A DNA stretch of 37,553 nt from Fimbriimonadaceae bacterium (GTDB taxonomy: Bacteria > Armatimonadota > Fimbriimonadia > Fimbriimonadales > Fimbriimonadaceae). Shown here one piece after another: positions 1-37,553 of this stretch (within the stretch, counting starts at the first letter, position 1; every line of letters starts with the position of its first letter). Where the stretch lies: assembly GCA_025455775.1 (NCBI GenBank), contig JALOLT010000013.1, positions 1-37,553 of the forward strand. Direction: 5' to 3'. The position numbers and the translations under genes are program-made. A model generated the notes under the pieces. It had not been told where the DNA came from. It ran no database searches and saw nothing but the letters and a program-made list of their open reading frames with translations.

Positions 1-407
1 ACCACGGCGGCCCCCACTGGAAAGCAGAGATTCCCCCGCCACGGACCTTCCCGCTGCACAAGAGCCTGGCCAAAGAGGTTTCCCTGACATTCATCCTTCA
101 GCGCGCGCCAATAGTTATCAACCTGCCGCAGCGGGTTCTTTTCCCGTTTCGGTGGAGCGGCACTCGCGGCTTGCCGTTCGACCCAGTGAGTGTCCAGCGA
201 CTGCAGGGATCCCAGCTTCCAATCCTTCACCTCCAGCACGAGCACGCCCAGAGAGGGGGCCAGAATCACGAAGTCAGGCCGTAGCCCCCGGACACTGGGT
301 TCGTGATACACGGTCCAATCCTCAGGCAGCTTCCGAAGGATCCGAGCCAATTCTCGTTCTCCATGACTGCTTCTCGAGGGGATGGGATCGGGAATCAGAG
401 TCGCCAT
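1..407 (-). CDS. NERD (nuclease-related) domain protein, 5' part only
   Basis: An open frame reads leftwards from an ATG at 405-407 and leaves the window without a stop, so only about 135 N-terminal residues are visible. The start reads MATLIPDPIPSRSSHGEREL. A block follows with RPDFVIL and then VLEVKDW, the hydrophobic-D...ExK pattern of the PD-(D/E)xK-like NERD domain. NERD domains commonly sit at the N terminus of UvrD/Rep-like helicases or of stand-alone restriction-type nucleases. Which one applies here cannot be told because the rest is outside the window. There is no clear Shine-Dalgarno sequence before the ATG. The family assignment rests on the motif order GE(R)..., D and ExK; the helicase idea is inference. 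Confidence 0.75.
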   Translation of the reverse strand, partial: MATLIPDPIPSRSSHGERELARILRKLPEDWTVYHEPSVRGLRPDFVILAPSLGVLVLEVKDWKLGSLQSLDTHWVERQAASAAPPKREKNPLRQVDNYWRALKDECQGNLFGQALVQREGPWRGNLCFPVGAAV

Positions 408-874
408 TTTGCAAACTAAACCATAACGGCCAGAATTTCCACGATTTTTGAGTTTTGGCAGCGATTCGCCGCCACTCGAATGCAGGATCGCCGTCCTTGG
501 GGGAAGAAGGTCGGTTCTTCAGCGGTGAGCGTGGAGTGGGCGCCTTGTTTCGAACGCCGGGGCAACAACCAACAACCGCTCGAACTTCTGGAACTCCAGC
601 ACTGCCGCCTGGATTCGAGCCCTGGAAGCAAGACCCTCCAGCCAGAGATACAATGGGGTTGGTGTCTATGGATTCGCCGATGGCCACGCTAAAGTCTGGC
701 GCCCAGAACGAGTCAATGGACAGTGCAACTGGGGTGATAGCCGCGGAACGGAATTCGGAAACACTGGCCAAGGCCCAGACTTCCGGTTCTAAACCACGAG
801 CCATCGATCATTCTGAACCCTGGTATTCATCCAGGGTTCAGAACCTCTCCACATCCCACCAAGAAACCACGTCC
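408..874. other. 467-bp gap with no recognisable gene
   Basis: Nothing here resembles a known protein. Both strands stay open for long stretches: about 140 codons in the plus frame that runs into the lipoprotein, and 160 codons on minus from 804 to 322. Their translations are low-complexity, rich in P, S, R and G, and overlap one another. The minus one also runs into the NERD gene in another frame. The only clear structure is the perfect hairpin at 811-843. A dispersed intergenic repeat or a decayed gene would fit, but neither can be shown from this window. Confidence 0.4.
811..843. repeat. Perfect 13-bp inverted repeat (hairpin) upstream of lipoprotein gene
   Basis: Arms TTCTGAACCCTGG (811-823) and CCAGGGTTCAGAA (831-843) are exact reverse complements around a 7-nt loop, TATTCAT. 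The structure ends 31 nt before the lipoprotein ATG at 875. No T-tract follows on either strand, so it is not a classic intrinsic terminator. It could be an operator, an RNA stem in the lipoprotein leader, or part of a repeated element. Confidence 0.7.
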
Positions 875-1057
875 ATGAAGAAAAACATTCCAATCATCGC
901 AGCACTTTCCCTCCTGGCGACCCTTTTGACTGGGTGCAGCCAACCAGAGGCCACAGAGAATCCTGCAACAAATCAGGCAAGTCAGCCTCCTGCGTCCGAC
1001 GTTCCCACCCAGAACTTCGAAAACACAGCTCCGCCACAACCTGGTGACCCCCGATGA
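875..1057 (+). CDS. Small secreted lipoprotein, 60 aa
   Basis: The start ATG is at 875. The product opens with MKKN, a hydrophobic stretch and the lipobox LLTGC, so Cys20 should become lipidated and the protein anchored in a membrane. The mature part is about 40 residues, rich in Pro, Gln, Asn and Thr, with no recognisable domain and probably disordered. The frame is open for another 140 codons upstream, but that extension would bury the signal peptide inside the protein, so I reject it. The stop TGA overlaps the next gene's ATG (ATGA at 1054-1057), which suggests translational coupling to the phosphoesterase. The partner pairing suggests that both act outside the cytoplasm; the lipoprotein's actual function is unknown. 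Confidence 0.75.
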   Translation: MKKNIPIIAALSLLATLLTGCSQPEATENPATNQASQPPASDVPTQNFENTAPPQPGDPR

Positions 1058-1986
1058 CCAGACGCGACCTCCTTGCCGGTGGACTTGGTCTGGCTGGAGT
1101 GAGCCTTCTTACCCCCGTCAAGCCAGAGGGTGAAGAAGCCCAAGTTCCCAAACTCCGCTTTGTCCACATGACAGATCTCCACATCCGATTTCAGGACGGA
1201 GCCCAAGAGGGGGTCGCCCTTTGCGTCAAAAGAATTCATTCCCTCAATCCTCGACCTGACTTCATTATTGTTGGGGGCGACGCCTGCGAGGGGCTCATGG
1301 GACGAACGAGCGCAGAATCAGAACGCTGGCTCAAAACACTTTCCGAGTGGCTCAAACCCCTGGAAATGCCAATCCACTACGTCGTTGGGAATCACGATAT
1401 CGTCGGCTGGGGCAAAGACGGCTCCAGCGACGCCACCGATCCCCATTTTGGAAAAAAGGCCTTCGCAGACCGATTTTTGAAAGGGCCAACTTACCGATCT
1501 TTCAATCGCGGCGGGTGGCATTTCATCCTGATGGATTCGATCCAAGGGCCTGCCACACCGGACCCCTGGCCCTATCGCTCCCAGATTGATCCGGGACAAC
1601 TTGAGTGGCTAAAGGGCGATCTCGCTACCCTCAAGCCAGGCACTCCCATCGTCGTGGCGGTTCATTCTCCCCTGATGTCAGGCTATCACACGATCAACGA
1701 TGGCACTTATGAGAAACCTCAGGCCAGAATGTTGATCGAGAATGGCAAGCAACTCCACGAAATCCTGAAGCCTTATCCCGTGAAAGCAGTTCTGCAGGGC
1801 CACACCCACATCCGCGAGAACCTCCTCTACAACGGATGCCAGCACATCACAAGTGGGGCGGTCTGCGGGAACTGGTGGAACGGATCCCGGTTCGGAGTTG
1901 ATCCAGCTGGATACTCCGTCTGTGACCTCAGCGACCAAGACCTTACCTGGCAGTATCTCCCCAGCGGCTGGCCCACCACCGGCTAG
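1054..1986 (+). CDS. Exported calcineurin-like metallophosphoesterase (Tat-type signal)
   Basis: This 310-aa protein carries the full metallophosphoesterase motif series: TDLHIR (D41, H43), GGDA, GNHD, a VHSP motif and GHTH near the C terminus. These are the ligands of a dinuclear metal site, and spacing resembles the CpdA/purple acid phosphatase-like branch. The N terminus, MTRRDLLAGGLGLAGVSLL, has a twin arginine followed by a hydrophobic stretch, so Tat export of a metal-loaded enzyme is likely. The start ATG overlaps the stop of the upstream lipoprotein. The substrate is unknown; phosphomonoesters, phosphodiesters and cyclic nucleotides are all possible. Its stop TAG shares the palindrome CTAG (1983-1986) with the stop of the convergent hydrolase gene. 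Confidence 0.88.
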   Translation: MTRRDLLAGGLGLAGVSLLTPVKPEGEEAQVPKLRFVHMTDLHIRFQDGAQEGVALCVKRIHSLNPRPDFIIVGGDACEGLMGRTSAESERWLKTLSEWLKPLEMPIHYVVGNHDIVGWGKDGSSDATDPHFGKKAFADRFLKGPTYRSFNRGGWHFILMDSIQGPATPDPWPYRSQIDPGQLEWLKGDLATLKPGTPIVVAVHSPLMSGYHTINDGTYEKPQARMLIENGKQLHEILKPYPVKAVLQGHTHIRENLLYNGCQHITSGAVCGNWWNGSRFGVDPAGYSVCDLSDQDLTWQYLPSGWPTTG

Positions 1987-2699
1987 GAACCAGATCTCTC
2001 GGCAAGCCAAGCATCTCGTCTGAGCTCGATCAAGCGGTTGATCTCAGCCGAGTGGGCATACTGAATCATGTGACCTCCCCCAGGGATCACGAAGTCAGGA
2101 TCTCCTTCGACCAAGGGGATCACATCATCTTCTGAGCCATGAATTTGGTAGACCGGGAACGGAAAGCCTGTCTTTTCTGGTCCTTCATAGTCCCATTTGG
2201 CACAGGCAGCTGCCCCCCAGCGAAGGAGATCCAAATCGATCTCATCCGCCATCTCAACGAGGAGGTCTCTCTGCTCGTCGGTCAAAGGATCATTCGGTGA
2301 AAAAGTCCGGGCGATCCTACGCAATTGACTCCGCAAAAGGGGCTTCGGCGCAAGATGCATCAAGGTGACGTTCTTCTTGAACTCTTGAGTAATGGCTCTG
2401 CGGCTGCGACAACCAGACAGGATCACGAGCCCTAACACCTTGTCGTGCGGGACTTCAACGGAAGCCAAGGCCTCCAAAGCTACCATGCCCCCGAAGGAAA
2501 AGCCTATGAACAAGGTGAGATGATTCCACTCCACCCCCTTTAACCACTCTTTGCCATAGTCCCGGAGGGTTTTCGAATCTCCCGGAGGAGGAAGGGGAGG
2601 GCAAAGGCAATTCTCCAAGCCTCTCATTTGCTCGACAAAAAGTCGGTGGTCTGCCCCAAGCCCTGGCAAACAATGTATCGTGATGGCAGAATCTTCCAC
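1983..2699 (-). CDS. Alpha/beta-hydrolase fold protein
   Basis: The 238-aa product shows an alpha/beta-hydrolase triad in order. The nucleophile elbow is GFSFGG (Ser68), an acid follows in IHGSEDDVIP (Asp191 or 192), and the catalytic His lies in GGGHM (His210). An early HCLPGLG segment supplies the oxyanion-hole region. There is no signal peptide, so it should be cytoplasmic. The start is GTG (2697-2699); upstream sequence has no strong ribosome site, so the exact start is uncertain. It lies downstream of the MCP terminator and runs convergently into the phosphoesterase. The substrate cannot be predicted; esterase, lipase or thioesterase-type activity are options. Confidence 0.85.
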   Translation of the reverse strand: MEDSAITIHCLPGLGADHRLFVEQMRGLENCLCPPLPPPGDSKTLRDYGKEWLKGVEWNHLTLFIGFSFGGMVALEALASVEVPHDKVLGLVILSGCRSRRAITQEFKKNVTLMHLAPKPLLRSQLRRIARTFSPNDPLTDEQRDLLVEMADEIDLDLLRWGAAACAKWDYEGPEKTGFPFPVYQIHGSEDDVIPLVEGDPDFVIPGGGHMIQYAHSAEINRLIELRRDAWLAERSGS

Positions 2700-2803
2700 T
2701 TGTATCAGACTCTATTATGGCCCCGCGCGACCGTGTGTTTCTCATCACTTTTCCCTTCCTACCCTGAACTCTGATCCCCTCGAATAACTTGCTGAGTAAT
2801 AGC

Positions 2804-2849
2804 AAAAAAACCCCTCTCTTCCATGAGAAAGTCTCAAGGGAGAGAAGGG
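2804..2849 (-). terminator. Intrinsic terminator after the first chemoreceptor gene
   Basis: On the minus strand CCCTTCTCT pairs with AGAGAGGGG (9 bp, one G-U wobble), enclosing a smaller TGAGA/TCTCA hairpin. The outer stem is followed directly by seven Ts (plus-strand As at 2804-2810). It starts about 19 nt after the MCP stop, the right place and polarity for a Rho-independent terminator. Confidence 0.88.
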
Positions 2850-2867
2850 CCAAGGAATGGAGCGGTT

Positions 2868-4817
2868 CTAGGCAGCGCGCGATGTGGGCCGATGATCCGG
2901 CTCACTTTCGTGAGTCGTCTTGAATTGGCTGGCCAAGGCACTCAACTTGTTAGCCATCTCACTGAGTTGTCGAACCGAGTCACTGACCCCCTGAGCCGAG
3001 GCGGTCAATTGCTCTGCCCCTGCCGCTGTCTCTTCACTGATAGCCGCCACGCCTTGGATCGCTCCAGAAACCTGAGAGGCACCAGAGGCCATTTCCGCAC
3101 TTTGCTGAAGGGTTTGTTCGGCCAAGGCTTGCACGTTGCCGATTTCCTTTCTCAGTTCCTCACTGCGCTGGGCAACACCGTGGGCTTCACGGGCGACTTG
3201 CTCCGAAGATTCGGCGATGAGACCCAATGAATCACCTGCTTCCGCACTCATCTTGCTGGCGTGCTGCACAAGAGGCCCAGTGGCAGTGATGGCATCGACC
3301 GTTTGCGAGACCTGCTTGCGAATGTTGTCGATCATCACGACGATCTGCTGAGTCGAACCCCTGGCCTGTTCAGCCAACTTTCGAACCTCTTCCGCCACCA
3401 CGGCAAAACCGCGCCCATGCTCGCCTGCTCTGGCTGCTTCAATGGCAGCATTCAAGGCAAGGAGGTTGGTTTGCTCCGCGATCTGCTCGATGGATTGAAC
3501 AATAGCCACGATTTCCCCACTGGCTTCGTCAAGCTGCCTCACTTGGTTCGTCGATTCCTCCACCTGCACTTCGATCTTGCTGTTGGCTTGCACGATGCTT
3601 TGAATCTTGAGCTTGCCTTCCTGGGCGACAGCAGTTGCCTGTTGGGCAGCGGCTGCCACATCTCGGGCGACTGAAGAGGCTTCTCCCAAATCCTCATTAG
3701 CCTTCGTCAAGGCTTCGCTCTGCTGTGAACTCGCTTCCTTCACCTCTTCGGTACCGGTCAGAAGTCGATCCATAACGGCTGTCGTCTCTTGCGCCGAATA
3801 AGCTAACTTCTCGCTCCCTTCCGCAATTTCGCCTGAGGCGTTCGAGGCCTGCTCGCTAGCACTGTGGAGACTCTCGCAGGAATCGCTGATCTGCTTGGCC
3901 CCTGCCTGCAGATCCTTGACAATGCCGAGGAGGTTTTGCTGAACCTGGGTGTATTTTTCGGAAGTGGCCCGGAGCAGGACGATGAGGCGATTCAAGTTGC
4001 CCCCGACTTCACCCAGATCATCGCCATAGAGCCGAGGAATCTCTTGTGTTTTCCAGCCGACTTGCTTCGTCAGGTCAAAGGAGGCCATCCCGTCCATCGC
4101 TTCCTGCAACATCGGAACACCGTGGGTTGACATCAGCTTGATACGGTCGCTGATCTCCTTCAAGACTCCAGTCAGGTAACGGACGATCACGATCGTGACA
4201 GTGAGACACAGAATAAGCACCACGCCAAAGACGATTGCCATGTTTCGCTGGGCAGCAATCGACTGGCTCACTGTAGATGAATACACCCTTGCTCCTAAAG
4301 CCAAACTGGTTTTTAGTCCCTGAGCAAGTGCTGGGTTGATCTCGTCCCTGGCAACCGGCAAAAGTTGGGTTTCAATGTGCTCCTTGCTTTCTTCGATCTT
4401 GCCGGACGTGACAAGAGCCATCCAATCAGCATCTCGCTTGCGATACTTGTGCCAGGCCTCATCGAGCTTCACAGCATTCTCCTGATCCTTCTTGTGTGCC
4501 ATTTCCAGGTAGTCGTCGATCAGCTTGTCGATTTCGAGATCCAGCTCCTTGATCTTCTCCAGGGACTTGGCCCGTTGCTCCGGCACGATGGTGGCGACAG
4601 CTCGATAGTGCTGAAGCCGAAACTCGTTTATCTTCGCAGTGATGTCTTTCAGGGTTTGGATTTCCGGCAAAACATCGTCATAGAAGGTTGTCATCGACTG
4701 CCGCGAGCTACCGAGCGCCAAGAAGCCGACAGCGGCTATCACGAAAGTCAGGGCGATGAGAACGCCGAACCCTAACAGGAGTTTCGATCGAGTTTTAAGG
4801 TTATAGAACCACGTCAT
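2868..4817 (-). CDS. Methyl-accepting chemotaxis protein (4HB sensor)
   Basis: This 649-aa transmembrane chemoreceptor has TM1 at about 13-36, a helical periplasmic domain resembling the four-helix-bundle MCP sensor (about 37-190), TM2 at about 192-217, a HAMP-like linker ([13 protein letters not shown]) and a long cytoplasmic coiled coil. The signalling tip at about 454-483 has the hallmark [20 protein letters not shown] and [13 protein letters not shown], which contacts CheA and CheW. The C terminus lacks an NWETF-type CheR tether. I place the start at the ATG at 4815-4817 because GGAG lies 5 nt upstream and the N terminus then matches the paralogue downstream of it (MxWFYNL). No che genes are in the window, so it must signal to a kinase encoded elsewhere. 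The ligand is unknown. Confidence 0.95.
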
Positions 4818-4883
4818 TTTTCTCCATTCCTTTGTGGCCGAAGCCAATTATTTGCAGACACAAATATTTCATCGGAAATCTGT

Positions 4884-4901
4884 TGCCCTAACGTTAGGGC
4901 A
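4884..4901. promoter_or_regulatory. Perfect 18-bp palindrome, candidate operator
   Basis: TGCCCTAACGTTAGGGCA is its own reverse complement with no spacer. It lies 66 bp upstream of the MCP1 start. The size and symmetry fit a dimeric regulator site near the promoter. No regulator is encoded nearby, so the binder is unknown. Confidence 0.55.
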
Positions 4902-4912
4902 TCTTCGCTGAA

Positions 4913-4924
4913 ATTGTTAACAAT
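4913..4924. promoter_or_regulatory. Perfect 12-bp AT-rich palindrome
   Basis: ATTGTTAACAAT lies 11 bp further from MCP1 than the 18-bp palindrome. It may be a second operator or simply AT-rich promoter sequence. Support is symmetry and position only. Confidence 0.4.
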
Positions 4925-5124
4925 CGAACAAGAAGGAGAGGGGGGAAGCAAGGGAGCAAACCGGTTGCACCCACCCTCAGTTCTTTTCTCGAGAAGCGAT
5001 CGTCTCGCTTGATTTCCCATGGCTATCCCTTCCCTTGGCCTGAGTCCTTCTCTTCACCAGGCTCTCTGGCAACAGGACAACCCTGCTATGAAGTTCTCTT
5101 CGGGGTTTGTCCAAGTTTGCAAAG

Positions 5125-7071
5125 TCATGCTGCCTCCTCCACTCCGGCTTCCTCAGGGCCCTTTCGCGTTTTGAATTGCCCGACGATTCTGTCGAGGCTT
5201 GAAGCCATCTCATTCAGCTCTTCGGCAGAGGCAGTCACAGCTTCAGCAGAGGCAGTCATTTCTTCTGCTCCGGCGGCGGAAGTTTGGCTGATGGCAGTCA
5301 CATGTTGAATGGCTGCCACCACTTGCTCTGCCTCCGATACCATGTGCAGCGAGCGTTCGTGGGTGTCGTCTGAGTAGGCTTTGCACGTTTCCATTCCCTC
5401 TAGCATTTGGGAACTTTGCTCAGCAACACCACTGACATCCGTAACCACGCAACGCGAAGACTCAGCAATCTTATCGAGGGATGCGCCAGCCTGCGAGCTC
5501 AGCTCACTCGCTCGTTGAACCAACGGGCCAGTCGCAGTAATGGCTTTAACAGTCTGGGAGACCTGATCCCGAATATTGTCAATCAGCTCCACAATCTGAC
5601 TGGCAGAGCCACTCGCCTGCTCGGCGAGCTTTCGAACTTCTTCAGCCACGACGGCGAAGCCTTTCCCATGTTCGCCAGCTCTGGCAGCTTCGATCGCTGC
5701 GTTTAAGGCAAGAAGATTGGTTTGCTTCGCAATCTGCTCAATGGTTTCGACAATTGTGACGATCTGACCACTCGCTTCATCAAGCTTCTGAACCTTGAGT
5801 GTCGATTCGCTCACCTGGACTTCGATCTTCGAATTCGCTTTCACGATCTCGTCCATGTTTCGCTTGCTTTCGATCGCCAATTCGGTCGCTTTCCCCGCGG
5901 AAGCAGCAACCACTCGCGAGATATCAGCTGCCCTTCTCAGACCAGAGTCGGTGCTCGTGAGGGCTGTACCCTGATAATCGCTCGCCTCGCGAACCTTGAG
6001 TGAACCATCGAGCAGAATTTCGGCAGACTTGCTCGCTTCTTCCGAACTGTAGGCAAGGGCCTCACTCCCTTTCGCCAATTCTTGCGAAACCCCTGTCAGT
6101 TGTTCCGTAGCAATCGTAAGGTTAGAAGCAGTGGCAGAAACAGTATGAGACCCCTGCTGAATTTCTTCCACGATATCGATTAACCGAAGTCGAACAACAC
6201 CATAGTTCTTCGCGATTGTACGGAGTAAGCCGATCAAGGTGTTAAACTGCTCGCAAACTTGCCCCAAATCATCTTTCCCTGGATCAGGAATTTCAACTGT
6301 CTTCCACCCAGTCTCATAGGTCAAGTCAAACTGAGCAAGACCAGCAATAGCTTGATTGAGTTTAGGTACGCCAAACTCACTCATCAACTTCATTCGATCG
6401 CCAAGGGCTTTGAGATTTTTCGAGATATAAAGGATGCAAAGAGTAGCGATCGCGCAAGAAATTAGAAAGCTCACGACGAAGACAAAAATCAGTCGTGACT
6501 GGGAACCATGCACCAGCACTACAGTATCGTGGGCGACTTGACTCGCAGCTGACTCGTCGAACTCTATGATTGCCTTGAGCGCAGGGTCAAACTCGTTCTT
6601 AGCGATCGGGCGCATTTCCCGCTCTGAAAACAGCCTGGCTTCGGCTGTCTTGCCTTCCCGCATCAGTTTGCTCCACCCCTGTCCTGCGGAACGGTATCTT
6701 GTCCAGGCCTGGACCAAGGCCTGACTCAGCTTCTCTTCCTCTGGACTGCCTGCCTGTTTGACATCATCTTCCAGCAACTTGTCGATTTCGAGTCCCAGAT
6801 CAACCTGTCTGTTCAAAGCTTGTTGCTTTTCATCCGGTGTTACGGCACTCATCGCATCGTAATGGGCCAATCTGTAAGCCTGAATCTTGTCGCTGGTGGC
6901 TAAGGTTTCTTGCATCTCCGGCAGTGCCGTCTTTTTAAGATAGTTCACTGTTCTTCCAGCTTCCTCGAGGGCGAAGTGCCCCATCCAGGTAATGAAAAGA
7001 CTCGACACTAATGCGACTCCGAACCCTACAAGCAGCTTGGCGCCTGTGCGAAGGTTATAAAACCATCTCAT
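5125..7071 (-). CDS. Methyl-accepting chemotaxis protein, paralogue of the next gene
   Basis: This 648-aa chemoreceptor has the same plan as the one at 2868-4817: MRWFYNL start, TM1 at about 13-36, helical periplasmic sensor, TM2, HAMP-like [11 protein letters not shown], and a signalling tip with [20 protein letters not shown] and [13 protein letters not shown]. The tip is nearly identical to its neighbour, while the periplasmic parts are clearly diverged, as expected when a duplicated receptor has taken a new ligand. The C terminus ends GVEEAA without a CheR pentapeptide. The start at 7069-7071 is chosen because GGCGGAGAAAC precedes the ATG. It is the promoter-proximal gene of the pair, with a roughly 190-nt leader from the promoter at 7269-7297. 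Confidence 0.95.
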
Positions 7072-7268
7072 GTTTCTCCGCCTTGTGGCTCGGCCACAGG
7101 CCAATACCAAAAATACTCGGCGAATTACCTGGCGGAACTAATAGCTAAATCTCACTATTCTTCAGAATTGCCTATTCTTTCGCAAAAAACGTCCTAAGCT
7201 CTGATTTCACAGAGCAAATTAATGTTAAGCACTGTTAATCATTGCGCGGACAACCTTTATCCTCACCC

Positions 7269-7297
7269 TAAATAATAGTGACATATATAAATGTCAA
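7269..7297 (-). promoter_or_regulatory. Sigma70-like promoter of the MCP pair, with operator-like repeat
   Basis: Reading minus, a consensus -35 TTGACA (7297-7292) is followed after exactly 17 nt by TATTTA (7274-7269) as the -10. An inverted repeat TGACAT-6 nt-ATGTCA (7279-7296) overlaps the -35 and the spacer, a typical position for a repressor site. Transcription would start about 190 nt before the MCP2 ATG. Confidence 0.6.
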
Positions 7298-7319
7298 GGA
7301 TTTGCCAAGTGACGCCCTG

Positions 7320-7359
7320 AAAAACAGCTCTGCCAGCACGATCTCTGACGTGCTGACAG
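7320..7359 (-). terminator. Intrinsic terminator after the sugar isomerase-like gene
   Basis: On minus, CTGTCAGCACG pairs with CGTGCTGGCAG (11 bp, one wobble) around an 8-nt loop, then AGCTGTTTTT. It lies about 40 nt past the stop at 7400 and ends the long minus-strand block before the MCP promoter. Confidence 0.85.
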
Positions 7360-7399
7360 TGCTTCGTCAAGAGCCCCCCCTTGCGTCCAAAGAGTCGGC

Positions 7400-8134
7400 T
7401 TACAGAAACTTCTGAAGCCCAGCCAATCCCTGGGCAACGGCCTCAAAGGGGGTCATATCGACATAGGTTTCGTGCTCAACCACGAGCCACTCGCATCCTG
7501 CTCCTGGGAGAGCCGCGACGACCTCAACCCATGGCACCTCGCCAGTTCCAATGACCTTCCCAGCCGGGTATTCCTTGGCGTGAACCGTCTTGCCCCGCCC
7601 GGCAAAGTCGATCAGGGGCTTGACTGGGTCTGATCCTCCATACATCCCGTTGCAGGTGTCGTATTGGAGCATGAAATCGTCCGGAGTGTTCTCACCCAGC
7701 AGGTACCAAGCACTCTTGCCTCCCTCCAAAGGCTTCATGTCGCCATCGTGGGCATGAAAGCCGGAAAGCATGCCTGACCCCCGGAGCGATCCCGCCAGTT
7801 CGGTGAGCACCTTCGCCGTCTCCAGACAGGCGGATGGGCTGTTCCTCTTTTCTTCGGCAATCCAAGGGACGATGGCGAAGGGACACTCGATTTCGCGGAG
7901 ATAGTCGAGGTGGGCCTCCTTTTCGGCTCCGACCAGCGAATCGTAGCCAGAATGGGAACCACTGCACACAAGGCCTGCGTCATCCATCGCCTTCTTCACA
8001 TCCTTGGCCGAGTGGCCGAAGAACCCGGCGAATTCCACCCCGTCGTAGCCCATCTTTCCGACCTCGGCGATCGTCCCAAGCAAGTCAGAGGCGCAAGCAT
8101 CGCGCAAAGAGTAAAGCTGGAGTGAGAGTCTCAT
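7400..8134 (-). CDS. Sugar phosphate isomerase/epimerase-like TIM-barrel protein
   Basis: This 244-aa protein matches the xylose isomerase-like TIM-barrel (AP endonuclease 2 superfamily) in length and layout. It begins MRLSLQLYSLRDAC, has MGYDGVEFAG, GFHAHDGDM and a C-terminal VVEHETYVD with the Glu that usually binds the divalent metal. I chose the ATG at 8132-8134: it has AGGGA just upstream and gives the usual N terminus, while the frame's earlier ATG would overlap the upstream gene. There is no signal peptide. Relatives isomerise or epimerise sugars, inositols or related polyols; the substrate here is unknown. It is the last gene before a strong terminator and may belong to the transcript of the esterase upstream. 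Confidence 0.85.
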   Translation of the reverse strand: MRLSLQLYSLRDACASDLLGTIAEVGKMGYDGVEFAGFFGHSAKDVKKAMDDAGLVCSGSHSGYDSLVGAEKEAHLDYLREIECPFAIVPWIAEEKRNSPSACLETAKVLTELAGSLRGSGMLSGFHAHDGDMKPLEGGKSAWYLLGENTPDDFMLQYDTCNGMYGGSDPVKPLIDFAGRGKTVHAKEYPAGKVIGTGEVPWVEVVAALPGAGCEWLVVEHETYVDMTPFEAVAQGLAGLQKFL

Positions 8135-8213
8135 AGCGTCCCTAGTTTGCCCCAGATTCAGCCAATCAGAACTCCCAGTTTCAAAGATGAAACTCCTCTG
8201 AGCCAAGAAGCCA

Positions 8214-10541
8214 CTACCGCCAGGAGTTATCAAAGAATCCAGCACCGATCACACCAGAGTAGCGTTCGAGCAGCATCTTTGGTTCAATGACCAGGTAGTC
8301 AGGCATCCCGGCGCCGCTCCCGAAGAGGGGAACCCTTTCGGCGAGCCTGAGCCCAACCATACTCGAACCATTGATCACCCCGACACTCGCCACAGCCGAG
8401 TCCTTTCGCGGAAGGATAAAAAAGCTCGCCACATTATTGGAAACCTGTGACTTCAGTTCCGAACGATCTACGACCTTGTCATAGGCAGAGTTGATCTCCG
8501 GCCCACCGTAGAGCAAGATATTGCGGTCTCGGAAGGCGCGAGGGTTGAACTCGCGATCCGTCACGATATCAACCGAGCCGTTGCCACGCACCAGAAAAGT
8601 TTCCGCGTCGTAGCGGGCTTTCGCTTCCGCCCAAGTTGCTGCCTCTTCCGTCTTTGTCCCGATGACAAAAACAACTCGATTCCGGAAAACGTCTTTGAAC
8701 CCTCCATTGCGGTGAGGGCCCTTTTCCAGCTTGCCCGGTGCCTCTGTTGCCTGCCAACCTTCTGGCCTGCGGCGTAAAAACACAGGTTTGTCAGTCTGGG
8801 TGACTGTGATGGGGTTGCCCCCATCAAGCACGACGGTCCAGTTGCCCCCTTGAGTCAGGGGATCTGGCCAGATCTCGAGAGTCGCGACATTTTCGGTATA
8901 ACCCTCAAATCGCCTCAGCAAGGGAGAACAGGTGATCGACACATGGCTCGGCACGAAAGGGGTGACCTGCTGGTGAATCGTCACCCAATCTCGACTCGCC
9001 GAAACTCCCGGATGGGGGGTTCGAAAATCAACTGCCAGGACTTCACGCGAGGGTGCAATCCTGCGCCGAGAAAACAGCGAAAAAAAGGGAGCCCAATCGA
9101 CTGCATCCGCCCCTGGTTCCGGGTTTTTGTCCCACCAGTGATCAGCTCCCTTTTCCTCATGCACTTGGAAGTCTGAGTGGAACTCCTTCAGGGCAGAGAC
9201 CATCTTCCTCGCTTCTGTCACAGGCACGTTTGTGTCAGCATCACCATGCAAAACGTAGATCCCTAATCCCTTAAGGTTCCTCACAAAATCCAATGTTCGG
9301 CTGGGAGCGTTTGACCGGGAAATCGCCAGGGCCGCACCACTTGGGTTCTCAAATCTCTCGCCTCCGCCGTAGCTCTCAAAACTCTCCCACCCGGCACTCG
9401 GGGCGATGGCAGCGAAAAGGCCTGGGAAAAGCACTCCGAGATTCCATGTACCGTGGCCACCCATCGAATGTCCTGTGAGATAAGTGCGGCTCCGGTCGGT
9501 CAGAAGCTGCTTTTGGGCTAAATCCAAGACTTCCAGGGCGTCGAGCCGACCGATGTCCTCCCAATCGAACCCAAAGGGCCGTCGATTGGTGGGGGCAACA
9601 AGATGACCCCAGCCCTTATTGCTATAGGCTTGCGCCTGGCCGATCGCCTCGACGCTCGCCCCATGCAGACTCAAAAACAGGGCTTGTCCTGCCCCTGCCC
9701 TGAGGCTTGGGTTAACCGCGTAGTACTGAACACTGCCGTCAATCTGGCTGACAAAAGTGACCCGATATGGCTCGTTCGCCTTTCTGACCGTCAGAGAAAG
9801 ATCCAGTTTTTGCAACTCACGGTTGCCTCTCATCAGGGTCAACTGGACTTTCCCGTCCCTTTGTGCCGGGATTTGGATTGGTACCTTTCTCAGAGTCATC
9901 GGTAAAACAGACGGGATTCTCGAGACGACCTCGGCACTTCCAGCACGAGCAATCACCCTCAGGCCTGCCACAGGCTCTTGGCTCGGGTTGGTGAGGACAA
10001 GGCCTGCCGTCATCGGGTTGCGCCAGTTTGGCCTGACGTCAGGCAAAGTCGCGTCGTTTAGGGTGAGAAAGGCTTCACCTGGGTTGGGAGAGAGAGTGGC
10101 TCGTAAACCACCCCTTCCCCCCAGAAAAAGAAAAGTATTGACCCCTCGCTTGAGCTGGATGGGAAAGGAGAATTGCCCAGTCGCATAAGGGTCTCCCGCC
10201 CTTAGTTCGCCGTTCACATAAACCAAGCTGTTGCCAAGGGCTGTCAACATCGCAGTTTGGTCTTTGTCGCTCTCGACAGATGCGAAGAAGTAGCCGGCAG
10301 TGGGAATAGCCCCCGCTGCATTTGCCCTGACCTTTTGCCACTTCTGACCTCCGACCTCGTCACCCTCTTGTGGATTTTTCCAGGTTCCCGTCACAATTTC
10401 GTACTCAATCGGGTCAAGGCGCACCACTGTCCGAGGATTTCCAGGAACTCGAATCGTAACCCCTTCGGTGATTTGCCCGAACTGAGCGCTGGAAAAAGCG
10501 GGAAGAAGTAGGGGGGAGAGAACCCAAAGCCGGCGAGACAT
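8214..10541 (-). CDS. Large secreted alpha/beta-hydrolase (esterase/peptidase-like)
   Basis: The 775-aa product starts with a Sec signal peptide (MSRRLWVLSPLLLPAFSSAQ). Residues about 25-280 look like beta-sandwich repeats. An alpha/beta-hydrolase domain follows with Ser359 in GHSMGGHG, an acid in LHGDADTNVPV (Asp434 or 436) and His468 in GADHWW. About 290 further C-terminal residues have no family I recognise. The catalytic part resembles prolyl-oligopeptidase-like or PHB-depolymerase-like esterases of the S9 superfamily, which attack polymer esters or peptides. It starts 9 nt after the PdeM gene stop, so it may be cotranscribed with the DNA repair cluster although a secreted enzyme has no obvious role there. 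The substrate is unknown. Confidence 0.85.
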   Translation of the reverse strand: MSRRLWVLSPLLLPAFSSAQFGQITEGVTIRVPGNPRTVVRLDPIEYEIVTGTWKNPQEGDEVGGQKWQKVRANAAGAIPTAGYFFASVESDKDQTAMLTALGNSLVYVNGELRAGDPYATGQFSFPIQLKRGVNTFLFLGGRGGLRATLSPNPGEAFLTLNDATLPDVRPNWRNPMTAGLVLTNPSQEPVAGLRVIARAGSAEVVSRIPSVLPMTLRKVPIQIPAQRDGKVQLTLMRGNRELQKLDLSLTVRKANEPYRVTFVSQIDGSVQYYAVNPSLRAGAGQALFLSLHGASVEAIGQAQAYSNKGWGHLVAPTNRRPFGFDWEDIGRLDALEVLDLAQKQLLTDRSRTYLTGHSMGGHGTWNLGVLFPGLFAAIAPSAGWESFESYGGGERFENPSGAALAISRSNAPSRTLDFVRNLKGLGIYVLHGDADTNVPVTEARKMVSALKEFHSDFQVHEEKGADHWWDKNPEPGADAVDWAPFFSLFSRRRIAPSREVLAVDFRTPHPGVSASRDWVTIHQQVTPFVPSHVSITCSPLLRRFEGYTENVATLEIWPDPLTQGGNWTVVLDGGNPITVTQTDKPVFLRRRPEGWQATEAPGKLEKGPHRNGGFKDVFRNRVVFVIGTKTEEAATWAEAKARYDAETFLVRGNGSVDIVTDREFNPRAFRDRNILLYGGPEINSAYDKVVDRSELKSQVSNNVASFFILPRKDSAVASVGVINGSSMVGLRLAERVPLFGSGAGMPDYLVIEPKMLLERYSGVIGAGFFDNSWR

Positions 10542-10550
10542 CTTTCGATC

Positions 10551-11189
10551 TTACGCCAAAAGCTCGGTCGGGATTTCTATCACTTGGATCCCTGTTGTCA
10601 CCCAAACGAGATCACCAGCCTGAGGAGAGATCGTCATGCCCCCAGTGAAGGCACCAAAGCTCGGCAGGGTGAGGATCTCTCCATTAAAGTGAAAGCAAGG
10701 CAACCTCTCACGAAACTTCCTTGTTCCTAACCGAACGACAGGGTGGAGGTGGCCAGCGATTTGCAATCCGGCCCCTTTCCGAGGTGTGTGAAAGAGCTTC
10801 CAGTCCCGGAACATCGTGCCTTCTGGCCAGATTTCAACGCAACTCGGGGTCGCTGCCCAACGATCATGGTTTCCTTTGATCAAAACAAGTTGGCAGGACA
10901 ACCCGAACTGAGCCCAGGCGACCAAGGCATCAGCTGTTTGGTTAAAGGCGGAGCGAGAGTGCCAAACATCCCCCAAAACGACCACTCGTTCCAAGCCTGG
11001 CAGGGAGGATGCCAGCCGAGAAAGTTGTTCCAGAGTTTCGCTCGTTGACCCTGCAGGAAGAGCGAGTCCCTGCTTTCGAAACTCATGTCCCTTTCCTAGG
11101 TGCAGATCGGCCACGAAAAGCACTTTTTCCCACAGGACTGCTCGCTCAGGAAGAAGGGTCATGGTCTTGCCGAGCAAGTCAACCACCAT
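10551..11189 (-). CDS. pdeM: Ligase-associated metallophosphoesterase (PdeM-like)
   Basis: This 212-aa protein has the compact metallophosphoesterase pattern of the PdeM family: ADLHLGKGHEFRK (D28, H30), VVLGDVWH, IKGNHD and AGHLHP. Characterised relatives are manganese-dependent nucleases or phosphodiesterases encoded in the cluster with an Lhr-type helicase, an ATP-dependent ligase and an MBL-fold exonuclease. All three partners are directly upstream here. The ATG follows the helicase TAG with no gap (TAGATG), so reinitiation is likely. It should act on DNA or RNA ends in the cytoplasm during repair. Confidence 0.92.
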   Translation of the reverse strand: MVVDLLGKTMTLLPERAVLWEKVLFVADLHLGKGHEFRKQGLALPAGSTSETLEQLSRLASSLPGLERVVVLGDVWHSRSAFNQTADALVAWAQFGLSCQLVLIKGNHDRWAATPSCVEIWPEGTMFRDWKLFHTPRKGAGLQIAGHLHPVVRLGTRKFRERLPCFHFNGEILTLPSFGAFTGGMTISPQAGDLVWVTTGIQVIEIPTELLA

Positions 11190-13601
11190 CTATGGAAGTC
11201 CTCGCTCTGCATCGGCAATCATCTTCTGGATTCTATCGTCAATCGATTGGCTGCCGATGGTCTCACGCAGGCGGTCAACGAGAATCGGAAATGCGAAAGG
11301 AGTTGGCTTCGGGGGGTGAGTCAAGAGCAACCTCGCAGAAGCCATTCGGTTCAAACAAGCCATCAGCCTTGTCTGCTCCAGGCTCCGCTCCAGAACCTCT
11401 CTTTGGGCTTGGTTAAGCAGGGGGTGGCCAGGATCGTACTTGCGGAAAACATCAAAAAAGAGCCCACTCGAGGCCTGGACTTGCCTCGCCGACTTCTTTT
11501 GGCCAGGATAGCCAGAAAAGATGAGCCCAGCGATCCTCGCCACCTCTCGAAACTGCCGTTTTGCCATCTCCGTCTCGTTCAGGCTAGCCAAGATGTCCTC
11601 TGAAAGGTTTTCCGTCGATACCAGGGCCGTCAAGATCTCTTGACTCATCTCAATGGGTTCCGGAGAAAGCAACTCGAACCCATAGTCGTTGCAAGCTACG
11701 CTGAAGCTACGAGGAGCTAGACGAGAAAGGCGAGTCGCAAAGAGGGCAGCGAGTCCCTCATGCACCAGCCTGCCTTCAATCGGGTAGACAAAAAGATGAG
11801 AGCCTTCCCTTGTGCGAACCTGTTCAACCAGGATCTCGTCTCGATCAGGCAAGCTAGACCACTCTAGTTGCAGGGCAAAAAGAGGAGCGAAGGCCTGGAT
11901 CTCTGGCTCCTCGACAATCCCATGTTTGATTTCTGCCACTATTTCGCGCAGCGTGTGACTGAGTTGGCTGGAAAGGGGCATTCTCCCCCCGGACCAGCGA
12001 GGAACAACCCCCTTAGGCTTGGCTGCGCGCCTGACGTAACAAGTATGTTCCTTCACTAAGAGGAATTCCAGAGCTTTTCCGCCAAAAACGAAGACGTCCC
12101 CTTTCTTGAGGCGAGAGACAAAGCTCTCCTCGACCGTCCCGAGTGTGCCTCCCGTCAGATACTTCACCAAGATCTGATTCTCGCTGACGATCGTGCCGAT
12201 GTTGGTTCGATGACGCAGGGCAACTTGCCGATCTGGCACGAGAAAAACCCCCTGGTCTGGAACCACCTTATGGAACTCAGGATAAGACTCCAGCGAAGAG
12301 CCACCCTTTGTGACGAACTCCAGCGCCCACCTCCACTCATCATCGGACAGCCCTCTATAAGTAAAGGTTTGCCTTACTTCCGCCCTGAGCTTTTCTTCTC
12401 GAAATCCGCCTGCCAATGCCATCGAAACGAGATGCTGACTCAGAACATCGAAGGGCATCGAGTAGACCTCCCTCCCTTCGATCCGCCCGAGCTTGGCCCC
12501 TCTGCGCGATGCACAGATATCCAAAACTTCCAGAGCGTGAGTCGGGACACAGGTGATCCGGCTTGGCAATCCCGGGGCATGGCCGCTGCGTCCTGCCTTT
12601 TGCATCAGGCGGGCCACTCCCTTTGGGCTCCCCACCTGAAAAACGCGATCCACCGGGCTGAAATCAACCCCTAGGTCAAGGCTGGAGGTGCAGATAACCG
12701 CCCGAAGGTTCCCCTGCTTGAGTCCCTGCTCCACCCTCTCTCGTTCGTCCCGATCCAGAGAGCCGTGATGGAGGGCGATCTGGCCGCTTAGGTCAGGGCA
12801 CTGAGACAGAAGCTCCTGATACCAAATCTCCGCCTGGGCTCTTGTGTTGGTGAAGATGAGGGAGCTCCGGACCAACCTCAGGTCTTCTGCCACCTCCTTC
12901 ACCATCCTTACACCAATGTGGCCAGACCAAGGGAACCGTTCAACTTCTCTGGGCAATAGTGAATCAATCAAAACCTCCTTGCTAGACTCACCTCGGATCA
13001 CTTCGCCACCCCCAGGGTTCAGGACAGACCCTGCTTCCTGGGTGTTGCCGAGGGTGGCAGAGAGACCCCAGACCCTCACGTCCTTGCTGATGGTGCGGAG
13101 TCTCGCTAGAGCCAGTTCCGTCTGCACCCCCCGTTTACTGCCAAGTAGCTCGTGCCATTCGTCCACGACGACCAGCTGCAATCCTTGAAAGAAGCGAAAG
13201 GAGTTCTTGCTCGCCAGGAGAAGGGTCAGGCTCTCTGGGGTCGTAATGAGGCAATCTGGCGCAGATTTGACCTGTTTTTGCTTCGCGTATGAGGAAGTGT
13301 CGCCCGTACGGAGTTCGATCCGCCAATCAAGCCCCATCTCCATACAAGCTTGATGAAGGGCCTTTTGAGTATCACCTGCCAAAGACCTCAGAGGAGTCAG
13401 CCAAACCGCCTTCAAGCCTTCACCCTTCGGCTCTAGGGCAAGGAATCCCAGCCATACCGAGAGGGTCTTTCCTGTGCCAGTCGAAGAGTGGACGAGGCCA
13501 GACTTCCCTTCCGCCATCGCCTTCCAAACCTCTCGCTGGAACGGGAGGGGCTCCCAGCCGCGCCGTTCAAAGAACTGGGCAAGGTCATTCTTTGTCGTCA
13601 C
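11190..13601 (-). CDS. Ligase-associated Lhr-type DEXH helicase
   Basis: This 803-aa SF2 helicase shows Walker A SSTGTGKT (Lys45), motif Ia TPLRSL, DEWH (147-150) in place of DEAH as in Lhr-type enzymes, SATLG, and motif VI QKAGRSGHAPG. The C-terminal half carries the Lhr-core winged-helix and beta-rich region. Biochemically studied Lhr-core enzymes translocate 3' to 5' on single-stranded DNA. I place the start at the GTG at 13599-13601. It forms a GTGA overlap with the ligase stop, and GAGGGA precedes it. An ATG 25 codons further upstream would make a 79-nt overlap and a basic, non-conserved leader. It is the third gene of the four-gene repair cluster. Confidence 0.93.
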   Translation of the reverse strand: MTTKNDLAQFFERRGWEPLPFQREVWKAMAEGKSGLVHSSTGTGKTLSVWLGFLALEPKGEGLKAVWLTPLRSLAGDTQKALHQACMEMGLDWRIELRTGDTSSYAKQKQVKSAPDCLITTPESLTLLLASKNSFRFFQGLQLVVVDEWHELLGSKRGVQTELALARLRTISKDVRVWGLSATLGNTQEAGSVLNPGGGEVIRGESSKEVLIDSLLPREVERFPWSGHIGVRMVKEVAEDLRLVRSSLIFTNTRAQAEIWYQELLSQCPDLSGQIALHHGSLDRDERERVEQGLKQGNLRAVICTSSLDLGVDFSPVDRVFQVGSPKGVARLMQKAGRSGHAPGLPSRITCVPTHALEVLDICASRRGAKLGRIEGREVYSMPFDVLSQHLVSMALAGGFREEKLRAEVRQTFTYRGLSDDEWRWALEFVTKGGSSLESYPEFHKVVPDQGVFLVPDRQVALRHRTNIGTIVSENQILVKYLTGGTLGTVEESFVSRLKKGDVFVFGGKALEFLLVKEHTCYVRRAAKPKGVVPRWSGGRMPLSSQLSHTLREIVAEIKHGIVEEPEIQAFAPLFALQLEWSSLPDRDEILVEQVRTREGSHLFVYPIEGRLVHEGLAALFATRLSRLAPRSFSVACNDYGFELLSPEPIEMSQEILTALVSTENLSEDILASLNETEMAKRQFREVARIAGLIFSGYPGQKKSARQVQASSGLFFDVFRKYDPGHPLLNQAQREVLERSLEQTRLMACLNRMASARLLLTHPPKPTPFAFPILVDRLRETIGSQSIDDRIQKMIADAERGLP

Positions 13602-15217
13602 ACTTCCCTCTGGCGCAAGAGATCCTTGACTTGCTCTAGCTTCTCTGCGTCTTCTGGCTTCTTGTCTGTCCTCCACCGTTGGATGCGGGGAAAACGCACC
13701 GCAATACCACTTTTATGCCGGCTGGAAAACTGGATCCCCTCGAAGGCAATCTCGAAAACCAGCTCCGGTTTGACCGTGCGGACTGGCCCAAACTTCTCCA
13801 ACGTGTTTTGCCGGACGAAGCGATCCACCTTGACGATCTCCTCATCTGTGAGCCCCGAGTAAGCCTTGCAAAGTGTCACAAGCTTTTCGCCACTCCAGAC
13901 GCCAAAGGTGTAGTCTGTGTAAAGATTCGCTCGCCTGCCAGTTCCTCGTTGGGCAAAGATCAGGACGCAATCGACCGTAAAGGGTTGAACCTTCCACTTC
14001 CACCAAGTTCCTGTCTTGCGACCCACTTCGTAAGGCGAATCCAGCCTCTTGATCATCAAACCTTCTGCCTGTTTATCCCTGGCTCGGTCTCGCATCTCTA
14101 GCAATTCGTCCGTTGCTTTGATATGGACAAGAGGAGAGATCCCAAATGCTGGGTTGGTTTGGTGGTGAAGTTCCAGCATCTCTCTTCTTCGGCAAAATGG
14201 CCTCTGCCTCAGATCTTCACCCTCCCATTCGAGCAGGTCAAAGGCAAAAAAGTGAATCGGGATTTCAGCAAGAAGTTTTTTCCCTGGGTTCTTGCGACCA
14301 AGTCGCTTCTGTAAATCTTGAAATGGGAGAATTCCATCCCGGTAGGCCAGAATCTCGCCATCGATGACGCATCCGTCTCCCAGGCTGAGTGCCTCTGTTG
14401 CCAGATCAGGAAAAGACTCGTTAAGGAGTTCCTGGCCCCGCGACCAAATGGAAACTTTCCCCTCTCGTTTCACCACTTGGGCTCGAATACCATCCCATTT
14501 CCATTCGGCGGCCCACTGGGTCACGTCCCCTAAGGCGGAAAGGTCAGGCAGGGGATGGGCTAGGCAAAATGGATAAGGCTGGTGCCAGAATTTCCTGCTT
14601 TCGACTGCTTCTTCTTTTAGGGTGGCGAGCAGGCTCGGTTCAGGAGTCCAGTTTCCCATCAATCGATGGGCCAAGACTTCCGGGGGAACCCCGAGTACTT
14701 CGCCCAGAGCTCTCAGAACCAGCTCCTGCGAAACCCCCACTCGAAGCGCCCCTGTGATGAGCTTAGTGAAAACGAAAACCTCTTGTTGGGTCTGGCTGCG
14801 CCAAGTAGCCTCGAGCACCTCTTCTTGCTGAACTTGATCTTGTTGACCAAGAGGGATAATGATCTCCTGAACCACTTGGCTGAGAGTTTTTTGCTGGTTC
14901 TTGGCGGGATTTTCTTGTGCTTCCAATGTTCTGTTTTCTTGGCTCGCGTTGAGGTGCGAGATCGTTTCTGCGGTATCCCCGACGATCTCACGGCACTCAT
15001 CGTAGAGCCACTCCGGGAGACCTGTGAGGGAAAGAGTCGCACCCTTCAGCGCAGAGCGTTTGACAAGCCCTTTCACGCGACGGCCAGACAAAAAGTATAA
15101 AGCCCAGGCTGCATCCTCATCAGAACAAGTTCGGAAGTAATCCTTCATCGCAGCGTGCTTCTCACTCGTCTTGGTGGTTGCGTCCAGGGCCAGATAGAGG
15201 TTTACGAAGGCTCTCAT
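13598..15217 (-). CDS. ATP-dependent DNA ligase
   Basis: This 539-aa enzyme has the three expected parts: an N-terminal alpha-helical DNA-binding domain (about 1-200), an adenylation domain with motif I EWKWDGIRAQ (nucleophile Lys240), motif III-like FFAFDLLEWEG, EGLMIKR (motif IV) and WWKWKVQP (motif V), and a C-terminal OB fold. It seals nicks using ATP, distinct from the NAD-dependent replicative LigA. The ATG (15215-15217) overlaps the exonuclease stop in ATGA and has GAGGAG just upstream. Residues about 86-135, between the N-terminal subdomains, are Gln/Glu-rich and low complexity. In the cluster the ligase would seal ends processed by the exonuclease, helicase and phosphoesterase. Confidence 0.95.
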   Translation of the reverse strand: MRAFVNLYLALDATTKTSEKHAAMKDYFRTCSDEDAAWALYFLSGRRVKGLVKRSALKGATLSLTGLPEWLYDECREIVGDTAETISHLNASQENRTLEAQENPAKNQQKTLSQVVQEIIIPLGQQDQVQQEEVLEATWRSQTQQEVFVFTKLITGALRVGVSQELVLRALGEVLGVPPEVLAHRLMGNWTPEPSLLATLKEEAVESRKFWHQPYPFCLAHPLPDLSALGDVTQWAAEWKWDGIRAQVVKREGKVSIWSRGQELLNESFPDLATEALSLGDGCVIDGEILAYRDGILPFQDLQKRLGRKNPGKKLLAEIPIHFFAFDLLEWEGEDLRQRPFCRRREMLELHHQTNPAFGISPLVHIKATDELLEMRDRARDKQAEGLMIKRLDSPYEVGRKTGTWWKWKVQPFTVDCVLIFAQRGTGRRANLYTDYTFGVWSGEKLVTLCKAYSGLTDEEIVKVDRFVRQNTLEKFGPVRTVKPELVFEIAFEGIQFSSRHKSGIAVRFPRIQRWRTDKKPEDAEKLEQVKDLLRQREV

Positions 15218-16278
15218 TGCTGCTCCTCCCGTGCCCCTCGGGTCTCCAGTGTCTCAGGTTCCTCCCCTGCCTCAGATTCATCGAGCGTCTCGCCTACGAA
15301 GTGGGTGACGAGAGCTTGGCTATCCAGCCCCATGTTTTCCCTCACATACTTTGAGACAGTTTCTGCGTACCCGTGAGTGGTCCATACTGTCTCCGCCCCA
15401 GACTCCCTGACGACCTGGAGAAGATTTGGCCAATCCACATGGTCACTGACAACGAAACCATGATCGAGTCCTCTCCTGCGTCTGGCTCCTCGCAAGGCCA
15501 TCCAACCAGAGGCAAAAGCCGTCGAGACCTTGCCCATTCGGTTCATCCAAGAGGTTCCTGCTGCACTTGGCGGAGCAATGACTAGGCAATCGGAGATCTT
15601 GACACCTTCGGGGAGTTCGGAGACGAGATACCAGGGAGGGAGTCGAAGCCCCGCATGCTGACAGGCTCGGTTCATGGTTGCCACTGCCCCGTGAACTACG
15701 ACCGGCCCTTCCCTGCCTACGCCTTTGATGAGCCTTTGCGCTTTGCCAAGAGAGTAGGCAAGGAGGACGCTAGTCTTCCCTGCTGCGCGGTTCTCCCGCC
15801 ACCAGGCTGCGATTTCGCTCATCAGGTGGTCTTCTTTGCGCCATCGGTAGATCGGGAGCCCAAAAGTTGTTTCTGTGACGAGACCATGGCACCGGACCAG
15901 CTCGAACGGTTCGCTCGTCGCGTCTGGCTCGGTCTTATAGTCGCCAGTGACAAGCCAGACCTCTCCCCCCACATCGAGCCTTACCTGGGCCGAGCCCGGA
16001 ATATGGCCTGCGGGATGAAAACTAACGGTTGCCTCCCCAATCCTTAATTTTTCGCCGTAGGGCAGGGTTTGGATGGAGATTTCTGGCCCCAGTCTTGCCC
16101 GGAGCAAGGGGGCTGAGGTTGGTGAGCACAGGTAGCTTCCCATCCCCCATCTGGCATGGTCGCTGTGGCAGTGGGTGATGATGGCCCTCTCGACCCTCTG
16201 CCAGGGGTCAATGGTAAAGCCGCCAGCCTCGCAGGTGAGTCCTTCTGGTCGCTGAGTGATGACGCGGCCCGATTTCAC
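15214..16278 (-). CDS. Ligase-associated MBL-fold DNA exonuclease
   Basis: This 354-aa metallo-beta-lactamase/beta-CASP protein has THCHSDHARWG (His36, His38, Asp40, His41), PAGHIPGS, VTGDYK and a late SDHVDW, the zinc-binding set of DNA-processing SNM1-like nucleases. Family members in this cluster are annotated as ligase-associated DNA exonucleases. The start is GTG at 16276-16278, which gives the usual short N terminus (GLTCEAGGFTIDPW); the ribosome site is poor. The final 25 residues are an acidic, Glu-rich tail. It is the first gene of the repair cluster, so the promoter should lie in 16279-16464, where I see no consensus. Confidence 0.92.
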   Translation of the reverse strand: MKSGRVITQRPEGLTCEAGGFTIDPWQRVERAIITHCHSDHARWGMGSYLCSPTSAPLLRARLGPEISIQTLPYGEKLRIGEATVSFHPAGHIPGSAQVRLDVGGEVWLVTGDYKTEPDATSEPFELVRCHGLVTETTFGLPIYRWRKEDHLMSEIAAWWRENRAAGKTSVLLAYSLGKAQRLIKGVGREGPVVVHGAVATMNRACQHAGLRLPPWYLVSELPEGVKISDCLVIAPPSAAGTSWMNRMGKVSTAFASGWMALRGARRRRGLDHGFVVSDHVDWPNLLQVVRESGAETVWTTHGYAETVSKYVRENMGLDSQALVTHFVGETLDESEAGEEPETLETRGAREEQQ

Positions 16279-16464
16279 GCCTTCTTACTACGTTTTGGGT
16301 TCCTTTCCTTGTTTGATCCTGAGCCAGACGTCACAGAGACCCTGACGCATTCGGTCTTAATCGCACTTCGACCATGTCCCGGTCATCGGATTCCCGCATG
16401 GCCTCTCAGACCAAGAATGCCCATTTGATCAGGATTACCTGTTCATACTTGCCAAAATCACTTC

Positions 16465-18072
16465 TTATTGCTTGCGAAGGCTCAGATCGCGGTTACTTGT
16501 GGTGGCCGAGTTCGCAAGCCACTGCACGATGAGCAGGAAGAGTACTGTGATCGGCAACGTTTGGAGCACTGCCAGAACTTGGGCACTGATGACCCCTTCT
16601 GAAAAGCTCCAAACAAAGGCAAAAAGGAGTCCTGTAATGATATAGTTTCTCCATATAGATGTACTAAAACATAGTGGAAACGCTATAAAGAAGCAGAAAC
16701 CAATCACGAAGCTTCCGAAAAACACTCCCAAGAATCCGAACGAGAGGAAAAGATCCACCATAAATCCAAGCGTGATACCAGTGACCGAATCGTTCCGGTT
16801 CACGAGCCCCTTTCCTCGTTGCGCCACCCAGTTACTTGATCCCAAGATAGGTTTATCAGGCACGATGAAGCTGGGTAAGACCATTCGGAACCCCCACCAG
16901 GTGGATTCCCATCCAGTATGACCCTCCCGCATCGCGCTGTATACGATCGTGTCAGCAGTCACGATGACCGAGTAGCGCGGGAGCAAACTGCCAGGAATGT
17001 CGTGATAAATCAGTCGGTTGCGCCAATATCCCGCCTTGTAATCGACTTTCTCGCTTTCCCGATAGTAATAGTCGGGATCGATCAACACATTCTGAAAAAT
17101 TTCCAGCAGCATTGGGACGCGCTCGCTAGGTGCAACGGAGCGGATCCCCCCGTCGGTTCGAGCGTAAAGGAGGAAGGGTGACCCAACCCGTTCGAAGAAG
17201 GCAACAAACGAAAGCAGGAGAACGATATGCCAAGCTTTAAACTTGTAACCATAGGCAACAGCCGTAAACAGGAGGACGATAATCGGCAGGAGAGTTGGCT
17301 GTCGGCCGCCATTCAAGATACCGAAGAAGACCGGAATGAGCAGGGCGATTGTGTTCCAGAATCCAAACAGCTTCTTTGAATTACTCTCGAGCAGGACAGC
17401 TGCCGTGAGTGCCGAAACAGAAATCTGAATCAAAAATGTCAACTGCTTGAGGGGTCCGAAGATACCCCCGGTGAGAATCATGCCTGTATCTGTGACTCCG
17501 CCAATTCCCACCGTAAGAGTTTGGACCACCCCGAGTGCCAAACAGACCAGGCCTACCACCCTAAGAGTTCTGGGCGAATTCGAAGTTTTGACAATTGGGC
17601 CGAAACGGTCGAGTCTGAAGGTTCGGATGACGTAAGCCGCCGCTGCTAGACCTCCCATTCCAAGGTTGTACATCAGCATCGTCGGGAGAGGAGCGAGCAG
17701 CTTTAACGGCTCGTCCATAGCCTGGCCAGCAACAATTTTTGCAATGGCGGCAACGAAAATGTGCTGAAGCGCGAGAACGACAATCGCCAAACTCAAGATG
17801 TTCGCCAAGCCACCCAAGAACCAGATGGTCATGCTGGTCAAGATCAGGAAACTTGACACCATAAGTGCCATTTCAAGGGAAGTTCCTGTTGCAACCTGGA
17901 ACATGAAGAGAACCGGGACTAGCAGGGAGATCGCGAAAACGTTGATGGCCTTCGGCTTGACAAGCTTCTGACCACCCTTCGGGATCTCGAGATCCTTTAC
18001 TTCGAGTTCTTTTTCCGGAGCGAGGGCAACGGCACTCATGGGGAGTTGGCAGAATCGCGAGATTCCTGCCAT
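16465..18072 (-). CDS. Polytopic membrane protein, O-antigen/exopolysaccharide polymerase-like
   Basis: The protein is about 535 aa with some 11-12 hydrophobic helices and a long extracytoplasmic loop near residues 310-440 containing RTDGGIRS, DYYYRESE and HTGWESTWWGFR. This layout is that of Wzy-type polymerases and O-antigen ligases, which join polysaccharide repeat units at the periplasmic face. Sequence motifs are too weak to be certain. The open frame runs 71 codons further upstream across the divergent gene's start, so I use the ATG at 18072; another ATG at 18039 is equally possible and neither has a good ribosome site. It shares an intergenic region with a glycosyltransferase, which supports a polysaccharide role. 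Confidence 0.65.
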   Translation of the reverse strand: MAGISRFCQLPMSAVALAPEKELEVKDLEIPKGGQKLVKPKAINVFAISLLVPVLFMFQVATGTSLEMALMVSSFLILTSMTIWFLGGLANILSLAIVVLALQHIFVAAIAKIVAGQAMDEPLKLLAPLPTMLMYNLGMGGLAAAAYVIRTFRLDRFGPIVKTSNSPRTLRVVGLVCLALGVVQTLTVGIGGVTDTGMILTGGIFGPLKQLTFLIQISVSALTAAVLLESNSKKLFGFWNTIALLIPVFFGILNGGRQPTLLPIIVLLFTAVAYGYKFKAWHIVLLLSFVAFFERVGSPFLLYARTDGGIRSVAPSERVPMLLEIFQNVLIDPDYYYRESEKVDYKAGYWRNRLIYHDIPGSLLPRYSVIVTADTIVYSAMREGHTGWESTWWGFRMVLPSFIVPDKPILGSSNWVAQRGKGLVNRNDSVTGITLGFMVDLFLSFGFLGVFFGSFVIGFCFFIAFPLCFSTSIWRNYIITGLLFAFVWSFSEGVISAQVLAVLQTLPITVLFLLIVQWLANSATTSNRDLSLRKQ

Positions 18073-18133
18073 CCTATTATTGCTGATTTTGGTGTTCGCG
18101 GTAGCCTTGGTGCTAGAAGAAACCGACAATTCT

Positions 18134-18147
18134 CTCTGGTACCAGAG
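18134..18147. promoter_or_regulatory. Perfect 14-bp palindrome between divergent genes
   Basis: CTCTGGTACCAGAG is fully symmetric. It sits 39 bp before the glycosyltransferase ATG and about 61 bp before the divergent polymerase-like gene. A second inverted repeat, GCTAGAA (18112-18118) and TTCTAGC (18150-18156), brackets it. This is a good place for one regulator to control both genes. Confidence 0.45.
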
Positions 18148-18186
18148 CGTTCTAGCCCAAATTCTCGAAATGGAGATATGATGTAA

Positions 18187-19218
18187 ATGATGCGAATCCT
18201 CTACCTTGGCGATAAGGGAGGCACAAGCCTCCATCGAGCCATTGCGCTGGAGGATCTCGGACACGACGTTCACCACATCGAACAACTTCCCTTCAGACTA
18301 GGCCGTTTGCAAAATCACTTTCACTACGAAACAGGCTACTTGCTTTATCAAAACCGGTACAAAACCTACGTCCTCAACCAGATAAAGGATCAGAAGTTTG
18401 ATGCAATTTGGGTGGATAGCGGGAAATCTGCAGGACAAAAGCTGCTCCGGGAGCTTCGCTCACATGGCCCGATCATCCTCTTTAACCACGACAACCCCTA
18501 CGTCTGGCGCGACCGAGGGTCCTGGCTGAGCCTTCGACGAGCGCTTCCGCAGTACGATGCCGTCGTTGTCGTTCGTTCCCCTGACATCGAACTTGCTCAG
18601 CGGCTCGGGGTCAAGCGCGTAATCCATGAGTTTCGAACCGCTGATGAAGTGTTTCATGCGCCACTCGAACTCTCCCCGAGGGACTGGGAGATTTTCGGGT
18701 CAGAGGTTGCCTTCGTCGGAACCTGGATGGAAGACCGTGGAGCGGTCGCTGCCAATCTCATTTCGTTGGGGGTTCCACTCACTATCTATGGAACCAGGTG
18801 GCAAAAGGCTAAGGAGTGGAAGCAACTGGAACCGTTTTGGCGATCAGTGGATACGTCCACCCCTGAAAGCTACCGAAAAGCAATTCAGTGTTCCAAATGT
18901 TCTCTTTGTCTCTTGAGCAAGGGGAATCGAGATCATCACACGACTCGTTCCGTTGAGATTCCCTATCTCGAGCAAGTTCTGGTTGCTCCTCGAACAAATG
19001 AGCACCTAGAAATGTATGAAGAAGGTAAAGAAGCGATCTTCTGGTCAAGTTTAGAGGAGTGTGCTGATCAAATCAAACAACTGCTCTCTGATCCGGAGCG
19101 CCGAGATGCTATCGCTGCGGCAGGCAAAGCAAGGGCCTTGAGAGACAAACACACAAATCGCGCAATGTTATCGCGGGTGCTGCACCAGGTGGTACCAGGT
19201 GCCCCGGAGCCGATCTAA
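18187..19218 (+). CDS. CgeB-like glycosyltransferase
   Basis: This 343-aa protein is a GT-B type glycosyltransferase of the family 1/CgeB kind. It starts MMRILYLGDKGGTSLHRAIALEDLGHDV, a Rossmann-like acceptor domain. Later come FVGTWMEDRG at the start of the second domain and HHTTRSVEIPYLEQVLVAPRTNEH, where the Arg-Ser-x-Glu-Ile-Pro segment is the nucleotide-sugar site typical of the group. No signal peptide or membrane helix is seen, so it should work at the cytoplasmic face. A GGAG sequence lies 11 nt upstream; ATG codons at 18187 and 18190 are both possible. It is divergent from a polymerase-like gene and its stop overlaps the lptD-like stop by 4 nt. The sugar and acceptor are unknown. Confidence 0.85.
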   Translation: MMRILYLGDKGGTSLHRAIALEDLGHDVHHIEQLPFRLGRLQNHFHYETGYLLYQNRYKTYVLNQIKDQKFDAIWVDSGKSAGQKLLRELRSHGPIILFNHDNPYVWRDRGSWLSLRRALPQYDAVVVVRSPDIELAQRLGVKRVIHEFRTADEVFHAPLELSPRDWEIFGSEVAFVGTWMEDRGAVAANLISLGVPLTIYGTRWQKAKEWKQLEPFWRSVDTSTPESYRKAIQCSKCSLCLLSKGNRDHHTTRSVEIPYLEQVLVAPRTNEHLEMYEEGKEAIFWSSLEECADQIKQLLSDPERRDAIAAAGKARALRDKHTNRAMLSRVLHQVVPGAPEPI

Positions 19219-21443
19219 AAACCGATTCCAGATCCGATTCGTTGACCCCTTTGGCCGATGCCAAAGTTGTTCCCAAACGGGAACGCCTTGATGCGGACGG
19301 ATAACGAGATTTGTCGACCAGAGCGGAACCCGACTCTGGTATCGCTAACTTCGAGCACCGCCTCTGTACAATGCAAGTCATAGATCAGCTGGTATTGCTG
19401 AGCTTCAATGTACTTCGTATAGCCATTGTAGGAAAGCAGAGCATCGATCCTGGTCTTTCCAGACCTTATGCCAGTCAGTTGAATGTTAAACCCACTCCAC
19501 ACAGAACGGAAGGCGTCGTACCTGGCCCCGAAGATACATCCCACCTCACCGACAAAGAAAGCAGCGTCTGCACGAAATGTATTCCATTTGCTATTAAAAG
19601 TATCATAAACTGCCGCTCCCGTGACTCTCGTCCTCCCATTCGGTTGGTAGTTCGAAGTAATGTTCACAAACTGCCAGGGAACCTGGCCCCGCGTTGACTG
19701 CAGGATGTCGTATCCCGTGGAAGCAGCAAGAGTCCAGGCCGAAGACGGATTCCAGGTGAGATCCAGGTTGAAGGCATCGTTTCTGCCGGTTCGGTCGATC
19801 GCAAAGGGCGTGAATCCAAACTGTCGCAGGTTTCGATAATTCAGGTTCGCAGCTATCTTTCCTTGAACCTGGTAGCTCAATCGACCGTCGTAATCTAACA
19901 CGTATTGTGCAGTGTCGTCACTATAAAGACCTTGACGCAACCGCCCGCCGTAGTTGAGTCTAAGTCCACCGAAGCCAGAAGTCTGGCGAGACGCGAAGTC
20001 AGCGAAGAGTCTCGTCAATCGGCGATCCCCTTCGCTGAGCTCTCCGACTTCAAGCCTTGCAGAAAGGGCATCGGGACTTCTCCCGAAGAGGCGGCGTGCA
20101 TCACTGGTCAGGCTCACCATCGGAGTCCGATCCGATGAACCTGAGAAGGCGATGTTGCCTCCGACAGGCACAGCCCGCTGGTATTGGAACTCCGCCGACA
20201 CAGGTTGCCAATCCTTTTGTCCAGAAAAGCGCACGTCCAGTCGCTGGCTATCGACGCTCACTCCGCCGAACGAACTCTGTAACCGATTGGCAGAGTCCGA
20301 ATAGTTTAGCTCTAAACTCGTGCGGAGCCCCTGGCCCCAGTTCGTTGAGTTACCAAGAGTAAAGTTCTGAGAAAGACTTGAAAAGTTACCTGTTTTGTTT
20401 TCAACCCTCACAAAACCAAACCGTGTCTGGCCTTGTGAGGTGGTGCGAACCCAAGACCCCCGCGAGTTCCACAGTGTCGATTCAGGCGCAGTGAGATAGT
20501 TGTTACGCTGAAATGAAGTCTCCAGGCTGAGGGAACCAGAGCCAAGAGCCTGGCGATGGGTAGCATTCAGGGTCTGAACAGCTTGAGGGCCGAAGATCGC
20601 GTATGCGCTCACCCCACCGACCGCCGTCCCAAAATAGCGCCAATCAAAACCAGTTCCCACCCCCAACTTAGACATAAGGTCGAGTCGCCCGTCAATGACG
20701 CCTCCTCTTGCCAGTGGCGAGGACCACCGAGTTTTGATGAAATAGCCTTCGTCGCGGCTTTGACCAACCTCTGGCAAAAAGCGACGGGAATCCTCTTTGA
20801 GCGGGATCGCCAGAGCAGGGATATGGACAATGGTTCTACCGAGTACCTGCAACCGAACCCCTCGCAAAAGCGCTCTGTCGCCAGGAATGACTTCGAGTGA
20901 CTTCGCCTTCAAGTTGAAGTGGGGGCTATCTTGGTCGCAGGTTGTGAGTTCTCCATCCCGTAAGGTCAAACTCGATTCCGAGCCTGAGCCACCACTGCTC
21001 CTGATATAGACAGGCCCAGTGAGGGGAGCCTGTAAACGTTCTGGGCCCAAAGCCGCCTTCCCGTTCCGAAATCGAAAGGTTCGATCGCGAAGGTTGATCT
21101 CGACTTCTTCACCCAGCAGCGTCTCTGTTTGTCCCGTCAGGCGGGCATTTCCGAACAGAGTAAAGACCTCCGTCGACTTATCGCCGACAATCCTCTCTGC
21201 CTCCAAACGGTAGCCGCGCGATTCCAGAATGACGCCACCACTCGCCTCGATTTCGTTGCCAGAAACTACGTACTCGCTGGCCTTGACGATTCTCAACTCG
21301 CTCGAATTTCTTTCCGATGGAGCCGGAAAGGCCAATTCCTGCCCCTGGCTTTGGCTTACTCCTTGCTCAACTAACGGGCCAACGTTCTGTGCCATCAATA
21401 TGCATGAAAGCACTACAAATAACGCAATCCAAGTAAACCTCAC
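19215..21443 (-). CDS. lptD: LptD-like outer-membrane LPS assembly protein
   Basis: The 742-aa product has a signal peptide (MRFTWIALFVVLSCILMAQ), an OstA/LptA-like beta-jellyroll region at about 45-140 (SEYVVSGNEIEASGGVILESRGYRLEAERI is split over several short repeats), then about 550 residues of alternating strands that fit a beta-barrel, ending in a terminal Phe. This is the LptD layout: periplasmic slide plus outer-membrane pore for LPS. The start is GTG in a GTGA overlap with the upstream Lpt permease gene, which strengthens the call. The family is divergent from proteobacterial LptD, and a disulphide pattern cannot be judged. It is the last gene of a six-gene minus-strand operon. Confidence 0.8.
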   Translation of the reverse strand: MRFTWIALFVVLSCILMAQNVGPLVEQGVSQSQGQELAFPAPSERNSSELRIVKASEYVVSGNEIEASGGVILESRGYRLEAERIVGDKSTEVFTLFGNARLTGQTETLLGEEVEINLRDRTFRFRNGKAALGPERLQAPLTGPVYIRSSGGSGSESSLTLRDGELTTCDQDSPHFNLKAKSLEVIPGDRALLRGVRLQVLGRTIVHIPALAIPLKEDSRRFLPEVGQSRDEGYFIKTRWSSPLARGGVIDGRLDLMSKLGVGTGFDWRYFGTAVGGVSAYAIFGPQAVQTLNATHRQALGSGSLSLETSFQRNNYLTAPESTLWNSRGSWVRTTSQGQTRFGFVRVENKTGNFSSLSQNFTLGNSTNWGQGLRTSLELNYSDSANRLQSSFGGVSVDSQRLDVRFSGQKDWQPVSAEFQYQRAVPVGGNIAFSGSSDRTPMVSLTSDARRLFGRSPDALSARLEVGELSEGDRRLTRLFADFASRQTSGFGGLRLNYGGRLRQGLYSDDTAQYVLDYDGRLSYQVQGKIAANLNYRNLRQFGFTPFAIDRTGRNDAFNLDLTWNPSSAWTLAASTGYDILQSTRGQVPWQFVNITSNYQPNGRTRVTGAAVYDTFNSKWNTFRADAAFFVGEVGCIFGARYDAFRSVWSGFNIQLTGIRSGKTRIDALLSYNGYTKYIEAQQYQLIYDLHCTEAVLEVSDTRVGFRSGRQISLSVRIKAFPFGNNFGIGQRGQRIGSGIGF

Positions 21444-22516
21444 TCGATCTTTCTCCCGACGAAGAGTGCCATGAGAAAATAGAGGCCACCTGGAATGGAA
21501 GCAGCGACAAGCGGAGGGGCCCAGGCGTTCCGACCAATGATCTGAAACCCTAAAACATGCACGTTGAAGTAGAGGGCCGCCAGGCCAAAGCCAAGCAAAA
21601 CGCCGACAAATGGGCCGAGCCTGGCGAACCGAACCGCCATCAGCGCGCTCGTGAGGGCAAATATAACGCAGGTAGCAGGAATCGCAAACTTCTCATAGAA
21701 CAAAAGCTCCAGCTCGCGAGTCGCGATCCCTGCCGATTGATTCCGTTCAATCTTCTCCCACACTTCGCGGGCAGTCTCTGTACTCGCAGAAGCAGGCATG
21801 AACAAGGACGGAATATCAATCTTTTGGTTTATCTCCAAGCTACGGCCTGCCTCAAATGAGACGACGTTTGGCCCCTGGAAAATTCGAAAAATGGCATTGT
21901 CAAACCGCCAAATACCGTCGCGGTAGCTCCCGGTCTCAGCCGTGTAAACCCAGAGCTCACCTGGCTTGGGTTGCTCCGCCAAAAAGATGTCGTTCAGAGT
22001 CAATCGGGAGTCGTCATCGCGGGAAACAGATCCAAATCGAGCGACGTAGGGTGGAATCCGGATCATGAGGTTGCTCTCGAATCGGGGATTCGCAGCTATC
22101 GCCAACACCTCCGCGCTTAACTTCTGGTGACCCCTTTCAGTGTTTGGAACCACCCACTCTGTCAGCCACCAGGTGATTCCAGCCCCAACAAGCCCCACAA
22201 CCACTGGCATGAACAAAATGCGCTTGATAGAAACACCGGCCGACCGAAGGGCCGTCACCTCGCTTTCCCGGACTAATCGCGAGACCCCCAGAGCCACAGC
22301 CAGCGAAACACCAGCAGGTAAAGTATAGGTAAACCAATATGGCATTCTATATAAAGCGAGCTGCAGAATGGAAAGGGTGGGAACCCGAGTTACCTCCAGT
22401 TGCTTGAAGAGAGCCATGAACTCGTTGCCCAAAAACAGCAACCCAATGACGACGACACCAATGAGTAAAGGAACGATCATCTCCCTCAGCATGTAGCGAT
22501 CCATCCGCTTGGTCAT
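21440..22516 (-). CDS. LptF/LptG family LPS export permease
   Basis: This 358-aa protein has the YjgP/YjgQ layout: three N-terminal helices beginning MDRYMLREMIVPLLIGVVVIGLLFLG, a periplasmic beta-jellyroll domain at about 130-260, and three C-terminal helices. The cytoplasmic EVTALRSAGVSIKRIL segment is the coupling helix that meets the LptB ATPase. Only one permease gene is present; proteobacteria use a LptF/LptG pair, so a partner may be elsewhere or the protein may dimerise. The ATG overlaps the upstream gene's stop (ATGA) and has GAGGTGA as ribosome site. With LptD directly downstream it links inner-membrane extraction of LPS to outer-membrane insertion. Confidence 0.9.
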   Translation of the reverse strand: MTKRMDRYMLREMIVPLLIGVVVIGLLFLGNEFMALFKQLEVTRVPTLSILQLALYRMPYWFTYTLPAGVSLAVALGVSRLVRESEVTALRSAGVSIKRILFMPVVVGLVGAGITWWLTEWVVPNTERGHQKLSAEVLAIAANPRFESNLMIRIPPYVARFGSVSRDDDSRLTLNDIFLAEQPKPGELWVYTAETGSYRDGIWRFDNAIFRIFQGPNVVSFEAGRSLEINQKIDIPSLFMPASASTETAREVWEKIERNQSAGIATRELELLFYEKFAIPATCVIFALTSALMAVRFARLGPFVGVLLGFGLAALYFNVHVLGFQIIGRNAWAPPLVAASIPGGLYFLMALFVGRKIE

Positions 22517-23319
22517 CCGTCACCTCGAAAGACGTGGAAGAAGGCCCGACCCACCAAGAGAATGATCGCGAGAGCCATGAAGACAACAACTAGAGAGATT
22601 GCCCATATGGGCAATCCTAGAGACAAAACATAGGGAAATCCAACAAGACCGATCAAGCCAACCGAGAGCCCAGCCAAGACTTGACCCACCACGTCCTTAC
22701 CAGCCCACATTCCTTGAGCGACATACAGCATGTGGGGTTCTCCACAGCGACGGCAAAAGGCTTCCGAAACAGGGTTCAGAGTTCCGCAGGCTGGACAACG
22801 ACACGCCTTGAAGGCCTCCGATGACTTAGCTTCGAGGAGCCAAGACTGGATCAAGCTCAATTCTGTCCGAAACAGGTTCGCAGGCTCTAACTGACTCCGA
22901 ATGCGATTCCCAATTGATGCAGCCTGACCCCGATAACCCCTGGCATAAAGTAGCTCTGCAAGACGGAATAACAACACAGGGTTTTCTTTATCTTTGGCTA
23001 GCTGTTCATAGACACGTCCAATCTGCTCTACATCAATTTTTGCCATCTCCCTGTTCCTCATTGTCATCGCGACAAAGGGGTAACAACACATGATGCAAAG
23101 TACGGCAAAGAACGTTAAGGGGGTAACCACTGGGTCGCGGGATTGAATCGTGATAAAGGCAAGTCCAAACGCGACAAAAAGGCTCGATACGCCTACGATG
23201 GCATCAATTTCTCCTTGGATCATCCAGTTGATGACTGCCAAAACCCACACGGCAATCGGAACCATCACGATCAGGCCCAAAAAGAAAACCAAAGGGTTAT
23301 CCGTTAATCGATCAAGCAT
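22513..23319 (-). CDS. Membrane protein with internal zinc ribbon and TPR-like segment
   Basis: I do not recognise this 268-aa protein as a named family. It has three N-terminal hydrophobic helices (about 10-30, 40-57, 66-86) and a soluble helical part at about 90-170 that looks TPR-like (VYEQLAKDKENPVLLFRLAELLYARGYRG in sections). A zinc ribbon CPAC-x10-CRRC follows (Cys175, 178, 189, 192), then two more helices (about 212-235 and 238-257). The ribosome site AAAGGTGA overlaps the plsY stop, and the stop overlaps the lptF/G start, so it is translationally locked between phospholipid and LPS genes. The zinc ribbon probably lies on the cytoplasmic side. A role in coordinating or assembling envelope enzymes is inference only. 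Confidence 0.75.
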   Translation of the reverse strand: MLDRLTDNPLVFFLGLIVMVPIAVWVLAVINWMIQGEIDAIVGVSSLFVAFGLAFITIQSRDPVVTPLTFFAVLCIMCCYPFVAMTMRNREMAKIDVEQIGRVYEQLAKDKENPVLLFRLAELLYARGYRGQAASIGNRIRSQLEPANLFRTELSLIQSWLLEAKSSEAFKACRCPACGTLNPVSEAFCRRCGEPHMLYVAQGMWAGKDVVGQVLAGLSVGLIGLVGFPYVLSLGLPIWAISLVVVFMALAIILLVGRAFFHVFRGDG

Positions 23320-23322
23320 GAA

Positions 23323-23970
23323 TCACCTTTCATCATGTTTGACGGTGGAATCAACCGCTCCTTTGCTGCCAAAGGCAAACTTTTTTTCTTCACCACGAAC
23401 AAGACGCTGGATATTGGGCCAGTGTTTGTAAAAGATGTAGAACGCAACTAGTCCATATACGACAAATGTAACGGGACTCACCTTGAGAACAAAACCCCAA
23501 ACCAGGATCGAGGCAGTCGCGACTAGACTTGCAAGGCTGACCAACCGAGAAGGAGCAAAGACAAGGGCAAAAACCGCGAAGGCCCCGAGCCCGACGAGTG
23601 GCTGAGAGCCAATCAGCATTCCCAAACCGGTCGCGATACCTTTGCCGCCCTTGAATCCCAGCCAAGGGCTAAACATATGTCCAAAAACAGAGATCAAGCC
23701 AGCCAAGACCCCGTGATCGCTAGGTGCCAAACCAAACTCACGGCCCAGGATTTGCGAGGCCAAAATAGCAGGCACAACCCCTTTCAAAACGTCTAGGAAC
23801 AAAACGAAGAGCCCTGGCCCTTTACCCAAGATACGCCCCACATTCGTCGCACCAACATTTCCGCTCCCAGCTTGGGTGATATCAACCCCCTTCGCCTTGG
23901 CAACCCAGTGACCAAAAGGCAAGGATCCGATCAGAAAAGCCAGTGGATAGAACCAAAAAGAGTTCATCAT
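23323..23970 (-). CDS. plsY: Acyl-phosphate:glycerol-3-phosphate acyltransferase PlsY
   Basis: This 215-aa integral membrane enzyme has all three PlsY motifs: AGSGNVGATN (35-43), GFKGGKG at about 104-110, and YKHWPNIQR near 180. It makes lysophosphatidic acid from acyl-phosphate and glycerol-3-phosphate, the first step of membrane phospholipid synthesis. There are about six hydrophobic segments, as in the family. A charged C-terminal tail of about 30 residues (RGEEKKFAFGSKGAV...) follows the last motif. ATGA overlap with glnE upstream and 3-nt spacing to the zinc-ribbon gene downstream place it in the middle of the operon. Confidence 0.96.
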   Translation of the reverse strand: MMNSFWFYPLAFLIGSLPFGHWVAKAKGVDITQAGSGNVGATNVGRILGKGPGLFVLFLDVLKGVVPAILASQILGREFGLAPSDHGVLAGLISVFGHMFSPWLGFKGGKGIATGLGMLIGSQPLVGLGAFAVFALVFAPSRLVSLASLVATASILVWGFVLKVSPVTFVVYGLVAFYIFYKHWPNIQRLVRGEEKKFAFGSKGAVDSTVKHDER

Positions 23971-26543
23971 GCCTGCATCCTGGCGACCCCCTCCAGGAAA
24001 AGGCTCCGCACCCCACTTGTCAAATCCTGATATTCCGAGAGGACATGATTGGGGGAGCTCAAACCCAGCCCGAGTGCCAGACGTGACAGTTTATCAGGGT
24101 TTTCCGGCAATAAGTCGTGATCAAAACCATTCGCCGCGATCCAAAACCTTAAGCGAAAGAGAAAATCGTGGGCCCGAAGCAAGAGATCCCCCTCAGCCTG
24201 CCCGAGGAGCTCCGAATTCACCAGGGCAGCAATCCGTTCTCGAGTTCCAGTTCCGACACCCTCTGCTGCAAAGGGATGGCGCATGAGCCAGAGTTGAACG
24301 AGCCAAGTTACATCATCCAAACCTCCATTCCCGAGCTTGACGTGGCGATTGCGGGCACTTGGCGAAACCCTTTCATTTTCGATCCGCTTCTTCATGGCGA
24401 GAAGTTCGGCTAGGCCAGAATCATCCAGGGGCTGCCCAGCCCAACTTTGTCGAACCATGTCAAATATCTCCTGGCTACCATAGACCAGTCGACTCCGCCC
24501 CATCGCGAACCTCTCCCACGTTTGCATCCGGTGGGATTCGTAGTTCAGAAACTGGCCCTTTGTGACACTCACCCTGCCACTCGCCCCCTCTGGGCGCAGT
24601 CGAAGGTCAAGATTCACCGCTGCCCCTCTGAGCCTTGCCGACCTAATCTCAGCCACGATCTCGCGCACCCTCTCCTCGCCCTCATCACTTTCTGTCCCTG
24701 GGTCGATGAAAATCACTCCATCTCCATCTGATGGCGGAGACATCTCTCGTGCTCCCCAGCTCCCCAAAGCGATAACTGTAAGGGGGAGGTCGAGGGTCAG
24801 ACCAGAGAGGAGTCCGTCGTATTGATCGGCCAACTCCTTACCTCCGTCACCAACCCCCAAGACCCACCTGGCCAGCACAGAGCTGCGATCTCGCCGCCAC
24901 AAGCTCGCCCAAACTGGTGCCCCTTTGGATCCCTGCTTCCTCCAGCGTTGCGCCCAATCCAGCGGTTCCATGATCTCCCCTGAAACAACTCCGTCGCTGC
25001 CCTTGGCATCCTGGAGTTCACTTGCCACGGCCGGCGCCTTATCTAGGATTTCGATCATCCGATTCAGGCTGTCGCGATTTTCCAACAGACTGGCAGAGTA
25101 GGCCTCTGGGTCTGGCAGAGACTCAATCCACTTCCCGAGCCCCTCGTGACCTGCGGTCTTGATCAACTTTCGACGGGATTGGCCTGGAATAAACGTCTCA
25201 TATGCAGTCCTGACTCTTTGACGAATCCCTGCGACTGAGCCTCGCAGAGCTGCCTCATCAGGCATGCCCAAGGCACGAGCAATCGCGGTTGCTGCTGCTG
25301 GTTCCGGGGGAATGGCGTAAACCTGTCGGTCTGCGTCGATCTGGCAGAGGTGCTCGAGACGCCGGAGGAACGAATAGGCCTGCATCATCTCTTCTGCGAC
25401 AAGGGTCGGCAAAACGCCATGGCGCTTCAGTTGCTCCAGGGCCTTCAGGGTCTCCTTGGGCCGAATCCCTGGCTCACGATATCCCTCAAGAAACTGGTTG
25501 ATCTGGGCCAAAAACTCGATTTCACGAATCCCGCCTGGCCCCCTCTTCAGATCATCTGGCCCCCCAAGTTCTTCTCCCTTCTCCTTCATCGAAACCAAGT
25601 GGTCGACAACCCAGTCGCCTCGCACACCTTTAAAGGCAACATTATCCCGAAGATCCTCCCACTGGGCCTCATTTTCTGGTGAAGCACCAATCACTTTCGA
25701 CCGGATCAGGGCCATCTGTTCCCAGGGCTCGGCATACTTTTCGTAATAACTATTCAAAGATTTCCATCGGGGAGCGATTGGCCCCTGGCTGCCAAAGGGG
25801 CGAAGGCGCAAGTCAACTCGATAGAGGGCTCCTCTTCCCATTCGATCGGCGAGGGCAGAACGAAGTAACTCACAATAGCGGACTGCATGTCTTTCTCCCT
25901 CGTCATCCGCCGAATCTTCCAAAAAAAAGATGAGATCGATGTCGCTCGAATAGTTTAATTCACACCCTCCCAACTTGCCCAAAGCAGCAATTGTGATCTG
26001 GTTCTGCCCTTCCCAACTCCGAGCAGATTTGTACTGCTCCCACACAATGTCTGCCGCGAGTCGAACGATTCCTGCTGCTAGGTCGCTCAGGCCATGACAC
26101 ACTGTTTGGGGGGTTCCTTCGCCAGATATCTCCCAGGCAGCCAAGCGCAAAAGATGCTTCTGTTTCAAAAATCTCAAGCGATCGAGGCGGTGACTGTAGC
26201 TGATACTCGCCGAGACCAGCCTGGAGCCCTCCTCAAAAACTTGATCCTCTGTGGCGATCTGCCTCGCAATCAGAGGATCGCTCACCACTTCGAAGATCTC
26301 GGGATTCTGCACCAGAACGTCTGTGAGATGACCAGACAAGGAAAAGACCGAGAGGAGTCGCCTAGTTCCCTCCGGTGCCGCCATGAGAGACGAGAAGTAG
26401 AGCCCTGGTGAGGAGACAGCCGACAACCACCTCTCGAACCGAGTGATCGCCATTTCTGGCCGCGGAGACTCACCGACCATCCGTACAAACTCTTCTGGCG
26501 GAGCCAAACCAACCAAACGCTCGAAGTGAGAAAAGTCAGCCAA
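23967..26543 (-). CDS. glnE: Glutamine synthetase adenylyltransferase/adenylyl-removing enzyme (GlnE-like)
   Basis: The 858-aa protein has the two nucleotidyltransferase halves of GlnE. The N-terminal half has LGKLGGCELNYSSDIDLIFF (Asp201, Asp203), RVDLRLRPFG and KRGPGGIREIEF. The C-terminal half has GAREMSPPSDGDGVIF (Asp606, Asp608), LDLRLRPEG and a GGLDD segment. It would add AMP to and remove AMP from glutamine synthetase according to nitrogen status. It is shorter than the roughly 946-aa E. coli protein. The second active-site motif is SDGDG instead of the usual SDLDL, though both metal-binding Asp remain. The start is TTG at 26543 behind AAGGTGAAGG, overlapping the nth stop by 8 nt. No glnA or glnB is in the window. 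Confidence 0.9.
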   Translation of the reverse strand: MADFSHFERLVGLAPPEEFVRMVGESPRPEMAITRFERWLSAVSSPGLYFSSLMAAPEGTRRLLSVFSLSGHLTDVLVQNPEIFEVVSDPLIARQIATEDQVFEEGSRLVSASISYSHRLDRLRFLKQKHLLRLAAWEISGEGTPQTVCHGLSDLAAGIVRLAADIVWEQYKSARSWEGQNQITIAALGKLGGCELNYSSDIDLIFFLEDSADDEGERHAVRYCELLRSALADRMGRGALYRVDLRLRPFGSQGPIAPRWKSLNSYYEKYAEPWEQMALIRSKVIGASPENEAQWEDLRDNVAFKGVRGDWVVDHLVSMKEKGEELGGPDDLKRGPGGIREIEFLAQINQFLEGYREPGIRPKETLKALEQLKRHGVLPTLVAEEMMQAYSFLRRLEHLCQIDADRQVYAIPPEPAAATAIARALGMPDEAALRGSVAGIRQRVRTAYETFIPGQSRRKLIKTAGHEGLGKWIESLPDPEAYSASLLENRDSLNRMIEILDKAPAVASELQDAKGSDGVVSGEIMEPLDWAQRWRKQGSKGAPVWASLWRRDRSSVLARWVLGVGDGGKELADQYDGLLSGLTLDLPLTVIALGSWGAREMSPPSDGDGVIFIDPGTESDEGEERVREIVAEIRSARLRGAAVNLDLRLRPEGASGRVSVTKGQFLNYESHRMQTWERFAMGRSRLVYGSQEIFDMVRQSWAGQPLDDSGLAELLAMKKRIENERVSPSARNRHVKLGNGGLDDVTWLVQLWLMRHPFAAEGVGTGTRERIAALVNSELLGQAEGDLLLRAHDFLFRLRFWIAANGFDHDLLPENPDKLSRLALGLGLSSPNHVLSEYQDLTSGVRSLFLEGVARMQA

Positions 26544-27276
26544 CCTTCACCTTACTTTTCTGCTTTTGACGCGTGGCTTCGAGCCGCTTCAGGCCACCTT
26601 TTTTGAACCAGGGACAAAGAGATTGAATTTGGCAATCTCCGCATCTCGGCACTGGTGCAGTGCAACACATCCGACCATGCTGGATGAGATCAGTGTGATA
26701 GCGAAATGCTGCCCCTTCTGGAACTCTCCTCAAAAGGAGTTCATGGGCCTTTTCCAGAGTCGTCCCTTCTGGCAAAACACCAAGTCTCAGGCTGAGGCGA
26801 TGAACATGGGTGTCCACCGGAATCACATTTCGGCCAAAGGCAAAACAGAGGACGATTGACGCAGTTTTGAGCCCGACGCCAGGCAGGGAGACAAGCCAAT
26901 CACGACCAGCTAAGGTATCCATCTCTCGCAGATTCTCGAGATGAATCTCCCCATTTCTTTCCTTAATCAAATCAAGGCAGCCGATGATGGATTTGGCTTT
27001 GCTATTGGCAAGGCCTGCCCTCTGAATGATCTGGGCGACCTCTTCCCAGCCTGCCGTTCGGACGTCTTCCCATGTGGGAAAAGTGGCGCGGAGTCTCGTA
27101 AAGGCGGGAAAGCTGTTTGCATCTGTGGTGCTCTGGCTAAGGATGCAGCTCACGAGTTCATCCATCGGATCAAATCGCGCTAGATACCTGGCACGACCAT
27201 AGACTTTTTCCAGTTCATCGAGCATCACAAGAACATTCTTTTGAATTCTCTTGTCGCTCGCCGAAACCTGCACCAT
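26536..27276 (-). CDS. nth: Endonuclease III-like DNA glycosylase
   Basis: This 246-aa HhH-GPD protein has the hairpin LPGVGLKTAS with Lys137 at the catalytic lysine position of bifunctional Nth enzymes, VDTHVHR with the essential Asp155, and a 4Fe-4S loop Cys205-x6-Cys212-x2-Cys215-x5-Cys221. It should remove oxidised pyrimidines and nick the strand in base excision repair. I chose the ATG at 27274-27276; a TTG 12 codons upstream is possible but has no ribosome site. The C-terminal tail is very basic. It heads the operon with glnE, plsY and the Lpt genes. A divergent lipoprotein gene starts only 45 bp away, so the promoter is compact. Confidence 0.93.
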   Translation of the reverse strand: MVQVSASDKRIQKNVLVMLDELEKVYGRARYLARFDPMDELVSCILSQSTTDANSFPAFTRLRATFPTWEDVRTAGWEEVAQIIQRAGLANSKAKSIIGCLDLIKERNGEIHLENLREMDTLAGRDWLVSLPGVGLKTASIVLCFAFGRNVIPVDTHVHRLSLRLGVLPEGTTLEKAHELLLRRVPEGAAFRYHTDLIQHGRMCCTAPVPRCGDCQIQSLCPWFKKGGLKRLEATRQKQKSKVKVG

Positions 27277-27321
27277 ATCCGACAGGATACACTTAGCAGA
27301 GTGACTCGACAAGCGATCATC

Positions 27322-27693
27322 ATGAGTTTGATTTGGATCCTCTTTACCCTGGCTGGCTGTTCAAGGCCCAGCATCGTGGGTTCTTGGGAGTCCACACGTG
27401 CCCCGGGGCTTGAGGTGACATTTAGATCGGACGGAACCTATGGGGTGACCTTGCCAGATCAGCTCGGACCTGGGGCGGAGATCTCGGGGAACTATGAAGT
27501 CGATCGCAACCGCGTCAGACTCACCCAGCCGAAACTGGCAGTTGAGCTTCCCTTTGGAGTTCCTACCCCAGATCTTTCCCGATTCTTTCCCGATCAAATC
27601 GACCTCGATGTTGCCTTCAAAACCGATGACGAGGTAGTCATTGCCGGGAACATGATGCTCCAAGGAAACTATAAACGGAAGACAAGACAATGA
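27322..27693 (+). CDS. Lipoprotein with lipocalin-like beta domain
   Basis: This 123-aa protein starts at the ATG at 27322 with a very short signal, MSLIWILFTLAGC, whose LAGC is a lipobox. The mature part has GSWES, LEVTFRSDGTYGV, GNYEVDRNRVRLT and a final MLQGNYKRKT. This strand pattern is typical of small lipocalin-like domains that test for a 'weight of evidence' beta-sheet rather than a catalytic site. The frame is open further upstream but would overlap nth and hide the signal. Its TGA overlaps the guanylyltransferase ATG (ATGA at 27690-27693). The function is unknown; the neighbour suggests an envelope role. Confidence 0.75.
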   Translation: MSLIWILFTLAGCSRPSIVGSWESTRAPGLEVTFRSDGTYGVTLPDQLGPGAEISGNYEVDRNRVRLTQPKLAVELPFGVPTPDLSRFFPDQIDLDVAFKTDDEVVIAGNMMLQGNYKRKTRQ

Positions 27694-28739
27694 AAAGAAT
27701 TGCAATTATTATGGCGGGAGGTTCGGGCGAACGCTTCTGGCCTGTCTCGACCAAAGAGCGACCGAAGCAGTTTTTGAAACTGGCCTCGCCAGAAAAAACT
27801 TTGCTCGAAGAAGCGGTCTCAAGGGCTGCTGACGTCGTCGGCGAGTCTTCTGTCTTTATCGCGACAGGTTCACATCTCCAGGAAGCCACGAAGGATCTCC
27901 TCCCCTTCCTCCCTCCCCACCATATCTTTGCCGAACCCCACAAAAGGAATACCGCCGGTTGCCTGATCTGGGTAGCGGCAAACCTCATCGCAGCTCGCCC
28001 GGATGATTGGGCCGAAACGAGCCTCGCAATTCTGACCGCAGACCAGAGAATCGTTCCCGTCCAAGGGTTCCTCGAAAGCGTAACGGCAGCTCTTGAAACC
28101 GTTGAGCAGTACGGCGGGATCGCCACGATTGGGATCCGACCAACAAGACCGGAAACAGGATTTGGCTACATCGAAGTCGGTGAAGCAGTGGGAGCCGCTA
28201 GCCAGGTCACCAGGTTCCGCGAGAAGCCAGACATAGAAACGGCGAGACGATTCCTTGTGGCTGGCAACTTTTTATGGAATTCGGGGATGTTTTTCTGTAC
28301 AGTCGGAACTCTAATGACTGAGCTCACCAGGCTCCAGCCTGAGATGGCCCAGGTTGCCATGGAATGTGCGAAGAAGATCGCCGAAGGGAAATCGGCAGAC
28401 GCCGCCGACATCTTCTCATCCTGTCCCAACATTTCCATCGACTATGCCGTGATGGAACGGGCAGAGAAAGTCTTCGTGATCGAAGCCAACTTCGACTGGG
28501 ACGACCTCGGATCTTGGGACAGCCTCGAACGGAGCTACCCGAAGGATCCCCACGGCAATGTGAGCCAGGGAACCGCGCGGATGATCGATTGCAACGGCTC
28601 CATCGCCTTCAACGACACAGAAGACTTCAATCTTTCCCTGCTTGGGCTCGAGAACGTTGTGGTGGTGGTGAGCGGCAAACAAATCATGGTTTGCGAAAAG
28701 AGTCGGGCACAAGAAGTCAAGCGTTTTCTAAACTCCTGA
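27690..28739 (+). CDS. manC: Mannose-1-phosphate guanylyltransferase
   Basis: This 349-aa sugar nucleotidyltransferase begins IIMAGGSGERFWPVSTKERPKQFL, the GTP-binding signature and the ERPKQF lysine site of mannose-1-phosphate guanylyltransferases. It also has PHKRNTAGC, ETGFGYIE, FREKPD, GNFLWNSGMF and DWDDLGSW. It makes GDP-mannose, precursor of mannose, fucose or rhamnose residues in surface polysaccharides. The length fits a stand-alone enzyme without the phosphomannose isomerase domain. The substrate-loop motif reads TADQR, where many relatives have an ADH. It is coupled to the upstream lipoprotein by ATGA and overlaps the convergent phosphatase gene by 23 bp. Confidence 0.93.
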   Translation: MKRIAIIMAGGSGERFWPVSTKERPKQFLKLASPEKTLLEEAVSRAADVVGESSVFIATGSHLQEATKDLLPFLPPHHIFAEPHKRNTAGCLIWVAANLIAARPDDWAETSLAILTADQRIVPVQGFLESVTAALETVEQYGGIATIGIRPTRPETGFGYIEVGEAVGAASQVTRFREKPDIETARRFLVAGNFLWNSGMFFCTVGTLMTELTRLQPEMAQVAMECAKKIAEGKSADAADIFSSCPNISIDYAVMERAEKVFVIEANFDWDDLGSWDSLERSYPKDPHGNVSQGTARMIDCNGSIAFNDTEDFNLSLLGLENVVVVVSGKQIMVCEKSRAQEVKRFLNS

Positions 28740-29256
28740 TTGTCTCTTGAACCGCTTCCAGTAAGTCCCCCGATGAAAAATGTCGGCCCAGGATGCCAAA
28801 GGCCTCTGCCGCTTCAAGGTCTGTGAGTTTGTCACCCAATAGGAAGCTGCGGGACAAGTCAGTTGCGAATTCTGCCGCTGCCCGCGCCAACATCCCAGTG
28901 CCAGGCTTTCGAGCCGGACAGGAAGATTCTGGGCCATGGGGGCAGAAGTAAATCGCGTCTATTTCGACGTGCTGGAGGAGCCACAGACTCAGCTCCCGAA
29001 ACTGGGATTCGCGGTAATAGTCGCGGGCAATCCCAGACTGGTTGGTGACAACAATCACCCAGTACCCATTTTCGTAGAGCCACTCCACCGCTTCGATGGC
29101 GCGAGTCACCCACTGCCAGTCCCGTTGGTGGGCGACGTAAGCCCGGTCAATGTTGATAACCCCATCACGGTCGAGAAACGCGACTGGTTTTAAGACAGGT
29201 TTGTGCTCTTGGGGCGCATCACAGCCCTTTCTAATGCGAGACGCGAGGCCAACCAT
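28717..29256 (-). CDS. HAD phosphatase of GmhB/HisB-N type, incomplete zinc site
   Basis: This 179-aa protein has the HAD set FLDRDGVIN (Asp29, Asp31), VTNQSGIAR, RKP (Lys117) and LLGDKLTD. Length and order match D-glycero-D-manno-heptose-1,7-bisphosphate phosphatase, which helps make heptose for LPS core. GmhB normally binds zinc with CxH...CxC before RKP. Here the loop is CPHGPESSCPARKP, giving Cys105, His107 and Cys113 but Ala115 for the fourth ligand, and the loop is short. Zinc may be absent or held differently. The ATG is preceded by a tiny 8-codon frame ending TAAGATG. It is probably cotranscribed with the Wzz-like gene 45 nt upstream. Confidence 0.85.
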   Translation of the reverse strand: MVGLASRIRKGCDAPQEHKPVLKPVAFLDRDGVINIDRAYVAHQRDWQWVTRAIEAVEWLYENGYWVIVVTNQSGIARDYYRESQFRELSLWLLQHVEIDAIYFCPHGPESSCPARKPGTGMLARAAAEFATDLSRSFLLGDKLTDLEAAEAFGILGRHFSSGDLLEAVQETIRSLENA

Positions 29257-29301
29257 CTTAGTTTGACTCGCGTCTTGCCACCATGGCTTACAAGTCCCTT
29301 T

Positions 29302-31413
29302 TTAGACGAGCCGGCTCGCTGCCGTCTTATCTCGATTGATAACCAACCCGAGAACTCTTCCCCCTGCGTGGCGGAGCATGTCGATGGATTCGGCCATTTG
29401 GATCTTGCTAGGCAGTTCTGGGTCGACTACATAGACGACTCCATCAACCATGTCTGCCAGCTGGTGTGCGTCGGCAGTACTGTAGGCGCTAGGGGCGTCA
29501 ATGATCACGATGTTGTGGGACTCTTCCAAGCTCGCAACCAGGTTCTTCATGAGTTCACTCGCCAAGGCTTCCGTCGGGTTGCCAATTTGGCCTCCCGCCG
29601 GGAGGATGCTGAGCTTAGGGACCTCAGTTTCAAGCAGGAAGCTGGTTGGGTCAAGTCGATCCTTGATGATTTGCACGAGACCCTGCGCATCCTTCTTGCC
29701 AAAGAGTGTGCTGACCTTTGGGTTACGAAGGTTAGCGTCGACCAGGACAACTTTTCTGCCTTCTTGAGCAAAAGCCACTGCCAAGTTTGCCGCAACCGTC
29801 GAGACGCCTTCTTTCGAGACACTGCTCGTGACCAAGACAGACTTGACTGGCTTTGATTGGTCAGCAAAGGCGAGGTTTGTTCGCAGCATACGATAAGCCT
29901 CGAATGTCAGAGCCTGGTTTGGATTGAAGATGACCGGTGGCTGGTTGGCGGGACGCTTCGGAATCCTGGCCAGAACGATCGTGTCGGCGATTGCCGTTGC
30001 GTTCCTGGTCGAGAGCACCTTGTCTTGACCGATATCTCGGCTAAGAGCTACGAAGACACCCACGAGAAGGCCAAGCAGCGTTGCCAAGACGAGGTTTAGT
30101 CCCCAACTCGGTCTAGTTTGACGAGCAAAGGCTTGGCGTGTGATGTTGGTCGTTGGTTGCTTCAAGGCGTTGTCCCGCAACTTGAGAGCGTCGGCCGTTC
30201 GGCGAAGCTCTTCGATGGTCGCCTCGTGACCCCGGACGATTGATTGCAGACTGGACAGTTGTCGCGTCAGTTCCGGATCGATCGGCTTGAGAGAATTCAC
30301 GACAGAAGCCGTTCCGGCTGCTGCCCTGAGTGATTCGTATCTGGCCCTTGCTCCCGCAAGAGCAGCTTCCGCTGCCGTGACCCTGGCCTCGTACGAATCG
30401 ATTTCAGGATTTCGAACTGTTTGTTCTTCGGTGACAACCTTCTCCAGCGCGTCAAGGTATTGCTTCTTTTCGGCAATCCTTGCTTCAATTTCGCGTACAG
30501 CTCTGTGTTCAGGCTGGTAGCGAATGAGCAGAGCTTCTCGTTCAGATTCAAGGACGGCGAGTTCCCTTTGTTCGAGAACAATTTCATTGCGGTTCGTTCT
30601 CACGATCGGGAGGCGCACAGTACGGGGCAAGGCGGCCGCATCACGGCGCAAGGAGTCGAGAGATCTTTCTGCCTCTCGCACCGAAGCTTCGGCAAACTTT
30701 ACTGCCTGCTGATCCTCTCTGGCTGCCCCAGCATTGATCTGCTCTTGATTGAGCTGTCGCTGAACTTCCGCCTGCGAATCGAGCATGCGGTTCGTGGCCT
30801 GGAAGGCAGCCACATCACCACGGGCCTTTTCCAAGGCTGCTCCTTCTTCTTCCAGTCGACGGCTCACGAACTGGGTTGCCTGGGATACCTGGGCGGCACT
30901 TTTGGTGATGACAAATTCGGAAAAGACTTCTGGCAGAACAGTTGCCATGTCGGAGGCGAGCCGCTCGGTGGGAGCAGTCACTTGCACCTGGACAACATTA
31001 GTATCCAAGAGCTGGCGAACCTCGATCCTGGGGCCCCGCTCCTCGCGAAGCTCACCGACAAGGTTCGGCACTCCGCTTCTCTCGAAAACCTTGATCAGAA
31101 CCTCTTGCGACTCGAGCAACTGGATCTGAGTTGGAACGTCGTACGAGCCCCCTGTGCGGGAAATGACTTCTTCCACCGAACCAGTGGTTCCGGGGTTGGT
31201 CATCGTTCGTCCTTCGACGAGAATCCTGGTGATAGCGGTGAATTGCGCAGGAATCAACGCCGTGACACCAGCCCCGATCACCAAAAAGATCAAGGCGATA
31301 ATGAGGATCAGCCACTTTTGCCGACCAAGAATCCCAACCAAATCCTTAAAGGTGAGATCCGAAACTGTTGTGCTTAAGACGTTTGCTCCGCCAGTTGATG
31401 ATTTTCTTACCAC
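29302..31413 (-). CDS. Wzz/BY-kinase fusion protein with degenerate Walker A
   Basis: The 703-aa protein combines a Wzz chain-length domain and a CpsD-type cytoplasmic domain. TM1 is at about 32-54, a long periplasmic coiled coil at about 150-415, and TM2 at about 437-458. The E-x2-R-x2-R motif (Glu505, Arg508, Arg511) of BY-kinases is intact. The P-loop reads SSVSKEGVST: Val537 stands where the Walker A lysine of PGEGKS should be. Walker A' is VLVDANLRNP, with Asn561 for the second Asp. Walker B NIVIIDAPS (Asp639) is present. No tyrosine cluster exists at the C terminus. It likely controls polysaccharide length or export, but tyrosine-kinase activity is doubtful. The start is GTG at 31411-31413. 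Confidence 0.9.
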   Translation of the reverse strand: MVRKSSTGGANVLSTTVSDLTFKDLVGILGRQKWLILIIALIFLVIGAGVTALIPAQFTAITRILVEGRTMTNPGTTGSVEEVISRTGGSYDVPTQIQLLESQEVLIKVFERSGVPNLVGELREERGPRIEVRQLLDTNVVQVQVTAPTERLASDMATVLPEVFSEFVITKSAAQVSQATQFVSRRLEEEGAALEKARGDVAAFQATNRMLDSQAEVQRQLNQEQINAGAAREDQQAVKFAEASVREAERSLDSLRRDAAALPRTVRLPIVRTNRNEIVLEQRELAVLESEREALLIRYQPEHRAVREIEARIAEKKQYLDALEKVVTEEQTVRNPEIDSYEARVTAAEAALAGARARYESLRAAAGTASVVNSLKPIDPELTRQLSSLQSIVRGHEATIEELRRTADALKLRDNALKQPTTNITRQAFARQTRPSWGLNLVLATLLGLLVGVFVALSRDIGQDKVLSTRNATAIADTIVLARIPKRPANQPPVIFNPNQALTFEAYRMLRTNLAFADQSKPVKSVLVTSSVSKEGVSTVAANLAVAFAQEGRKVVLVDANLRNPKVSTLFGKKDAQGLVQIIKDRLDPTSFLLETEVPKLSILPAGGQIGNPTEALASELMKNLVASLEESHNIVIIDAPSAYSTADAHQLADMVDGVVYVVDPELPSKIQMAESIDMLRHAGGRVLGLVINRDKTAASRLV

Positions 31414-31575
31414 GAGTTAGCCGTTCCTCAAAGCGTTTACCACGCACATCATACCTATTCTCGGACTACCGAATAGTTTCCCTAAGGGTCAGACGGGCGT
31501 GCCAAACTCAAAGTCTCTCATTCGCTCGACTCAGCATAAGCCAAAAGATGGCTCACAAAGCCTGCATAATCATGG

Positions 31576-31624
31576 AAAAACACCGTTTGATTCGCGTCAG
31601 TTTTCTGCCAAAGCGAGTCAAACG
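31576..31624 (-). terminator. Intrinsic terminator after the DinB-family gene
   Basis: A 12-bp stem (31584-31595 with 31613-31624, one mismatch or wobble) has a 17-nt loop. On minus it is followed by GGTGTTTTT. It begins about 26 nt after the DinB stop. On plus it is followed by ATCCTTTT, so it may also work weakly in that direction. Confidence 0.8.
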
Positions 31625-31649
31625 ATCCTTTTCTGCGCCTCCTGTCACG

Positions 31650-32123
31650 TTAGGAAATCGTTGCCACTTCCGTCGCAAGGTAGTGGGTCAACTGCTCCAC
31701 ATGCTCCATGTCATGGGTCAGGAGCATGAGAATGTAATCTGCGATCGTCCAAGTTCTACCCCCCTCAATCGAGAAGGTTTTATTGAAGTCATCCGCAGAG
31801 AGCCCTCTCAAAAACTCCACCGTCATCCCTCGACGAGATTCAAAGACTTCAGCCTCATGAAAAACATCCTTAGATGAATACTTGTGAGCCTCGGCCATCT
31901 TGTCCGGATCATAACTGGGAACAACCGGCGAACTCTTGAGAGTCGCGACCCGAATCCGATCCAAAACGTGCTGCTCATAGTCAGCCAGATGAGCAATCAC
32001 TTCTCTGGCAGTGAACCGATCTACCTCGATTCGGTCATCTAACCGGTCGGTCGGAAATACGCGCAGGATTCGCTCGATGACTTTTGGGCCCATCGGCAGA
32101 GCTTTTACTAACCTGTCCGTCAT
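31650..32123 (-). CDS. DinB/YfiT-family four-helix metalloprotein
   Basis: This 157-aa protein fits the DinB-like fold: four helices with a histidine triad at His45 (VIAHLADYEQH), His137 and His141 (LLTHDMEHVEQL), which binds a divalent metal. Many family members are thiol-dependent transferases or dehydrogenases of low-molecular-weight thiols such as bacillithiol; others have no known reaction. It is single-domain and cytoplasmic. The name comes from a damage-inducible gene of Bacillus and does not mean DNA polymerase IV. It is divergent from the SOD gene with a 198-bp spacer. The substrate is unknown. Confidence 0.88.
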   Translation of the reverse strand: MTDRLVKALPMGPKVIERILRVFPTDRLDDRIEVDRFTAREVIAHLADYEQHVLDRIRVATLKSSPVVPSYDPDKMAEAHKYSSKDVFHEAEVFESRRGMTVEFLRGLSADDFNKTFSIEGGRTWTIADYILMLLTHDMEHVEQLTHYLATEVATIS

Positions 32124-32321
32124 TTGCTCAGATTACTCTTTCTTTCGCGCCTGCGTCAGAGGCATTCCTGACTTTTTTTATTGCCCCCTATCAGAATTTG
32201 TCGCGAGGGGTGCAACTGGGCCTAGAACGTGAGCCAACGAGACGATATATCACTGATCCGTGTCGTAGACTCGGAAAAGAGGCGTAGGGGTGTTTCAAAC
32301 CCTGCTCTAGTGAATCTAACC

Positions 32322-32927
32322 ATGGAAGTTAAACTCGTTTCCGTCCCAGAAGCCATCCCTGCCAAGGCCTACACAACCGAAAGAGTCGGCATCAGTAAAG
32401 CCACCCACGACAATCACCTCACCCTCTGGAAGGGCTACGCGAACAAAACAAACGAAATTCGCAAGGCTCTGGCTGAAATGACGATCGACCCTGCAGCTGC
32501 TAACCAAATCTACAGTCAAATTCGAGCTCTGAAGGTGAACTACGCTTTTGCCTACGGCGGACTCATTAATCACAATGTCTATTTCGAGACGATTGGGGGC
32601 GAAGGCGGAGCAGCGACAGGCAACGTCGCGACGCTCATCGACGAAGCCTACGGCAACTTTGACCGATTCGCCACCGAGTGGAAGGCGACCGGAATGGGTT
32701 CAAGAGGATGGGTCTTCTTGGGCTATGACCACGACGAGCAAAGAGTCGGTATCTATGCAGGCGACAGCCAAGACACTTTCCCAACTTGGAACCACACCCT
32801 GCTCTTGGCGATGGACGTTTATGAGCATGCCTACTACCTCGATTTCCAAACGGCACGCATGAAGTACATCGAAGCCTACATGCAGGTTATCGACTGGAAT
32901 AGTGTCAACGGCCTGCTTAAAAAGTGA
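32322..32927 (+). CDS. Fe/Mn-type superoxide dismutase, atypical subfamily
   Basis: This 201-aa protein belongs to the iron/manganese SOD family: GGLINHNVYF, GSRGWVFLGYD, SQDTFP and MDVYEHAYYLDF. Metal ligands are His84, Asp165, His169 and, by alignment of ISKATHDNH with ISKETLEFH, His32. After His32 the usual HxxxHHxxY helix is rewritten as HLTLWKGY, one residue shorter, so the second-sphere His pair is missing while Tyr39 remains. Gly80 and Gln150 match the manganese-type second sphere. It should convert superoxide to peroxide and oxygen, though this variant's activity is not certain. An upstream in-frame extension of 31 codons is rejected because the protein then has no homologous N terminus. 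Confidence 0.85.
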   Translation: MEVKLVSVPEAIPAKAYTTERVGISKATHDNHLTLWKGYANKTNEIRKALAEMTIDPAAANQIYSQIRALKVNYAFAYGGLINHNVYFETIGGEGGAATGNVATLIDEAYGNFDRFATEWKATGMGSRGWVFLGYDHDEQRVGIYAGDSQDTFPTWNHTLLLAMDVYEHAYYLDFQTARMKYIEAYMQVIDWNSVNGLLKK

Positions 32928-32947
32928 GCTTCCAAGGCTCTCTCTTT

Positions 32948-32980
32948 CTGTAATAGTCTCCAACCAAGAGGCTATTACAG
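32948..32980 (+). terminator. 13-bp hairpin after the SOD gene, probable terminator
   Basis: CTGTAATAG (32948-32956) pairs exactly with CTATTACAG (32972-32980). A T-G wobble and CTC/GAG extend the stem inward to 13 bp around a 7-nt loop. It starts 20 nt after the SOD stop. The following sequence ATCTATCTCATGTTTT is only modestly T-rich, so termination may be weak. Confidence 0.65.
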
Positions 32981-33051
32981 ATCTATCTCATGTTTTCCGA
33001 AGTCGTGGCGTCCACTCAAGAGTCGGTCGAATCACAGCATAATAGAGGCCC

Positions 33052-35013
33052 ATGCTCGGCTTGATCGTGACCCTCCTTTTTACGACCCTGGTGACCGTCG
33101 CGGTTTGGCCGTGGCTGAAGACCTTCAAGAGCGATTGGGACCCTGCTGAGCAAGTCGGAATTGCCGGGCTTCTCGGGCTCTGCCTCGCAGGGCTCCTAAC
33201 CCTCTTCGTGGGGCTCCTCCCCGCCGGCCTGACCTGGGGACTCGCCGTCGTCATCCTCGTCCCGGCCCTGTCCGTCGCGTGGCATCTTGCTCGAAAACTT
33301 GAGACCTTCCCGAAGCTCTCTGTCACTCCACCCCAGGGCCTAGCGACCCTTTTCCCTCTCGTCATCGTCCTCTTTTCCTTTCTCCCCCTTGTTTCGGTCC
33401 TCGCGCCCAGCGACTCCACCGACTGGGACAGCCTTGCCTACCACTTAGCTGTGCCGAAACTCTGGTTACAAGCTGGCCAGATTGAATATATACAGGGCAT
33501 TCACCATTCTAACTTCCCCTTTACTATCGACAATCTCTTCATTTGGGGCCAATTGTGGGGGGGACAGGCAGGAGCCAAAAGTTTCTCGCTCGCCTTCCTG
33601 ATCCTCGGGTGTCTGGCAGTCTTTGGCTTTGTCAGGCGGCACTCGAGCGACATCCCTGCCTGGTGGGCTACCTTGAGCTTTGTCTCGATTCCGGTCGTTT
33701 TGTGGGAATCTGGAACTGCCTACATCGACGTCGGCCACGGACTCACGACGGCTTTTGCCTTTGCCTATGGCGCAGAGGCGGCAGCCAAAATCTTGCGCAA
33801 AGAATCTCCCGAGAAGCTCGCGTGGCTAGCGGGACTTCTGATTGGCTGCGCTCTCGGGAGCAAGTTCACGGGACTTCAAAGTTTGCTTGCCTTCTCTGTC
33901 ACAGCAACCATCGCCCTCATCTGGGGGAAGCAACCAGCCCAAGGGGCGAAGGCAGTCGCAACCATCGTCGCAATAGGACTTCTCGTATCGGCCCCCTGGT
34001 TTATCCGCACTACGATTAATACAGAAAATCCCGTTTATCCTTTCTTTTACACCATTCTGGGCGGGAAGGACTGGGATGAATGGAGAGCTGAACTCTATCG
34101 CGACGAGCAGCAATCATTTGGTGTCGGAAGGACAGAATCAGGACGCGACCCCACCCAGATTGGACATGCAGTCCTCGGGCTGGCCTACCAACCAGGTCGC
34201 TACGTTAACCCAGGTCAGACCCAGGGGATGGGGTTCCCCACGGGGGCTATTGGCTTCGCCTCGGTCCTCACTCTCTTTTTAGTCGCCCTGTATGGCAATC
34301 GCCGAGCAGAAGAAACGATCCTCCTGACCAGCGTAGGGATACTCCTCCTTCTGTGGTTTTTCCTGAGTCAACAAAGTCGATACCTGACAATCGTCGCAAT
34401 TCCTTCCTGCCTTTTGCTCGGGCTCACTTTTGCCAGAATCCCATGGGCCAAGCTCCTGGCTGGCGCGGTCAGTCTCCAGGCAACCTATACTGGGTGGCTC
34501 CTGGTGAATACAGAAACGATCGAAAAACTTCCTGTCGTCCTCGGCCAAGTCTCCCCAGAGGATTTCCAAAAGAGGCGCATTTCATTTTTTGAACCAGCCA
34601 CTGCGATTAATCAAGATCAGACAGTGAAAAAGGTTGCCCTTTATGATGAGGTGTTTGGCTACCTGCTGGACAAACCTTACTTCTGGGCCAACCCTGGTCA
34701 CAGCAAGAAAATTCCCTACGAAACGTTGGAAGAGGGGAGTGCCTACGCCGAAAGCATGTCCAACCTCGGCTTCAGCCACATTTACCTCAACCTCCAGTTC
34801 ATGCCCAGCGAGGCGCGCGAAAGGTGGCTCCAGGCCGCCGGGCTCACTCCCGGTGAACCCTATTCCGAAGCAGAGAGAAGAGAAATGATGAAGGACTTGA
34901 ACCTGAGGTGGCGCCTTCTATTGGCAGAGGCAAACCGCCAGGGCCACTTCTCGCTTCACCAGCAGTTCCAGCGCAGTCTCCTCTTTAGAATCAGCGTGAC
35001 TCGTCCGGAGTGA
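33052..35013 (+). CDS. Polytopic GT-C-like glycosyltransferase
   Basis: This 653-aa membrane protein has about 11-13 hydrophobic helices. The first extracytoplasmic loop carries STDWDSLAYHLAVPKLWLQAG, whose acidic residues and YHL...PK arrangement resemble lipid-linked-sugar-dependent GT-C enzymes (ArnT/PMT-like). The C-terminal 150 residues are soluble. Such enzymes move a sugar from a polyprenyl phosphate carrier to lipid, protein or glycan on the outer face of the inner membrane. The donor and acceptor are unknown, and some relatives carry only DUF names. It lies 71 bp downstream of the SOD hairpin and overlaps the convergent PAS gene by 23 bp. Confidence 0.75.
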   Translation: MLGLIVTLLFTTLVTVAVWPWLKTFKSDWDPAEQVGIAGLLGLCLAGLLTLFVGLLPAGLTWGLAVVILVPALSVAWHLARKLETFPKLSVTPPQGLATLFPLVIVLFSFLPLVSVLAPSDSTDWDSLAYHLAVPKLWLQAGQIEYIQGIHHSNFPFTIDNLFIWGQLWGGQAGAKSFSLAFLILGCLAVFGFVRRHSSDIPAWWATLSFVSIPVVLWESGTAYIDVGHGLTTAFAFAYGAEAAAKILRKESPEKLAWLAGLLIGCALGSKFTGLQSLLAFSVTATIALIWGKQPAQGAKAVATIVAIGLLVSAPWFIRTTINTENPVYPFFYTILGGKDWDEWRAELYRDEQQSFGVGRTESGRDPTQIGHAVLGLAYQPGRYVNPGQTQGMGFPTGAIGFASVLTLFLVALYGNRRAEETILLTSVGILLLLWFFLSQQSRYLTIVAIPSCLLLGLTFARIPWAKLLAGAVSLQATYTGWLLVNTETIEKLPVVLGQVSPEDFQKRRISFFEPATAINQDQTVKKVALYDEVFGYLLDKPYFWANPGHSKKIPYETLEEGSAYAESMSNLGFSHIYLNLQFMPSEARERWLQAAGLTPGEPYSEAERREMMKDLNLRWRLLLAEANRQGHFSLHQQFQRSLLFRISVTRPE

Positions 35014-35845
35014 AGACACCCTTTGGCAAATGTCCAGCCACTGTGCTTGCGAACAGAACGATTTCATCGCACATCTCGTGGCTTTCGATGCCGACGACAA
35101 GCTGAATAGTACCGTCACGCACCCATCCACACACAGTCACCTTCCCCATCAGAAACGGAAGGTTTTGCCGAGGCGAGAGTTCAATCGGAATGCCGATCAT
35201 CAGGCGATCAAAACTGGTTGACTGAAAAAATGGCTTAACCAGCGGTGATGCGTCGGTGGGCCATTGACTCAGAACTCGATAACCTGCTAAGTGTCGCACT
35301 ACTATAAATCCCCTTGCTCCCTGAAAGAGCTCGGAGCCGAGATCGTCGAGCACAGAACCGGCATCAAAGGGCGTCTGGCAGAGCGAGAGCTCGCGCGCCA
35401 GGGCCATAAGAGAGGAAAGAAAGGCTTCCGGTACCTTCACCTGAGTCTCTTGTTCCCGATTTCGCCCTAGATTCCTTGTTACTCCTGCCTGATGTTCGGA
35501 AGCTCTTTCCGAGCCAGAGACAACGAGCCCAGCCGCTTCAGGTTCTATCTCCACAAAGCCGACGACCTGGTAATTTTCCAAAAGGGCGACAACCAGCTCT
35601 TTCATTCCGAACTTGGTGTCGACGAGAGAGCCCTCGCGGATGGGAACCCCAAGGACTCGGTCAGCAGTCTGACCCAAGACCTGATCGGCCTCTAATCCAA
35701 AAAGATTGAGAGCCTCCTCTGTACACGCCATGATGAATCCAGCATCGTTCATCACGATCCAAGCATTCACCAGCCCCCCGTGCTTCTCCTCTAACGCACG
35801 TTTGGCTTGGTTTCGTACGGCCAAATCGAATGGCTTTGCCTCCAT
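34991..35845 (-). CDS. PAS-domain protein without output domain
   Basis: This 284-aa protein has an N-terminal PAS domain at about 25-120 (AWIVMNDAGFIMACTEEALNLFG, then VLGQTADRVLGVP). A middle linker at about 120-150 is charged. The C-terminal 130 residues (FDAGSVLDDLGSELFQGARGFIVV...) look GAF-like. There is no histidine kinase, GGDEF, EAL or DNA-binding domain, so it would signal by protein contact. The ATG at 35843-35845 is chosen because the earlier ATG adds a Cys-rich leader unlike PAS proteins. Ligand and partner are unknown. It is convergent with the GT-C gene and follows lnt on the same strand, 118 bp downstream of the lnt stop. Confidence 0.7.
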   Translation of the reverse strand: MEAKPFDLAVRNQAKRALEEKHGGLVNAWIVMNDAGFIMACTEEALNLFGLEADQVLGQTADRVLGVPIREGSLVDTKFGMKELVVALLENYQVVGFVEIEPEAAGLVVSGSERASEHQAGVTRNLGRNREQETQVKVPEAFLSSLMALARELSLCQTPFDAGSVLDDLGSELFQGARGFIVVRHLAGYRVLSQWPTDASPLVKPFFQSTSFDRLMIGIPIELSPRQNLPFLMGKVTVCGWVRDGTIQLVVGIESHEMCDEIVLFASTVAGHLPKGVFTPDESR

Positions 35846-35963
35846 GTTGCCCGCCGGAGACTCCCTATAACAGAATCTCCACACGGACTTTCCCTCCAAA
35901 CAACAATCCAATGCTACAGTTTAGCTGTAATCCCAGTACTTCGCGACGGTAAAACAGGCTTCT

Positions 35964-37487
35964 TTACTGTGACAAATCTGATGTCTCTGAGTCACTTAGC
36001 TTATTTCTTCTTTGCCCTTTGGTGCGAATCGAAAGACCAATTACGCCAAAACAAGCCAGCCAGCACAGAATGACAAAGCCGATTCGGAAGGGGAATGAAT
36101 CCGAACCCTTGTTCGGAACCTCAACCTCCACTCTCGTGGGAGCTTCGCCTTGTGTGCGGACGAAGTTTGTCACCCTTCCTCTGCTATCGGTCGTCAGGCT
36201 CTGGCCCTTTGATCCGACTCGAACCATCGGGAGCCCACTCTCAATAGATCGCCACACACTACTCTGCCATAATTGCTCATAGGCTTGAGTATTTCGATAC
36301 CAGTCATCGATCGACATTTGCACCAAAACTTGTGCCCCTTGGTTTGCATGCTGCTGAGAAAGTTCCATAAAAACACCTTCAAAGCAGATAAGGGCTCCCA
36401 CCTTCATGCCATTTACCGTCATCGTTTTGAGCTCTTTTCCCGGAGTCAGGTCGCCACTGGGAAGATTAAAGGCCTGGAGGAAAGGTAACTGGTCGCGGAG
36501 TGGCACATATTCGCCAAAGATAACCAAGCGAGTTTTATCGGCGAGCTGCCACTTTCCATCCCATGCGTAGGCGCTCTGGAAAGCGGCTTCACCTTCCTCC
36601 CGAATCGCACCAAAGATCACAGGAACTGGAGGCTTTTCCCCCAGGACTGTCAAGGGTGGTAATGATCGGAAAGGGCCAGCAAATCCTTCTGGTAATACCA
36701 GTAGGTCAGCGTCGACATTCTCTGCGACTTCCAAAGCACTAAGGCCAGCGTTAGCGACTTTTTCCGGACGAGTTTCTTGATCACTAAACGCCATGTCCAC
36801 GCCGGTTTGGCCCAATACAAAGACTCTCTTCGTCGTCTCTGGAGGAAAGGCATTTCGCGCCAGACCCAAAACCATAAGAACCAAAAAGATGACAATGGTC
36901 CTTAGAACAATTCTGCCGCGGCCAGGTTGATCCATCGACTCTCCTTCTCTTGGAAAGGCCAGAAAAATAAAGATCATGTTTCCCAGCACGACCCACGCCG
37001 AGACCATGAAAATCCCCCCGAAGGAAGCCATTTGAACCAGGCCTGGGGCAACCCAAAGGGGGTGACCCACGAAGCCCCAAGGAAAAGCGAGGACAGGAAT
37101 AAAAGCTCGGAAACCCTCGATGCCTGCCCAAACCAAGGGAACTGACCACCACAGATTTATGGCAAAAGCTCGCGCCATCAGCCATGCCGCCAATCCACTA
37201 AACTGGGCCATCGCTAAGACCGAAAGAACCCAAGGTAAAGTCGCCATGACTGGGTTTCCAACCCACCGATTGACAAAAGTGAATAGCCAGAACATCTGGG
37301 CCCCGAAAAAGATCAATCCAAAGATTACACCAAGCCAGTACGGGCGGATAGACTTCTTATCGCGTAAGGCAATCAGCAAAGGCACAAGTGCCACAAAAAC
37401 AAGGAAAGTTAAGTTGGCTGGAGGGAAGGCCAAGGCGAGCAATATTCCACTCAGGACAGCTGGCCCATAATCATACAGGTGTTTCAT
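35964..37487 (-). CDS. lnt: Apolipoprotein N-acyltransferase
   Basis: This 507-aa protein has about six to eight N-terminal helices and a nitrilase-type periplasmic domain. The catalytic triad is complete: Glu267 (LLVLPEGF), Lys318 (ADKTRLVIFGEYVP) and Cys368 (ALICFEGVF). Lnt adds the third acyl chain to the N-terminal cysteine of lipoproteins, which in diderms permits their export to the outer membrane. A final hydrophobic helix at about 466-487 and a charged tail close the protein. The ATG at 37485-37487 gives the family's usual start; the ribosome site is weak. At least two lipoproteins encoded in this window (875-1057, 27322-27693) would be substrates. Confidence 0.95.
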   Translation of the reverse strand: MKHLYDYGPAVLSGILLALAFPPANLTFLVFVALVPLLIALRDKKSIRPYWLGVIFGLIFFGAQMFWLFTFVNRWVGNPVMATLPWVLSVLAMAQFSGLAAWLMARAFAINLWWSVPLVWAGIEGFRAFIPVLAFPWGFVGHPLWVAPGLVQMASFGGIFMVSAWVVLGNMIFIFLAFPREGESMDQPGRGRIVLRTIVIFLVLMVLGLARNAFPPETTKRVFVLGQTGVDMAFSDQETRPEKVANAGLSALEVAENVDADLLVLPEGFAGPFRSLPPLTVLGEKPPVPVIFGAIREEGEAAFQSAYAWDGKWQLADKTRLVIFGEYVPLRDQLPFLQAFNLPSGDLTPGKELKTMTVNGMKVGALICFEGVFMELSQQHANQGAQVLVQMSIDDWYRNTQAYEQLWQSSVWRSIESGLPMVRVGSKGQSLTTDSRGRVTNFVRTQGEAPTRVEVEVPNKGSDSFPFRIGFVILCWLACFGVIGLSIRTKGQRRNKLSDSETSDLSQ

Positions 37488-37553
37488 CGTCTATGGCGGC
37501 TAAGTGGTTATGATCGTTGTAGCGGAGTAATTGCCAAAAACCGTCGGGACGTC

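Follow-up and report, generated by a model that had tools for sequence, protein, structure and literature searches.

What does a Wzz/BY-kinase fusion do when its P-loop lacks the lysine of Walker A? The question is raised by a gene in the window analyzed here, which is the whole contig C5 (37,553 bases) of a draft genome of 2.99 Mb in 170 contigs, 98.45% complete. The closest named relatives of this genome are MAGs of Armatimonadota / Fimbriimonadaceae, and its genus contains one genome only, the window's own. The gene and its parts are the following.

29302..31413, minus strand: PCP-2a-like Wzz/BY-kinase fusion, 703 aa, GTG start (Pfam, NCBIfam, AlphaFold2 model, fold matches to Wzc and CapAB)
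31081..31356, minus strand: Wzz domain, residues 20-111 (Pfam)
31255..31317, minus strand: TM helix 1, residues ~33-53 (helix of the AlphaFold2 model, hydropathy)
30169..30966, minus strand: long periplasmic helices, residues 150-415 (AlphaFold2 model; full-length match to Wzc K540M, 7nhr)
30025..30105, minus strand: TM helix 2, residues ~437-463 (AlphaFold2 model, hydropathy)
29320..29916, minus strand: BY-kinase-like domain, residues 500-698 (NCBIfam, phmmer, Z 35 to CapAB)
29881..29901, minus strand: oligomerisation motif E505-x2-R508-x2-R511, kept (sequence)
29800..29829, minus strand: Walker A, residues 529-538, with Val537 for Lys (codon GTC at 29803-29805)
29725..29751, minus strand: Walker A', residues 555-563, D559-A-N561 (Asn561 codon AAC at 29731-29733)
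29497..29511, minus strand: Walker B, residues 635-639, Asp639 kept (sequence)
29302..29325, minus strand: C-terminus without a tyrosine tail, residues 697-703 and stop (sequence)

The Wzz domain matches its Pfam model with 53.4 bits, and eps_fam, the polysaccharide tyrosine-autokinase model of NCBIfam, matches residues 505-698 with 141 bits, the cut-off being 108. The protein has the architecture of PCP-2a: Wzz lies between two predicted TM helices, the long periplasmic helices are equivalent to the helical bundles of Wzc, and a BY-kinase fold is fused C-terminally. It is best explained as a PCP-2a-type polysaccharide co-polymerase, co-polymerase activity being predicted from the sequence, and its probable role is in the building of surface sugar chains.

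Three features of active BY-kinases are absent from the protein, namely the lysine of Walker A GK[ST], the DxD of Walker A' and the C-terminal tyrosine tail (the last residue is 703, and there is no Tyr beyond residue 695), and one, the Walker B Asp639, is present. The first-pass annotation had reported Val537 in place of the Walker A lysine, and this is confirmed both by the codon (GTC in the context GGC-GTC-TCG, 29803-29805 in plus-strand numbering) and by phmmer, which aligns Val537 with K55 of CapB (Met in the 2VED K55M chain) and Asn561 with the second Asp of CapB DGD. The E-x2-R-x2-R motif (E505/R508/R511) and Asp639 are kept, as it had also stated.

Homologues were searched for in 85 Fimbriimonadaceae genomes. 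Lys is kept in 27 of the 30 sequences first aligned. The nearest homologue of the window protein (G014, 43%) has Ala (GCG) in the lysine position and the second nearest (G040, 41%) has Ser (TCC); both genomes belong to one genus, other than that of the window. In a maximum-likelihood tree from which the motif columns had been removed, the lysine-less proteins, three in number, form a clade (support 100/100) inside a group of 24 rows, the other 21 of which all carry Lys. Since both nearest relatives, coming from another genus, also lack the lysine, its absence is a trait of the clade and not an error.

The other two features, Asn561 and the absent tail, have a wider distribution. Asn561 is found in 13 of 13 close homologues and was rejected as a mark of degeneration for this reason; within the family clade of 39 rows it is shared by 35, while L027 has His and L028, L038 and L042 have Asp. 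A Tyr-rich tail is seen in none of the 39 rows, which have at most 2 Tyr and at most 20 residues past position 695, and the lysine is kept in 30 of them. As Asn561 and the tail loss are clade-wide, only Val537 separates the window protein, with its two nearest relatives, from the lysine-bearing kin.

These distributions modify several points of the first-pass annotation. Asn561 and the absent tyrosine cluster, which it had listed among the signs of a dead active site, do exist, but they are not specific lesions of this protein. On the question whether Val537 is conserved in relatives, Val itself is not, and the absence of Lys is. Intact GKS in neighbouring homologues, regarded there as pointing to a sequencing error or a recent mutation, is seen in neither of the two nearest relatives. 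The pseudokinase co-polymerase that it proposed is still the best reading, although two of its three "dead" features were inherited from the ancestor of a larger clade that mostly keeps GK[ST].

The family clade is mostly Lys-bearing, yet tail-less and mostly DxN; therefore the loss of the tail, and in the simplest account that of the second Asp, preceded the loss of the lysine. We infer from these sequences that in the family clade the tail and the second Asp probably went first, and the lysine later and repeatedly, the tail, the second Asp and the phosphatase having apparently been gone in an ancestor that still bore GK[ST]. Parsimony gives 5 Lys/non-Lys changes in the tree of 42 rows (the 39 rows and 3 outgroup rows): the lysine seems to have been lost a single time on the way to the three-member clade, and independently in lineages that now have Ser (L054, L040/L041) or Arg (L043, L038/L042).

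Two other variants occur among the relatives. L033 and L034 have approximately 30 additional residues between ExxRxxR and Walker A. In a second group of PCP/BY-kinase fusions of the family (L047-L053, L055, L283-L292, L303-L309) the P-loop has deteriorated severely (Cys, Ala, Thr, Arg, Ser) and some rows are without the Walker B Asp, although proteins of full length persist in many genera.

The comparison within the phylum comprises 178 PCP/BY-kinase fusions (the best match per locus, duplicate L035 dropped), which were picked by similarity rank and are not a random sample. The P-loop residue is Lys in 113 of them, Arg in 29, Ser in 11, Gly in 10 and Ala in 6, and more rarely Cys (4), Thr (3), Val (1) or Asn (1), the reading of the lysine column being approximate for the most divergent rows. 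The canonical combination of Lys, DxD and at least 3 tail Tyr is found in 76/178 fusions, and Lys with DxN and 0-2 Tyr in 28/178. The FastTree tree of the phylum requires at least 8 Lys/non-Lys changes. At least 3 Tyr follow position 695 in 16 of 29 Arg rows and in 15 of 36 other non-Lys rows, and because so many non-Lys rows elsewhere in the phylum keep Tyr tails, the order of losses is claimed for the family clade only. Across the phylum the association of lysine loss with tail loss is not significant, with too few independent pairs.

Other families of the phylum (L065, L073-L075, L237, L246, L250, L259-L260, L264, L266, L276, L281, L293-L301) have Arg where the P-loop would carry its lysine (GR[ST]); they retain DxD and have a few Tyr in the tail. 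Another set (L058, L064, L198, L214 and others) has GQG[GA]TTT. Outside the phylum, Lys is present in 66 of 66 loci, in a biased sample whose P-loop search pattern admits only K, V or A. No viral copy was confirmed by a match in IMG/VR.

The kinase-like domain of the lysine-less clade appears to remain under constraint, like that of the Lys-bearing kin. In the three pairs within the clade, identity is 53.0, 49.0 and 70.2% in the BY-kinase part and 37.7, 37.2 and 55.1% in the Wzz part. The excess is 15.3, 11.8 and 15.1 points, compared with 15.5 +/- 5.6 in Lys-bearing pairs (163 pairs with less than 55% PCP identity, from 19 of the 27 Lys-bearing aligned rows).

The AlphaFold2 model (15 sequences) has a mean pLDDT of 81.8, and approximately 90 in the kinase-like domain. 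Its top Foldseek matches are Wzc chains, and VIA-align superposes it on CapA1B1 (4jlv; Z 35.3, 1.4 A, 227 residues), CapAB K55M (2ved; Z 35.1, 1.9 A, 240 residues) and the octameric Wzc kinase domain (Z 32.6, 1.9 A, 238 residues). Full-length Wzc K540M (7nhr) is matched over 447 residues with Z 32.3 and 14.4 A, and at this deviation the orientation of the domains differs. The fold that the model shares with CapAB and Wzc would by itself prove no function. MinD/ParA ATPases have a deviant Walker A with a signature lysine, KGGxGK[ST]. Membership in this group was rejected by sequence, as the domain is fused to a PCP and lacks the signature lysine, and by the lower score to MinD (Z 17.7, 2.3 A, 177 residues) versus 35 to CapAB.

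Two families of tyrosine phosphatases were also considered. Among the 70 family genomes that are at least 90% complete, only three (G061, G127, G130) have CpsB_CapC, which we take to be a tyrosine-phosphatase family of such systems, and it is in these three that Tyr-tailed canonical fusions were found (L044; L045 and L046; L240). The fusions examined from the remaining family genomes, in some of which, e.g. G038, the first copy was read, have no Tyr tail; several family genomes gave kinase-free PCPs only, or none. In G061 the phosphatase ORF lies at most 30 bases from the end of the kinase ORF, in convergent orientation (L323). Since all three genomes belong to one genus, the co-occurrence of kinase and phosphatase may be one event. 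LMWPc is presumably the family of Wzb, and would also include arsenate reductases. No LMWPc candidate is found in the window's genome. Among the 22 genomes of the 24-row group, four have no match and one has a strong match (E <= 1e-30), this one being G014 of the lysine-less clade; strong matches are found in 28 of the 48 other family genomes. In the accessible part of PMC12004946, CapC is named as the phosphatase of CapB.

The neighbours of the fusion that were compared between genomes are:

28717..29256, minus strand: GmhB-like HAD-IIIA phosphatase, encoded directly downstream (the HAD-IIIA model passes its cut-off, the GmhB models do not)
27690..28739, plus strand: mannose-1-phosphate guanylyltransferase-like protein (profile match)
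16465..18285, minus strand: polytopic membrane protein, candidate Wzy-type polymerase (~13 hydrophobic segments)

Homologues of the GmhB-like gene adjoin the PCP gene in L078 and L080. Of eight 19-kb neighbourhoods, five (L076, L077, L079, L081, L083) contain a guanylyltransferase-like homologue and six, across genera, a homologue of the polytopic protein. These last two genes are found both in lysine-less (L076, L077) and in Lys-bearing members; the locus therefore looks orthologous, its neighbours unchanged when the lysine went. The polytopic protein, 11 kb from the PCP gene, is a candidate Wzy-type polymerase by its placement; it has no match in Pfam or NCBIfam, and its AlphaFold2 model (mean pLDDT 57.6) is too poor for a fold test, giving no more than weak similarities in Foldseek and VIA (the highest Z, 6.3, is to one chain of the FtsWIQLB complex). 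Elsewhere the genome encodes a second, kinase-free Wzz protein (contig C44), three Poly_export proteins and two flippase-like Polysacc_synt_3 matches.

Several other ORFs of the window deserve mention. At 19215-22516 an LptD-like gene (weak LptD_N match) and LptF/LptG genes lie side by side, which are LPS-transport parts in an Armatimonadota genome. Two adjacent chemoreceptor-like ORFs (2868-4847 and 5125-7110) of similar sequence and near-equal length likely result from a tandem duplication. A polytopic ORF of 653 aa (33052-35013) matches no Pfam family at a useful E-value.

How Wzc rings are regulated is described in the available parts of three papers (PMC8285477, PMC11986026, PMC12881504): each active site holds the Tyr tail of a neighbouring subunit, the octamer falls apart on phosphorylation, and it is rebuilt through the action of the phosphatase. 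The window protein is probably a phosphorylation-independent PCP-2a whose BY-pseudokinase domain serves as a scaffold. This reading is supported by the missing tail and P-loop lysine, the DxN, and a genome with one BY-kinase over the cut-off in which neither phosphatase family was found, and further by the conservation and fold of the domain, the export genes and the precedents EcpK and HfsB. The domain would be incapable of the cycle of tyrosine phosphorylation by which Wzc rings are put together and taken apart; it is probably kept as a folded scaffold that, via ExxRxxR, helps the Wzz part to form a ring, which would work with the Wzy-type polymerase and the outer-membrane export proteins. 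Chain length would then be set as in kinase-free Wzz proteins, and the protein would be a co-polymerase without any use of tyrosine phosphate, a natural equivalent of K540M that has neither the tail nor, in its genome, a match to either phosphatase family. Ring formation without the tail, and with it the lock in one state suggested by the first-pass annotation, is uncertain, because the tail supplies approximately half of the CapAB ring interface (PMC3795738, in the part available). Three further observations speak against the scaffold: G014, of the same clade, keeps a strong LMWPc match, the CpsB_CapC co-occurrence rests on three genomes of one genus, and elsewhere in the phylum lysine loss is seen alongside Tyr-bearing tails.

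The alternative that survives best, rather unlikely in our view, is a nucleotide switch without the lysine, where the pocket would bind ATP/ADP and the ring state would follow the nucleotide, as in MinD, with no transfer to tyrosine. The pocket residues E535, G536, S538, R563, D639 and D648 and the full ExxRxxR are retained in all three clade members, and the Lys-bearing tail-less sisters (28 rows) keep a complete P-loop. However, the P-loop lysine is a general phosphate ligand, and the pocket seems to be drifting: in L007 the first Asp of Walker A', Asp559, is also replaced, by Glu, and where 27 of the 28 tail-less rows with Lys have His568, the lysine-less clade has Ser, Asp and Asp. The clade-specific positions within 480-702 (503, 512, 537, 550, 568, 581, 608, 632, 646, 650, 658) include no compensating Lys or Arg near the pocket. 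Nucleotide binding may still survive in the window protein, because the K540M mutant of Wzc (PMC8285477) and the K55M mutant of CapB (PMC3795738), according to the sections at hand, form octamers (described as stable for Wzc) and still bind ADP-Mg.

It is very improbable that the protein joins an active BY-kinase in mixed rings or, as a residual kinase, phosphorylates other substrates. A precedent exists in CapB1 of S. aureus: as far as the excerpted text of PMC3795738 goes, it does not autophosphorylate even though its active-site residues are conserved, and action on other substrates, or a role as pseudokinase partner, was proposed for it. Yet the window protein has no tail available for phosphorylation, and in its 98% complete genome it is the single BY-kinase over the family cut-off, the remaining P-loop matches being MinD/ParA/Mrp-like. 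Decay of a recently broken or mis-sequenced kinase, suggested by one unusual residue in an otherwise good P-loop, can practically be dismissed, as GTC has no base in common with AAA or AAG at any of its positions, three different small residues (codons GCG and TCC in the relatives) occur in three genomes of two genera, and domain conservation is as in the Lys-bearing kin, with the frame open in all three members.

The scaffold reading may be one end of a longer process, which we propose tentatively and consider possible though doubtful: a stepwise conversion, where the ancestor gave up the tail, the second Asp and the phosphatase, keeping an ATP-competent P-loop, and descendants lost ATP use several times, down to a pure scaffold in the window clade. 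If this is true, ring assembly was controlled first by phosphate, then by nucleotide, and then by the polymer machinery alone, and a phosphorylation-free, ATP-driven PCP-2a persists in most relatives. In the standing model, Wzc-type co-polymerases must cycle through phosphorylation; this lineage keeps the fold without the tail and the phosphatase. Its natural lysine-plus and lysine-minus sisters form a series for studying roles of the kinase domain beyond phosphorylation, as ring scaffold, nucleotide switch, or both.

Among known systems, the window protein resembles E. coli Wzc, especially K540M, in full-length architecture and fold, in Val537 at the P-loop lysine, and in the kept ExxRxxR and Walker B, and differs from Wzc in having no Tyr tail and a DxN in Walker A'. 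The K540M form is described as octamer-stabilising (PMC10294653) and was used for isolating the Wza-Wzc complex (PMC12881504), in the parts of these papers available. Kinase and phosphatase activities are both reported in the accessible text of PMC8285477 as essential for polymer production in E. coli, whereas the window lineage, judging by its gene content, appears to live without either. CapA1B1/CapA1B2 of Staphylococcus aureus are the best structural match of the window domain (4jlv, 2ved); unlike it, CapB1 is a protein on its own in which the active-site residues and the Tyr cluster are retained (PMC3795738, same excerpt).

The literature searches found no paper on Armatimonadota exopolysaccharide with a tyrosine kinase, and, in the BY-kinase and pseudokinase literature, no description of a DxN tail-less family with a retained P-loop, of later lysine losses inside such a family, or of the matching phosphatase absence. 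The work on EcpK established that PCP-2 proteins can have BY pseudokinases, HfsB being the second case, and a scaffold role was proposed for both (PMC12004946, as far as its available text goes). The window domain is similar to EcpK/EpsV of Myxococcus xanthus and HfsB/HfsA of Caulobacter in being a predicted non-catalytic, tail-less BY-kinase fold tied to a PCP-2. Still, EcpK and HfsB are stand-alone proteins, EcpK without all Walker motifs, and the window domain is fused, with most motif residues remaining. In this respect it is closer to the fused PCP-2/BY-pseudokinases SMc01795, BCETI_6000729, Mlr8439 and VV1_2305, which are listed in the same source after Cuthbertson et al. and are known here by description only; as in these, PCP and pseudokinase form one polypeptide. 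Hence a fused BY-pseudokinase PCP-2 is, as a kind, already known from that source, and what is new here is a loss that is graded within a single lineage.
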